Origin: a virus
Virus record (IMG/VR): IMGVR_UViG_3300025120_000098
Span: 1-48,222 of that record
Reading direction: 5' to 3' (one strand)
Length of the DNA: 48,222 nt
Position 1 is the first letter of the stretch. Every line of letters begins with the position of its first letter. The notes under the pieces were generated by a model. The model was not told the DNA's origin, searched no databases, and saw only the letters and a list, made by a program, of their open reading frames with translations. This document shows, in pieces, positions 1 through 48,222 of this stretch. The position numbers and the translations under genes were made by a program.

Positions 1-1
1 T

Positions 2-184
2 ATCAAGAACATGGGATATGAAAGTTATTTTGTTATCGCATCAACTGCCTTGGCAAATGCTGTAGACTTTCAAGTCTCTGAAGACGCTACAAAATCTCAG
101 ATTAAGAATGCATTTAAGAAATCTTTGTCTGGCAAGAAAATGAATAAGCGTGTTCTCTCCGAATTTATTGAACTGGTCGCTTGA
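2..184 (+). CDS. C-terminal end of an unidentified protein (5' end outside window)
   Basis: An open frame enters from the left edge and ends at TGA 182-184, giving the last 60 residues (ending in ELVA). It is Lys/Ser-rich and soluble-looking, with no catalytic motif. The stretch DATKSQIKNAF superficially recalls ribosomal protein L23, but that is too short to rely on. In related phages recombination or helicase genes sit upstream of the clamp cluster, so a replication or repair protein is possible, but the visible part does not identify it. Confidence 0.6.
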   Translation: MKNMGYESYFVIASTALANAVDFQVSEDATKSQIKNAFKKSLSGKKMNKRVLSEFIELVA

Positions 185-224
185 GAAAGTGTCCACTCAG
201 CGTCTAGCACCCTTGTTTTGACGC

Positions 225-230
225 TATAAT
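225..230 (+). promoter_or_regulatory. Possible sigma70-type -10 element upstream of cobS-like gene
   Basis: A perfect TATAAT lies in the 69-nt gap, 23 nt before the start codon at 254, a reasonable distance for a short leader. No good -35 hexamer is visible 16-18 nt upstream, so the call rests on the -10 alone. Confidence 0.4.
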
Positions 231-253
231 GACTACATAACAAAGAACAACCA

Positions 254-1336
254 ATGCCTTTTGAAGCTAAAGTGAATCCTGAATCACTCCTTGACAATCT
301 TCGTGATCTCTACGGACCTAAAATCACTTCTGCTGACATCAAAGCATACTGTGCTCAGCACGATGTGACCTATCAGACTGTCACTAAATATCTTCTGCCA
401 TATAAGAAGGGTACTGGCAAGTGGAACCTGACTGTTACTCAACAACTTGAGAAAACCTATCAAGCTCCCGCTGCACAACCTGCTATCGAACAAAATCTTA
501 TACCAGAAAAAGATGATTCTTTCATCAAGTTTGGCAATTTCGCTGATCTTAAAAAAATTATTCAGTCCCGTCTATTCTATCCATCGTTTATCACTGGTCT
601 TTCTGGAAACGGTAAGACACTCTCAGTTGAGCAAGCGTGTGCTCAATTGGGTAGGGAGTTGATTCGTGTCAACATCACCATCGAAACAGACGAAGATGAT
701 CTTATTGGCGGTTTCCGTCTTATCAATGGCGATACTGTTTGGCACAATGGTCCTGTCATCGAAGCTTTGGAGAGAGGAGCTGTACTTCTTCTAGATGAGA
801 TTGACCTTGCATCTAACAAGATCATGTGTCTTCAATCTATCCTTGAAGGTAAAGGTGTCTTTCTAAAGAAGATTGGCAAGTGGGTTTCTCCTGCTGAGGG
901 TTTCACTGTTGTTGCCACTGCTAACACCAAAGGTAAGGGTTCTGATGATGGTCGTTTCATTGGCACCAATGTGCTCAACGAAGCATTCCTTGAGCGTTTC
1001 CCTGTCACCTTTGAGCAGTCCTATCCCTCTCCTGCTACAGAAGCAAAGATCCTTTCTAAACTTTGTGATGACGATCAGTTTACTAGTCGTCTTGTAGACT
1101 GGGCAGACATTATCCGTAAGACCTTCTATGATGGTGGTGTGGATGAAGTCATTTCTACCCGTCGTTTAGTCCACATTGTTCGTGCTTTTTCTATCTGGAA
1201 GGACAGGCAGAAAGCTATCCAAGTATGTTTAAACCGTTTTGATGATGAAACCAAAGCAGCTTTCATGGATCTTTATGATAAAGTTGACGCCGATGTCGAT
1301 TTCTCTGGACAAACTAATGATGGGATGGTAGAATGA
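254..1336 (+). CDS. cobS: CobS-like AAA+ ATPase
   Basis: A 360-residue MoxR/CobS-type AAA+ ATPase. Walker A is GLSGNGKT (about residues 115-122), Walker B LLLDEID (178-184) and sensor 1 ATANT (221-225). An N-terminal region of about 90 residues precedes the ATPase core. CobS is the ATPase subunit of aerobic cobaltochelatase, and T4-like cyanophages commonly carry this homologue; whether it serves cobalamin synthesis or another remodelling job is not settled by sequence. No CobT or CobN partner is seen in the window. The ATG follows a TATAAT box, and the stop overlaps the next start (ATGA at 1333). Confidence 0.8.
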   Translation: MPFEAKVNPESLLDNLRDLYGPKITSADIKAYCAQHDVTYQTVTKYLLPYKKGTGKWNLTVTQQLEKTYQAPAAQPAIEQNLIPEKDDSFIKFGNFADLKKIIQSRLFYPSFITGLSGNGKTLSVEQACAQLGRELIRVNITIETDEDDLIGGFRLINGDTVWHNGPVIEALERGAVLLLDEIDLASNKIMCLQSILEGKGVFLKKIGKWVSPAEGFTVVATANTKGKGSDDGRFIGTNVLNEAFLERFPVTFEQSYPSPATEAKILSKLCDDDQFTSRLVDWADIIRKTFYDGGVDEVISTRRLVHIVRAFSIWKDRQKAIQVCLNRFDDETKAAFMDLYDKVDADVDFSGQTNDGMVE

Positions 1337-1812
1337 ACGCATGGGCTCTATTATACGAGGAAATGTACGGACCTGAAGACGAATTGGAATGGGTAAAACA
1401 GAACGGAGGTTTTGAATATACGCCTGAACCTCCCACTGGCAATGTTGAAATTACTGCAGACGGATTTGTCTGGCCAAAACAAAAAACTGAAAATGTTAAA
1501 GACTTGAAAAAGGGTAGAACTGTGTTTAAATACAATGAAGACAAAATCCTTGAAGAGGTAAAGGAATACATCAGTGGCACCTATCGTGCCCATTACAATG
1601 CTTCCAACGGCATTCAGACACTTGATCTGATTGAATCCTGTGGAGACGGTGCTGCGTTCTGTCGTGGCAACATTCTTAAGTATGCATCCCGTTATAACAA
1701 GAAGGGATCTGCTACAATGGACATCAAGAAGATCATTCATTATGCTGTTCTTCTTTATCACTTTTATGGCTTAGACCAGGAGACTATCGAGCGTGGATAT
1801 GAAACTTTCTGA
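1333..1812 (+). CDS. DUF3310-domain protein
   Basis: A 159-residue protein whose C-terminal half (about 75-150) matches the DUF3310 pattern: an HYN start, then IQTLDLIE, then a GNILKYASRYNKKG core, then an aromatic helix (HYAVLLYHFYG). The domain is widespread in phages and often labelled nucleotide kinase-like, but no P-loop is visible, so enzymatic function is unproven. The N-terminal ~70 residues are acidic and unassigned. It overlaps the CobS-like gene by 4 nt and runs 14 nt into the clamp gene, suggesting translational coupling. Confidence 0.75.
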   Translation: MNAWALLYEEMYGPEDELEWVKQNGGFEYTPEPPTGNVEITADGFVWPKQKTENVKDLKKGRTVFKYNEDKILEEVKEYISGTYRAHYNASNGIQTLDLIESCGDGAAFCRGNILKYASRYNKKGSATMDIKKIIHYAVLLYHFYGLDQETIERGYETF

Positions 1813-2470
1813 TAAAACAATCGACTTGCTTGAAAACTTTTCTTCTATTAACCAGTCGATTCTGGTCAAGAAGGGAACTAAACTTCGTACTATTTCTGTG
1901 ATGAAGAACATCCTTGCAGAAGCTAGTATTGACGAAAACTTTGAGAAAGACTTTGGCATCTATGACCTGCCACAGTTCCTCAATGGCGTTGGGATGATGA
2001 ATGATCCTGACATTGATCTTAAGAATGATTCTTACATGGTCATTCGTGAAGGACAGACTACTAAAGTTAAGTTTGCTTTTGCAGATCCAGAAGTTATCGT
2101 AACTCCTCCTGATAAAGGTATTACTCTTCCTACCGAAGAGGTATGCTTCCAACTTGATAGTTCTCAACTTCAGAAACTTCTGAAAGCATCTTCGATCTAT
2201 CAGTTGCCTGACCTTGCTGCCATTGGCAATCGTGAGCAGATTGTTCTCTCCGTCCGTGATAAGAAGAACGATAACTCTAACGAGTTCTCTTTGATCGTTG
2301 GACAAACTGATAAGAGCTTTGAGTTCAACTTTAAGATCGAGAACATCAAACTGATCCCTGGATCTTATGATGTTGTGATCTCAAAGAAACTTCTTTCTAA
2401 GTTCACCAACCATAGTTACAACCTTGACTATTACATCGCACTCGAACCAGATTCAACCTACGACGGTTGA
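1799..2470 (+). CDS. gp45: Sliding clamp gp45
   Basis: DNA polymerase processivity clamp, homologous to T4 gp45, which forms a trimeric ring tethering gp43 to DNA and in T4 also co-activates late transcription with gp55 and gp33. The N-terminus MKLSDKTIDLLENFSSIN matches T4 gp45 closely (MKLS..T..LL.NF..IN), and the C-terminus YYIALEPDSTYDG matches the T4 end YVVALEADSTHDF. Length is 223 residues versus 228 in T4. I chose ATG 1799 rather than the in-frame GTG at 1793 because it reproduces the T4 N-terminus. It overlaps the DUF3310 gene by 14 nt. Confidence 0.93.
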   Translation: MKLSDKTIDLLENFSSINQSILVKKGTKLRTISVMKNILAEASIDENFEKDFGIYDLPQFLNGVGMMNDPDIDLKNDSYMVIREGQTTKVKFAFADPEVIVTPPDKGITLPTEEVCFQLDSSQLQKLLKASSIYQLPDLAAIGNREQIVLSVRDKKNDNSNEFSLIVGQTDKSFEFNFKIENIKLIPGSYDVVISKKLLSKFTNHSYNLDYYIALEPDSTYDG

Positions 2471-2496
2471 TAGGCGTCACTTCCCCGTGGTAGTAT
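2467..2496 (+). promoter_or_regulatory. Sigma70-like early promoter
   Basis: TTGATA (2467-2472), an 18-nt spacer and TAGTAT (2491-2496). The -35 overlaps the gp45 stop codon and the -10 lies 21 nt before the next ATG at 2518. Confidence 0.55.
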
Positions 2497-2517
2497 AGAA
2501 GAAAGAATCATCAGATC

Positions 2518-3030
2518 ATGAACATCTTTGTCACTGACGAGTCTCCATGGAAATCAGCAGAAGTTCTGCCTGACAAGCACATCGTCAAGATGCCCCTGGA
2601 GACCTGCCAGATGCTCTCTATAGTCGCCTCAGACAAGTGGGGACATGGTTATGGCACACTGCCTAAGAAAGACGGTAATCCCTATGCTACGGACAAGGGA
2701 GCATTCCGTAACCATCCCTGTACTATCTGGGCAAACGAGACTAGATCAAACGCTAGATGGTTGCTTACTCATGGCATTGCATTATGCGAAGAGTATTTTA
2801 ATCGATATGGTAAATGCCATACTTGCTTTAAGACACTCCTTGCTGCTGATGAAATTATTCCGTATGTATCATGGGGTGATCATACTCCCTTTGTTCGTGC
2901 AATGCCAGAAGAGTATAAGTGGGACGATAGTATTTCTACTATCGATGCGTATAAAATGTATATTGCTTCTAAGCCTTGGGTATGTGATAATTACCTTCGT
3001 ATCCCAGATCGTAAACCTGAGTGGGTGTAA
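2518..3030 (+). CDS. Conserved phage protein with LPDKHxVKMPLE motif
   Basis: 170 residues. The N-terminal block (MNIFVTDESPW, then LPDKHIVKMPLETCQML), the central NHPCTIWANETRSNARW and the C-terminal TPFVRAMPEEYK block recur in many tailed-phage hypothetical proteins. Such proteins are sometimes linked to pyrimidine-dimer glycosylase-like folds, but I see no residue set that proves DNA glycosylase activity. Conserved His, Cys and Trp residues suggest an enzyme or nucleic-acid-binding protein. It starts just downstream of the promoter at 2467-2496 and is followed by two tiny overlapping genes, then gp44. Confidence 0.7.
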   Translation: MNIFVTDESPWKSAEVLPDKHIVKMPLETCQMLSIVASDKWGHGYGTLPKKDGNPYATDKGAFRNHPCTIWANETRSNARWLLTHGIALCEEYFNRYGKCHTCFKTLLAADEIIPYVSWGDHTPFVRAMPEEYKWDDSISTIDAYKMYIASKPWVCDNYLRIPDRKPEWV

Positions 3031-3185
3031 TGAAAGCACTTAGAGTTGATGTGAAAACCCAAGTCACTGTCCTCATCAACGATGATGATGATTACTGGGC
3101 AATCAAACACAACGCAATGCAGCAAGTGCATGATGACATTCACTGGCACTTAAAAGACAAATTTGTTATTGATTATGACTATTGA
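3030..3185 (+). CDS. Small acidic protein (51 aa)
   Basis: ATG 3030 overlaps the preceding stop (TAATG) and the frame closes at TGA 3183-3185. The product carries a run of four Asp residues (18-21) and several His (HDDIHWH, 34-40). There is no recognised family. Support comes from position: it fills the gap exactly, coupled at both ends. Function unknown. Confidence 0.55.
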   Translation: MKALRVDVKTQVTVLINDDDDYWAIKHNAMQQVHDDIHWHLKDKFVIDYDY

Positions 3186-3366
3186 TTATGACAGGCAAGT
3201 TGAGGTGCCATATGAAATTCTTGAGTATTGTGATTCATTTACTTTAGATGCACAGCGTAACGATTTACGCTATATTGATTGTGTTAACATGAATATGGGT
3301 GAGTATGGTAATGATCCAGAACAACTCAAAGAAATGAGACAACGCATCCTTCCTATTTTTGAATAA
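3175..3366 (+). CDS. Small acidic protein (63 aa)
   Basis: The start is placed at ATG 3175, overlapping the previous gene by 11 nt; the upstream in-frame TTG at 3163 is less likely. The 63-residue product (MTIDYDRQVEVPYEI...) is acidic, with no membrane segment or catalytic motif. It sits immediately before gp44 and may be co-translated with it. Function unknown. Confidence 0.6.
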   Translation: MTIDYDRQVEVPYEILEYCDSFTLDAQRNDLRYIDCVNMNMGEYGNDPEQLKEMRQRILPIFE

Positions 3367-3381
3367 TTTATTTTTATTATT

Positions 3382-4326
3382 ATGCGTAGTGCATTTTTGT
3401 GGGTAGAAAAGTATCGCCCCAAAAAGATTGATGATTGTATTCTCCCTGACTCTACTAAGAAGACATTCAATGACTTCCTAAAGCAAGGTGAGATTCCCAA
3501 TCTTTTATTGACAGGTCCTGCAGGTTGCGGTAAAACTACTGTAGCACGGGCTCTTTGTGAACAACTAAACTGTGACTATATAATCATAAATGGTTCGGAT
3601 GAAGGAAGATTTCTTGACACGGTGCGGAATCAAGCAAAGAACTTTGCTTCGACCGTTTCGCTTTCATCAGATGCTAACCACAAAGTCATCATCATTGACG
3701 AAGCTGATAACACAACCCATGATGTACAGCTCCTCCTTAGGGCAAACATTGAGACATTTTATGGTAATTGCAGATTCATCTTTACCTGCAACTTCAAAAA
3801 CAAAATCATTGAACCCCTTCACTCTCGTTGTGCAGTCGTCGAGTTTGGAATCGGAGGGAAACAAAAACCAGCAATTGCCGCAGGATTCTTTGCCAGACTC
3901 CAAGAAATCTTGGATGCAGAAGGTATTGAATATGATAACAAGGTCCTGGTAGAATTAATTAACAAGCACTTCCCTGATTGGCGTCGTGTATTAAATGAGT
4001 GTCAGAGATATGCTGTTGGTGGTAAAATTGATTCAGCAATTCTTGCTGAATTTGGAGATGTAAAAGTACATGATCTTATTAAGAAACTTAAGGAGAAAGA
4101 TTTTCAAGCTACCCGTAAATGGGTCGTTAATAATCTGGACAATGATCCTAGTGTACTTTTGCGGCGTGTTTACGATGCTCTTTTTGCATCCTTGGAAGGT
4201 CCTTCTATTGCTGCTGCTGTGCTCATTATTGCTAAGTATCAGTATCAGATTGCCTTCGTCGCGGATCAAGAAATAAATTTGTTAGCAGCTCTCACAGAAA
4301 TTATGGTGGAGTGTAACTTTAAATGA
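3382..4326 (+). CDS. gp44: Clamp loader large subunit gp44
   Basis: AAA+ ATPase subunit of the gp44/62 clamp loader that opens gp45 and places it on primer-template DNA. Visible motifs: N-terminal LWVEKYRPKKIDD typical of RFC-type loaders, Walker A GPAGCGKT (45-52), Walker B IIIDEADN (103-110), sensor 1 TCN (about 135-137) and the SRC arginine-finger motif (148-150). Length is 314 residues versus 319 in T4. The stop overlaps the following methylase start (ATGA). In T4, gene 62 follows gene 44 directly; here three genes intervene before gp62. Confidence 0.93.
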   Translation: MRSAFLWVEKYRPKKIDDCILPDSTKKTFNDFLKQGEIPNLLLTGPAGCGKTTVARALCEQLNCDYIIINGSDEGRFLDTVRNQAKNFASTVSLSSDANHKVIIIDEADNTTHDVQLLLRANIETFYGNCRFIFTCNFKNKIIEPLHSRCAVVEFGIGGKQKPAIAAGFFARLQEILDAEGIEYDNKVLVELINKHFPDWRRVLNECQRYAVGGKIDSAILAEFGDVKVHDLIKKLKEKDFQATRKWVVNNLDNDPSVLLRRVYDALFASLEGPSIAAAVLIIAKYQYQIAFVADQEINLLAALTEIMVECNFK

Positions 4327-5144
4327 AAGCATATAAAACTCCTCTAAGATATCCTGGCGGTAAGTCTCGTGCTGTCCAAAAGTTGTTTGCCTATATTTGC
4401 AAAGATAAAACATATACCGAGTTTAGAGAACCCTTCCTTGGTGGAGGTTCTTTTGCTATTGAGTGGACAAAGAGATATCCAGATACTTCTGTTTGGGTCA
4501 GTGACCTTTATGAACCTCTTGTTAATTTCTGGCAGCATATTCAAACCGATGGTACAAGACTGAGAGACGAACTTGTACAATTAAAGAATAGACATCCAGA
4601 ACCATCAAGTGCAAAAGAGTTGTTCCTAGAGTCTAAGGACTACCTGGCAACAAGTGATAACAATTTTCATAGAGCTGTATCGTTCTATGTCATTAATAAG
4701 TGCTCTTTCTCAGGTCTCACTGAGTCGTCTTCTTTTAGTAAGCAAGCATCAGAAAGTAACTTCTCAATGCGTGGCATTGACAGAATTACTGGATTTCAAG
4801 ATATCATTAAGAAGTGGAAAATCACAAAGTCTGATTATGAAACACTACTGACTAACGATCAGAATACATTAATCTACTTAGATCCACCATACGATATCAA
4901 AGCAAATCTCTACGGTAAGAGTGGAGATATGCATAAAGGATTTGATCATGATAGGTTTGCTGCTGACTGTCAAAAATATGAGTGTGATCAGTTAGTTTCT
5001 TATAACTCATCTCAACTTGTTTGTGATCGCTTTAAAGATTGGAATGCTTCTGAATTCCAACACACATACACCATGAGATCTGTTGGTGAATATATGAGAG
5101 AACAGCAAGATAGAAAGGAATTGGTTTTGATGAATTATGCTTAG
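4323..5144 (+). CDS. dam: D12-class adenine-N6 DNA methyltransferase (Dam-like)
   Basis: 273-residue Dam-family enzyme. The N-terminus LRYPGGKSR (8-16) and FLGGGSF (38-44) form the SAM-binding signature, and DPPY (187-190) is the catalytic motif IV of N6-adenine methylases. The middle is the variable target-recognition domain; the recognised sequence cannot be read from the protein, though GATC is typical of the class. Role, by family knowledge: methylating phage DNA to evade restriction or control timing. It is coupled to gp44 upstream and overlaps the next gene by 8 nt. Confidence 0.9.
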   Translation: MKAYKTPLRYPGGKSRAVQKLFAYICKDKTYTEFREPFLGGGSFAIEWTKRYPDTSVWVSDLYEPLVNFWQHIQTDGTRLRDELVQLKNRHPEPSSAKELFLESKDYLATSDNNFHRAVSFYVINKCSFSGLTESSSFSKQASESNFSMRGIDRITGFQDIIKKWKITKSDYETLLTNDQNTLIYLDPPYDIKANLYGKSGDMHKGFDHDRFAADCQKYECDQLVSYNSSQLVCDRFKDWNASEFQHTYTMRSVGEYMREQQDRKELVLMNYA

Positions 5145-5862
5145 ACTGTTGTCATCTTTGGGATATACTCCACCCAATCTTAAATTATATAAAACAGATA
5201 CTTGTGAAGTGATTTGGGATCAGGAACCTAAAGCTTATAAGTTAAGTGTTAATGGTGAGGAGTGGATGTCTTACCGCACTGAAGATCATGACCAAGCATA
5301 TGAACTATATTCTCATTGGGATCAGGCTGAAGGACATTGTATTTGCACTGGACTTGGGTTAGGTGTCAGAGAAAATTGGATTTTAAATAAACCAGGTGTT
5401 ACTAAGGTAACAGTTGTAGAAAAAAACCAAGAGATTATTGACTATCACAAGTTCATAAATCCAGAACTGTTTGATGATGTAGAGGTCATTCATTGTGACG
5501 CTAATGAATACAAAGGTAAGTGCGACACTCTCTTACTAGACCACTATGAAGAACAAGCTAGTACACCAACATCTTTGTTTGTCGATGCAAACTCTATTGT
5601 AAAAAACATTGAGTGTCAAAAGTTATGGATGTGGACTCTTGAGACTGCTGTTGGTGGAATGTCATATCAAAGAAGTCAAAAAATTGGTCAATATGTAAGC
5701 AAACTTTTGATCTATAATGAACTAAAAAATAAATTTGATTTGCCCTTCCCAAACTTAACAGAGAGTGATTTAGATCTGTACTACTTTATGTACAACTCAA
5801 AAACTGTTAGTATCTTTAAGGCTTACCATGAAAATGGTATTGAATATTCCCGAAAGAAATGA
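5137..5862 (+). CDS. Rossmann-fold methyltransferase-like protein
   Basis: 241 residues. The glycine-rich strand-loop CTGLGLGVRENW (70-81) followed by VTKVTVVEKNQEII (88-101), with an acidic residue ending strand 2, and later VEVIHCDANEY is the layout of SAM-dependent methyltransferases and spermidine-synthase-like folds. LLLDHYEEQ follows where the catalytic loop would lie. The substrate is unknown. It overlaps the Dam-like gene by 8 nt, so the two may be expressed together; it may act on a small molecule or protein rather than DNA. Confidence 0.6.
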   Translation: MLRLLSSLGYTPPNLKLYKTDTCEVIWDQEPKAYKLSVNGEEWMSYRTEDHDQAYELYSHWDQAEGHCICTGLGLGVRENWILNKPGVTKVTVVEKNQEIIDYHKFINPELFDDVEVIHCDANEYKGKCDTLLLDHYEEQASTPTSLFVDANSIVKNIECQKLWMWTLETAVGGMSYQRSQKIGQYVSKLLIYNELKNKFDLPFPNLTESDLDLYYFMYNSKTVSIFKAYHENGIEYSRKK

Positions 5863-5863
5863 T

Positions 5864-6070
5864 ATGTCACAATATGATTTTGGAGGACTTGAAAAACATC
5901 CTGCAAACATTCTAAGATTGATTAGTGAATTAGAAGGATCATATCAACTCTGTAAGTATATGGGGTTTGGTGATGACATGAAAGTCCTTGAAGAAATGAA
6001 GGGACGGTACTACAAAATGTATTTTAAAATCAAAAAAGAATGGAACTCAAAGACTGGCTCAATTCGATAA
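5864..6070 (+). CDS. Small conserved-type protein between gp44 and gp62 (68 aa)
   Basis: The start is placed at ATG 5864, one base after the preceding stop; an in-frame ATG at 5828 would add 12 residues and a 35-nt overlap. The product contains a helical stretch (ILRLISELEGSYQL) and a basic end (YYKMYFKIKKEWN). It runs 31 nt into gp62. No family recognised. Confidence 0.6.
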   Translation: MSQYDFGGLEKHPANILRLISELEGSYQLCKYMGFGDDMKVLEEMKGRYYKMYFKIKKEWNSKTGSIR

Positions 6071-6420
6071 ACCTTAATAAGGAAAACCTTATTAAAGAAA
6101 ACCCCGACTCCGTTAAACAATACCCACCCTTCATCGTAAACCGCTGTCTTGCAGGTCATCTCGATGCTATTATGTTTGCGAATGAGATGAACAAGCATCC
6201 AAATCTTGACAAAGATATGCAGTATAGTTTCATGCTACATAGCATTAGAAAAAAGAAAAGATTTTCTCCTTGGTTAAAACAAGAGAAGATTAAAGACTTG
6301 GAATTAGTCAAAAAATACTACGGATATAGCACAGAAAAAGCACAGCAAGCTATGCGAATCCTGAGTAACGAACAGATTGATTTTATTCGTAAAAAACTTG
6401 ACACTGGTGGTATCAAATGA
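6040..6420 (+). CDS. gp62: Clamp loader small subunit gp62
   Basis: 126-residue accessory subunit of the clamp loader (1 gp62 : 4 gp44 in T4). It matches the T4 gp62 pattern of a helical N-terminus, then a FIVNRCLAG..DAI..ANEMN segment (about 32-52) and the RKKKRFSPWLK block (70-80), which corresponds to T4 PRGKRYGKWAK. It is shorter than T4 gp62 (187 aa), lacking part of the C-terminal region, as cyanophage versions do. It overlaps the upstream small gene by 31 nt and the downstream gene by 4 nt. Confidence 0.85.
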   Translation: MELKDWLNSINLNKENLIKENPDSVKQYPPFIVNRCLAGHLDAIMFANEMNKHPNLDKDMQYSFMLHSIRKKKRFSPWLKQEKIKDLELVKKYYGYSTEKAQQAMRILSNEQIDFIRKKLDTGGIK

Positions 6421-7247
6421 AGGTCTTAAGTATCGACATTGACTATGTTTTTGACACAGTTGATCAATGGCCAAACGAAGAAAATGAAATGTGGGATGAT
6501 TGGCATCCAGCTGCCAAATGGCATTTCTATTTTTGTAAGTATCCCGATATGGATACGCGGGAGAACATTGTTAACGAAGAAAATTTAGATTATATACTTG
6601 AAACTTTTACCAGAGCTTTGGATGCAAGTCCAAATGCGAAAGTATGTTTTGGTTTTGATCATGATTTTATCCTTGAGGGACTTGAAGGAGACAATATTGA
6701 CCTGGTAAACATTGATCATCATGATGATTTTCTTTGTGGATCTAATATTGATGGTGACAATACTCATGAGATGGAAGAAGATGTATACCTAGGTGGTCAT
6801 ATTCTAGAGTGGGCTCTGATCAAAGCATTTAATAAAGTTGATGAGGGTAACTGGGGAGCAAAACTTCAAATCGATGGTAGATTAAACAGCATGACTTGGA
6901 TTAGAAATCCTCATGAGCATGTTTGTGATACTCGTACCTTCGTAAATGAATTCATCATGAAGCACATGATGCCAACAGAATCAACATGGAGGAGTTGCTT
7001 TAAGGAGGAATATGATCATGGTAACTATGATTATGATCACATCTTTGTTTGCATCTCTCCCAGATACATTCCACCCAGTCAATGGAACTTATTGTCACTG
7101 TTCATAGCAATCTATGAAGAAAAAACTGGTAAGAAATGTGATATCGATCAATGGTGGGATAAGAGATATATTGAGAAATCATATAACGGATCAACCTATA
7201 ATATTGTCAAAAATGCTATAGCTGATTATAAAGAACAGCTGCGCTAA
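6417..7247 (+). CDS. UPF0489/arginase-fold-like protein
   Basis: 276 residues beginning MKVLSIDIDYVFD. The strand NIDLVNIDHHDDFLCG (about 95-110) resembles the metal-binding N/H-x-D-x-H-x-D strands of arginase-like folds and the UPF0489 family. Other conserved-looking pieces are DVYLGGHILEWAL and EGNWGAKL. No substrate can be assigned. It overlaps gp62 by 4 nt and precedes regA. Confidence in the fold assignment is moderate; that it is a real gene is clear. Confidence 0.6.
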   Translation: MKVLSIDIDYVFDTVDQWPNEENEMWDDWHPAAKWHFYFCKYPDMDTRENIVNEENLDYILETFTRALDASPNAKVCFGFDHDFILEGLEGDNIDLVNIDHHDDFLCGSNIDGDNTHEMEEDVYLGGHILEWALIKAFNKVDEGNWGAKLQIDGRLNSMTWIRNPHEHVCDTRTFVNEFIMKHMMPTESTWRSCFKEEYDHGNYDYDHIFVCISPRYIPPSQWNLLSLFIAIYEEKTGKKCDIDQWWDKRYIEKSYNGSTYNIVKNAIADYKEQLR

Positions 7248-7250
7248 ATA
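7244..7250 (+). promoter_or_regulatory. Late-promoter-like CTAAATA box before regA
   Basis: CTAAATA overlaps the preceding stop and lies 24 nt before the regA ATG. It resembles the T4 gp55-dependent late element TATAAATA minus its first base. Single-motif evidence only. Confidence 0.3.
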
Positions 7251-7274
7251 GTTCAAACTTTTTGATATATTGAG

Positions 7275-7715
7275 ATGAGCGTCGTTGTTGAGCCCATTTT
7301 TGAGTGGGCACCTGAGAAAATGGTTGAGGTATTCCTCGGTGAACCAGATGATTTCTTGAAAGTGAGAGAAACTTTGACACGAATTGGTGTAGCTTCTAGG
7401 AAAGAAAAGAAGTTATATCAATCATGCCACATTCTTCATAAGCAAGGAAAGTACTTCATTGTACATTTTAAAGAGTTATTCGCATTGGATGGTAAGAGAG
7501 CTAACCTTACTATCAATGATGTTCAAAGACGAAACAGAATCATCCAATTGCTCTCTGATTGGGGTCTGGTTAAAGTCTCTGATGCTGAGGTAATTCAGGA
7601 CATTGCTCCCTTGAATCAGATCAAAGTCCTAGCATATAAAGAAAAAGAGAATTGGACACTAGAGACCAAATACAACATCGGTCGAAAGACAAAAGAGGTT
7701 GTGGAAACCGAATAA
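7275..7715 (+). CDS. regA: Translational repressor RegA
   Basis: 146-residue RegA homologue, an RNA-binding protein that blocks initiation on many early phage mRNAs including replication genes and its own. The core reads DDFLKVRETLTRIGVASRK (about 26-44), then LYQSCHILHKQGKYFIVHFKE, matching T4 RegA (EDFLKVKETLTRMGIA... LYQSCHILQKKGLYYIVHFKE) almost residue for residue. Compared with T4 (122 aa) there is an N-terminal extension of about 18 residues and a basic C-terminus. A terminator follows at 7771-7798, so regA ends this transcription unit. Confidence 0.95.
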   Translation: MSVVVEPIFEWAPEKMVEVFLGEPDDFLKVRETLTRIGVASRKEKKLYQSCHILHKQGKYFIVHFKELFALDGKRANLTINDVQRRNRIIQLLSDWGLVKVSDAEVIQDIAPLNQIKVLAYKEKENWTLETKYNIGRKTKEVVETE

Positions 7716-7770
7716 ATAGTTCGTCGCCTTTTCGTGCGCGACACGCTACATCGGAATATACGCTACTATA

Positions 7771-7798
7771 AGGGGGTTAACCACACCCTCTTTTTTTT
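7771..7798 (+). terminator. Rho-independent terminator after regA
   Basis: AGGGGGT and ACACCCT form a 7-position stem with one mismatch around a short loop, followed directly by C and eight T (7791-7798). Confidence 0.75.
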
Positions 7799-7807
7799 GT
7801 CTTCTTG

Positions 7808-7813
7808 TATAAT
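7808..7813 (+). promoter_or_regulatory. TATAAT -10 element upstream of hsp20
   Basis: Perfect TATAAT 9 nt after the terminator T-run and 57 nt before the hsp20 ATG. A canonical -35 is not evident because that position falls in the terminator hairpin. AATAAATA at 7711-7718, overlapping the regA stop, may be an additional late-type box. Confidence 0.45.
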
Positions 7814-7870
7814 TAGTAGTGGATGCCGAAAGGGTCCATACAAGACAAACTCGCTTACTAAGGAGCTATC

Positions 7871-8305
7871 ATGAGTACACTGATGAAGTTTAATGCTGCA
7901 AACATTGACCAGCTACTAGACAGGATTAACAAAAACAGTATTGGAATGGACGAATACTTTGATCGTCTCTTCAAACTGCATGAGACTACCTCAAATTATC
8001 CCCCATACAACCTCATAACTGTAAGTGCCGTAACATCCAGGCTAGAGGTCGCTCTAGCGGGGTTCAGGAAGGCAGAGGTTAATGTCTACACGGAGGCAGG
8101 GAAACTCTTCGTAGAGGGGCAGAAGGAGGATAAGGAGACCGATACAACCTACGCTCACAAAGGACTGGCACAGAGGTCCTTCACGCGGGTCTGGACGCTC
8201 TCTGATGATGTTGAGGTTAAGTCCGTGGACTTTGAAGATGGATTGTTAACTGTCGAACTGGGCAAGATTGTACCCGAATCTCATCAGCGGAAAAGTTGGT
8301 TCTAA
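7871..8305 (+). CDS. Small heat shock protein (Hsp20/alpha-crystallin)
   Basis: 144-residue small heat shock chaperone that holds unfolding proteins in soluble form. The alpha-crystallin domain spans about residues 37-136: YPPYNLI, RLEVALAGF, LFVEGQK, YAHKGLAQRSFTRVWTL and the GLLTVEL strand. The C-terminal I-x-I-type anchor is replaced by IVPES. An AAGGAG Shine-Dalgarno (7860-7865) lies 5 nt before the ATG, the clearest in the window, and the gene has its own promoter and terminator, so it is a single-gene unit. Hsp20 is common in T4-like cyanophages. Confidence 0.92.
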   Translation: MSTLMKFNAANIDQLLDRINKNSIGMDEYFDRLFKLHETTSNYPPYNLITVSAVTSRLEVALAGFRKAEVNVYTEAGKLFVEGQKEDKETDTTYAHKGLAQRSFTRVWTLSDDVEVKSVDFEDGLLTVELGKIVPESHQRKSWF

Positions 8306-8308
8306 ATA
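8302..8308 (+). promoter_or_regulatory. Late-promoter-like CTAAATA box
   Basis: CTAAATA overlaps the hsp20 stop codon. A terminator lies just downstream, so its role is uncertain; it may drive late read-through into the next unit. Confidence 0.25.
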
Positions 8309-8326
8309 GAAGCGTATCGTCGCCGC

Positions 8327-8366
8327 AAGGGGATGTCTGGCAAAATCCAGACAGTCCCCTTTTTTT
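8327..8366 (+). terminator. Rho-independent terminator after hsp20
   Basis: A long hairpin: GGGGA and GTCTGG pair with CCAGAC and TCCCC around a short A-rich loop, followed by a run of seven T (8360-8366). It is the strongest terminator in the window. Confidence 0.85.
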
Positions 8367-8367
8367 A

Positions 8368-8376
8368 TGCTATAAT
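8368..8376 (+). promoter_or_regulatory. Extended -10 promoter (TGCTATAAT)
   Basis: TGn-TATAAT immediately follows the terminator T-run, 22 nt before the ATG at 8399. The extended -10 could compensate for the lack of a -35, whose position falls in the hairpin. Confidence 0.6.
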
Positions 8377-8398
8377 ACCCAGAGGTAAGAACTGCATT

Positions 8399-8716
8399 AT
8401 GTCCATTAAAGTCGCAATCATTGGTTCTGATCAAATCATTGGTGATGTCAAAGAAGTCCTGGATGAGGATAAGAGTCGTCAATATCTGATATGCAACCCC
8501 CTTAAGCTTATTCTGCAACCGCAGAGAGTCATGCTGACCGAAGAAGAAGAGGATGATACAAATGTACAGCAAACAAGTTCTCAAGTTTCTTTTGCTACTT
8601 GGCAACCACTAACAGCTGACACACAATTCCTCGTGAATCCAAACAATGTGCAGACGGTCTATGAACCTCTGCCTGATATCAAAACCATGTACCTGGAGTT
8701 ACTCAATGGCAATTAA
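8399..8716 (+). CDS. Small beta-rich protein, first of a similar pair (105 aa)
   Basis: The start is set at ATG 8399, downstream of the promoter at 8368-8376; the longer frame from 8333 would begin inside the terminator. The product begins SIKVAIIGSDQIIGDVKEV, has a Glu-rich linker (EEEEDD, about 49-54), then WQPLTADTQFLVNP and NVQTVYEPLPDIKTMYLELL. The alternating hydrophobic strands recall small Sm-like barrels, but that is inference. It resembles the next gene in layout. First gene of the operon leading into DNA polymerase. Confidence 0.65.
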   Translation: MSIKVAIIGSDQIIGDVKEVLDEDKSRQYLICNPLKLILQPQRVMLTEEEEDDTNVQQTSSQVSFATWQPLTADTQFLVNPNNVQTVYEPLPDIKTMYLELLNGN

Positions 8717-8987
8717 ACTTATTGTATTCAAGGAAGATTATCGTTGCATTATTGCTGATGTTGAAGAGATTGGTGCTGACATCGGTGAACCTGACTGCGA
8801 ACTGACTAAACCTTATGAATTTACGGTGTTAGATGAAGAACCTGCAGACTACAAGGATCGTCTTGTGCCCTGGGCAGTTATGAATATGTCTTCTGATAAG
8901 AAGTGTAGGATTCAGAGCGATAACATCCTCACATTGATCAATCCTGAAAAGTTTATTCTCGACGCATACAAAGAACTGACTACCTGA
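8706..8987 (+). CDS. Small beta-rich protein, second of a similar pair (93 aa)
   Basis: ATG 8706 overlaps the previous gene by 11 nt, and the stop overlaps the gp43 start (TGATG). The N-terminus AIKLIVFKEDYRCIIADVEEI aligns with the neighbour (IKv....D..I.DV.E), and the end DNILTLINPEKFILDAYKEL mirrors the neighbour's NVQTVYEPLPDIKTMYLEL. The two are probably divergent tandem duplicates. Tight coupling to polymerase hints at a replication-related or RNA-binding role; function unknown. Confidence 0.65.
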   Translation: MAIKLIVFKEDYRCIIADVEEIGADIGEPDCELTKPYEFTVLDEEPADYKDRLVPWAVMNMSSDKKCRIQSDNILTLINPEKFILDAYKELTT

Positions 8988-11482
8988 TGAAATTCTATAC
9001 TAATGTACAAATGATTGGGGACCAGTTCCTCGTTCGTGGTTATGAAAATGGTGAGTACATTCAGTTTAGAGAGAAATATTCTCCAACATTATTCGTTCCG
9101 GCAAAGAAAAAAACTTATTACAAGACTCTTGACGGTGAATATGTAGAGCCTGTCAAACCCGGAAGTGTCCGTGATTGTCGTGACTTTATGAAGCGGTATA
9201 GTGATGTTGATAACTTTAAGGTTTACGGTAATGAGCGGTACATCTATCAGTATATCTCTGATAAGTATCCTCAAGAAGAGATTAAATTTGATGCTAGTAA
9301 GATTCGCCTTATCACAGTCGATATCGAAACTCGTGCTGAGAATGGATTTCCTGATGTTGAGGCAGCTGATCAAGAGATCTTGCTGATTACTATTCAAGAT
9401 TATAATACAAAGGAGATTACAACCTGGGGTCAGGGTCCGTTCAAGATTAAACAGGACAATGTTCGCTACATTCAGTTCAACAATGAGCGGGATCTACTCA
9501 ACAGTTTTATCAACTGGTGGATGGAGAATACTCCTGATGTTGTGACTGGTTGGAACATTCAGTTGTTCGATATGCCGTTCATTGCAAAGCGTATTGATCG
9601 TGTTCTTGGCGAAAAACTTGCTAAGAGATTATCGCCTTGGGGATTAGTATCTCAGAAAGAGGTCTTTATCAAAGGTCGTAGGCAAGTCTTCTATGACATT
9701 GGCGGTATTTCCCAGTTAGATTATCTCGATCTTTATAAAAAATTTACATATACCAATCAAGAATCGTATCGTCTTGATTACATTGCAAATGTAGAACTTG
9801 GTCAGAAAAAACTTGACCACTCAGAGTTTGATACCTTTAAGGATTTCTATACTAATGGGTGGCAAAAATTTGTAGAATATAATATCATTGATGTGGAGCT
9901 CGTAGACCGTCTTGAAGATAAGATGAAGTTGATCGAGCTTGCTTTAACTATGGCATACGATGCTAAAGTTAACTATAGTGATGTCTTTTATCAAGTAAGG
10001 ATGTGGGATACTATCATCTATAACTACCTAAAGAAAAAAGGTATTGTCATTCCACCTAAAGTATCATCAAATAAGGATGAAAAGTATGCAGGAGCCTATG
10101 TTAAGGAACCGATTCCGGGAGTCTATGACTGGGTTGTGTCTTTTGACCTCAACTCTCTTTATCCTCATCTCATCATGCAGTACAACATATCACCAGAAAC
10201 CCTCTTGGACGAAAGGCACCCAACTGCTTCCGTTGACAAGATACTTAGTAAACAGATAAGTTTTGAGATGTACAAACAGTACGCTGTTTGTCCAAACGGT
10301 GCTATGTTCCGTAAAGATAAGAAGGGATTCTTGCCCGAACTTATGGAGAAAATGTATGGAGAGCGTGTTATATTCAAGAAGAGGATGCTCAAAGCCAAGC
10401 AGCAGTACGAGAAGACTCCTACTGAAGCACTTAAAAAGGAGATCTCTAGATGCAACAACATTCAAATGGCGAAGAAGATTTCTCTTAACTCTGCTTATGG
10501 CGCTATTGGTAATCAATATTTTAGGTACTACAAACTAGCAAACGCAGAAGCTATTACTCTGTCTGGTCAGGTCTCTATCCGCTGGATTGAGGGCAAGGTG
10601 AATGAATATCTAAATAAACTTTTGCAGACAAAGAGTGAAGACTATGTTGTCGCAAGTGACACCGACTCAATCTATCTTAATCTTGGACCTCTTGTTACTA
10701 AATTTCTTAGTTCTAAGTCTGGTGATAAAGCAGCAGTTGTGGGGTTACTTGACAAGATCTGCCAAGAGAAACTGGAACCATTTATTGAGACCTCATATCA
10801 AGAGCTTGCGGATTATGTTTCGGCATACGAGCAAAAGATGAGTATGAAGCGGGAGAATATCGCTGACCGTGGTATTTGGACTGCTAAAAAAAGATATATC
10901 CTGAATGTTTACAATAGTGAAGGTGTAGCATATTCCGAACCTAAATTAAAGGTGATGGGCATCGAAGCTGTAAAGTCATCCACACCTGCTCCATGCAGAG
11001 CAATGTTAAAGGATGCCTTTAAGATTATGATGTCAGGGTCTGAAGATGACATGATTGACTACATCGACAAATGTCGTACCAAATTCAAGTCTCTCCCTCC
11101 AGAAGAAATTTCTTTTCCAAGATCTGTCAGCGATGTTGTAAAATATAAATCTTCTTCGGACATTTATTCTAAGGGAACACCAATCCACTGTCGCGGTGCT
11201 CTTCTTTATAACCATTATATTAAAGAAGCAAAACTTACTAACAAATATTCTCTCATTCAAAACGGTGAGAAGATCAAGTTTTGTTATCTGAAGAAACCCA
11301 ACATCTTACATGAGAATGTCATCTCATTTATTCAGGATTTTCCTAAGGAGTTGGGTATTAATAAGTATGTCGATTACGACACTCAATTCAACAAAGCGTT
11401 TTTAGAACCTTTGAGGACTATTCTTGATGCTATTGGATGGTCAGTGGAAAAAACAGCAAACTTAGAACTCTTCTTCACATGA
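8987..11482 (+). CDS. gp43: DNA polymerase gp43 (family B)
   Basis: 831-residue replicative polymerase with 3'-5' exonuclease (T4: 898 aa). Exo I is VDIETRAE (about 111-118), Exo II lies in DVVTGWNIQLFDMPF and Exo III in YNIIDVELVDRL. Polymerase motif A is FDLNSLYP (about 385-392), motif B lies in LNSAYGAIGNQYF (about 500), and motif C is DTDSIY (about 558-563). The protein appears intact with no intein or split, though gp43 is split or invaded in some T4 relatives. It works with gp45, gp44/62, gp41 and gp61 from this window. The start overlaps the previous stop; the stop overlaps the next start. Confidence 0.96.
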   Translation: MKFYTNVQMIGDQFLVRGYENGEYIQFREKYSPTLFVPAKKKTYYKTLDGEYVEPVKPGSVRDCRDFMKRYSDVDNFKVYGNERYIYQYISDKYPQEEIKFDASKIRLITVDIETRAENGFPDVEAADQEILLITIQDYNTKEITTWGQGPFKIKQDNVRYIQFNNERDLLNSFINWWMENTPDVVTGWNIQLFDMPFIAKRIDRVLGEKLAKRLSPWGLVSQKEVFIKGRRQVFYDIGGISQLDYLDLYKKFTYTNQESYRLDYIANVELGQKKLDHSEFDTFKDFYTNGWQKFVEYNIIDVELVDRLEDKMKLIELALTMAYDAKVNYSDVFYQVRMWDTIIYNYLKKKGIVIPPKVSSNKDEKYAGAYVKEPIPGVYDWVVSFDLNSLYPHLIMQYNISPETLLDERHPTASVDKILSKQISFEMYKQYAVCPNGAMFRKDKKGFLPELMEKMYGERVIFKKRMLKAKQQYEKTPTEALKKEISRCNNIQMAKKISLNSAYGAIGNQYFRYYKLANAEAITLSGQVSIRWIEGKVNEYLNKLLQTKSEDYVVASDTDSIYLNLGPLVTKFLSSKSGDKAAVVGLLDKICQEKLEPFIETSYQELADYVSAYEQKMSMKRENIADRGIWTAKKRYILNVYNSEGVAYSEPKLKVMGIEAVKSSTPAPCRAMLKDAFKIMMSGSEDDMIDYIDKCRTKFKSLPPEEISFPRSVSDVVKYKSSSDIYSKGTPIHCRGALLYNHYIKEAKLTNKYSLIQNGEKIKFCYLKKPNILHENVISFIQDFPKELGINKYVDYDTQFNKAFLEPLRTILDAIGWSVEKTANLELFFT

Positions 11483-11652
11483 CAGATCAAGAAAGGTGGA
11501 ATAGGGGGCTTGACCTCTTTATTGAAAGCGTCCACAAACCAGACTCTAAACTTAGGAACTGTGCTCACAATCAAGAGTGCTTTAATGAATTGATGTCAGT
11601 GCGGGAAAATGTGCTAGAATACCTCAAGACATTGAGATGGGACGAAAACTAA
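11479..11652 (+). CDS. Small protein between gp43 and uvsX (57 aa)
   Basis: ATG 11479 overlaps the gp43 stop (ATGA) and the frame ends directly before the uvsX ATG. The product is charged and helical (ENVLEYLKTLRWDEN) with two Cys. No family recognised; position and exact fit support it as a real gene. Confidence 0.6.
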   Translation: MTDQERWNRGLDLFIESVHKPDSKLRNCAHNQECFNELMSVRENVLEYLKTLRWDEN

Positions 11653-12657
11653 ATGGATTTTTTGAAAGAAATTGTCAAGGAGGTGGGTGGTGAATACACA
11701 CAACTTGCCGCAGATATTAATGACTCTGAGACATATGTGGACACGGGCTCTTACATCTTTAATGGGCTTTGCTCAGGTAGTATATTTGGGGGTGTATCTG
11801 GGAATAAGATTACTGCCATTGCTGGTGAGTCTTCTACTGGCAAGACTTTCTTTTCTCTCGCTGTCGTCAAAAACTTTCTTGATTCTAATCCTGGTGGATA
11901 TTGCCTTTATTTTGACACCGAGTCAGCAGTTAATAAATCTCTTCTCGAAAGTAGAGGAATTGATCTCAATCGCCTGGTCGTAGTTAATGTTGTTACTATT
12001 GAAGACTTTCGTAGTAAAGCTCTGAAAGCAGTTGATCTTTACTTGAAAACACCTGAGCAAGATCGTAAACCCTGTATGTTTGTTCTGGATTCTCTTGGTA
12101 TGTTATCTACCGAGAAGGAAATCAGAGATGCTCTTGACGAGAAACAGGTTCGTGATATGACAAAATCACAACTGGTTAAAGGTGCCTTCAGGATGTTGAC
12201 ATTGAAGCTAGGACAGGCTAAAATACCAATGATTGTCACTAACCACACTTACGATGTCATTGGTTCTTATGTCCCTACAAAGGAAATGGGAGGAGGTTCT
12301 GGTCTCAAGTATGCAGCAAGTACAATCATCTATCTCAGCAAGAAGAAAGAGAAGGATGGAACAGAAGTCATTGGTAATCTTATCAAGGCAAAGACTCACA
12401 AGTCGCGTTTGAGTAAGGAGAACAAGGATGTTACGGTGCGTCTCTATTACGATGATCGTGGTCTTGATAGATATTTTGGTCTTCTTGAACTCGGTGAGGT
12501 TGGCGGACTTTGGAAAAATGTAGCAGGTCGTTATGAGATAGACGGTAAGAAAGTCTATGCTAAAGCGATCTATAAAGATCCTGAACAGTATTTTACTGAA
12601 GAAGTGATGCAACAACTCGATGATGTTGCCAAGAAAGAATTTAGTTATGGTGAGTAA
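11653..12657 (+). CDS. uvsX: RecA-like recombinase UvsX
   Basis: 334-residue RecA/Rad51-family strand-exchange protein for recombination-dependent replication. Walker A is GESSTGKT (58-65), Walker B MFVLDSLG (142-149), followed by a NHTYDVIGSY stretch and EMGGGSGLKYAASTIIYLSKKK, the L2-type region typical of UvsX. The T4 protein is 391 aa; the shorter C-terminus is usual for cyanophages. ATG directly follows the previous stop; gp41 starts 2 nt after this stop. Confidence 0.94.
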   Translation: MDFLKEIVKEVGGEYTQLAADINDSETYVDTGSYIFNGLCSGSIFGGVSGNKITAIAGESSTGKTFFSLAVVKNFLDSNPGGYCLYFDTESAVNKSLLESRGIDLNRLVVVNVVTIEDFRSKALKAVDLYLKTPEQDRKPCMFVLDSLGMLSTEKEIRDALDEKQVRDMTKSQLVKGAFRMLTLKLGQAKIPMIVTNHTYDVIGSYVPTKEMGGGSGLKYAASTIIYLSKKKEKDGTEVIGNLIKAKTHKSRLSKENKDVTVRLYYDDRGLDRYFGLLELGEVGGLWKNVAGRYEIDGKKVYAKAIYKDPEQYFTEEVMQQLDDVAKKEFSYGE

Positions 12658-12659
12658 TT

Positions 12660-14033
12660 TTGGATCGTATAGAACTGACCGTCCTAAGGAATCTCATTCA
12701 TGATGAAGAGTTCCTTCGGAAGGTGTTGCCTTTCATTAAGGAAGATTATTTTGAAGAGCGTACAGAGAAGATCATATTTCAGGAGATCTCTACTTTTGCT
12801 CTAGAGTATGACAAAGTTCTCACTCCAGAAATTTTAAATATTGAGATTCAGAACAGAGAAGATCTGTCTGAACAAGAATTTAAGGACACTACAAAGGTAG
12901 TAGACATCCTTCGTGAGTCAGAAACTCATACACAATGGTTGCTAGACACAACTGAGCAGTGGTGTCGTGATCGTGCTATCTACCTAGCTCTTATGGAGTC
13001 TATCCAGATTGCTGATGGTGGCGATGAAAAGAAAACTAGAGATGCTATTCCTAGTATTCTCTCAGAAGCTTTAGCAGTATCGTTTGACAATCACATTGGA
13101 CACGATTACCTAGAAGATTATGAGCAACGGTACGAGTCATACCACAGGAAGGAAGACAAGATCCCATTTGACCTTGATTATTTCAACAAAATTACCAAGG
13201 GTGGTCTACCAAACAAAACGCTCAATATTGCTTTGGCTGGGACTGGCGTCGGTAAGAGTTTGTTTATGTGTCATTTCGCAAGTTCGGTTCTACTCCAAGG
13301 AAAGAATGTGTTATATATCACGCTTGAAATGGCTGAAGAGAGAATTGCAGAGAGAATTGATGCTAACTTATTGAATGTAAATATCAAGGACCTTGTAGAA
13401 CTTCCTAAATCTATCTTTGAAAATAAAGTATCAAATCTAGCTAAGAAGACACAAGGTTCTCTTATAATTAAAGAGTATCCTACTGCTAGCGCACATAGTG
13501 GACACTTTAAGGCACTTCTTAATGAGCTTGCACTTAAGAAGTCATTTAGACCTGATATTATTTTCATTGATTACCTTAATATTTGTGCTTCCAGCAGGTA
13601 TCGGGGAGGCAGCAATGTCAATTCATATACGGTTATCAAGTCTATTGCTGAAGAACTTAGAGGACTCGCTGTTGAGGCAAGGGTCCCTATCTTATCTGCC
13701 ACCCAGACCACTCGTTCTGGTTATGGTAGCTCTGATGTTGACATTACTGACACTAGTGAGTCCTTTGGTCTCCCTGCTACTGCTGATCTTATGTTTGCCC
13801 TTATTTCAACAGATGACCTTGAGGGACTAGGACAAATTATGGTCAAACAATTGAAGAATAGATACAATGATCCTACTCTCAATAAGAGATTTGTCGTAGG
13901 TATTGACAGGGCAAAGATGCGGTTGTATGATTGTGAACAAAGCGATGGTGGCAATCTTTTAGATAGTGGTCAAGAAACTTTAATCACTAACGATACCGCA
14001 GATAAATTTTCTAAATTGAAATTCAATGATTAA
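12660..14033 (+). CDS. gp41: Replicative DNA helicase gp41 (DnaB-like)
   Basis: 457-residue hexameric 5'-3' helicase, partner of primase gp61. Walker A is GTGVGKS (about 194-200), Walker B IIFIDYLN (about 299-306), with an HDYLEDYEQRYESY block upstream as in T4 gp41 (GHDWMDDYEARWLSY). The start is a TTG at 12660: translation from there (MDRIELTVLRNLIHDEEF) aligns with the T4 N-terminus, and no ATG is available nearby. The rare start codon after a 2-nt gap may lower its yield. It overlaps the next gene by 8 nt. Confidence 0.94.
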   Translation: MDRIELTVLRNLIHDEEFLRKVLPFIKEDYFEERTEKIIFQEISTFALEYDKVLTPEILNIEIQNREDLSEQEFKDTTKVVDILRESETHTQWLLDTTEQWCRDRAIYLALMESIQIADGGDEKKTRDAIPSILSEALAVSFDNHIGHDYLEDYEQRYESYHRKEDKIPFDLDYFNKITKGGLPNKTLNIALAGTGVGKSLFMCHFASSVLLQGKNVLYITLEMAEERIAERIDANLLNVNIKDLVELPKSIFENKVSNLAKKTQGSLIIKEYPTASAHSGHFKALLNELALKKSFRPDIIFIDYLNICASSRYRGGSNVNSYTVIKSIAEELRGLAVEARVPILSATQTTRSGYGSSDVDITDTSESFGLPATADLMFALISTDDLEGLGQIMVKQLKNRYNDPTLNKRFVVGIDRAKMRLYDCEQSDGGNLLDSGQETLITNDTADKFSKLKFND

Positions 14034-14892
14034 AGCATCTAGCGAGATATGGAATGAAATTTCCGTTACTAATAACCTTGAGTTTGAATTTCATGATCTA
14101 GGAACAAGGCAACCATTTACCATTATTGTTGCAAAGGATGTGTTTAAATATCCTGACAAGGTTCGTGAGTTCCTGCTTACCTTTCCTTACTGGGCGACCA
14201 AAGATATTGAGGAGACGGATACTACGGTTCGCCCTGGACTGACAGCTGAGATTCCACCTTTGTTTCAAACTCAGTTTTACAAGTTCCTTACAACTCCTGT
14301 CAAAAAAATTCTTGGTGTTAACACTATTGCAGTTAGAGATGGGTATGTAAATTTAGAGGGTGGTAATATGACCCTAGATAGATCGTCATGTTCTTGTTGC
14401 TATCCTCATGTAGACAATGAACTAGATGATCCTGATTATCTTCAGATGCATATTGCAGCTAACATCAATCTGTCTCAATCTCCAGACCCAGTGAGGACTG
14501 GTTTTTGGTCATGGATGGGTAGAAATAACTGGATGGATATGAATAGAGATGAGGCAAATGCCTTAAGTAATTTCTATGAAAGACACGAAGATGCTAAAGC
14601 TGATTCGTGGTTTCAAATGGAAGATTATGAGAACTTCAGGCTTGAAGATGCTGTACAAATGCAGTATAATGATCTTGTAATGTATTCCACCATGCAGTTT
14701 CATAACCCATACATTCAACCAGAATGGCATGGGGACTATGATAGAATGATGTTAACTGCATTCCTCACTGTATATCCAGATGCTCTGGATTTCCCAGATT
14801 CAGATCTGAGCACTGTGGGTGCTACATGGGAAGCCTTTAGGTTGAACTCTGTACACAACTATCATCCACAATACACTTCTGTTTTAAACTAA
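14026..14892 (+). CDS. 2OG-Fe(II) oxygenase-like protein (DUF6445-like)
   Basis: 288 residues. CCYPHVDNE provides an H128-x-D130 pair and a distal His lies in STMQFHNPY (about 215), giving the HxD...H facial triad of Fe(II)/2-oxoglutarate oxygenases, in a context resembling the DUF6445 family. A Cys cluster (SCSCC, 121-125) precedes the HxD. The substrate is unknown. It is coupled to gp41 (8-nt overlap) and followed 2 nt later by MazG. Assignment is by motif spacing only. Confidence 0.6.
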   Translation: MIKASSEIWNEISVTNNLEFEFHDLGTRQPFTIIVAKDVFKYPDKVREFLLTFPYWATKDIEETDTTVRPGLTAEIPPLFQTQFYKFLTTPVKKILGVNTIAVRDGYVNLEGGNMTLDRSSCSCCYPHVDNELDDPDYLQMHIAANINLSQSPDPVRTGFWSWMGRNNWMDMNRDEANALSNFYERHEDAKADSWFQMEDYENFRLEDAVQMQYNDLVMYSTMQFHNPYIQPEWHGDYDRMMLTAFLTVYPDALDFPDSDLSTVGATWEAFRLNSVHNYHPQYTSVLN

Positions 14893-14894
14893 TT

Positions 14895-15578
14895 ATGCCT
14901 ACTTATTCTAACGCTATTGCTGACGCTACTCCAGATCCACAGAGACCTGTAGCTACCCCTCCTCGTCGTCCTCGCGCTAAAGAGTTCTGGGAAGCAGAAC
15001 CTGGCGATCCTGGTACTGAAGGATGGTCCGATGATTCAGAAGATCGTACTGGACCCCAGTTAGGTAATCCTAATCATACCAATCCTCAACCAAAAGTGGA
15101 CCCAAGAATTGCCTATACTACAGAGGTTCCTACTCCCGCTCCTAATGTTGTAATTACAAATACAGATACTAATACCACTACTTCTAAGGATGGTTATCTT
15201 GAGTTTGTTAATCAAGTAACTAGTGCTCCATCTAAGGATCCTGCACAGTTTATTGCTCGTGTTGCTGCACTTCAAGCAGGTGGTTGTGAGATTCAGCGTC
15301 TTCTAACTGCTGCTGTGGGCATCTCTGCTGAAGGTGGTGAGTTCATGGAGATTGTTAAGAAAATTATTTTCCAAGGCAAACCCTGGGACGAAGCTAATAT
15401 AGATCATCTAAAGATCGAACTTGGTGATGTTATGTGGTATGTTGCTCAGGCATGTATGGCACTTGACATTTCCTTAGAAGAAGTTCTTGACCGTAATATC
15501 GATAAACTATCGAAGCGTTATCCAGCAGGAACTTTTGATTCTTATTACTCAGAAAATCGTAAGACAGGTGATCTGTAA
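14895..15578 (+). CDS. mazG: MazG-like nucleotide pyrophosphohydrolase with N-terminal extension
   Basis: 227 residues. The C-terminal half (about 100-220) is a MazG domain with metal-binding EGGEFME (about 145-151) and ELGDVMWY (about 175-182), the E-x-x-E...E-x-x-D signature. MazG hydrolyses NTPs or dNTPs to monophosphates; in cyanophages it has been proposed to act on ppGpp or to help recycle nucleotides. The first ~95 residues are Pro/Thr/Asp-rich, apparently disordered and absent from bacterial MazG. It is coupled to the next gene by TAATG. Confidence 0.9.
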   Translation: MPTYSNAIADATPDPQRPVATPPRRPRAKEFWEAEPGDPGTEGWSDDSEDRTGPQLGNPNHTNPQPKVDPRIAYTTEVPTPAPNVVITNTDTNTTTSKDGYLEFVNQVTSAPSKDPAQFIARVAALQAGGCEIQRLLTAAVGISAEGGEFMEIVKKIIFQGKPWDEANIDHLKIELGDVMWYVAQACMALDISLEEVLDRNIDKLSKRYPAGTFDSYYSENRKTGDL

Positions 15579-15733
15579 TGACTACAAGACAATTTTTTAG
15601 CAGCAAAGGTGAAACTTGGGAGTGGGAAGAAACTCCTGAAGTGATTGAAGCAGTCAAGAAACTGCATGAGACAATTAGCGATCTTGAATCAGAGCACCGT
15701 AAAAGTGGTGGTGACTACGGAGTTGGTAAATGA
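15578..15733 (+). CDS. Small acidic protein (51 aa)
   Basis: ATG 15578 overlaps the MazG stop, and TGA 15731-15733 overlaps the next start. The product is charged and helical, with Trp-Glu repeats (ETWEWEETPEV) and a coiled-coil-like KLHETISDLESEHRK. Unknown function. Confidence 0.55.
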   Translation: MTTRQFFSSKGETWEWEETPEVIEAVKKLHETISDLESEHRKSGGDYGVGK

Positions 15734-15942
15734 AAGCTATTACTCTTGACGAATATAAGAATGCTGGAGAAGAATTTTTTCCTAAGTATTTCTATGTTGC
15801 CAAAGAACTTGGCGAAGGTGCTAAGGCAGAAGAGATTCTTAAAGTTATGGAGTCTCTTGCTGGTGTTGTTATGAAAAAGCGGGTAGAAGATAAACTTGCG
15901 CCTTTTGGTTTCAACAAGGAAAAAAAAGATGCCGAACTCTAA
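15730..15942 (+). CDS. Small helical protein (70 aa)
   Basis: MKAITLDEYKNAGEEFF start with an ATGA overlap. The Ala/Glu/Lys-rich body is helical with hydrophobic positions suggesting a bundle (AEEILKVMESLAGVVMKK). It overlaps the next gene by 14 nt. No family recognised. Confidence 0.6.
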   Translation: MKAITLDEYKNAGEEFFPKYFYVAKELGEGAKAEEILKVMESLAGVVMKKRVEDKLAPFGFNKEKKDAEL

Positions 15943-16078
15943 TGCGCTATACGAAGATTTAAGAAAATTAAATTCTTTGTACGAAGAGTTGTGTTGGGGT
16001 CATGATGATGAACTGGTGTTTACTCACGATGGAGAAAAAGTTGTTATCTACAATAAGTCTCTAAATAAAAAAAAGTAA
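15929..16078 (+). CDS. Small protein (49 aa)
   Basis: The start at ATG 15929 has an AAGGA Shine-Dalgarno-like run upstream; the upstream in-frame start at 15896 is unlikely. The product (MPNSNALYEDLRKL..., ending NKKK) is charged, with an aromatic LYEELCWGHDDE stretch. Unknown function. Confidence 0.55.
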   Translation: MPNSNALYEDLRKLNSLYEELCWGHDDELVFTHDGEKVVIYNKSLNKKK

Positions 16079-16089
16079 ACTAATCTCTA

Positions 16090-16782
16090 ATGGCAGGGGA
16101 AGCTGGGTTCCTTTACGAAGGAAAGATACACAGAAAACTAAAAGCAGCTGGTTTAGTTCCAAACGGATTTACCCCTGCAGGTTCTGACGCGAATGCTCCA
16201 GATGCAATGTTCATCTATAACAAAGCAAATCAAAAGTTAGAACTTAAATTAGATCTCAAAGCTGATTACGGTCAAGGAACTCTTGAGTTTGATCAGAAGA
16301 AAAAGATCTGGCAATTAGGAGGAGCAAAGACTGCTGCTGCAGACGAGATGCGTCAACTGCTTAGGGCAGTTGGCGTTGAGCAGTTTGTGAATAAAACTTG
16401 GGGACCTAAAGGTCAACCGAACAAAGGCATCATTCCGAACAAGTCGATCACCCAAGACATGGTGAAGTCTGACTATGCTAGGTTTAAGGATGCCTTTTTG
16501 CCTATCAAACCATCAGCTCTATGGAACTACTATGCTGCTAAGCAAAACTATTACATCCAGATAGGTGGATATGGCATGTACTACATGCTGCAAAATCCTG
16601 TACAGTTACCTGTCCCACAATTCAATCCTAGCATGAGGGTTAGAATTCGTGTGAAGAGGGGTGGAAGCGTGATGTATAACTATAGATTTACGACGGCATT
16701 GCAGATTGTACAAAAACCTACAAAGTCTAAGTATGATCTAGACAAAGATGTCAACTTCCTAAAAGCTATCTACACTGAATAA
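16090..16782 (+). CDS. PD-(D/E)XK nuclease-like protein
   Basis: 230 residues. The N-terminus has an early Glu in a helix (E10), then P37-D38 (ANAPDAMFIYN) and E51-L-K53 (LELKLDLKADYGQ), the spacing of a PD-(D/E)XK nuclease core. The C-terminal half contains aromatic strands (YYIQIGGYGMYYML) and a basic RVRIRVKRG strand. A DNA endonuclease for recombination or host-DNA breakdown is plausible. The following gene starts directly after the stop. Confidence 0.6.
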   Translation: MAGEAGFLYEGKIHRKLKAAGLVPNGFTPAGSDANAPDAMFIYNKANQKLELKLDLKADYGQGTLEFDQKKKIWQLGGAKTAAADEMRQLLRAVGVEQFVNKTWGPKGQPNKGIIPNKSITQDMVKSDYARFKDAFLPIKPSALWNYYAAKQNYYIQIGGYGMYYMLQNPVQLPVPQFNPSMRVRIRVKRGGSVMYNYRFTTALQIVQKPTKSKYDLDKDVNFLKAIYTE

Positions 16783-17412
16783 ATGTATATTGATTTGTTT
16801 CCTCAGAGAATCTATAAGTACAATCTTAATGATCCTGAGTTGAAAAATACATTGGTCCAAAGATATCAATCCTATAAAAATCATGCAACCAATGGAACTC
16901 CTGAGGGTTGGTCATGTAATGTAAGGACAGAGTTTGGTTCTGGAGCCTTTCCTCATGAGGAATACGCTAACATCTACAATGATATTCTTTATCAATGGAA
17001 AGATGACATGCAGTTCCTTGGTAGACCTGTTATTGATGAAATTTGGATGAATGCCTATGAGAAATCACACTTCCAGGAAGGTCATACCCATTTGCCTGGG
17101 TTTTTTTCTGGGATACATTATGTTTGTTTCGATCCTGAAGAACATATCGGAACAACTTTTGTTAATCCTCAAGCAGATATTTACGCATATCTCACCCATA
17201 TGAATATCCATTCTGAGGGTACATCTATTGACATGGATGTAAATCCACATCTAGATGAGTTTAATGATGTTGATGTAGAAGAGGGTGACATTGTTATATT
17301 CCCATCCTGCTTGGAACATATGGTAAAAAAGAACATATCTGACAAACTTCGTATCACTGTGTCATTTAACATAAATAGAGTTGCGGAGACTGCTAGGCGG
17401 GTATTTTCATAA
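16783..17412 (+). CDS. 2OG-Fe(II) oxygenase superfamily protein
   Basis: 209 residues. The pattern EIWMNAYEKSHFQEGHTH followed by GFFSGIHYVCF (His at 101/103), then GDIVIFPSCLEHMV (His 179) and RITVSFNI (Arg 190) matches phage 2OG-Fe(II) oxygenases of the TIGR02466 type: double-stranded beta-helix with metal-binding His and a 2-oxoglutarate-binding Arg. The substrate is unknown. It directly follows the nuclease-like gene with no gap. Confidence 0.75.
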   Translation: MYIDLFPQRIYKYNLNDPELKNTLVQRYQSYKNHATNGTPEGWSCNVRTEFGSGAFPHEEYANIYNDILYQWKDDMQFLGRPVIDEIWMNAYEKSHFQEGHTHLPGFFSGIHYVCFDPEEHIGTTFVNPQADIYAYLTHMNIHSEGTSIDMDVNPHLDEFNDVDVEEGDIVIFPSCLEHMVKKNISDKLRITVSFNINRVAETARRVFS

Positions 17413-17415
17413 ATC

Positions 17416-18618
17416 ATGAAAAGTTTCTTTCACTTTCTGAACGAAGCACAAAGTAACGCGGCAAAGCAGGCGAAGAAGCTTGGTCTTGTCGGTGATGGTC
17501 ATGGCTCGTGGGTAGATACCAATGGCAGAATTGTTGGTAGAACCTTAGATGGCGAGTTGGTTTTTAACAGTGGTAGAAAACTAGCTCAAGAAACTGACCC
17601 TAATACACCTGGTCCTGCAGCTAGAGGACTGACTCCAGAGAATCCACCACCACCAGTTGGTGGTCAAGGCGGAGGGGAGATACCTCCTGAAGAAGAAGAA
17701 GCAGAAGTAGAAAAGACACGCGGAACTTTGACGATTGGATTTGGTAGGTTTAATCCTCCCACATCTGGTCACGAAAAACTTCTCGATAAGATAAAAAATA
17801 CCGCTGACGGCGATCAATATATTGTATATCCATCTCATTCGGTGGATCCCCAAAAGAATCCCTTGGATTCTGAGACCAAGATCCTGTTCATGAAGAAGAT
17901 GTTCCCCGATCATGCGAACTCTATCGTTTATGATCCAGCGATTCGTACTATTTTTGATGCACTAAAACAAGCAGATGCAGAAGGATACAGCGGTATCAAC
18001 ATCGTGGTTGGTTCTGACAGACAAAAAGAGTTTGAGAACCTCGCGAACAAATACAACGGGCAACTCTATAATTTTGATGCGATTAATGTCATCTCTGCAG
18101 GAGAACGGGACGCCGACTCTGAGGGGGTGGAGGGCATGTCTGCTTCCAAACTTCGATCTCTAGCAGCAGATGGTGACTTTGAAGCATTTAAGAATGGGTT
18201 GCCAAAAGCAGCAAAGGGTATGGTAGCAAGAGAATTGTTCAATACCGTACAAAGATCTATGGGTGCAGCTGCTGCAACTGAAGGTGTAGAGCTTTGGCAA
18301 ATTGCTCCTAAGTATGATCAAACAACACTTAGAGAGCACTATGTTGCGGGCAATGTATTTGGACTTGGCACTCTTGCAGAGTCCCTTAATACTGGACTAG
18401 TCGGCAGAATCATTAGACGCGGTGCAAATCATGTCATTGCTGTTACTAAAGAAGGTATCATGTTCAAATCTTGGATTAAGGATTTGACCGAATATGTTTC
18501 CCGCTTCCCTTCTGGTGTTCCCGCACATAAACGGGAGGTGGGTACTGACTCTTACAGAGAGTATGTACAGAAACTGACTCCTATGGAGAAGGTAAAGTCA
18601 TTTATAAATAAGAAATAG
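17416..18618 (+). CDS. Nucleotidyltransferase fused to a virion-protein-like N-terminal module
   Basis: 400 residues in three parts. Residues 1-60 (MKSFFHFLNEAQSN..., then GDGHGSWVDTNG) resemble a module seen on cyanophage structural proteins. Residues 61-100 are a Pro/Gly/Glu linker. Residues 102-260 form a cytidylyltransferase-like Rossmann domain: IGFGRFNPPTSGHEKLL has the T-x-G-H signature (116-119), and GMSASKLR is the C-terminal nucleotide-binding motif. The last 140 residues are unassigned. Function may be nucleotide transfer on or in the virion. A TATAAATA box lies in its final codons. Confidence 0.65.
   Translation: MKSFFHFLNEAQSNAAKQAKKLGLVGDGHGSWVDTNGRIVGRTLDGELVFNSGRKLAQETDPNTPGPAARGLTPENPPPPVGGQGGGEIPPEEEEAEVEKTRGTLTIGFGRFNPPTSGHEKLLDKIKNTADGDQYIVYPSHSVDPQKNPLDSETKILFMKKMFPDHANSIVYDPAIRTIFDALKQADAEGYSGINIVVGSDRQKEFENLANKYNGQLYNFDAINVISAGERDADSEGVEGMSASKLRSLAADGDFEAFKNGLPKAAKGMVARELFNTVQRSMGAAAATEGVELWQIAPKYDQTTLREHYVAGNVFGLGTLAESLNTGLVGRIIRRGANHVIAVTKEGIMFKSWIKDLTEYVSRFPSGVPAHKREVGTDSYREYVQKLTPMEKVKSFINKK
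18603..18610 (+). promoter_or_regulatory. T4-type late promoter TATAAATA
   Basis: Exact match to the T4 late -10 element, inside the last codons of the preceding gene and 37 nt before the ATG at 18648. Confidence 0.55.
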
Positions 18619-18647
18619 AAAGAAACACATTCTTCAGGCGATCAGCA

Positions 18648-19931
18648 ATGGCTAATTTTATTGAGCAATCCGCAGAGGATATCATGCTTAGCAGCATGGC
18701 AAATGTCTTCATGCCTGAAGCTTTAGATCCTGTGGGCAAAGAGGATGATGACATTGATAATGATGGCGATGTTGATAAGTCTGATGGTTATCTGAAAAAG
18801 CGTCGTAAAACAGTTGGTGCCGCTATTGCTGCAGACAAAGCAAGGCGCACTAAGAAAGAAGAATTAGAACTTCATCTCCGCACCAAGGTTGGAGAATTAT
18901 CCGAAAAAAAGCTCTATAAGTCTGAGAAGGCAACCAACTCAGACGAAAAAGAAATAACGATCGAAGAGAAGCCTGTAAAGAATAAAGTCGTTATTAATCC
19001 TGATGTCAATGAGGGGTTGGTCAAAACCGTTAAGAACTTCTATGAGGCTGGTGGTGTTGCCTCGAGCCAAAGGAGACCATCTTCTGAAGAAGATAAGAGT
19101 GATCCTGGATATAAGATGTCATCGTATGATAGACAAGTAAAGCGTTTTGGAATTAGGCAAGCTTCTGAAGTACCTGATGCTCCTAGATATGGTCTGAAGG
19201 ATACGCCTAAGACTAAGACTAAGGCTAAGACTAAGGCAGCATCAAAGGCTACAGATTCTGCACCTAAACAAGGTACTAAAGGTGAAGCAGGTCCTGAAGC
19301 GAAGAAACTCAGTACTGTTGACACTGGATCCTCTGAAAATGTAAAGGATACTATTGCTGATATTAAGAAAAAAATACAGAAGGAACAAGCAACCGATTAT
19401 CGTGCATCTATGGCAGCAGATGCTGCGGCAGCAAGAGCAGCGACAAGAGCGAGAGCTGAGAAGAACATGCAGAAACTTGACGCTAACGGTGGAGCGATCA
19501 AGGGGATTAAAGCTTTAGTGAAGAAAGCAGGTCTGGATTTTAAAAACCAAAAAGGTATGAACTCTACTGCCAACCCTGGTATATTCAAATCTGATTCTTC
19601 AATTGAAGCTGGCAAATCGTTACAACAGCGTCTAGGTGAATTACCTTCTAGTAAAAAGAGGGCTCAAGTTGATGCTGCTAAGCTTAAAGAAGAAGCATCA
19701 GATGCTATGAAAGATCGCCGCATGGAACGCGGTGGTGTTGATGGTAATGATCGGTATGATCGCCCTACCAAAAGATCTGATGATGATAAAAAGCGTAAAG
19801 GAAAGACCGCTCTTCAAAAAGAGACTGAGAAGAAATACGGAAAGGGTATGAGTGCTATGGATATTGTCAAAGCACAAATCCGTGCTAAGCATGGTAAGGG
19901 TGCTTTAATGGATAAAAAGAAAAAGGACTAG
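18648..19931 (+). CDS. Lys/Ala-rich virion-type protein with EF-hand-like loop
   Basis: 427 residues, highly charged and low in hydrophobics. An acidic loop DDIDNDGDVDKSD (34-46) resembles an EF-hand or dockerin calcium loop and is followed by a basic KKRRK. The middle is low complexity (TKTKAKTKAASKA, from short CTAAGR repeats near 19208-19236) and Ala-rich helix (AAAARAATRARAEK); the end is basic (MDKKKKD). Such proteins accompany T4-like cyanophage structural genes, and the late promoter at 18603-18610 fits late expression. Exact role unknown. Confidence 0.6.
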   Translation: MANFIEQSAEDIMLSSMANVFMPEALDPVGKEDDDIDNDGDVDKSDGYLKKRRKTVGAAIAADKARRTKKEELELHLRTKVGELSEKKLYKSEKATNSDEKEITIEEKPVKNKVVINPDVNEGLVKTVKNFYEAGGVASSQRRPSSEEDKSDPGYKMSSYDRQVKRFGIRQASEVPDAPRYGLKDTPKTKTKAKTKAASKATDSAPKQGTKGEAGPEAKKLSTVDTGSSENVKDTIADIKKKIQKEQATDYRASMAADAAAARAATRARAEKNMQKLDANGGAIKGIKALVKKAGLDFKNQKGMNSTANPGIFKSDSSIEAGKSLQQRLGELPSSKKRAQVDAAKLKEEASDAMKDRRMERGGVDGNDRYDRPTKRSDDDKKRKGKTALQKETEKKYGKGMSAMDIVKAQIRAKHGKGALMDKKKKD

Positions 19932-19976
19932 AAAGAAAAAGATTGAGCCTATATATTGAAGTAATTATCTCAAATT

Positions 19977-20180
19977 ATGCTTTCTTTTTTACTTCCATTG
20001 GCATCAAAAATTATTACTGATGCTATTAATAAAATTCCTGAGAATGAAGAACTTGGTGAGAAGATGGTTGAGATCTGTCTTGTTATTCTTGCTAAAGCGG
20101 TTAAGCTGACCAAGACTGACATGGATGATCAACTACTTGAAGTTGTCACCAATGCTATCAAAACCCGCGAGGATGCATAG
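19977..20180 (+). CDS. Small helical, possibly membrane-associated protein (67 aa)
   Basis: Starts MLSFLLPLASKIITDAI, a hydrophobic helix, then an acidic linker and a second helix VEICLVILAKAVKL. Two amphipathic or hydrophobic helices could associate with the membrane; a holin-like role is conceivable but unsupported by any family match. It is followed by a late promoter. Confidence 0.55.
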   Translation: MLSFLLPLASKIITDAINKIPENEELGEKMVEICLVILAKAVKLTKTDMDDQLLEVVTNAIKTREDA

Positions 20181-20182
20181 GT

Positions 20183-20190
20183 TATAAATA
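20183..20190 (+). promoter_or_regulatory. T4-type late promoter TATAAATA
   Basis: Exact late consensus just after the preceding stop (20178-20180), 33 nt upstream of ATG 20224, in a true intergenic gap. One of the best late promoters in the window. Confidence 0.7.
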
Positions 20191-20223
20191 ATTCTATGAA
20201 AACTGTAGTTCGGGTGTAAGAAC

Positions 20224-20727
20224 ATGGCTCTCTGGGGTCTTAACGACAATATTCAAACCTTTGGCACAGTAGCCGTTAGTGGTCTTACTGTAACTGGCAC
20301 AGGAACCACTTTTACAACCGATGTTGAAGTTGGTCAAGTAATTCGTGTTGGTGCTCGCGGCGGTGTAGGAACCTACTATGGTGACGCTGTTATCAGTGGC
20401 ATCACTAGTGACCGTATTCTTACTATCGATTCAGATGCTGGATTGAGTGCAGCAAGTATTGCTGCTACTACATACGGTATCAGCGAACTACCAATGTATA
20501 CTGTTAAGGACAGTGTATATCAAGAAGAAAGATCTGAGGCAGATTCTTTAGTCTACGGTATTTCCACAGATACTGCTGGTCAATACGGTGTTGCTCATCA
20601 TGGATGGGTAGGTGTTACCACTTATATTGATATGCATGGTAACCTGAGAGTCAAGAGCGAAGTTCTTGTAGCTGCTTCTGGAATCTCCACAGGTGCTAAT
20701 GGAATTGCTTATCCTACTGATGAATAA
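20224..20727 (+). CDS. Probable virion structural protein (Gly/Thr-rich)
   Basis: 167 residues, rich in Gly, Thr, Val and Ser with alternating beta-strand patterns (TFGTVAVSGLTVTGTGTTF) typical of phage fibre, neck or decoration proteins. A late promoter 33 nt upstream and the neighbouring small charged genes support late structural expression. No specific T4 homologue recognised. Confidence 0.6.
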   Translation: MALWGLNDNIQTFGTVAVSGLTVTGTGTTFTTDVEVGQVIRVGARGGVGTYYGDAVISGITSDRILTIDSDAGLSAASIAATTYGISELPMYTVKDSVYQEERSEADSLVYGISTDTAGQYGVAHHGWVGVTTYIDMHGNLRVKSEVLVAASGISTGANGIAYPTDE

Positions 20728-20734
20728 GGGATAA

Positions 20735-21106
20735 ATGAGATTTGATGAATTGAATGATAGCAACTATCTGCTTTTTGCCATTAAAAATTATGATAACCCA
20801 CAAGCGGTTACTCAAGATGATTTTTATGATGACTTGAAACGGATAAAATATATTAAGAGGCTACTGAAGCGATACAGGAATACTGGTGAGTTACGAACCC
20901 ACCTTATTCTTAATCACTTTATAGTCCTTTTTAATGTTTTTGGTGATGCTGGAGTTCCCCTGCTATTCTTTAAATTAGATAAAGAACTCTGGACATGTAC
21001 CAAGAGTTTTTTAACTTACCTAGGTAGAATTCCTGACTATCCTCGGACTGAACTAAATAATATTCATGATGATGAATACTGCTTAGAACAGCTGAGGACC
21101 GTTTGA
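20735..21106 (+). CDS. Conserved-type phage protein (123 aa)
   Basis: MRFDELNDSNYLLFAIKNYDNP start. The pattern DFYDDLKRIKYIKRLLKRY, then GELRTHLILNHFIVLFNVFG and LTYLGRIPDY is recurrent in T4-like cyanophages, and the protein looks like a compact helical one. No enzyme motif. It lies 7 nt after the structural-type gene and overlaps the next start (TGATG), so it is probably in the same late operon. Confidence 0.65.
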   Translation: MRFDELNDSNYLLFAIKNYDNPQAVTQDDFYDDLKRIKYIKRLLKRYRNTGELRTHLILNHFIVLFNVFGDAGVPLLFFKLDKELWTCTKSFLTYLGRIPDYPRTELNNIHDDEYCLEQLRTV

Positions 21107-21321
21107 TGGGAAGACTTAGAAAGGTTAATAGTATCATGGAGATGATGGCTGGTAATGCAGTCGGTGCATCTGGTGGTTTTGGTGGCAAGGCAGATCCTGC
21201 TGGACCTGTTGCTGGATATGACAAACCTCTTACTGACAAACCTTTTAGTAGAAAAAAGTATGCTACTGGTGGACACGGTTCAAGAAAAGTCTGGCTTGAT
21301 CACCTGAAGAATAAGAAATGA
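21106..21321 (+). CDS. Small Gly/Lys-rich protein (71 aa)
   Basis: The start at ATG 21106 overlaps the preceding stop (TGATG). It has a Gly/Ala-rich middle (AGNAVGASGGFGGKADPAG) and a basic C-terminus (RKVWLDHLKNKK). Disordered character suggests a minor virion or assembly protein. Unknown function; overlaps the next gene by ATGA. Confidence 0.55.
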   Translation: MGRLRKVNSIMEMMAGNAVGASGGFGGKADPAGPVAGYDKPLTDKPFSRKKYATGGHGSRKVWLDHLKNKK

Positions 21322-21743
21322 ATCATCTAGAAGAGGGCATCAGACTTAAGAGTTTTGGTGAGTTTAAAGCTGGCATCAAGGCTGCTGGCGATCGTTTAAA
21401 TCGTCATGTAGTTAAACCAGCGACTAAGTTTATTAAAGATAGACTTCCAAAATCTGATGTGACTCCCTCTACTCGACAACCTACATCTACTCCAAGCAAG
21501 ACTACCGCGTCACAGGACAACTCTGGTCGCCGTGCTACTGGTGGACTTGATGGTGTAGGAACTAAAGCTGACAATAAAGGTGCAGTTAAATTAAAAGTTC
21601 AAAATGATCCTGAACTAAACAAAATTAATCGTTCAGCTCAACTGAGTACAAAAAAGAATCATCCTAGTTGGTGGGCTAAGAACGGTGCTTCTGGTACAGC
21701 ATGGTATGGACAGCAACAATTCCGAAGAGATCTAACCAAGTAA
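21318..21743 (+). CDS. Basic low-complexity protein (141 aa)
   Basis: Begins MNHLEEGIRLKSFGEFKAGI, then a basic amphipathic helix (RLNRHVVKPATKFIKDRL), a Ser/Thr/Pro linker (STRQPTSTPSKTTASQD) and an aromatic C-terminal part (SWWAKNGASGTAWYGQQQF). It may be an internal or head-associated protein. Unknown family. Confidence 0.55.
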   Translation: MNHLEEGIRLKSFGEFKAGIKAAGDRLNRHVVKPATKFIKDRLPKSDVTPSTRQPTSTPSKTTASQDNSGRRATGGLDGVGTKADNKGAVKLKVQNDPELNKINRSAQLSTKKNHPSWWAKNGASGTAWYGQQQFRRDLTK

Positions 21744-21753
21744 TCTAACAGCA

Positions 21754-22200
21754 ATGGACTCTAATTTAAATACTACAATTTTAAATACTGCCATCATTGA
21801 AAGATTAGAAAAAGTAGTTGATTCGTTACAGGATAACTCTGTAAAGATGGGACAACTTCTTGCTGTGCATAACGAGAAGTTAGCCACACAGAGTGAAGTC
21901 GATGGAATTCTATTTGAAAAAGTAGATAGACTTCATGCAGATCTGAATAAAGAGACAGACACAATCAAGAAAGGTTGTGAGAGAGACATTCGTATGGTAG
22001 ATGACAGACTCAGGATGATGGAGAAAAAGATGTGGACAATCTTCGGTGGTCTCGCTGTGATCTCATTCATGGTCAGCGTTCCCGGTCAAGCATTGATGAG
22101 GGGATTGACATCGCCACAAGAAACCAGTATGATAGTACCAGGCACTGGACTGGTTGATGAATCTGATAGATTCAAAGTACATAGGTCTACTCTCAGCTAG
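21754..22200 (+). CDS. Coiled-coil protein with C-terminal membrane segment
   Basis: 148 residues. Residues ~14-95 are coiled-coil (IIERLEKVVDSL..., then VDRLHADLNKETDTIKK, then VDDRLRMMEKK), followed by one hydrophobic segment WTIFGGLAVISFMVSVPGQAL (about 94-114) and a short tail. This order resembles XhlA-type hemolysin/holin-accessory proteins, but no direct family claim is possible. The 3' end overlaps the primase gene by 44 nt, which is long for this genome. Confidence 0.6.
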   Translation: MDSNLNTTILNTAIIERLEKVVDSLQDNSVKMGQLLAVHNEKLATQSEVDGILFEKVDRLHADLNKETDTIKKGCERDIRMVDDRLRMMEKKMWTIFGGLAVISFMVSVPGQALMRGLTSPQETSMIVPGTGLVDESDRFKVHRSTLS

Positions 22201-23125
22201 ATTCGAGAAGTTCAAGAGAGTCAAAGCTGACCTCTATAACTTTAGGTGCCCCATCTGTGGGGACTCCCAAAAGTATAAGAACAAGGCGAGAGGGTACATC
22301 TATGCCATGAAGAATGACGCTAACTACAAGTGTCATAATTGTGGCGCGTCGATGTCTTTCAGCAACTTCATCAAGAAGATTGATGGAACTCTCTATAAAA
22401 GATATGTTATGGAGAGGTTCAAACAGGGGTTGACTGGAAAAGCGACTGTAGTCGAAGACCCTGTGTTTGAGTTTGAGAAACCAAAATTCAAAGCAAGGTT
22501 GAATCTACCGAAGTGTTCTGCGGTAGATAGTGCTAGAGAGTATCTAAAGCAGAGAAAACTAGACTCTAATCAGTTTTATTATGCTGACAAATTTAAAACA
22601 TTTGTTAACAGTATAAAACCAACATTCAAGGACACAAAGAACGAAGAACCCAGGATTATCATACCTTTATGGTATCAAAATGATCTTGTGGGGATTCAAG
22701 GTAGGGCATTATTGCCAAACCATATCAAATATATAACTATTATGTTTAACGATGAGGCACCAAAAATTTATGGATTTGATGAAGTCGATAAAGGATTACC
22801 AATCTATGTGGTCGAAGGACCCTTTGACAGCACTTTCATCGACAATAGTGTGGCTTTGTGTGGTGCTGACGGTGACCTTAGTTGTCTTGAGGGAAGCGAT
22901 TGCATTTATACTTTTGATAACGAGCCCCGTAATGGCGAGATTGTTGGACGCATCAGAGGAGCTATATCTAGAGGCGAGAAAGTCGTCATCTGGCCAACAA
23001 GTATAAGACAAAAAGACATCAATGATATGGTTTTAGCAGGCATCGATGTGAACGATGCGCTAGAATCGAATACATATTCTGGGCTAGAAGCACAAGTTAA
23101 ATTTACTGAGTGGAAAAAAGTATGA
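22157..23125 (+). CDS. gp61: DNA primase gp61
   Basis: 322-residue T4-type primase. The N-terminal zinc ribbon has C31, C34, C59 and C62 (CPICGDSQKY..., KCHNCGAS) and the TOPRIM catalytic part begins VVEGPFDST (about 218) with ALCGADGD downstream. gp61 synthesises short RNA primers on the gp41-bound lagging strand. ATG 22157 is preferred over the TTG at 22154. The stop overlaps the nrdA start (ATGA). Length is close to T4 (342 aa). Confidence 0.93.
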   Translation: MNLIDSKYIGLLSARFEKFKRVKADLYNFRCPICGDSQKYKNKARGYIYAMKNDANYKCHNCGASMSFSNFIKKIDGTLYKRYVMERFKQGLTGKATVVEDPVFEFEKPKFKARLNLPKCSAVDSAREYLKQRKLDSNQFYYADKFKTFVNSIKPTFKDTKNEEPRIIIPLWYQNDLVGIQGRALLPNHIKYITIMFNDEAPKIYGFDEVDKGLPIYVVEGPFDSTFIDNSVALCGADGDLSCLEGSDCIYTFDNEPRNGEIVGRIRGAISRGEKVVIWPTSIRQKDINDMVLAGIDVNDALESNTYSGLEAQVKFTEWKKV

Positions 23126-25410
23126 CCAACGGGACAAAGGTTAAGAAGCGGTCTGGACAAGTAGAATCTCTTGACCTCAATAAGATGCACAAGATGGTTG
23201 ATGAGGCATGTACTGACCTCACAGGTGTGTCTGCATCTCAGATTGAAATTAATTCTGGGATCCAATTTTATGATGGTATCACAACTGCAGAGATCCAAGA
23301 GATCTTGGTCCGTAGTGCTTCTGATCTCATCGACCTTGAAAATCCCAATTATCAATTCGTAGCAGCTCGATTGTTGTTGTTCTCTCTGAGGAAACAACTG
23401 TGGGGTAAGATGCATGAACATAGCAATCTAACCGATCATATTAGGATTGGCATTGAGAGGGGCGTATATGACCCTGAGATCCTTCAAAAGTACTCTGCTG
23501 AGGAGTTTGATCAGATCAACAATATGATCGATCATGACAGAGACTATCTGTTTACCTATGCTGGGCTTAGACAAGTTGCGGATAAATACTTAGTGCAGGA
23601 TCGTAGTACAGGACATGTCTACGAAACTCCTCAGTTCATGTATATCTTGATTGCAGCCACCATCTATAGCGACTATCCTCAAGAGACTCGCATGGATTAT
23701 GTAAAAAAATACTACGATGCAATCTCAAAACACAAAATCAACATCCCAACGCCAGTCATGGCAGGAGTTCGGACACCGCTCCGTCAATATGCATCTTGTG
23801 TTCTCGTTGATGTTGATGACACCCTCGATAGTATCTTTAGCAGTGATATGGCTATTGGTAAATATGTCGCACAAAGGGCTGGTATCGGCATTAACGCAGG
23901 CAGAATTCGTGGCATCAACGCTAAGATTAGAGGCGGCGAGGTACAACACACAGGCGTTATCCCCTTCCTTAAAAAGTTTGAAAGCACTGTCAGATGCTGC
24001 ACACAAAACGGCATCAGAGGTGGTTCTGCTACAGTTCACTTTCCTATCTGGCACAAAGAGATAGAAGACATTATTGTTCTTAAGAACAACAAAGGAACAG
24101 AAGACAATCGTGTCAGAAAACTCGACTACTCCATCCAAATCACCAAGCTCTTCTACGAGCGGTTCATCGAAAATGGAAACATCACGCTATTCAGTCCTCA
24201 CGATGTCCCAGGTTTGTATGATGCTTTTGGCACTGACGAGTTTGATAGTCTCTATGTGGACTATGAATCAGATCTCACTATTCCAAGAAAGACTATCAAG
24301 GCTCAAGAACTTTTTCTCAATCTCCTGAAGGAGAGAGCAGAGACTGGTCGTCTTTATATTATGAATCTTGACCACTGCAATACTCACTCTTCCTTTAAAG
24401 ACAAGGTAGAGATGAGTAACTTGTGTCAAGAGATCACACTTCCAACTAAACCGCTGCAGCATATTGATGGTGAAGGAGAGATTGCTTTGTGCATTCTGTC
24501 TGCTATCAATGTAGGCAAGCTTCGTAACCTGGATGAGCTGGAAGAACTCTGTGACCTCTCTGTGCGTGCTCTAGACGCCTTGATTGACTTCCAAGGGTAT
24601 CCAGTCAAAGCAGCTGAAATTGGCACTAAGAATCGTCGTTCTCTGGGCATTGGTTATATTGGTCTGGCACATTACCTGGCAAGGCATAAAGTAGGTTATA
24701 ATGATCCAGAAGCACATCAGATGGTTCATGATCTGACAGAAGCTTTCCAATACTATCTTCTAAAGGCATCCAATCAACTCTCTATTGAGTACGGACCTTG
24801 TGGATATTTTGATCGTACTAAATATTCTGACGGTATCCTTCCTATTGATACCTATAAAAAAGATGTAGACGATATTGTTCCTCATAGGTTAAAGTATGAT
24901 TGGGAAAGTCTTAGGGCATCTATCACCACCCACGGTCTTAGGAACTCAACACTGTCCGCACAAATGCCTTCAGAGAGCAGCTCCGTTGTGTCAAATGCAA
25001 CCAATGGAATCGAACCACCTAGAGGATTCTTGTCCACTAAAAAATCCAAGAAGGGACCACTTAAGCAGATTGTACCAATGTACAATACTCACAAGAGTCA
25101 CTACACCCTTCTCTGGGACATGGAAAGTAATGATGGGTATATTAAAGTAGTTTCTGTTATGCAGAAATTCTTTGACCAAGCTATCTCTGGTAACTGGAGT
25201 TACAACCCCAGTAACTATCCTGATAATGAAGTACCTGTGTCTGTGATGGCAAGAGATCTATTGACTACATATAAGTACGGTTGGAAGACCTCCTACTATC
25301 AGAATACATATGATAACAAGACTGACGAAGTAGAAGAAGAAATTCCTAGTGTAGAAAACTTACTCAATAACCTAGAAAAACAATCAGAGTGTGACGCCTG
25401 TGCAATTTAG
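23122..25410 (+). CDS. nrdA: Ribonucleotide reductase class Ia large subunit NrdA
   Basis: 762 residues, near E. coli NrdA (761). It reduces NDPs to dNDPs. An N-terminal ATP-cone is present (VKKRSGQVESLDLNKMH...). Active-site elements: SCVLVDVDD (first redox Cys), NLCQEITLPT (thiyl radical Cys and catalytic Glu), EIALCILSAIN (second redox Cys), and the radical-transfer Tyr pair in TSYYQNTYD. The C-terminal tail ends SECDACAI, so its shuttle cysteines are spaced C-x2-C rather than the C-x4-C of E. coli. ATG 23122 overlaps the gp61 stop; the GTG at 23110 is rejected. nrdB follows. Confidence 0.96.
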   Translation: MTNGTKVKKRSGQVESLDLNKMHKMVDEACTDLTGVSASQIEINSGIQFYDGITTAEIQEILVRSASDLIDLENPNYQFVAARLLLFSLRKQLWGKMHEHSNLTDHIRIGIERGVYDPEILQKYSAEEFDQINNMIDHDRDYLFTYAGLRQVADKYLVQDRSTGHVYETPQFMYILIAATIYSDYPQETRMDYVKKYYDAISKHKINIPTPVMAGVRTPLRQYASCVLVDVDDTLDSIFSSDMAIGKYVAQRAGIGINAGRIRGINAKIRGGEVQHTGVIPFLKKFESTVRCCTQNGIRGGSATVHFPIWHKEIEDIIVLKNNKGTEDNRVRKLDYSIQITKLFYERFIENGNITLFSPHDVPGLYDAFGTDEFDSLYVDYESDLTIPRKTIKAQELFLNLLKERAETGRLYIMNLDHCNTHSSFKDKVEMSNLCQEITLPTKPLQHIDGEGEIALCILSAINVGKLRNLDELEELCDLSVRALDALIDFQGYPVKAAEIGTKNRRSLGIGYIGLAHYLARHKVGYNDPEAHQMVHDLTEAFQYYLLKASNQLSIEYGPCGYFDRTKYSDGILPIDTYKKDVDDIVPHRLKYDWESLRASITTHGLRNSTLSAQMPSESSSVVSNATNGIEPPRGFLSTKKSKKGPLKQIVPMYNTHKSHYTLLWDMESNDGYIKVVSVMQKFFDQAISGNWSYNPSNYPDNEVPVSVMARDLLTTYKYGWKTSYYQNTYDNKTDEVEEEIPSVENLLNNLEKQSECDACAI

Positions 25411-25423
25411 AACAAACGCAGAC

Positions 25424-26578
25424 ATGCCTAAAACTAAAGTTGAGGGTATGACGGTCTTTAATACGACCGATGTGGACACGAAAAAGCAACCAATGTTTTT
25501 TGGTGCTCCTCTAGGAGTTCAGAGATACGATTCTTATAAGTATCCTTTCTTTGAGAAGATGACTCAGCAGCAGTTGGGTTATTTCTGGAGACCTGAAGAG
25601 ATTTCTCTGCAGAAAGATAGATCCGATTATCATGATCTAAGACCTGAGCAAAGACATATCTTCACTAGCAACCTGAAGTATCAGGTAATGCTTGATTCTA
25701 TTCAAGGTAGAGGTCCTGGTATGGCATTCTCGCCATACTGTTCGCTTCCTGAGTTGGAAGCTTGTATGAATGTGTGGCAGTTTATGGAGATGATCCATAG
25801 TCGTTCATACACATATATCATTAAAAATGTCTATAGTGATCCTTCTGAGATCTTTGATACCATCATTCATGATGAGAGGATCCTTGAGAGAGCTGCTTCT
25901 ATTACTCAAGCGTATGATGAGTTTATCAACATCGCTCATGAGTGGGATGGTGGTAGCATGTGGGATGCCAATTGGAATAACTCTGATGCACAGAGATTTG
26001 CGAAGAAAGAACTAAAGACAAAACTGTATCGTGCTGTAGCCAATGTCAATATTCTCGAAGGCATCAGGTTTTATGTCTCGTTCGCTTGCTCGTTTGCGTT
26101 TGGTGAACTCAAGCTTATGGAAGGATCCGCTAAAATCATCTCTCTCATCGCAAGAGACGAAAATCAGCATCTTGCAATTACTCAAAACATCCTCAACAAC
26201 TGGAAGAAAGGCGATGACCCAGAGATGGTCGAGATTGTTAAAGAACAAAAAGACTGGTTGATCCAGACTTTCCAAGCAGCTGTTAATCAGGAGAAGCAAT
26301 GGGCAGAGTATCTGTTCAAAGACGGATCTATGATTGGTCTCAATGAAAAGCTTCTATCACAATATGTTGAATGGGTTGCTAATCGTCGCATGAAAGCAAT
26401 CGGTCTTGATCCGATTTATGACATTGCTGCAAGAAATAATCCACTACCATGGACTGAGCATTGGATTTCATCCAAGGGTCTGCAAGTAGCACCACAAGAA
26501 ACGGAGGTAGAGTCTTATGTTGTCGGAGGAATCAAACAAGATGTCAAAGCAAACTCGTTTGCGGGATTCAGCCTATAA
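25424..26578 (+). CDS. nrdB: Ribonucleotide reductase class Ia small subunit NrdB
   Basis: 384 residues from ATG 25424 (E. coli 376). It carries the di-iron/tyrosyl radical site: YQVMLDSIQGR (Asp ligand), EMIHSRSYTY (Glu, His and radical Tyr), LEGIRFYVSF (Glu) and ARDENQHL (Glu, His). The C-terminus ENSF-type tail here reads NSFAGFSL, in the position that docks NrdA. An internal ATG at 25448 is an alternative start; the upstream GTG 25391 lies inside nrdA and is unlikely. The 3' end overlaps a small hidden gene. Confidence 0.95.
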   Translation: MPKTKVEGMTVFNTTDVDTKKQPMFFGAPLGVQRYDSYKYPFFEKMTQQQLGYFWRPEEISLQKDRSDYHDLRPEQRHIFTSNLKYQVMLDSIQGRGPGMAFSPYCSLPELEACMNVWQFMEMIHSRSYTYIIKNVYSDPSEIFDTIIHDERILERAASITQAYDEFINIAHEWDGGSMWDANWNNSDAQRFAKKELKTKLYRAVANVNILEGIRFYVSFACSFAFGELKLMEGSAKIISLIARDENQHLAITQNILNNWKKGDDPEMVEIVKEQKDWLIQTFQAAVNQEKQWAEYLFKDGSMIGLNEKLLSQYVEWVANRRMKAIGLDPIYDIAARNNPLPWTEHWISSKGLQVAPQETEVESYVVGGIKQDVKANSFAGFSL

Positions 26579-26669
26579 TAAGTATCTTCAGATAAAAGAA
26601 CAGGGAGGTCCCACCTCCCTTTCTCAAGCATGGATATATGGAGTGCTAAAGAAGAAGTACGATAAATAG
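26541..26669 (+). CDS. Hidden small basic protein overlapping nrdB end (42 aa)
   Basis: ATG 26541, preceded by GGAGG (26525-26529, 11-nt spacing), runs to TAG 26667-26669 and encodes MSKQTRLRDSAYNKYLQIKE followed by QGGPTSLSQAWIYGVLKKKY and a short end. It overlaps the last 38 nt of nrdB in another frame. The composition is protein-like (an SLSQAWIYGVLKKKY helix), and it accounts for most of the sequence between nrdB and the next gene. It also encodes across a perfect GGGAGGT/ACCTCCC hairpin (26602-26620). No family recognised. Confidence 0.55.
   Translation: MSKQTRLRDSAYNKYLQIKEQGGPTSLSQAWIYGVLKKKYDK
26602..26623 (+). repeat. GC-rich inverted repeat, possible attenuator
   Basis: AGGGAGGT-cc-ACCTCCCT-type palindrome followed by TTTCT. 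The stem is strong but the T-run is poor, and it lies inside the 42-aa reading frame, so it may attenuate rather than terminate transcription or protect the nrdB 3' end. Confidence 0.5.
26661..26668 (+). promoter_or_regulatory. Late-promoter-like GATAAATA box
   Basis: GATAAATA, one mismatch from TATAAATA, 27 nt before the ATG of the 667-aa protein, whose virion-like composition fits late expression. Confidence 0.4.
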
Positions 26670-26695
26670 TCAAACGAGACTGTTTAATTGTAGAC

Positions 26696-28699
26696 ATGGA
26701 CGCTTCTCAACTGAAGAAATTAAGCGAATCTTATGCAACCATCGCTGAAGGTGGCAAGCATGAGAAGTCGGCAATGGACTGGAATAAGAGTGACGACAAA
26801 CCGAAAGGAAAAAAAGTTGATAAGAAGAAAGTAGACAAGTGTACTTGTGAGTCTTTCTATCTTAAGAGACTGAAAGCAATGGATCCCGCAATGGCAGAGA
26901 ACTATCTCTCCCTTGCGGAAATTCTTATTGAAGAGGGATATCAAAGTTCTAGGTTGATTGACAACCTGATTGAAGCACTTCCCAAAGATGTCATTGGTGA
27001 GGAGTTCCGCGCTGCATTACATGCAGTCAACCCTAGAATCTATGAGAATCTTGACACTGCAGAGAAGCGGCAGGCAAGAGCTATCATTGCGGAATTTAAT
27101 TTGATGCAGAAACTTCGTGATGCGAAGAGAGCTGCAGGCAATTTCTTCTCAGGAAACCCACAGGGTAATTCTGTTTCTCCAGAAATTGCGAAAGCACAAA
27201 AATATCGTGACCAAGGTGGTAAAGGTGTTCCACCATCACTGAAAACTAAGAGTGCTGCTCCTATCGATACTTCTACTAAGTCAGATACAAAACCCGCTAC
27301 TCCTTCTTCAGCAACAGTAGCTTCTAAGGTTACTGATGAGAGGTCGCCTGCAGCAAATGATGCCAAGCAACAGGCAGCAAAGCAGAAGGCTAATCAATCC
27401 AAGACTACCCCCACCAAAGAACGCTCATCAGTATCTGCACCAAAAACGAACAAAGACGGTTCTGCCTCGACTCGTACTGGTGCGAGCAATGGTGCTACAC
27501 CAATGCAACAGTGGGCAAAGAACTTCCCTAGTCTTGCTTCTAAGGTAAAGTCTGGAGCATCTGGTAGTAAAGAGATCTCTTCACTGAAGAACTCTCATGA
27601 ACCAGAAGGTGAAATGACTGAAGGTTTGGCAGGCATGGTTGACGACGCAACTAAAAAAGCCCAAGGTAGTTTGGAAAAACTGGGTATAAAAATCAATCGT
27701 ACCCCAAAACCAACTGTAACGAAGGCTAAGCAACAAGAAAAAATTAAGATGAATGAGTTTGTTGGTGGCAAACCTGGAGATGGATACATTGGTCATCCTA
27801 ATCTAGATATCAAAAACCCACTTGCTAAGAAACAAGTTAAGGGACCTACTGGCAATCAGGGACTTGCTGGTAAACTTGGTGATAGAAAGATGAAGATGGA
27901 TGCCATGATCAAGCAGATGAATCAATCATTTGAACCAGAAGGTGAAATGGTTGAAGGTCTAGGGCAGGCACGGAAGAATGTTGGTGCTAGCACCTGCTGG
28001 GATGGATACAAGGCAAAAGGAACTAAGAAGAAAGGCGGTAAGGATGTACCTAACTGTGTGAAGGAAGGTGAGACCATCGAAGAGAAGAAAGGTCTCTGGG
28101 ATAACATTCATGCCAAGCGTAAGCGTGGTGAGTCACCTGCTAAGAAAGGTGACAAGGACTATCCTAAGACTCTGAATGTAGAAGGATATGATAAGCCTGA
28201 CGAGAAGTTAAAGACTGATCGTGATGGATATCGCATCTCTGATAAGGAAGCTGCTGCTGCTAAGGAGCGTATCAAGGAGAAGGCTAAGAAGAAGAAAGCA
28301 GAGCATGACAATAGATACTCTGATGGTACTGGTGAAGAGTCTAAGAAAAAGAAAGCAGCTCTTGAGAAGAAGAGAGGTATGAAGTTAGATGGTCATCCTC
28401 AGTTTACTAGAGATGATTACAACATCTATGACATCATCCTTACATTCCTTGATGAAAACAATCTCATGGAGAGTGTAGAGGAAGCAGAAGAGATCATGAT
28501 GCAACTCACTGGTGCTCAGATCGTTGAGATCATTGATGATTTTATGAATGATCCATCTGTTGTAGAACAAAAAGCAACTGCTACTGATGGTCACGGTAAT
28601 ACATACCGCGATTACAGCAATGATGGACTGTCTGACAGACAAAAAAGAATGAAAAAGTTTGGTGACAAGCGTGCTGCTATGTTAGTTAAAGGAGTCTGA
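26696..28699 (+). CDS. Large modular Lys-rich virion-type protein (667 aa)
   Basis: A composite protein. The N-terminal part is a helical domain (about 55-150, FYLKRLKAMDPAMAENYLSL...). A long Ser/Thr/Lys/Ala-rich disordered region follows (about 155-300). EPEGEM(T/V)EGL modules occur twice (19-nt identical DNA at 27598-27616 and 27931-27949). Then come a Cys pair module (CWDGYKAKGTKKKGG...VPNCV), a LWDNIHAKRKRGESPAKKGD module, a DGYRISDKEAAAAKERIK helix, and a C-terminal acidic helical domain. Several of these short modules recur in T4-like cyanophage structural proteins. Probably virion or head-internal; no enzyme motif. Confidence 0.6.
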   Translation: MDASQLKKLSESYATIAEGGKHEKSAMDWNKSDDKPKGKKVDKKKVDKCTCESFYLKRLKAMDPAMAENYLSLAEILIEEGYQSSRLIDNLIEALPKDVIGEEFRAALHAVNPRIYENLDTAEKRQARAIIAEFNLMQKLRDAKRAAGNFFSGNPQGNSVSPEIAKAQKYRDQGGKGVPPSLKTKSAAPIDTSTKSDTKPATPSSATVASKVTDERSPAANDAKQQAAKQKANQSKTTPTKERSSVSAPKTNKDGSASTRTGASNGATPMQQWAKNFPSLASKVKSGASGSKEISSLKNSHEPEGEMTEGLAGMVDDATKKAQGSLEKLGIKINRTPKPTVTKAKQQEKIKMNEFVGGKPGDGYIGHPNLDIKNPLAKKQVKGPTGNQGLAGKLGDRKMKMDAMIKQMNQSFEPEGEMVEGLGQARKNVGASTCWDGYKAKGTKKKGGKDVPNCVKEGETIEEKKGLWDNIHAKRKRGESPAKKGDKDYPKTLNVEGYDKPDEKLKTDRDGYRISDKEAAAAKERIKEKAKKKKAEHDNRYSDGTGEESKKKKAALEKKRGMKLDGHPQFTRDDYNIYDIILTFLDENNLMESVEEAEEIMMQLTGAQIVEIIDDFMNDPSVVEQKATATDGHGNTYRDYSNDGLSDRQKRMKKFGDKRAAMLVKGV

Positions 28700-28712
28700 T
28701 CTTCCATAACTA

Positions 28713-28718
28713 TATAAT
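28713..28718 (+). promoter_or_regulatory. TATAAT -10 element before GIY-YIG gene
   Basis: TATAAT in the short intergenic gap, 16 nt before ATG 28735; no convincing -35. TTTAAATA follows at 28723-28730, a weak late-type box. Confidence 0.35.
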
Positions 28719-28734
28719 GTAGTTTAAATACATC

Positions 28735-29181
28735 ATGGTTGATTATGAAAACCCCTGGATTTTTGAAGGACAACCTTTTTTATCTGAGAACATTGGTGAC
28801 TTTATCGGTTTTGTCTATCGGATTACAAATCTCGAATCCGGTAGACAATACATCGGTAGGAAATACTTTCACCAACTACGAAAGCCTAGAGGTGGAGGTA
28901 GGAGGGTTAGAAGTGAGAGCGACTGGAAAAAATATTACGGAAGCTCTGATGAACTTAATGGAGAACGCCGTACAATTGGAAATAGTTCCTTCAGACGAGA
29001 AATACTTTCGCTACAATTGACAAAGGGTAAAGTTAACTACGAGGAAACCAAACAATTATTTGTCCATTCTGTCCTAACAGAATCTCTTGAAAACGGTGAC
29101 CCCAAGTATTACAACAGTAATATCTTGGGTCGTTATTATAAAAAAGATTATTATGATTATAAGACATGGAGTACTGACTGA
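28735..29181 (+). CDS. GIY-YIG-like endonuclease (Seg-type)
   Basis: 148 residues. GFVYRITNLESGRQYIGRKYF (about 25-45) contains the GIY-like (FVY) and YIG motifs at the usual spacing, followed by the Arg-rich KPRGGGRRVRSESDWKKYYGSS, typical of T4 Seg-like nucleases (W..YYGSS). A Glu that would complete the active site lies in NSSFRREIL. It could be a free-standing homing endonuclease or a DNA-processing enzyme. It is short and carries no obvious separate DNA-binding domain. Confidence 0.75.
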   Translation: MVDYENPWIFEGQPFLSENIGDFIGFVYRITNLESGRQYIGRKYFHQLRKPRGGGRRVRSESDWKKYYGSSDELNGERRTIGNSSFRREILSLQLTKGKVNYEETKQLFVHSVLTESLENGDPKYYNSNILGRYYKKDYYDYKTWSTD

Positions 29182-29668
29182 AGAAGTTTTACATAACTGT
29201 GAAAATTTTCTTGAGGATTCTTTAGAAAAAAATGTTTGGGCTGTTAGTGAGTTATTTTGGGATGACTCTCTAAAGGTTGGTGACACTGGAGTTGTTACCA
29301 TGACTGACCTGGAGGGCGATTTAAAACAATCTGTGTTAGAATGTTTGGAACATCATGTTCTCCCATATCAAGAAGCTGATGTTCAACTTTATGTCTGGCA
29401 TAAAAATTCTGGCATATCTATGCATGACGATAACGGCAAGAATGGTTGTACTATATACTTAAACCGAGAGTGGGATATCAATTGGGGAGGTATCTTTATA
29501 TGGAATGATGGAGAAAAGTTGAGAGCACTTAACCCCACATATAATATGATGGTTCTTAATACAGAGAACGAAGATCATATGGTAACCACAGTATCTCCAT
29601 TTGCTGATGACTTTAGATATAGTCTACAGATATGGTTTACGCCAGTTGACGAGGAAGAGACCGCCTGA
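29153..29668 (+). CDS. 2OG-Fe(II) oxygenase-like protein
   Basis: 171 residues from ATG 29153 (an earlier in-frame start at 29087 would lie deep inside the preceding gene). GISMHDDNGKNGCTIYLN gives H91-x-D93, HMVTT gives H142 and FRYSLQIWF gives R155: the HxD...H...R set of prolyl-hydroxylase-like 2OG-Fe(II) oxygenases. First of five consecutive genes of this fold. It overlaps the GIY-YIG gene by 29 nt; its last codons contain the promoter of the tRNA genes. Confidence 0.75.
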   Translation: MIIRHGVLTEEVLHNCENFLEDSLEKNVWAVSELFWDDSLKVGDTGVVTMTDLEGDLKQSVLECLEHHVLPYQEADVQLYVWHKNSGISMHDDNGKNGCTIYLNREWDINWGGIFIWNDGEKLRALNPTYNMMVLNTENEDHMVTTVSPFADDFRYSLQIWFTPVDEEETA

Positions 29669-29674
29669 TATAAT
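29646..29674 (+). promoter_or_regulatory. Sigma70 promoter for the tRNA-Arg/tRNA-Thr pair
   Basis: TTGACG (29646-29651), 17-nt spacer, TATAAT (29669-29674). The -35 is inside the end of the upstream coding region; the expected start point (about 29681) falls at the 5' end of tRNA-Arg. Confidence 0.7.
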
Positions 29675-29682
29675 GGTCATAT

Positions 29683-29756
29683 GGTTCAGTAGCTCAGTGG
29701 AATAGAGCATCGCTCTTCTAAAGCGTTGGTCGCTGGTTCGAGTCCAGCCTGAATCG
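29683..29756 (+). tRNA. tRNA-Arg (UCU)
   Basis: Cloverleaf by eye: acceptor GGTTCAG/CTGAATC (one G-U), D-stem GCTC/GAGC, anticodon loop CTTCTAA giving UCU, T-arm GCTGG-TTCGAGT-CCAGC, discriminator G. The top anticodon-stem pair is T-T. CCA is not encoded. It reads AGA codons, which are frequent in these genes. Confidence 0.9.
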
Positions 29757-29758
29757 TT

Positions 29759-29830
29759 GCCTCCGTAGCTCAGTGGTAGAGCAGGGCTTTTGTAAAGCTC
29801 AGGTCGCAAGTTCAAATCTTGTCAGAGGCT
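29759..29830 (+). tRNA. tRNA-Thr (UGU)
   Basis: Acceptor GCCTCCG/CAGAGGC (one C-A mismatch), D-stem GCTC/GAGC, anticodon loop TTTGTAA giving UGU, T-arm GCAAG-TTCAAAT-CTTGT, discriminator T. CCA is not encoded. It lies 2 nt after tRNA-Arg and 1 nt before the next start codon, so 3' processing must cut almost at the ATG. Confidence 0.9.
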
Positions 29831-29831
29831 T

Positions 29832-30497
29832 ATGATTAAAGAACTATTTCCTACAGCGATATATCAAACAAATGTTCCTTGTCCTGACAAGGAGTGGGAA
29901 GGGATGATGGATCTCTGTGAAGAGTTCTGGGAAAGAAATCAAGAAGAGATCGATGATCATGGCAACATGACTGGTGATCAAGATGTCCAGAAGTTTTTCA
30001 TGGCGCATCGGTCAGAAAAATTTTACTGGTTAAACTACCAAGTATCTCAGGCTATGCAGGAATACTTGCGTAGTATCTGTAGAGACGCTGATGATGGTAA
30101 AACACTTGAGTATGCCGTCTTTGTACAGAAGGCATGGACTAGCGTAGTTAGTCCTCATAGTGGCAGAGTTCCTGAGCATCTACATAAAGGGTCTCACTTC
30201 AGTGCCATTTATTATCTAAGAACAGAAGGTGAGGGTGGTGTATTAACACTCTGCGCTAGCACTGGGTTTGAGATGGCACCTATTAATGTCCATGAACGAT
30301 ATCTAAATTATGATGTTGAGGTTGAGGATGGTGACCTTATTATTTTCCCTGCTAATATGATGCATTTTGTTAGTGAGTTTGAGGGGGACGAACCTAGAGC
30401 TGCCATAGTATATGATTTGTTTATTACATCTTGTGAGGAGGTTAATAAAGAGTATGAAAATGTTGTCACATTACCGTCTTACTGGGCAAGGATATGA
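29832..30497 (+). CDS. 2OG-Fe(II) oxygenase superfamily protein
   Basis: 221 residues, begins MIKELFPTAIYQTNVP. RVPEHLHKGSHFSAIYYL (His 116/118), GDLIIFPANMMHFV (His 178) and RAAIVYDLF (Arg 189) form the TIGR02466-like 2OG-Fe(II) oxygenase pattern, related in design to the gene at 16783. The ATG sits 1 nt after tRNA-Thr, so no room exists for a separate Shine-Dalgarno; the leader is the tRNA itself. It overlaps the next gene by 4 nt. Confidence 0.75.
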   Translation: MIKELFPTAIYQTNVPCPDKEWEGMMDLCEEFWERNQEEIDDHGNMTGDQDVQKFFMAHRSEKFYWLNYQVSQAMQEYLRSICRDADDGKTLEYAVFVQKAWTSVVSPHSGRVPEHLHKGSHFSAIYYLRTEGEGGVLTLCASTGFEMAPINVHERYLNYDVEVEDGDLIIFPANMMHFVSEFEGDEPRAAIVYDLFITSCEEVNKEYENVVTLPSYWARI

Positions 30498-31072
30498 TTG
30501 CTAAGATTCACGATAACTTATTTTCTCCAAAGTATATAATAGAGACGGAAGAACTGCTTGCTGAGATGCCAGTCTCTGCTATCAATATTGCAAACGGTGT
30601 TGACTATCCCAATGCACTTCATGGGACACATAGATTATTTGGAGAATGTATATTCTCTAGATCAAATTTCAATAGGGTAGATACTCTTAGTAAAGATTCA
30701 TCTAGATTTTTTGATATGTTTGAGCACATTCAAAAAGTAACAGATCAGTACTACTATTTGAACAGAATTGATTATAATTTACAACATTCTTTCTGTGATG
30801 GGTCATACCATATTGATGGAAATGATTCAGACGAGTATACCATGATGTATATGGCTAACCATACCTGGGATACTAAGGAGTGGGGTGGTCAGTTTCAATT
30901 GTGTGATGAGAAATTTAATGTGCTTGAGGAGCATGAGTTTGTTCCTGGTAGAGTGTTAGTGTTTCCATCTAACATTCGTCACAGAGGATTGGGACCACGC
31001 CATCCTTATGTGTATAGATACACTGTGGTTTGGAGAGTGCAAGATATTGACTCAGCTCTCGATGAATTATGA
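30494..31072 (+). CDS. 2OG-Fe(II) oxygenase-like protein
   Basis: 192 residues. GSYHIDGNDSDEYTMMYMAN gives H106-x-D108, then WGGQFQL, GRVLVFPSNIRHRG (H163) and YRYTVVWR (R175). This is the prolyl-4-hydroxylase-like layout, including the E-W-G-G strand typical of the fold. ATGA-coupled both upstream and downstream. Substrate unknown. Confidence 0.8.
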   Translation: MIAKIHDNLFSPKYIIETEELLAEMPVSAINIANGVDYPNALHGTHRLFGECIFSRSNFNRVDTLSKDSSRFFDMFEHIQKVTDQYYYLNRIDYNLQHSFCDGSYHIDGNDSDEYTMMYMANHTWDTKEWGGQFQLCDEKFNVLEEHEFVPGRVLVFPSNIRHRGLGPRHPYVYRYTVVWRVQDIDSALDEL

Positions 31073-31641
31073 TTGTTCGGAACTTTGTTAAAATGCATCA
31101 CTACGAAACTAGTGTTAGACCAAGTATTTGTGTGATAGATAAATTTTTATCCAGAAATAATTTTAGTGACCTCTCAGAGTTTGCTGAAGAGTGTCAATAT
31201 AGGTACGGAGAAAAGGATGAGGATACCCATAAACCCACAGGTATGACATATGATCTTCTGACTGACGATACTGATGAAGAAGATCAGGATGTCATTGACC
31301 TTATTCATGGGAAAATCCTAGATAAATTTCCAGAAATGGAAGAGTATAAACTTGATAGATTGTATATCAATTGTTTTGCTCCTAGAGAGTTAGCAAATTA
31401 TCATCGAGATTGTGAAGAACCAATTGATTGTGTTACCTTTCTACTGTACGCCAATCCAGTCTTCAAAGGATTAGATGAAGGCGGGGCAACAGAATTTTTT
31501 CTAGAAGAAAAAATCATTGCCATACCACCAATCCCTAATACTCTCGTAAAGTTTACTGGATGGATTTGGCATAGAGCTACTCCTTTTAATAGTGATCACA
31601 GGTTTACATATGCAATCAAATATAGTAAAGAAGAGTATTGA
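31069..31641 (+). CDS. 2OG-Fe(II) oxygenase-like protein (P4H type)
   Basis: 190 residues. LANYHRDCEEPIDCVTFLLY gives H112-x-D114, DEGGATEFFLE is the conserved GG(A/E)T strand, TGWIWHRATPF gives H168, and HRFTYAIKY gives R178. All catalytic positions are present, so it should be active. Coupled to the previous gene (ATGA); overlaps the next by 32 nt. Confidence 0.82.
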   Translation: MIVRNFVKMHHYETSVRPSICVIDKFLSRNNFSDLSEFAEECQYRYGEKDEDTHKPTGMTYDLLTDDTDEEDQDVIDLIHGKILDKFPEMEEYKLDRLYINCFAPRELANYHRDCEEPIDCVTFLLYANPVFKGLDEGGATEFFLEEKIIAIPPIPNTLVKFTGWIWHRATPFNSDHRFTYAIKYSKEEY

Positions 31642-32218
31642 TGATTGCCGTTACTATGTGGAGGATAATTTATTTCTTCCAGAAGTAATTGAAGAACTGA
31701 GAGAGTTTGCTCTCACGACAGACATCCGTAATGAGGAATACGAAGAAGGTTATTTCTCTATAAATTACGATAGTACATATGTTCCATTACCTCTTATTAA
31801 AGATGTGGTTCTAGGACTACAAAACAAATTTCCTTTCCTTGGAGAATTTGACAGGGGATGGGCTTTCGTTTATAATAATGAGGCAGAGGGAGTCACACCC
31901 CATGCAGACCCATCTCGTTACAATGTTAACTTGTGGGTTACTCCTAATGATTGTGTGATTGACAAAGAGAAAAACGGTTTGATTATCTATGATATCAAAC
32001 CGCCTCTTTCATGGACCTATCAAGAATACAATTCTAATCCAGAATTGATTAAAAAATTCTTAGACTATACAAATTCTAAGAAGACAATAGTCCCCTACTC
32101 ATGCAATCGGTTGTTAATATTCAACTCTAAATACTTTCACGAAACGAACAATGTTTCAATGAAAGATGGTCTAATGAGTCGGAGAGTTAACTACACCTTC
32201 ATGTTTAAGGGAGATTAG
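31610..32218 (+). CDS. 2OG-Fe(II) oxygenase-like protein
   Basis: 202 residues from ATG 31610; the GTG at 31592 is less likely. GVTPHADPSRYNVNLWVTP gives H98-x-D100, KNGLIIYD follows, RLLIFNSKYFHETN gives H177, and SRRVNYTFMF gives the Arg. The longer insert between the HxD and the distal His (about 77 residues) distinguishes it from its neighbours. Its last codons and TAG stop are the 5' end of tRNA-Val. Confidence 0.75.
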   Translation: MQSNIVKKSIDDCRYYVEDNLFLPEVIEELREFALTTDIRNEEYEEGYFSINYDSTYVPLPLIKDVVLGLQNKFPFLGEFDRGWAFVYNNEAEGVTPHADPSRYNVNLWVTPNDCVIDKEKNGLIIYDIKPPLSWTYQEYNSNPELIKKFLDYTNSKKTIVPYSCNRLLIFNSKYFHETNNVSMKDGLMSRRVNYTFMFKGD

Positions 32219-32280
32219 CTCAGCGGTAGAGCACCTCGTTTACACCGAGATTGTCACAAGTTCGATCCTTGTATCTCCCA
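32209..32280 (+). tRNA. tRNA-Val (UAC)
   Basis: Acceptor GGGAGAT/ATCTCCC (perfect), D-stem GCTC/GAGC, anticodon loop TTTACAC giving UAC, T-arm ACAAG-TTCGATC-CTTGT, discriminator A. CCA is not encoded. The first 10 nt lie inside the upstream coding sequence, which ends at the TAG in positions 8-10 of the tRNA. Confidence 0.9.
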
Positions 32281-32282
32281 TC

Positions 32283-32429
32283 ATGAAAAAGCAAAAAATT
32301 AAAGAAGAGTTATCAGAAGTAAAGGAGTTATTGAAACATGTTATCTGTCAGGTGCAAAATATGCAATCAAGAATTGACCAGCTCGACCAAGATTCAATGC
32401 TGTGGGTGTCCGAATATGATGACCGTTGA
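32283..32429 (+). CDS. Small coiled-coil peptide (48 aa)
   Basis: ATG 32283 starts 2 nt after tRNA-Val and ends at TGA 32427-32429. The product (MKKQKIKEELSEVKELLKH, then QVQNMQSRIDQLDQD) has a clear heptad-like helix. It overlaps the following zinc-ribbon gene by 92 nt in a different frame, unusual here, so one of the two could be spurious; the zinc ribbon is the better supported. Confidence 0.45.
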   Translation: MKKQKIKEELSEVKELLKHVICQVQNMQSRIDQLDQDSMLWVSEYDDR

Positions 32430-32586
32430 TGGTGATAAGGTATCCGCTATTGACTTAACCAAAGTAGTATGGACAAATTATAATAAGAATGTTAAAGATA
32501 ATACCATTCTTACAAAAAATGATTTAGAGTATCAAGAGAACCGAAGGAAACGAAAGGTTCGTAAACTAAACTTTGAAGAACGATGA
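32338..32586 (+). CDS. Small zinc-ribbon protein (82 aa)
   Basis: RCKICNQEL (Cys 6, 9) and IQCCGCPNMM (Cys near 21-24) make a C-x2-C...C-x2-C zinc ribbon, followed by an acidic/neutral middle and a strongly basic end (ENRRKRKVRKLNFEER). AAGGAG lies about 10 nt upstream of the ATG. It may be a nucleic-acid-binding accessory protein. The stop overlaps the next start. Confidence 0.7.
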   Translation: MLSVRCKICNQELTSSTKIQCCGCPNMMTVDGDKVSAIDLTKVVWTNYNKNVKDNTILTKNDLEYQENRRKRKVRKLNFEER

Positions 32587-32768
32587 TTGACCTTGAAAGA
32601 TTAAGCCATGAAGAGAAGGAAGTATTAGCAGATGACTGCGAAGACTTTCTGCTACATCGCAATATTCCTCTTAGGTCTCACTCTTACGATAGTATTATAA
32701 TTCATGCACTTCGTGAGGGATATCAAATGAAAAAGTTTGACCGCCGTGTAAAAAAACGCAACACTTAA
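32583..32768 (+). CDS. Small charged protein (61 aa)
   Basis: MIDLERLSHEEKEVLADDCE... with a basic tail (MKKFDRRVKKRNT). ATGA overlap upstream; the glutaredoxin-like gene begins 1 nt after its stop. Helical, no family recognised. Confidence 0.6.
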   Translation: MIDLERLSHEEKEVLADDCEDFLLHRNIPLRSHSYDSIIIHALREGYQMKKFDRRVKKRNT

Positions 32769-32769
32769 C

Positions 32770-33006
32770 ATGCAAGCGATTATCTATTCAAACAGAAGTC
32801 AAGAGTGTGAGAGAGCAAGGATGCTCCTAGAGAGTGTTCACGAAGATATCAGAGAGTTTTATCTCGACGCAGACTTTACTAAAACTCAATTTGAAATGGA
32901 GTTTGGTGGCAATGCAGAGTATCCACAGATTGCTATTGGACTTAGGCATCGCGGCACTCTCAAAGAAACTCTACAATATATGAAAGACCAGGAGATGATA
33001 CATTAG
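32770..33006 (+). CDS. Glutaredoxin-like protein with degenerate active site (NrdC-like)
   Basis: 78 residues with a glutaredoxin frame: strand MQAIIYSN, active-site loop, helix CERARMLLES, and the cis-Pro strand EYPQIAIG. The usual C-P-x-C is replaced by S10-Q-E-C13, so only the second Cys remains; the GG motif before the last helix is also weak (RHRGTLKETLQYM). Cyanophage glutaredoxins normally reduce ribonucleotide reductase; this variant may act by another mechanism, bind a partner, or be decaying. Next to small unknown genes rather than nrdAB. Confidence 0.65.
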   Translation: MQAIIYSNRSQECERARMLLESVHEDIREFYLDADFTKTQFEMEFGGNAEYPQIAIGLRHRGTLKETLQYMKDQEMIH

Positions 33007-33032
33007 ACACTGGAACAACCGTCCACTAGAGC

Positions 33033-33061
33033 TTCACAAAACAGATCAGATGTCTTATAAT
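33033..33061 (+). promoter_or_regulatory. Sigma70-like promoter
   Basis: TTCACA (33033-33038), 17-nt spacer, TATAAT (33056-33061), 22 nt before ATG 33084, in one of the few true intergenic gaps of this region. It probably drives the small genes leading into the glycan cluster. Confidence 0.65.
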
Positions 33062-33083
33062 TACAAGGTAAACCAACAAGGCA

Positions 33084-33305
33084 ATGTCCATTACAGCTAA
33101 GTTCAAGAAGAGCATCGACATTTTGCGTGGTGCTGCTGAGGGTCAAATCGCACTGGATCACAAGTACCCAAAAATTTATAAAAAGGTTACTAAGTTCTAC
33201 ATTGAGAAAGGTGTGGTATTCAAAGACGATCCTTGCGATGATTATGAGATCCTGCTAGACTGCCTGTATGCTGATCTTGTTACCGAAGGTGTTATCCATG
33301 AATGA
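33084..33305 (+). CDS. Small protein (73 aa)
   Basis: MSITAKFKKSIDILRGAAEG... ending LVTEGVIHE. A mixed helical protein with no recognisable motif. First gene after the promoter at 33033-33061 and overlapping the next by 8 nt. Confidence 0.6.
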   Translation: MSITAKFKKSIDILRGAAEGQIALDHKYPKIYKKVTKFYIEKGVVFKDDPCDDYEILLDCLYADLVTEGVIHE

Positions 33306-33579
33306 TCTAGATCCAAAGTCTGTAGAATCGACTAAGACTCTTATTATTCATGAGCGTTTTCCTTATCGCTATGTACAGAAGGGTTATATTCAGCTGAATG
33401 GTAAACCTGACTTGCGTCTTCAGAAAGCAGACGAGTATACTAAAAAATACTCTGACATCTATCTTTTCGATAACGCTGATCAATGCTTCCTTGCCATAGA
33501 AGACTTTGAGTATTCTAAATGGTTAGACCCTGCAGGAGTTCCCTGCTATACTACTGACACTGTATCATCTCCTCATTAA
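33298..33579 (+). CDS. Small protein (93 aa)
   Basis: The start is set at ATG 33298; an earlier frame opening at 33268 lies inside the previous gene. It contains YRYVQKGYIQLNGKPDLRLQK and DIYLFDNADQCFLAIEDFEYSKW, aromatic beta-type strands. No family recognised. Confidence 0.6.
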   Translation: MNDLDPKSVESTKTLIIHERFPYRYVQKGYIQLNGKPDLRLQKADEYTKKYSDIYLFDNADQCFLAIEDFEYSKWLDPAGVPCYTTDTVSSPH

Positions 33580-33581
33580 TT

Positions 33582-33965
33582 ATGTCCTGCCCTAACTACA
33601 AGCACTATCAAAACGCTGTCGATTCTATTCGTGACGCTCTGATCTCTGCACTAAATAACGACGAGGAAACAGAAAATCTAGAAGACATTTGGAGCTACTA
33701 TATCGGTATGAGAACAATTACCGATGGTGCATTCAGTCATATGTACAACGACGAAGATTCTGGTTCCGTTAATAATTTTTGGATGGATGATGGACATAGC
33801 GTTACAGGTAATCCTGGCACTGCATCTTCTGACACCATTAGTTTTAACTTCAACGCCGATACTATTAGCTCTGGCACCACTGGTGACACCGTTCTCGGTA
33901 TGACCTATGCAGCAGCACCCGTAGATATGGGAGGACTCTGCCAGGATACAATTACTTTCACATAA
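33582..33965 (+). CDS. Protein of unknown function, possible structural (127 aa)
   Basis: The N-terminal half is helical (YQNAVDSIRDALISALNN), the C-terminal half Gly/Ser/Thr-rich with beta-strand alternation (TISFNFNADTISSGTTGDTV). It ends directly before the gmd start codon. It could be a small virion protein; nothing specific recognised. Confidence 0.55.
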   Translation: MSCPNYKHYQNAVDSIRDALISALNNDEETENLEDIWSYYIGMRTITDGAFSHMYNDEDSGSVNNFWMDDGHSVTGNPGTASSDTISFNFNADTISSGTTGDTVLGMTYAAAPVDMGGLCQDTITFT

Positions 33966-34958
33966 ATGATAGCACTAATAACTGGTATTACGGGACAGGA
34001 CGGTTCGTACCTTGCAGAATTTCTCCTTGAAAAGGGATATGAAGTTCATGGCATTGTACGCCGTTCTTCTCTTATTAATACCCATCGTATTGATCATATC
34101 TACGATAAAATTAATCTTCACTATGGAGACCTGACTGATGCAGGTAATCTCATCAGCTTAATCCAGACAATTAAACCTACTGAGGTATACAACCTTGGTG
34201 CAATGAGTCATGTTAAGGTGTCCTTTGAGATGCCTGACTATGTTGGAGAGGTTGATGCTTTAGGCACACTGCGTCTTTTGGATGCTATTCGTCTGCTAGA
34301 TCATCCCTGCAAGTTCTATCAGGCGTCTACAAGTGAACTGTATGGACTGGTACAAGAGGTCCCTCAATCAGAGACCACGCCATTTTATCCGCGCTCACCC
34401 TATGGTGTAGCAAAGCTTTATGCCTATTGGATCACACGAAACTACCGCGAGGCGTATGGTATACATGCTAGTAACGGTATTCTATTCAATCATGAGTCCC
34501 CTAGGAGAGGCGAAACATTTGTCACTCGCAAAATCACGAGAGGACTATCAAAGATCTCTGCAGGACTTCAAGATGTTCTAGAGCTTGGTAACCTTGATGC
34601 TCAGCGTGACTGGGGTCATGCTAAAGATTTTGTTCGTGGTATGTGGATGATTGCACAGCACGAAACTCCTGATGATTTTGTTCTTGCTACAGGTGAGATG
34701 CGTAGTGTCAGACAGTTTGTTGAAGAGGCATCTCAATACTTTGGATTTAATATTGAGTGGCGTGGAGAGGGCGAAAGTGAGGTTGGTTTCTGTAAATGTA
34801 TGAACAGAGACATCATCCGGGTGAACCCTAAATATTACCGCCCGACAGAAGTGGAACAACTTCTGGGTGATTTTACTAAGGCAAGAACTGTTCTAGGGTG
34901 GGAACCAGAATTTAGTTTCTCTGACCTTGTACAAGACATGTGTATTTTTGGACAATGA
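33966..34958 (+). CDS. gmd: GDP-mannose 4,6-dehydratase
   Basis: 330-residue extended SDR enzyme converting GDP-D-mannose to GDP-4-keto-6-deoxy-D-mannose, the first step to GDP-L-fucose. The NAD(P)-binding motif [19 protein letters not shown] starts at residue 7. The catalytic set is STSELYG (121-127) with Y146-GVA-K150, and the [17 protein letters not shown] block is diagnostic of Gmd. First gene of an eleven-gene glycan block; it starts directly after the preceding stop and overlaps the next start (ATGA). Confidence 0.95.
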
Positions 34959-36205
34959 ATAAATTTCACAAAATCGAACGCTGCAGAGTTTGTGGTAACG
35001 AACATCTAGTTACTGTGCTTGACCTTGGAGATCAATATCTTTCGGGTATTTTTCCTAAGACTATCGATCTGGGTATGTACAAAGGTCCTCTTGCACTTGT
35101 AAAGTGTGATGAGAAAAAAGGTGGTTGTGGTCATGTTCAGCTTGAGCATACATTTGATCTGCCTACCATGTATGGTGATGAGTATGGTTATCGCTCTGGT
35201 CTCAACGGCAGTATGATTCGTCATCTGCGTGAGAAAGCAGAGAAGATTAGAGCAGACACCAAGCTTGAATCTGGTGATATCGTCATTGATATTGCTGGAA
35301 ATGATGGCACCTTCCTTGGATCTTTCCCTCATGATTTACAACTCATGAGTATCGATCCTACATCTAAAAAGTTTAGGGATTATATTCCTGAGCATGTTAA
35401 TTATATTGCAGACTTCTTCTCTGCTGATACCTATCGTGATCGGTTTGGTAAGCAGAAGGCAAAGGTTGTAACATCGTTCTCGATGTTCTATGACCTGGAA
35501 GATCCATGTGAGTTTGCTCGTCAGGTCAATGAGATCATTGATCCTCGTGGCATTTGGGTGCTTGAGCAGAGCTACATGCCAGAAATGTTGAAGATGAATT
35601 CATTCGACACCGTGTGCCATGAGCATCTGTCATACTATGGTATGCGGCAAATCAAGTACATTATGGACAAGGCAGGATTTAAGATTGTTGATTTTGATTT
35701 CAATAATGTTAATGGTGGTAGCATCTCTGTTGTTGTTACGCCCTCTACTAACAGTGAGCGTAAAGAGTGTACAACTAAGTTGACCGGTCTTATCGCTCTA
35801 GAGCTTGAAAAGAAACTGGATACAACTGAACCCTGGGAAGAGTTTGCTCAGAGGATCAATGACTGCAAGGAACAGTTCTGGAAGATCCTTGACTTCTACA
35901 AAGGTAATGGTGCAAAGATCTGTTGTCTTGGTGCTAGTACCAAGGGAAATGTCACACTACAGACATGGGAAGTGACTCCTGATGATGTAGAGATGATTGG
36001 AGATGTTAATCCTGATAAGGATGGGTCGTTCACTCCTGGAACATGGATTCCTATTAAGGATGAAGAGGATGTGCTGATGCGTGACTTCGATCTTCATATC
36101 GTATTACCTTGGCACTTTAGAGACTTCTTTCTCAAGAATGAAAAGTTCAAAGGAAAGCGTTTCCTATTCCCACTACCTGAACCTGAAGTAGTTATTGCAC
36201 CGTGA
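34955..36205 (+). CDS. NDP-sugar C-methyltransferase-like protein
   Basis: 416 residues in the three-domain layout of sugar C-methyltransferases (TylC3/TcaB9-like): an N-terminal zinc-binding region with C10-x2-C13 and C51...C58, a SAM domain ([17 protein letters not shown], about 105-122), and the catalytic-type [12 protein letters not shown], followed by a C-terminal Rossmann domain ([12 protein letters not shown]). These enzymes methylate C3 of 4-keto-6-deoxy NDP-sugars. Lying between gmd and fcl, it could use the Gmd product. ATG 34955 is chosen over the GTG at 34940. Confidence 0.85.
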
Positions 36206-36216
36206 AGATTAGGACA

Positions 36217-37155
36217 ATGAATAAAGATTCAAAAATTTTTGTTGCTGGTCACTGTGGTCTAGTTGGGTCTGCCATTGTTCGTCGTCTCAAAGAAGAAGGG
36301 TACACTAAAGTTATTACCAGGACTAGGCAAGAACTTGATCTTATGGATCAAGAGGCTGTAGAAAGTTTCTTTGACTATGAACAAATTGATTATGTATTTG
36401 ATGCTGCTGCTCGTGTCGGCGGCATTCATGCTAACGATACTTATTCAGCAGAGTTTATCTACCAGAACACTCAGATTCAAAACAATTTAATTCACAATGC
36501 TTGGAAAAGCGGTGTTAAAAAGTTTTTGTTTTTGGGAAGTGTATGCATCTATCCTAAGTTTGCAGAGACTCCTGTACAAGAAGAGTCTCTGATGTCTGGA
36601 GAACTTGAGCCTACTAATGATGCGTATGCTCTTGCCAAGATTCATGGTATATACATGCTCAAGTCCTACTATAAACAGTACGGATTTAAGGGTGTTAGTC
36701 TCATGCCTGCTAACCTGTATGGTCCCAATGATAACTTCCATCCTCTGAATGGGCATGTGATCCCCGCGATGATGCAGAAGTTTAATAACTGGCAGCAGGG
36801 CGATAAACCCGTCACCTGCTGGGGTACAGGCACCCCTCGTAGAGAGTTCCTCCATGTAGATGATCTTGCCGATGCATGTATGTTTGCCATGGAGAACTAC
36901 AGCTGTGCAGAGTTGCTCAATGTAGGATCAGGCGAGGATGTTTCTATCAAAGAACTAGCAGAAATGATGGCAAAGGTAACTGGATACCCTGGAGAGATTG
37001 AATGGGATACTTCTAAACCAGATGGTACACCCAAGCGTCCTCTGGACTATACAAAACTCCTGAAAAAAGGTTGGAAGCCGAACCATAAATTACTAGAAGG
37101 TCTTCGTAAAACTTACGACTGGTATATTGCACAAACTGATTTGCAAACAAGATGA
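36217..37155 (+). CDS. fcl: GDP-L-fucose synthase
   Basis: 312-residue epimerase/reductase turning GDP-4-keto-6-deoxymannose into GDP-L-fucose. NADP motif GHCGLVGSA (11-19), catalytic S108 and C110 in GSVCIYP, Y137-ALA-K141, and NLYGPNDNFHP, all diagnostic of Fcl/WcaG. ATG 36217, with AGGA just upstream, is preferred to the GTG at 36202. The 14 bases GGACAATGAATAAA around this start are identical to those at the start of the previous gene. Followed by a fucosyltransferase (4-nt overlap). Confidence 0.95.
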   Translation: MNKDSKIFVAGHCGLVGSAIVRRLKEEGYTKVITRTRQELDLMDQEAVESFFDYEQIDYVFDAAARVGGIHANDTYSAEFIYQNTQIQNNLIHNAWKSGVKKFLFLGSVCIYPKFAETPVQEESLMSGELEPTNDAYALAKIHGIYMLKSYYKQYGFKGVSLMPANLYGPNDNFHPLNGHVIPAMMQKFNNWQQGDKPVTCWGTGTPRREFLHVDDLADACMFAMENYSCAELLNVGSGEDVSIKELAEMMAKVTGYPGEIEWDTSKPDGTPKRPLDYTKLLKKGWKPNHKLLEGLRKTYDWYIAQTDLQTR

Positions 37156-37961
37156 TTGGTATTAATTATGTTGGCAAGATGAAAGATCGTCTTGCCAATC
37201 AAATGTTTCAGTATGCTGCTGTAAAAGGTATTGCAGCTAATTGTGGTTACACATTTGCTGTGCCACCATCAAAATATAAAAGTAAAGCAGATGAATGGAA
37301 CGAACACCAACTGTTTGTTCCATTTAATCTTTCTAACCTGAGCGCACTTCAGGTACAGTATATTGATAAGGAGCGTCCTGTTGTAAGGGAGGAGCACTTT
37401 CACTTTGATCAGAACTTGTTTGATAATTGTCCAGACTTCGTATCGTTGTTTGGATTTTTTCAGTCTGAAAAATACTTTAGTAATGTGAGAGAAAGTCTCC
37501 TTGAAGATTTTAGCTTTAAGGATGATTATCTTGATCCATGTAAGAAGATGCTGAAGGAAGTTAATAATCCTGTTGCTCTACATGTGCGTCGTACTGACTA
37601 TCAAAATTATTCACACCATCCTATTTGTGATATAAATTACTATAGGGAAGCACTTAACCGTTTCGGTGATGATCGTGAGGTAATTATCTTTTCTGATGAC
37701 CCCGATTGGTGCTTGCAAGAAGATCTGTTTGATGAAGACCGCTTCTTAGTATCTCAAACCAATGATCAATATCTTGACCTTTGTTTGATGTCTATGTGTA
37801 GTGACTTTATTATTGCTAACAGTTCTTTCAGTTGGTGGGGAGCATGGCTTTGCACTAACCCAGATAAGAGGGTGGTTGCACCTTCTAATTGGTTTGGTCC
37901 TCCCTTGAGTCAAACCAATAACACTAAAGACTTGTATTGTGAGGGTTGGGAAATTGTATGA
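37152..37961 (+). CDS. GT11 fucosyltransferase (alpha-1,2 type)
   Basis: 269-residue GT11-family enzyme. The N-terminal RLANQMFQYAAVKGIA (13-28) corresponds to the family's GxLGNQxFQYA motif with substitutions; ALHVRRTDY (142-150) is the GDP-fucose-binding HxRRxD motif; and ANSSFSWWGAWL (about 222-233) is the third family block. GT11 enzymes transfer fucose in alpha-1,2 (or 1,3) linkage, as in H-antigen synthesis. It lies immediately after the genes that would make GDP-L-fucose and before a GT6 enzyme. ATGA-coupled on both sides. Confidence 0.9.
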   Translation: MIGINYVGKMKDRLANQMFQYAAVKGIAANCGYTFAVPPSKYKSKADEWNEHQLFVPFNLSNLSALQVQYIDKERPVVREEHFHFDQNLFDNCPDFVSLFGFFQSEKYFSNVRESLLEDFSFKDDYLDPCKKMLKEVNNPVALHVRRTDYQNYSHHPICDINYYREALNRFGDDREVIIFSDDPDWCLQEDLFDEDRFLVSQTNDQYLDLCLMSMCSDFIIANSSFSWWGAWLCTNPDKRVVAPSNWFGPPLSQTNNTKDLYCEGWEIV

Positions 37962-38659
37962 GCTTAAGTGCTGCAATCATATTCATTGGAACTAATAAGT
38001 ATCTAGATTTCTTTCCGAAATATTATGAGACTTGTGAAGAATTCCTCTTTCCTGATCTGAGGAAACAATATTATGTCTTTACCGATGGAGAACTTGAGGG
38101 AGAACTACCTGAGAACATTACTCATGTTCAAATCAGTCATAAGGAATGGCCTGCAATTACATTGGAACGCTTTCATACGATCCTACAGGCAGAAGAACTT
38201 TTAAAGCAGCATGATTGGTTACTTTTCCTAGATGCTGATATGAGAGTTGACTCCGTAGTTTACTCTGAAGAACTTCTTGATGATGATAGGGACTTTGTTG
38301 CTGTTCATCATCCATGTCATTACATGACTGGTACAGGAACCTTTGAAACTAATCCCAAATCTGAGGCTTATGTAAAAGGACAACCCCTTCAATACTATCA
38401 AGGATGCCTATGGGGAGGTAAAATGGAAGCAGTCATTCCTATGATGAAACTCTTGAGAGATAGAGTTGACAAAGATTATAGTAATGATATAATTGCTCTA
38501 TGGCATGATGAAAGTCATCTCAATAGATTCTTTATTGAACATAACGATAGGGTGTTTGCTGCCCCACCAGACTATGCATTCCCAGAATGCTATCCTAACT
38601 ATCCATACAAAAGAAAAATCATCCACCTATCCAAAGATAACTCATCTTATCAAGTATGA
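37958..38659 (+). CDS. GT6 glycosyltransferase (blood-group A/B type)
   Basis: 233-residue retaining alpha-1,3-Gal/GalNAc transferase of family GT6, the ABO family. Visible: FFPKYYETCEEFLFP and YYVFTD near the N-terminus, metal-binding LFLDADMRV (DxD at 92-94), YYQGCLWGGKMEAVI (146-160), and LWHDESHLNRFF (181-192), nearly identical to the human A/B enzyme (VWHDESHLNKYL). It keeps a DxD, unlike the NxN of many bacterial GT6 proteins. ATG 37958 overlaps the fucosyltransferase stop; the mammalian enzymes act on fucosylated acceptors. A GT6 gene has been noted in another cyanophage (P-SSM2). Confidence 0.88.
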   Translation: MSLSAAIIFIGTNKYLDFFPKYYETCEEFLFPDLRKQYYVFTDGELEGELPENITHVQISHKEWPAITLERFHTILQAEELLKQHDWLLFLDADMRVDSVVYSEELLDDDRDFVAVHHPCHYMTGTGTFETNPKSEAYVKGQPLQYYQGCLWGGKMEAVIPMMKLLRDRVDKDYSNDIIALWHDESHLNRFFIEHNDRVFAAPPDYAFPECYPNYPYKRKIIHLSKDNSSYQV

Positions 38660-39357
38660 CCGACCCTAATGCATGGCAAATGCCAACCTTCTTTACTAAA
38701 GAGAAGGCAGATGAACTTCGTTATAAATTCCCCGGATTGGAACTGGTAAGTCACCAGAACTTCTCTCAGTGCTATCAGGATATGTTTGTCCTGTGTATGA
38801 CCGATGGTCGTCCTAAGGGAACCTTTGTAGAGATTGGATCAGGACATCCTGTGATCTCTAACAATACTGCTTTGCTTGAGTCTCGCTATGAGTGGGAGGG
38901 TATTGGGTTTGAAATTAAAGAAACCGAAGCTGAATTATATAACAAACATCGTAAAGCTAAGGTTGCTGTGGGTGATGCTACAACTGCAGACTTCGATGCT
39001 TTGTTTGAAGAGGTTGGTCTCGGTCCTAACTTTGACTACTTGCAGGTAGATTGTGAACCTGCTGAGGTTACCTTTGAAGCACTGAAAAAAATTAATTTAG
39101 AGAAGTATAAGTTCGCTACTATTACATTTGAGCATGATGCGTATAATGACGGTACTGATGTTAGAGATGCTTCTCGTGAGTATCTTCAGGCACATGGCTA
39201 CACATTGATTGCAGATAATATCTCTGTTGATGAGGATCATCCCTTTGAAGACTGGTGGGCTCATCCCGATCTTGTTCCTTCACATACTATTGATACTATG
39301 AAATGTGTGACTGGTGAAACTAAGAAAGCAGAAGACTACATGCTCGGGAGGGTTTGA
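38656..39357 (+). CDS. FkbM-type SAM methyltransferase
   Basis: 233 residues. GTFVEIGSGHPVISNNTALLE (about 53-73) followed by WEGIGFEIKETEAELY is the SAM-binding start of FkbM-family methyltransferases, and YLQVDCEPAEVTFEALKKI matches the second family block (x-x-x-D-x-E). These enzymes usually O-methylate sugars, consistent with capping or decorating the glycan made by neighbours. Coupled by ATGA upstream and TGATG downstream. Confidence 0.8.
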   Translation: MTDPNAWQMPTFFTKEKADELRYKFPGLELVSHQNFSQCYQDMFVLCMTDGRPKGTFVEIGSGHPVISNNTALLESRYEWEGIGFEIKETEAELYNKHRKAKVAVGDATTADFDALFEEVGLGPNFDYLQVDCEPAEVTFEALKKINLEKYKFATITFEHDAYNDGTDVRDASREYLQAHGYTLIADNISVDEDHPFEDWWAHPDLVPSHTIDTMKCVTGETKKAEDYMLGRV

Positions 39358-40286
39358 TGAAATGTGTTCTCTGGGGATACCCACTTCATTCTGATACATA
39401 CTCATATGTACACGAAGGCTTCAAGAAAGCTCTAGAAAGAGCGGGACATGAGGTTCACTGGTTCCATGATGATGAGTATCCTAATCACGCAGACTTTAAT
39501 TATGAAGACTGCGTATTCTTTACCGAGGGTTACGCCGATAAGAACCTTCCTGTCTTGGCAAGTTGTGTATATTATGTGCATGTCTGTGTTAATCCAGAAA
39601 AGTATCTCGGCAAATGTAAAAAACTAATTGACATGCGCTATCATCAGGATAGCATGGACAAGGATAACTACGAGTTCCACCATGACCTGAATGATTTTGA
39701 AGAGCTAGACACAGGTGTATGTGTTGATCGTTTGTCATCTAGAGATAAGGGATATGAGATTGCCTACATTGCATGGGCAACTGATCTTATGCCTGAAGAA
39801 TTTGATGAAGAGTGGGTAGATATTCCAAGGGAAGATGTATGGTATTTTATTGGTAGTATCTCTGGAGATGGTCGCTTCAAAAATGAACATCTAATCAAAG
39901 AATTTGGTGCATTGTGTGCTAAAATTAATGTGAAGACTGGATGGTCAAACCCCTGGACTAATCCTCTTGATGGTTCTGTCATGAGAGATCTTATGCAGAA
40001 GTCGTTTCTTAATCCAGATCTTAGAAATGATACCCATAAACGCTGGGGAACTAAAACTTGTAGAGTGTTCAAGTCGATGAGTTATGGTCACTTAGGTTTG
40101 ACTAACTCACCTAAACTTGCTAAGTTTGCAGGACCAGAAGTTCTCTGTGCTGAAGGTATCGGTGATCTTTTTGAACTTGGTTTGCAGAATAAGGATAATA
40201 AAGATCTTATTCGTAGACAAATGATGCATACAAAAGATCATCATACATATGTTAATCGTATCAATGGATTGCTTAGATTATTATGA
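39357..40286 (+). CDS. Probable GT-B glycosyltransferase
   Basis: 309 residues. The N-terminus MKCVLWGYPLHSDTYSYVHE then GFKKALERAGHEVHWFHDDE is a GT-B-type first strand and helix. The C-terminal half has KTCRVFKSMSYGHLGLTNS and AKFAGPEVLCAEGIGDL, followed by HTYVNRINGLL, as in CgeB/GT1-like enzymes. Sugar donor and acceptor unknown. The TTG at 39354 is rejected in favour of ATG 39357. 4-nt overlap with the next gene. Confidence 0.65.
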   Translation: MKCVLWGYPLHSDTYSYVHEGFKKALERAGHEVHWFHDDEYPNHADFNYEDCVFFTEGYADKNLPVLASCVYYVHVCVNPEKYLGKCKKLIDMRYHQDSMDKDNYEFHHDLNDFEELDTGVCVDRLSSRDKGYEIAYIAWATDLMPEEFDEEWVDIPREDVWYFIGSISGDGRFKNEHLIKEFGALCAKINVKTGWSNPWTNPLDGSVMRDLMQKSFLNPDLRNDTHKRWGTKTCRVFKSMSYGHLGLTNSPKLAKFAGPEVLCAEGIGDLFELGLQNKDNKDLIRRQMMHTKDHHTYVNRINGLLRLL

Positions 40287-41119
40287 CTCTTAGTTTTGGT
40301 TTCATCGTCGGCGGAGACGATAGTTATTATAAAAATTTAATGAGAGCATGTGAGTCTCTAGAAAGGATTGGTCAATCACATGAGATTCTTATCTTGGATA
40401 TGGATGATCGTCTAGAAATTGATGATCCCAAAGTAAAGATTGTCAGTGGTGCAGGAGAGAAGGTAGAAAATAAGGATGATCGTAACTGGTTCCAACCACA
40501 CATCTGGAAGGAGAGGTTTAATCTTTATAAGCATGTAGAAACTGATCATTGCATCTATCTTGACACAGACACTGTGGTCATTCACGATCGTGTAGATGAA
40601 CTGATTAAAGAAGCTGAGGATGATTTTTTAATCGCCCGTCACTGGTGGGTTCCTACTCTTGCAGACTACATGAGAAATGTTGAAGTAGATCATAGTGGAT
40701 TGAGAGAGTATCTTCCTGAAGAACTGTCTACCTATAAGTATGCCGCATCAGGAGCATTTCTCTTTCAGAAAGATAAGCACGATGCAATCTTTGAGCGTTG
40801 TGCTGAAATTTATAATGACATCTTTAGTGATGGCGGGCTGCATAACGGAGTTACTGATGAGTTTGTATTGTGTTTAGCACTGAATGAGATTGGTGGGTAT
40901 AAATTTACCAACGGTGCATTCAATCACTGCGCTGCAGCAGACCAGCAAGACCTTAAGTTAGATGATGGTATATGGTACGGTAAGAATCCTCAGGAAGATG
41001 ATTGGAAGAAAGTATTCTTGTTCCATTCTTCTTGTCAGAATGTAGAATCTCTTGCTTCTCATAGTCCTGGATTCATCAACGAAATTAAGAGAGATATGTA
41101 CTGGGAGGATTACAAATGA
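40283..41119 (+). CDS. GT-A glycosyltransferase with DTD motif
   Basis: 278 residues. FGFIVGGDDSYYKNLMRACES is a GT-A N-terminal strand and helix. HCIYLDTDTVV carries the DxD (94-96) that binds Mn2+ and the nucleotide-sugar, as in GT8-like enzymes, and TDEFVLCLALNEIGGYKF with a late HSSCQN is a typical acceptor/metal region. The donor cannot be predicted. Overlaps both neighbours by 4 nt. Confidence 0.75.
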   Translation: MTLSFGFIVGGDDSYYKNLMRACESLERIGQSHEILILDMDDRLEIDDPKVKIVSGAGEKVENKDDRNWFQPHIWKERFNLYKHVETDHCIYLDTDTVVIHDRVDELIKEAEDDFLIARHWWVPTLADYMRNVEVDHSGLREYLPEELSTYKYAASGAFLFQKDKHDAIFERCAEIYNDIFSDGGLHNGVTDEFVLCLALNEIGGYKFTNGAFNHCAAADQQDLKLDDGIWYGKNPQEDDWKKVFLFHSSCQNVESLASHSPGFINEIKRDMYWEDYK

Positions 41120-42078
41120 AGATTGCATTAATTGGTCCTGGTATTATGGAAATCCCACCTGATGGGTGGGGTGCTGTTGAAATGCTGATCTGGGATTACA
41201 CTGTAATTCTTAGAGAACTTGGGCATCGTGTGGAGATTATCAATACTCCAGATAGAGAACTAATTAAATTTGAAGTAGAGCATGGTAAGTATGATGTAGT
41301 TCACCTACATTACGATGTCTTCCATGATATTATTAATGACTTAGTTCCTTTGTGTAAGGCATTGATTGTCTCTAGTCACTATCCATATGTCAATACTCCT
41401 CATATGTGGGGTAGAGATGGTTATGGACTTGTAGCCGAGAGGTATGCTGCTAATAGAAACTTTCATATCTTCTGCTCTTCGCAGAAAGATATCGATACTT
41501 GGACAGATCTCGGAGCTAATCCTAACCGTGTTTGGTTGAGCAAACTTGGTGTCCGTCCTTATCCATATAAGTTTGATGAATTTGCAAGTCTTGATAGAAC
41601 CCTATGCTTCTCTCAGATTGTAGATCGTAAGCGTCAATATCTTCTAGAAGATATCGATACTGTTGACTTCATGGGTCGTATGGAATTTGGTGGTAAGTTT
41701 GCAAAGAACAATCCAAATTATAAAGGCGAGGTCATTAGAGAAAAACTCAATGAGTTTATTACTTGCTACTCAAACATTGCTCTAATGAGTGAGGTTGAGA
41801 ATACCACACCCCTTGTTATCAAAGAGGGATTAATCTGTGGTCTTGGTGTTGTTTGTTCTGAATCTGTTGCTCCAGAACTTGACACCAGTAAACCATGGAT
41901 CGATGTCATTCCTGAGAGCAAAATAAATAACTTGGAATATGTTCTTGATGTTATTGAGAACAATAAAAAAGTTTCTAAGCAACATAGAAAAGAGATTAGA
42001 GAATACGGTATTCGTGAATTCGGTCTTGAAAACATTCTTGCTTATGAATACATTCCTAAATTAGAATCATTGCTATGA
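41116..42078 (+). CDS. GT4-like glycosyltransferase, copy 1
   Basis: 320 residues. MKIALIGPGIMEIPPDGWGA then VEMLIWDYTVILRELGHRVE is the GT-B/GT4 first unit (G-W-G-A acceptor loop). VHLHYD and SSHYPYVN follow, and PLVIKEGLICGLGVVCSESVAPELD is the donor-binding E-x7-E-type region in which the usual second Glu motif is altered. Clear tandem paralogue of the next gene (shared PP.GWGAVE.LIWDY and IPESKI..(L/I)EYV). Confidence 0.85.
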   Translation: MKIALIGPGIMEIPPDGWGAVEMLIWDYTVILRELGHRVEIINTPDRELIKFEVEHGKYDVVHLHYDVFHDIINDLVPLCKALIVSSHYPYVNTPHMWGRDGYGLVAERYAANRNFHIFCSSQKDIDTWTDLGANPNRVWLSKLGVRPYPYKFDEFASLDRTLCFSQIVDRKRQYLLEDIDTVDFMGRMEFGGKFAKNNPNYKGEVIREKLNEFITCYSNIALMSEVENTTPLVIKEGLICGLGVVCSESVAPELDTSKPWIDVIPESKINNLEYVLDVIENNKKVSKQHRKEIREYGIREFGLENILAYEYIPKLESLL

Positions 42079-43028
42079 AGTTTTCAATTGTAGGACCTAA
42101 CACGCCTATCCCTCCTAGAGGATGGGGTGCTGTAGAAAGTCTCATTTGGGACTATAAAGTAACCCTTGAGGAGCTTGGTCATGAAGTGGACATTATCAAC
42201 ATTGGGGATCCTAGAGAAATCCTCAAGAGAATCAATTCGTTTCGTCCAGATTTCGTGCATATTCATTATGACGACTGGATTATTCTCTATCCTTTTGTGC
42301 AATATCCTTGTGCATGTACCACCCACTTTGCCTACATCGAACGCCCGGACAAAATGAATGGGTATGGGCAGATCTTTGGTCACTTCCAACAGACTAGACC
42401 AAATACATTCTGCCTATCCGAAGGAATCAAAAAGGTCTATCATATCTTAGCCGATATCCCTACTGAAAAACTGTGGGTCAATCCTAATGGTGTTGATCTA
42501 AGCTTGTTCAGGAAGTCAATGGAACCTGAGTTCCCTGACCGCAGTATCTACTTGGCAAAGATTGATTATAGAAAGCGTCAACATAAGTTCCAGTCCATAG
42601 ATAGTCTCTTCTTTGCTGGTAACATAGCAGACAAGAGATTCAATGAGAATCATAACTATCTTGGTGAATGGAAGAAGGAGTACCTACATGACTATCTAAC
42701 GGACTATGGTAACCTTGTGCTCCTTTCGGATGGTGAGGCACACTCTCTGGTCATTATGGAGGCATTTGCTGCTGGTCTGGGGGTCGTTGTGAGCGAGTTT
42801 GCTACTGCTAATCTAGACACTGGTCTTGATTTTATCACGGTGATCCCTGAATCTAAGATTGATGATATAGAATATGTCGAATATCAGATTATTAAGAACA
42901 GAGAGTATTCTATTGCTCATAGAGAAGAGATTATTGAATACTCTCAGCAATTTGATTGGAAGAATGTTCTACAAAAATACTACTTACCTAATGTGGAAGA
43001 GGTGATTGCCAGACATGGACAAAAATAA
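42075..43028 (+). CDS. GT4-like glycosyltransferase, copy 2
   Basis: 317 residues, a paralogue of the preceding gene along its whole length. MKFSIVGPNTPIPPRGWGA then VESLIWDYKVTLEELGHEVD starts the first Rossmann domain; WVNPNGVDLSLF is the inter-domain switch region typical of GT4, and HSLVIMEAFAAGLGVVVSE is the classical E-x7 donor motif, better conserved than in copy 1. It likely adds a second sugar of a repeat. Overlaps the next gene by 14 nt. Confidence 0.88.
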   Translation: MKFSIVGPNTPIPPRGWGAVESLIWDYKVTLEELGHEVDIINIGDPREILKRINSFRPDFVHIHYDDWIILYPFVQYPCACTTHFAYIERPDKMNGYGQIFGHFQQTRPNTFCLSEGIKKVYHILADIPTEKLWVNPNGVDLSLFRKSMEPEFPDRSIYLAKIDYRKRQHKFQSIDSLFFAGNIADKRFNENHNYLGEWKKEYLHDYLTDYGNLVLLSDGEAHSLVIMEAFAAGLGVVVSEFATANLDTGLDFITVIPESKIDDIEYVEYQIIKNREYSIAHREEIIEYSQQFDWKNVLQKYYLPNVEEVIARHGQK

Positions 43029-43803
43029 ATCAGCACACAAGCTAAAGGACATTCCACATATCTACTGGATCAATCTTGATTCTAAGACTGATCGCAAGCA
43101 GTTCATGGAGGAACAGTTTGCTTATTGGGAAGTAGAAAATACTAGGATCTCTGCTTATGATGGTAGAGATGATGATCTTAGTGACATCATCGTTGGTAAG
43201 TATCCAGATAACATGTCGTCTGGTGAGATCGGTTGTGTCACATCACATCTTAAGGGGATCCAATACTGGTTGGACAATTCCGACGATGAGTATGCTATAA
43301 TGATGGAAGATGATTGCGATCTAGAAGTGGTCAAGCACTGGCCCTTCTCTTGGAAAGACTGGTTCCGTCATGCTCCTGCTGCATGGGACTGTATCCAGAT
43401 CGCAATCATCAATCCTGCTGTCCCTGTTCTGCAAATGCATTACAGGTTCATCAACGATTTCTCTACAGCTGCTTACATTATTAATCGTAGGTATGCTGAG
43501 AAGTTACTATCCCTTTACACAAAGAAGGGCAAGTACAAGTTGGATAGTAGAATCAAACCCCGTGCAGTTGCAGATGATCTCATCTATAATAGCGGGCTGA
43601 CCTTCGTCTTTCCTATCTTCATGTATAAGATTGCACTTGGGTCAGACATCCATGACATCCATGTTGATGTCTATCACAGAAATTGTCATGATGCCCTCTG
43701 GAATTTTTGGAAGAATGATGCTAATATGGTTGAGGATTGGACACCCTATTTCGATCTCAATCCATACCTAGGCAGACTTCCTCCTGGGTTTGAGGGTAAG
43801 TAA
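43015..43803 (+). CDS. GT25-family glycosyltransferase
   Basis: 262 residues from ATG 43015 (the upstream TTG at 43006 is rejected). The GT25 (LPS galactosyltransferase-like) signature is clear: IYWINLDSKTDRKQFMEEQF (16-35), SSGEIGCVTSHLKGIQYWLD (68-87), and AIMMEDDCDLE (EDD at 98-100) as the metal-binding motif. The second half holds FSTAAYIINRRYAEKLL, typical of the family. Last gene of the glycan block; a late promoter and stem-loops follow. Confidence 0.88.
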   Translation: MDKNKSAHKLKDIPHIYWINLDSKTDRKQFMEEQFAYWEVENTRISAYDGRDDDLSDIIVGKYPDNMSSGEIGCVTSHLKGIQYWLDNSDDEYAIMMEDDCDLEVVKHWPFSWKDWFRHAPAAWDCIQIAIINPAVPVLQMHYRFINDFSTAAYIINRRYAEKLLSLYTKKGKYKLDSRIKPRAVADDLIYNSGLTFVFPIFMYKIALGSDIHDIHVDVYHRNCHDALWNFWKNDANMVEDWTPYFDLNPYLGRLPPGFEGK

Positions 43804-43807
43804 CATG

Positions 43808-43815
43808 TATAAATA
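43808..43815 (+). promoter_or_regulatory. T4-type late promoter TATAAATA
   Basis: Exact late consensus in the intergenic gap after the glycan block. Expected initiation near 43820-43825 falls at the start of a perfect palindrome. Confidence 0.7.
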
Positions 43816-43819
43816 TTAC

Positions 43820-43839
43820 AACTGTCACATGTGACAGTT
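43820..43839 (+). repeat. Perfect 20-bp palindrome in leader of exported protein gene
   Basis: AACTGTCACATGTGACAGTT, perfectly self-complementary over 20 bp, starts 5 nt after the late box. It could be a repressor operator for a dimeric protein or fold in the mRNA. Two further stem-loops follow: GAGACA/TGTCTC (43852-43869) and TGCGG/CCGCA (43878-43896). Confidence 0.8.
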
Positions 43840-43917
43840 CATATTTAAAACGAGACAAGTCGATGTCTCTATTCATCTGCGGGTAACCATTCCGCAAGTA
43901 ACTAAAGGTATTTTTAA

Positions 43918-44289
43918 ATGTTTAAATCTGTATTCGCAGCTTCCGCTGCTCTTTTCGCTTCTGCTGGCGCTGCTTTTGCAGGACCCTATGTCAATGTCGA
44001 GGCTAATTCTGGTTGGACTGGATCCGACTACAATTCGACCACGACAGATCTTCATGTAGGATTTGAAGGCGCACTTGGTGAGTCTGCTTCGTACTATGTA
44101 CAAGGCGGCGCTAGTGTAGTCTCCCCTGACAGTGGCGAGAGCGATACAGTTCCCTCCGGTAAAGCTGGTCTTGGGTTCGCTGTTACCGATGCCCTGGGCG
44201 CATATGGTGAAGTATCGTTTATCGGTTCTGGTGACGAAGATCTTGACCGTGGATATGGAGCTAAGTTGGGCGTCAAGTACAACTTCTGA
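43918..44289 (+). CDS. Exported beta-barrel-like outer membrane protein
   Basis: 123 residues. MFKSVFAASAALFASAGAAF then AG is a signal peptide with an A-x-A cleavage site (about residue 21). The mature part has about eight alternating strands (YVNVEANSGWTG, TTTDLHVGFEGAL, SASYYVQGGASVV, KAGLGFAVTD, LGAYGEVSFIGSG) and ends GAKLGVKYNF with a terminal Phe, the hallmark of outer-membrane barrel insertion. It resembles small 8-strand barrels such as Ail/Lom or OmpX types. Its own late promoter and structured leader precede it and a terminator follows. Confidence 0.75.
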   Translation: MFKSVFAASAALFASAGAAFAGPYVNVEANSGWTGSDYNSTTTDLHVGFEGALGESASYYVQGGASVVSPDSGESDTVPSGKAGLGFAVTDALGAYGEVSFIGSGDEDLDRGYGAKLGVKYNF

Positions 44290-44318
44290 TTGTTCATATA
44301 AACACATAAACATCTAGG

Positions 44319-44327
44319 TGTTATAAT
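44319..44327 (+). promoter_or_regulatory. Extended -10 (TGTTATAAT) beside terminator
   Basis: TGn-TATAAT directly abuts the 5' arm of the terminator hairpin at 44328. It may be a promoter for the next small gene, whose transcript would begin within the hairpin, or chance. Confidence 0.35.
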
Positions 44328-44355
44328 GGGGGTGCGACGGCATCCCCCTTTTTTT
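44328..44355 (+). terminator. Rho-independent terminator after barrel protein gene
   Basis: GGGGG-TGC pairs with GCA-CCCCC (one bulged T) around GACG, followed by seven T (44349-44355). Confidence 0.8.
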
Positions 44356-44565
44356 ATGAAAAAATATTTTATAATTTTCATAACGAATCCAGGAACGCTG
44401 ACTTCCCTTCTGATGCTGGGGACGATAGCAATGATAGGGGCACTGCATAACCATGCCCACTTCACAATGAATATGGATGCAGATAGCTATGTGAGAAAGT
44501 GGTGTAGGTCATCAGCAGAAAACAAAAAGACCTGCATCCGTTATGGTGGTAACATGGACTATTGA
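44356..44565 (+). CDS. Small single-pass membrane protein (69 aa)
   Basis: MKKYFIIFITNPGTLTSLLM then LGTIAMIGAL forms one long hydrophobic stretch, followed by a hydrophilic tail with two Cys (KWCRSSAENKKTCIRYGG). The start is set at ATG 44356, right after the terminator T-run; there is no Shine-Dalgarno, so translation may be weak. Its stop lies next to the promoter of hli. Function unknown. Confidence 0.5.
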   Translation: MKKYFIIFITNPGTLTSLLMLGTIAMIGALHNHAHFTMNMDADSYVRKWCRSSAENKKTCIRYGGNMDY

Positions 44566-44590
44566 CAAAACTTTATGTTTCCTATATAAT
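44562..44590 (+). promoter_or_regulatory. Consensus sigma70 promoter of the hli operon
   Basis: TTGACA (44562-44567), exactly 17 nt, TATAAT (44585-44590): a perfect host-type promoter. ATG of hli is 27 nt downstream. The strongest promoter in the window. Confidence 0.9.
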
Positions 44591-44617
44591 ATGTAAAGAT
44601 TTATAACGGAGTGTAAC

Positions 44618-44836
44618 ATGACTGTAACAACTGAAGACGGTGGACGGACAAACATGTACGCCACTGAGCCTAGAATGTATATCTCTGAGACAGACGCAGA
44701 GCGTTATGGTTTCGAGACATATGCAGAGAAAGCAGAGAAATTAAATGGAAGGACTGCTATGCTTGGATTTGTTGCTGCTGTTATCTCTTATACTTTCAGT
44801 GGTAGCGTATTCTTTTTTGGTGCATTCGGATTCTAA
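44618..44836 (+). CDS. hli: High-light-inducible protein (Hli)
   Basis: 72-residue one-helix chlorophyll-binding-type protein. E40-KLNGRTAMLGF is the CAB motif (E-x2-N-G-R-x-A-M-x-G-F) followed by the membrane helix VAAVISYTFSGSVFFFGAF. Hli proteins bind chlorophyll and carotenoid and protect photosystem II and its assembly under stress; cyanophages acquired them from hosts. It is driven by the consensus promoter just upstream and starts a four-gene set of small membrane proteins. It overlaps the next start (TAATG). Confidence 0.93.
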   Translation: MTVTTEDGGRTNMYATEPRMYISETDAERYGFETYAEKAEKLNGRTAMLGFVAAVISYTFSGSVFFFGAFGF

Positions 44837-45048
44837 TGATTGAACTTCTTACTTATTATGTGATTGGCGGTGCTCTTATTATTGGACCACCTGCAATCTT
44901 CCTGATCATTGCTATGATGGGAGCTATCCAAAATACGAAAGGTCGTATGGTTGGATACAAAGACCACAAAGAATATGGTGACAGTTCTATCTACGAGAAC
45001 GCACCAACAGATCAAACTAAATTCTATCTTACACTAGGAGAAAACTGA
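44836..45048 (+). CDS. Small membrane protein of hli operon (70 aa)
   Basis: MIELLTYYVIGGALIIGPPA then IFLIIAMMGAI is one or two short membrane segments (with a PP hinge), followed by a charged cytoplasmic-type tail (GYKDHKEYGDSSIYENAP). Coupled to hli on one side and mini-Hli on the other (TGATG), suggesting function with them in the thylakoid membrane. No family name known to me. Confidence 0.65.
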   Translation: MIELLTYYVIGGALIIGPPAIFLIIAMMGAIQNTKGRMVGYKDHKEYGDSSIYENAPTDQTKFYLTLGEN

Positions 45049-45155
45049 TGAACGAAAACGCAGAACGGATCAACGGTTGGGCAGCAATGCTCGGAGTCAT
45101 CGCTGCTATCGGTAGCTATGCAACTACAGGACAACTCATCCCAGGTATTTGGTAA
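45048..45155 (+). CDS. hli: Minimal Hli-type protein (35 aa)
   Basis: MNENAERINGWAAMLGVIAA then IGSYATTGQLIPGIW. It contains the CAB-type motif E6-x2-N9-G10-x-x-A13-M14-x-G, with Trp in place of the usual Arg after NG. The ATTGQLIPG ending is typical of cyanobacterial and phage Hli proteins. At 35 residues it is essentially the membrane helix alone. AGGAG (45036-45040) lies 7 nt before the ATG. It was found by reading short frames and is coupled on both sides. Confidence 0.85.
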   Translation: MNENAERINGWAAMLGVIAAIGSYATTGQLIPGIW

Positions 45156-45289
45156 TGAGTATTGAATGGGTCCAGACTATTGTTTTTATATTCACCCCAT
45201 TCTTTTTAATGTTACTCCTCGCAGACATAGATGGGGATGATGACGATCAAGGTGGTGGTGGCATGATGGTTCCTGCCACTTCAACCTGA
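45155..45289 (+). CDS. Small membrane peptide with acidic tail (44 aa)
   Basis: MSIEWVQTIVFIFTPFFLML then LLADIDGDDDDQGGGG and a short end: one hydrophobic helix, an Asp-rich stretch and a Gly/Met tail. It starts on the last base of the mini-Hli stop (TAATG). The last gene of the hli operon; function unknown, probably thylakoid or inner membrane. Confidence 0.65.
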   Translation: MSIEWVQTIVFIFTPFFLMLLLADIDGDDDDQGGGGMMVPATST

Positions 45290-45297
45290 AATAAATA
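45290..45297 (+). promoter_or_regulatory. Late-promoter-like AATAAATA box before peroxiredoxin
   Basis: One mismatch from TATAAATA, 22 nt before ATG 45320 in the intergenic gap. Confidence 0.4.
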
Positions 45298-45319
45298 GAG
45301 TCAATTAATTAGGTAACAT

Positions 45320-45877
45320 ATGGAACGCCTTGACGATATTGATTTTATTCTATCAGGAGCAGCTTCTATAGACGATGAAACAGAAGATGAGAGGACAGAT
45401 CATAGATCAACCTCTTGGTATTTTGGTGGTAGGAAAGTAATTCTTATTGGCGTGCCTGGTGCATTTACACCAACATGCACAAACCAAATGCTACCTGATT
45501 ATGAACTGCTTTATGACAAGTTCAAAGCGATTGGTATCGATAAAATCTATTGCACATCAGTCAATGATGATTATGTGTTAGAAGGATGGGCTAGACAGGA
45601 GAAAATCAAAAAGATTGAGATGATCCCTGATGGGAATGGCGAGCTTGCAGAGTCTCTCGGTATGCTTGTCAAGAAAACTAACCTAGGAATGGGTAATAGA
45701 TCTTGGCGGTACGCTATGTACATTGATGATGGAGTCATCATCAGAGAATGGTCGGAAGCTGGCAAGAAGCATGATTCCCCACATGATCCCTACGAGGAAA
45801 CCAAAGCAGATGAGATCTACAAAGATCTGTGTGATGAGTTTGGTTTACTTCGTGAGGATTTGATAGAAGAACATTGA
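45320..45877 (+). CDS. Peroxiredoxin (Prx5-like)
   Basis: 185-residue thiol peroxidase that would detoxify H2O2 and organic peroxides. The active-site loop VPGAFTPTCT contains P46, T50 and peroxidatic C53 (P-x3-T-x2-C), and the supporting Arg is in WRYAMYIDDG. The Prx5-type strand order is visible (KVILIGVPG, DKIYCTSVNDDYV, EMIPDGNGELAESLG). An N-terminal acidic extension of ~35 residues and an acidic C-terminal extension are additions. No resolving Cys is obvious near the end, suggesting a 1-Cys mechanism. Sits between hli and psbA; a terminator follows. Confidence 0.88.
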   Translation: MERLDDIDFILSGAASIDDETEDERTDHRSTSWYFGGRKVILIGVPGAFTPTCTNQMLPDYELLYDKFKAIGIDKIYCTSVNDDYVLEGWARQEKIKKIEMIPDGNGELAESLGMLVKKTNLGMGNRSWRYAMYIDDGVIIREWSEAGKKHDSPHDPYEETKADEIYKDLCDEFGLLREDLIEEH

Positions 45878-45886
45878 ACCATGATA

Positions 45887-45916
45887 AAGGGACACCTATA
45901 TAGGGTGTCCTTTTTT
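45887..45916 (+). terminator. Rho-independent terminator after peroxiredoxin gene
   Basis: GGACACC pairs with GGGTGTCC across TATATA, followed by six T (45911-45916). Confidence 0.85.
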
Positions 45917-45933
45917 ATTGTCACGATATCGCG

Positions 45934-46179
45934 ATGCAAAAAGTAATTAATCTAATGGCAGTGTTGTCATTTTTAGGTACTGCTGGTATCATTGGTGGAG
46001 GAACCTATGTGTACTTGAGTCGTGCAGAGATTACAGAAAATGTAAAGTCTCAAATCACGACTGCAATTACAGAAGCTCTTCCTGGAATGTTAAGCGGATC
46101 TATTCCCGAACTTCCTAAAACAACTGGCGGTGTTGTCGGTGGCGCTGCTCCTGGCGGCATGTCTATTCCTGGATTGTAA
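45934..46179 (+). CDS. Small single-pass membrane protein (81 aa)
   Basis: MQKVINLMAVLSFLGTAGII then GGGTYVYL is an N-terminal membrane segment, followed by an amphipathic helix (ENVKSQITTAITEALPGML) and a Gly/Pro tail. Recurrent in cyanophages by general layout, but function unknown. First gene after the terminator at 45887-45916. Confidence 0.6.
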   Translation: MQKVINLMAVLSFLGTAGIIGGGTYVYLSRAEITENVKSQITTAITEALPGMLSGSIPELPKTTGGVVGGAAPGGMSIPGL

Positions 46180-46182
46180 ATT

Positions 46183-46347
46183 ATGCCTCATGGATCTGTG
46201 ACTAAAAACGATATCTTGGTTAGAGTCTACAAGATAAAGAATGAACTTTATGATGAGGATCCTTCTACTCATCCTGGTCAGTGGCATGATGGTGCTCACT
46301 ATTCTTTAGATAAAATTCTAGATCTTCTTCAAGAATATACGCAATGA
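46183..46347 (+). CDS. Small soluble protein (54 aa)
   Basis: ATG 46183 to TGA 46345-46347, encoding MPHGSVTKNDILVRVYKIKN followed by a His/Asp-rich middle (STHPGQWHDGAHYSLDKIL). It lies 3 nt after the preceding stop and overlaps the halogenase-like start (ATGA), so probably co-translated with it. No family recognised. Confidence 0.6.
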   Translation: MPHGSVTKNDILVRVYKIKNELYDEDPSTHPGQWHDGAHYSLDKILDLLQEYTQ

Positions 46348-47474
46348 AAATTGCAATCATTGGCGGTGGCAACGGTGGATTGGCCACCGCTTTAATTTTA
46401 AAGAGGAACTGGTATAAACAAATCTCTGAGATAGAGATCTACTATGATCCTAATGTCCCTATTGAAAAAGTGGGACAAGGATCTTTAGTTACTTTTGCAG
46501 CTCTGTTGACTGAGACTACAAATATTAATTGGTATGACAATCCTATCGATGCCACATTTAAGACAGGTATTTTATATGATGGGTGGGGTACAAAGGTAGA
46601 TAAGTTTATTCATCCATTCCCTATGGATGTCATAGCGTTGCATTACTCTCCATCAAAGCTGAGAGAGTTAATGATGCAACGAAATTTTTGTAAGTTTACT
46701 GAAGCAAATATCACAGACCCTAGTCAGGTAGATGCAGATATTGTATTTGACTGTAGAGGAAAACCAGAAGACTTCACAGACTATCATGTCCTGAAGAATC
46801 CACTGAACTCTGTCGTGCTTGGATCTGGTCCAGTCAAACCACAGCAACTCTGGTCAGATTGTATTGCGACTCCACATGGATGGTGCTTTGGTATTCCTGC
46901 CAAGAACTCTATGAATTATGGTTACCTATACAATAATGAGCTGACTGATGAAGCAGAAGCGGCATCCACCATGGAACAAATGTTTGGTGTTGCTCCTGGA
47001 GATAGATTCAGTTTCAGTAATTACATCGCCAAGAATCCTATTCAAGATGATGAGAGAGTATTCTTAAATGGCAATCGATTGATGTTCATCGAACCGATGG
47101 AAGCAACATCGACAGAATCGTATGTTCGTTGGGCGGGTCGCGTCGGTCAGTGCCTGTTTGAAGGTCATGATCTTGAGAATGCTGTAGAGGAATATTATAA
47201 AGAGATTGTGGAGATCCAGAATTTTATCCTCTGGCACTACGCTGCGGGGTCAAAATATGATACAATATTCTGGCAGAAAGCAAAGGAGATGGCACGGTCA
47301 CACGAGTATGACGACAGGTTCTTTGAGTATTTGAACTACTCCAAAGCTCTGAATCACATTGATGATGAAGATGATGGGGATGATGAGTATGGTCAGTGGA
47401 TTGCTTCCAACTTCCGTAACTGGCTAGACAATACCGATCAAACAACTGCCCCATACTGGGGCACTGCTGCTTGA
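46344..47474 (+). CDS. Flavin-dependent (tryptophan) halogenase-like protein
   Basis: 376-residue FAD protein of the tryptophan-halogenase family (bacterial PrnA/RebH are ~530 aa, so this is shorter). GGGNGGLATALILKR (7-21) binds FAD; ATFKTGILYDGW contains K73, aligned with the catalytic Lys of PrnA; GWCFGIP replaces the usual GWxWxIP with Phe at the second Trp; GYLYNN and FIEPMEATSTES (catalytic Glu region) are present. Substrate unknown; halogenation is not proved. It directly precedes psbA, whose promoter overlaps its stop. Confidence 0.8.
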   Translation: MKIAIIGGGNGGLATALILKRNWYKQISEIEIYYDPNVPIEKVGQGSLVTFAALLTETTNINWYDNPIDATFKTGILYDGWGTKVDKFIHPFPMDVIALHYSPSKLRELMMQRNFCKFTEANITDPSQVDADIVFDCRGKPEDFTDYHVLKNPLNSVVLGSGPVKPQQLWSDCIATPHGWCFGIPAKNSMNYGYLYNNELTDEAEAASTMEQMFGVAPGDRFSFSNYIAKNPIQDDERVFLNGNRLMFIEPMEATSTESYVRWAGRVGQCLFEGHDLENAVEEYYKEIVEIQNFILWHYAAGSKYDTIFWQKAKEMARSHEYDDRFFEYLNYSKALNHIDDEDDGDDEYGQWIASNFRNWLDNTDQTTAPYWGTAA

Positions 47475-47499
47475 CACCACGACACTTTTCTGTTATTAT
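47471..47499 (+). promoter_or_regulatory. Sigma70-type promoter of psbA
   Basis: TTGACA (47471-47476, overlapping the previous stop), 17-nt spacer, TATTAT (47494-47499). Confidence 0.75.
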
Positions 47500-47504
47500 A
47501 AATA
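47497..47504 (+). promoter_or_regulatory. T4-type late promoter of psbA
   Basis: Exact TATAAATA overlapping the last three bases of the sigma70 -10, so both promoter classes would start at nearly the same base and give the same leader. Confidence 0.75.
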
Positions 47505-47513
47505 AGTCGAGAG

Positions 47514-47648
47514 GTTAAGGAACCAACACATTCCTTAACGGTTCGTAACACGCCTTACCAAGACTAAACAGCGTGTCTAAAAAACAGTCTTTCATACCTG
47601 CCTCTAAGGGTGAGACAGGAATAGTAAAACCATCATTTCCCTGATGAT
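47514..47648 (+). promoter_or_regulatory. Structured psbA 5' leader with stem-loops
   Basis: Read by eye: stem 1 GTTAAGGAA/TTCCTTAAC (47514-47522 with 47531-47539, 9 perfect pairs); stem 2 ACACGC/GCGTGT (47548-47553 with 47571-47576); stem 3 CCTG.CTC/GAG.CAGG (47597-47619, one mismatch); stem 4 ATCAT/ATGAT (47632-47648). The region has no long reading frame and is the longest untranslated leader in the window. Confidence 0.6.
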
Positions 47649-47666
47649 CTTACTTTTTTCAATTCA

Positions 47667-48222
47667 ATGGCTAACGCTACACTTCAACAACAACAAACAA
47701 CCTCCGCGTGGGATTCGTTCTGCGAGTGGGTAACTTCTACCAATAACCGCCTCTATGTCGGTTGGTTCGGCGTACTGATGATCCCAACTCTGTTGGCAGC
47801 AACCATCTGTTTCATCATCGCCTTCGTCGCTGCTCCCCCTGTGGACATCGACGGCATCCGTGAACCCGTAGCTGGTTCACTCATGTATGGTAACAACATC
47901 ATCTCTGGTGCAGTTGTTCCATCTTCCAACGCAATTGGTCTTCACTTCTATCCCATCTGGGAAGCCGCATCACTTGATGAGTGGCTGTATAATGGTGGTC
48001 CTTTCCAACTCGTAATCTTTCACTTCCTCATTGGCATCTTCTGCTACATGGGTCGTGAGTGGGAACTTTCTTACCGTTTAGGTATGCGTCCATGGATCTG
48101 TGTTGCCTACTCGGCACCAGTAGCTGCAGCGAGTGCAGTATTCCTCGTCTATCCTTTCGGTCAAGGTTCATTCTCCGATGCTATGCCTCTTGGTATCTCT
48201 GGTACTTTTAACTACATGCTTG
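47667..48222 (+). CDS. psbA: Photosystem II D1 protein PsbA (5' part)
   Basis: The open frame from ATG 47667 continues past the right edge; about 185 codons are visible of the ~360 expected. The translation is unmistakably D1: [36 protein letters not shown] (first membrane helix), [53 protein letters not shown] and [10 protein letters not shown]. The N-terminal [15 protein letters not shown] is a Gln-rich variant of the cyanobacterial start. Phage psbA replaces photodamaged host D1 during infection. No intron is present in the visible half. Preceded by overlapping early and late promoters. Confidence 0.97.

Follow-up and report, generated by a model that had tools for sequence, protein, structure and literature searches.

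A cyanophage operon that may cap a glycan with a C-methylated L-sugar and a GT6-transferred hexose

Which glycan could be built by the operon at positions 33966-38659 of IMG/VR virus record IMGVR_UViG_3300025120_000098, and which L-sugar would enter it? The record belongs to a virus of marine cyanobacteria (cyanophage) and was analyzed over a window of 48,222 nt, positions 1 to 48,222 of that record. The original prediction described four successive genes, gmd, fcl, GT11 and GT6. These genes are real, as are the motifs HVRRTDY of GT11 and LFLDADMRV and WHDESHLN of GT6, but the list is incomplete. An ORF of 416 residues (~1.25 kb) encoding an NDP-sugar C-methyltransferase (CMT; 34955..36205, + strand, as are all the genes below) separates gmd from fcl and rules out their direct adjacency, and the gene order is gmd–CMT–fcl–GT11–GT6. 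The 4-nt overlaps proposed between neighboring genes hold for fcl/GT11 and GT11/GT6 but not for gmd/fcl, since the end of gmd overlaps the start of CMT by 4 nt instead; an ATGA overlap also joins GT6 to the next gene, as at the two other junctions, and an alternative GTG start of fcl at 36202 would yield a further 4-nt overlap. Beyond 38659 the cluster runs on to 43803, with a gene for an FkbM-like methyltransferase followed by five others that resemble transferases, and an outer-membrane-protein gene (window 43918-44289) adjoins its end. The late-promoter motif ATAAATA was uninformative as a clue to timing (10 found, 11.6 expected).

The first gene encodes the GDP-D-mannose 4,6-dehydratase Gmd (33966..34958; TIGR01472, E=3.5e-160, 533 bits against a cut-off of 415; PF16363, E=2.8e-145). 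CMT carries the TylC3-type domain set, in which a PF08421 zinc domain (E=5e-13), a SAM domain (PF13489, E=1e-11) and PF08484 (E=4e-34) are combined. Its nearest PDB match is TylC3, the D-mycarose 3-C-methyltransferase (4rv9, E=1.8e-43), followed by TcaB9 (~1e-28). Glu223-His224, which aligns with the 'hEHlsy' of TylC3, and Tyr77/Tyr79 do not vary among 18 aligned viral sequences. Judged from its sequence, CMT is probably a 3-C-methyltransferase; C3 is proposed as the methyl position because of the similarity to TylC3, and the family also takes in C5-methyltransferases. The trio gmd-CMT-fcl is contiguous in 65 of the 81 viral CMT loci, and 10 more loci are cut by the contig end on one side. In bacteria, ~64 of 80 CMTs adjoin a GMD-type gene, and the one such neighbor examined is closest to solved GMDs. 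This neighborhood ties CMT to GDP-4-keto-6-deoxymannose.

The third gene encodes the GDP-4-keto-6-deoxy-mannose epimerase/reductase Fcl (36217..37155). In the PDB it comes closest to E. coli GDP-fucose synthetase (1bsv, E=2e-100), and it scores 439 bits against NF047922, under the cut-off of 500. Ser107, Cys109, Tyr136, Lys140 and His179 are conserved, and position 108, between the catalytic Ser107 and Cys109, is Val. Val108 occurs in 45 of 46 CMT-linked fcls, the exception being the one at locus L039, which retains Ser108, whereas all 16 CMT-less fcls have Ser. The Val108 fcls form a single clade in the tree, to which the window's fcl (S108V) belongs. All five catalytic positions are kept throughout, bar one S107T in an fcl of ColD context. 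The proposed GDP-fucose synthesis is thus borne out to the extent that both enzymes of the GDP-L-fucose pathway, gmd and fcl, are present with their catalytic residues, but it ignored the CMT between them. Since the CMT gene is present, the L-sugar product may be a C-methylated 6-deoxyhexose instead of L-fucose. That plain fucose is made here is doubtful, all the more as the predicted route to virenose in Coxiella uses the same set of enzymes.

GT11 (37152..37961) belongs to the alpha-1,2-fucosyltransferase family (PF01531, E=1.7e-26, 93.6 bits against a cut-off of 23.9; phrog_2644, E=1.2e-102), with the HxRRxD motif as HVRRTD. The fold was predicted because a sequence search against the PDB gave no match. 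The AF2 model (pLDDT 90.4) resembles GT-B-type fucosyltransferases, with POFUT1, FUT8, plant FUT1 and NodZ as the best folds (Foldseek E ~3e-6, with TM only 0.5-0.6). The GT11s that follow gmd-CMT-fcl form one clade (support 100/99) with an altered GRxGNQ loop. Since this loop and S108V of Fcl each represent a single evolutionary change, common ancestry accounts for them no less well than adaptation. The donor gene context varies among GT11 relatives: across cyanophages, GT11 is preceded by gmd-fcl, gmd-CMT-fcl, gmd-fcl-ColD (colitose) or GDP-mannose-3,5-epimerase (L-galactose). Two other assignments in such contexts were rejected. The SDR upstream of GT11 in S-CAM9, S-8S5x, S-PRM1 and Bellamy had been considered as a GalE supplying UDP-Gal to GT6; that of S-CAM9, the one searched, is GDP-mannose-3,5-epimerase-like (2c59, E=6e-81). 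The DegT gene of ACG-2014f, considered as an aminotransferase, is ColD-like and keeps the catalytic His. The alpha-1,2-L-sugar transferases human FUT2 and E. coli WbgN accept L-Fuc, L-colitose and L-Gal (PMC11987014).

GT6 (37958..38659) is assigned to the retaining alpha-1,3-Gal/GalNAc-transferase family. Profile search and structure prediction upheld the family proposed for each of the two transferases, and GT6 is clear by both. It scores 85.8 bits against PF03414 (E=3.1e-24, cut-off 25) and 182 bits against NF041524, under the cut-off of 250. By sequence it matches BoGT6a (E=3.5e-28) and human ABO (~1e-19). The AF2 model (pLDDT 83.5) has a GT-A fold, and its best PDB match is BoGT6a (Foldseek E=4e-23, TM 0.90), followed by human GTA/GTB, including complexes with the H antigen. 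The motif set is complete, with the DXD (Asp92/Asp94), the acceptor His (His118), the catalytic Glu185 in WHDE and the C-terminal Lys226; these residues and Trp182, His183 and Asp184 are invariant over 50 loci. The donor residues of GTA (L266/G268) or GTB (M266/A268) were not found, and the donor pocket holds Gln148/Cys150 in the window and in 48 of the 50 loci. Since these residues differ from GTA, GTB and BoGT6a, neither A nor B type can be assigned to the phage GT6. The threonine equivalent to T245 of GTA is Ala or Ser in most phage GT6 homologues. Cyanophage GT6 genes were already known (PMC3961637).

The link between GT11 and GT6 is strong. Their adjacency, predicted to recur in related phages, is widespread: of 48 non-redundant viral loci with GT6, 35 have GT11 as the gene immediately before it, and another 10 have GT11 at a distance of up to 3 kb upstream (45/48 together); every one of the 65 adjacent pairs shows an overlap, of either 4 or 1 nt. 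The distances of the two proteins are correlated (Mantel r=0.68; permutation maximum 0.29), and the pair is kept across at least four upstream contexts and in divergent lineages. Among the cyanophage isolates seen, GT6 never occurred without GT11, while many carried GT11 without GT6, a distribution that fits, but falls short of proving, GT6 acting after GT11.

The downstream genes match known families to differing degrees. The FkbM-like methyltransferase (38656..39357), which overlaps GT6 by 4 nt, matches PF05050 under the Pfam cut-off (E=0.003). GTa (39357..40286) is named a GT-B-like transferase from a sub-cut-off match to PF13524 (E=1.8e-4) and synteny, and GTb (40283..41119) is a putative GT-A-like transferase by a weak match to NF045582, under cut-off (E=4e-4), and its cluster position. 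GTc (41116..42078; phrog_33732, E=3e-66) and GTd (42075..43028; PF13439, E=8e-8) are GT4-like, and the last gene is GT25-like (43006..43803; phrog_2835, E=1.4e-111). An annotated GT25 also lies near the cluster ends in P-SSM2 and ACG-2014f.

We consider, with modest confidence, that this is a phage-encoded glycan-capping operon, in which GT11 would transfer a C-methylated L-sugar and GT6 would then add a hexose. Gmd would form GDP-4-keto-6-deoxy-D-mannose, to which CMT would add a methyl group from S-adenosylmethionine, most likely at C3. C5 inversion and C4 reduction by Fcl would then yield GDP-3-C-methyl-6-deoxy-L-hexose (3-C-methyl-fucose or an L-virenose-like sugar), perhaps with some plain GDP-L-fucose made alongside. 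GT11 would move the L-sugar, probably in alpha-1,2 linkage, onto a galactose-like residue, and the translationally coupled, metal-dependent GT6 would attach a hexose (Gal or GalNAc) to the same residue in alpha-1,3 linkage. A branched cap resembling the H/B antigens would result, on a glycan whose remainder the downstream transferases may complete, with host LPS or a surface glycan as the most likely carrier.

The identity of the L-sugar invites two other readings. GT11 could use plain GDP-L-fucose to form Fuc-alpha-1,2-Gal, to which GT6 would add Gal or GalNAc, giving a true H and then A/B-like epitope, with the CMT product used elsewhere or only at times. With its five catalytic residues kept, Fcl could turn the intermediate into GDP-L-fucose when it has not been methylated; gmd-fcl-GT11-GT6 without CMT is found in many phages (10 of 51 GT11 representatives), and the H then B route operates in E. 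coli O86 as well (PMC4202792). However, the position of CMT between gmd and fcl is conserved, and the fcls and GT11s that accompany it fall into clades of their own, and we regard this reading as unlikely. Alternatively, the methylated GDP-sugar could be used by GTa or another downstream transferase, while GT11 and GT6 use GDP-L-fucose and a UDP-sugar on the same oligosaccharide. Since GTa accompanies the CMT trio more often than GT11 does (28 against 22 of 40 CMT loci; 18 of the 40 have the trio without a nearby GT11), GTa may be the transferase in question, and in DSL-LC02-type phages GTa directly follows gmd-CMT-fcl, with GT11-GT6 several kb away. This arrangement differs from that in the window's clade, where fcl runs directly into GT11 with a 4-nt overlap, and GTa persists in 13 of the 34 GT11+GT6 loci that lack CMT; we find GTa or a neighbor as the user similarly doubtful.

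The joint action and the carrier can also be questioned. GT11 and GT6 might act on different glycans or positions and be adjacent through bulk inheritance of the sugar cluster. Such clusters do travel as blocks, and one or two genes lie between GT11 and GT6 in P-SSM2, ACG-2014f and some contigs, but the survival of the pair in several contexts and lineages and the one-sided distribution in isolates make this quite improbable. That phage proteins (fibers or capsid) carry the glycan, as the tail-fiber genes downstream of the cluster in ACG-2014f and P-SSM2 would allow, is somewhat unlikely, given the several GT4-like transferases in the cluster, the outer-membrane-protein gene at its end and the earlier proposal of a host LPS/O-antigen change (PMC7824862).

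Taken together, the operon is best read as an H/B-like capping module encoded by the phage, with an exchangeable source of GDP-L-sugar, whose probable use is to change the host surface. More tentatively, it is possible that cyanophages share a conserved GT11-then-GT6 cap whose L-sugar donor genes (fucose, 3-C-methyl sugar, colitose, L-galactose) are exchanged as cassettes, resulting in a phage-encoded surface-antigen polymorphism like ABO or O-serotypes, driven by superinfection competition; the window version would install a branched-chain C-methyl sugar, which we did not find described for a virus in the literature searched. A loose analogy with blood-group genes becomes a testable pathway, in which one transferase pair stays joined while the upstream sugar supply changes. 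Should the products be confirmed, phages would be producing variable surface antigens of their own, a branched-chain sugar included, most likely controlling co-infection of the cell. The operon also offers a compact soluble enzyme set for the synthesis of rare L-sugar glycans, and its relatives a natural series for the study of GT11 donor choice.

Cyanophage sugar clusters are known (PMC7824862), and the GT11-GT6 pairing is not a wholly new idea. In E. coli O86, WbwK (GT11) adds alpha-1,2-Fuc to Gal, and WbnI (GT6) then places alpha-1,3-Gal on the residue so fucosylated, in the pathway to a blood-group-B O-antigen (PMC4202792). That locus is chromosomal, and a C-methyltransferase is not reported there; the phage GT6 is by comparison a divergent DXD enzyme with Gln/Cys in the donor pocket. 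Mammalian FUT1/2 and ABO (GTA/GTB) likewise pair a GT11 with a GT6 of common fold, DXD and WHDE motif, but structural-alignment identity is ~25%, the phage enzymes are small and soluble, and positions 266/268 are Gln/Cys rather than L/G or M/A. Bacteroides ovatus BoGT6a, the closest solved relative in both sequence and fold, is a metal-independent NXN enzyme (PMC3961637), whereas the phage GT6 is DXD.

For the sugar supply, Coxiella burnetii CBU0688/0689/0691 (Fcl, Gmd and a TylC3-type CMT) are proposed to make the 3-C-methyl-6-deoxyhexose virenose (PMC3539893, PMC3204966), a pathway itself biochemically unproven past Gmd; the GT11-GT6 pair was not found described in the Coxiella literature examined. 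Cyanophage P-SSM2 (PSSM2_257-271) holds gmd, fcl, GT11, GT6 and GT25 in a single cluster, but without CMT, with two genes separating GT11 and GT6, and with a BoGT6a-like YYAGG donor motif in GT6. In Synechococcus phage DSL-LC02, GTa comes right after fcl, GT11-GT6 lies ~5 kb further downstream and GT11 keeps the standard GRLGNQ loop, unlike that of the window; it nevertheless shares the gmd-CMT-fcl order, has a CMT with 63-65% identity and likewise carries GT11 and GT6 side by side.

The 48,222-base IMG/VR record carries genes for a DNA polymerase, a DnaB-like helicase, and ribonucleotide reductase, and its closest annotated relatives are T4-like cyanophages. Profile matches confirm the assignments of gmd (33966–34958), fcl (36217–37155), GT11 (37152–37961), and GT6 (37958–38659) in the original prediction, which left out a 416-residue ORF between gmd and fcl (34955–36205). 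This ORF contains zinc-binding, SAM, and C-terminal family domains, and its top PDB match is the D-mycarose 3-C-methyltransferase TylC3 (E=1.8e-43); judged by its sequence, it is a sugar C-methyltransferase (hereafter CMT). An FkbM-like methyltransferase gene and five transferase-like genes follow GT6 up to 43803, and the whole cluster runs in one direction. Directly after it lies a short ORF (43918–44289) whose product resembles outer-membrane proteins and has a signal peptide, with an ATAAATA core just upstream at 43809; this ORF occupies the same position in DSL-LC02 and is 79–80% identical in two viral loci (L065 and L066). A tryptophan-halogenase-family protein (phrog_2928, E=1.8e-65) is encoded near the record end (46344–47474), and tRNAs (Arg, Thr, Val) flank four consecutive ORFs at 29832–32218, the first matching a 2OG-Fe(II) oxygenase PHROG and the others similar-looking.

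Of 81 viral CMT loci, 65 have gmd on one side of CMT and fcl on the other, and a further 10 have lost one side at a contig end. A GMD-type gene also adjoins CMT in about 64 of 80 bacterial loci, and the one such gene searched was closest to solved GMDs. The trio matches the Gmd, TylC3-type CMT, and Fcl set proposed in Coxiella for virenose, a 3-C-methyl-6-deoxyhexose, of which only the earlier steps are proven (PMC3539893, PMC3204966). CMT-linked phage fcls form a separate clade, in which 45 of 46 have Val108 between the catalytic Ser107 and Cys109, while Ser108 is found in all 16 fcls without CMT and in E. coli. Since this is one evolutionary change with one exception (viral locus L039), it suggests, rather than shows, adaptation of the Val108 fcl to a methylated substrate. 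In another viral locus (L059, 5224–7230), GT6 replaces gmd directly upstream of CMT-fcl, and two uncultured megaphages of 635–642 kb (GenBank LR745206 and LR756502) carry a GT6 of 34% identity and, about 7–8 kb from it, a distantly related CMT (23–25%).

GT11 and GT6 are the two TRANSFERASES of the original prediction. GT11 contains the HVRRTD motif, and a sequence search of the PDB found no relative. The structure predicted for it (pLDDT 90.4) comes closest to POFUT1, FUT8, plant FUT1, and NodZ, all fucosyltransferases, at a TM of only 0.5–0.6. The GT11s associated with gmd-CMT-fcl group into a single clade (100/99) whose GRxGNQ loop has one additional residue and Ala in place of Gly; in related fucosyltransferases this loop contributes to the donor site. 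GT6 resembles BoGT6a of Bacteroides ovatus and the human ABO transferases in sequence, and its predicted fold (TM 0.90 to BoGT6a, 0.80–0.87 to GTA/GTB) bears out the family membership originally proposed. All 50 non-redundant loci keep D92/D94 (DXD), H118, W182-H183-D184-E185, and K226, so GT6 is expected to be active and metal-dependent. At the positions corresponding to GTA 266 and 268 it has Gln and Cys, a pair that differs from those of GTA, GTB, and BoGT6a; these residues therefore do not identify the donor as Gal, GalNAc, or another sugar.

The GT6 loci examined, taken from viral contigs and phage isolates (annotated regions among them), came to 50 sequences after reduction at 90% identity; 48 of these have 1 kb or more of upstream sequence. 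GT11 lies immediately upstream (<60 nt) in 35/48 and within 3 kb in 10/48 more, and thus the adjacency seen in the window recurs in related phages. All 65 scored adjacent pairs overlap by 4 or 1 nt, and the pairwise protein distances of GT11 and GT6 are correlated (Mantel r=0.68, against a maximum of 0.29 in 500 permutations). Both genes occur in the cyanophage records Bellamy, S-8S5x, S-CAM9, S-PRM1, B23, DSL-LC02/03, ACG-2014f, and P-SSM2; every cyanophage isolate record seen with GT6 also has GT11, while S-SCSM1, S-SM2, S-T4, S-SRM01, S-SSM7, and others have GT11 without GT6. Such one-way dependence would be expected of a GT6 that works on the product of GT11, but falls short of proof because neighbouring genes are co-inherited.

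The gene preceding GT11 varies. Among 51 non-redundant GT11s, it is a GDP-mannose-3,5-epimerase-like SDR in 15 (labelled from the S-CAM9 copy; 2c59, E=6e-81), the fcl of gmd-CMT-fcl in 11 or of gmd-fcl in 10, ColD in 2 (labelled from the ACG-2014f copy; 2gms, E=5.7e-51; catalytic His retained), a different transferase in 7, and nothing recognisable in 6. This context tracks the GT11 tree (11 changes vs 30.7 with shuffled labels), and the epimerase context appears in at least two separate clades. GT6 tracks it less closely (16 changes), and its donor-pocket residues are constant. The L-sugars inferred from these genes (L-fucose, C-methyl sugar, L-colitose, and L-galactose) would all be L-fuco-like; transfer of L-Fuc, L-colitose, and L-Gal has been demonstrated for human FUT2 and E. 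coli WbgN (PMC11987014). The ACG-2014f region (L103, 1313–5226) has the order gmd-fcl-ColD-GT11, likely a phage GDP-L-colitose set whose ColD-like gene carries only a hypothetical-protein annotation. The nucleotide-sugar epimerases preceding GT11-GT6 in Kanaloavirus, Makelovirus, and Bellamyvirus (L104, L101, L102, L109, and L110), including the GDP-mannose-3,5-epimerase-like one of S-CAM9 (L104), bear either a UDP-glucose 4-epimerase or a generic epimerase annotation. In one viral locus (L225) the order is unusual: GT6 precedes both a GDP-mannose-epimerase-like gene and GT11, and the cluster also includes a CMT-like gene.

We propose that Gmd, CMT, and Fcl would produce a GDP-C-methyl-6-deoxy-L-hexose, that GT11 would attach this sugar, and that GT6 would place an alpha-linked hexose beside it, the other transferases of the cluster building the remainder of the glycan. 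The main uncertainty of this mechanism concerns the transferase that takes the methylated sugar. A serious rival is that GTa, a GT-B-like transferase (39357–40286), uses it and GT11 acts on plain fucose, because 18 of 40 loci with the CMT trio have no GT11 close by and 28 of the 40 contain GTa. The carrier would probably be a host surface glycan, in line with what earlier authors put forward for cyanophage clusters (PMC7824862).

GT6 genes were on record in two cyanophages by 2014 (PMC3961637), and cyanophage genes for GDP-L-fucose synthase, GDP-mannose-3,5-epimerase, and alpha-1,2-fucosyltransferase have been reported (PMC9602691). In the part of the literature covered, we found no paper on a C-methyltransferase in such a context, or on a GT11–GT6 pair that stays in place while the donor genes in front of it are exchanged. 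Humans and E. coli O86 (WbwK and WbnI) provide known cases of the H-then-B logic (PMC4202792).
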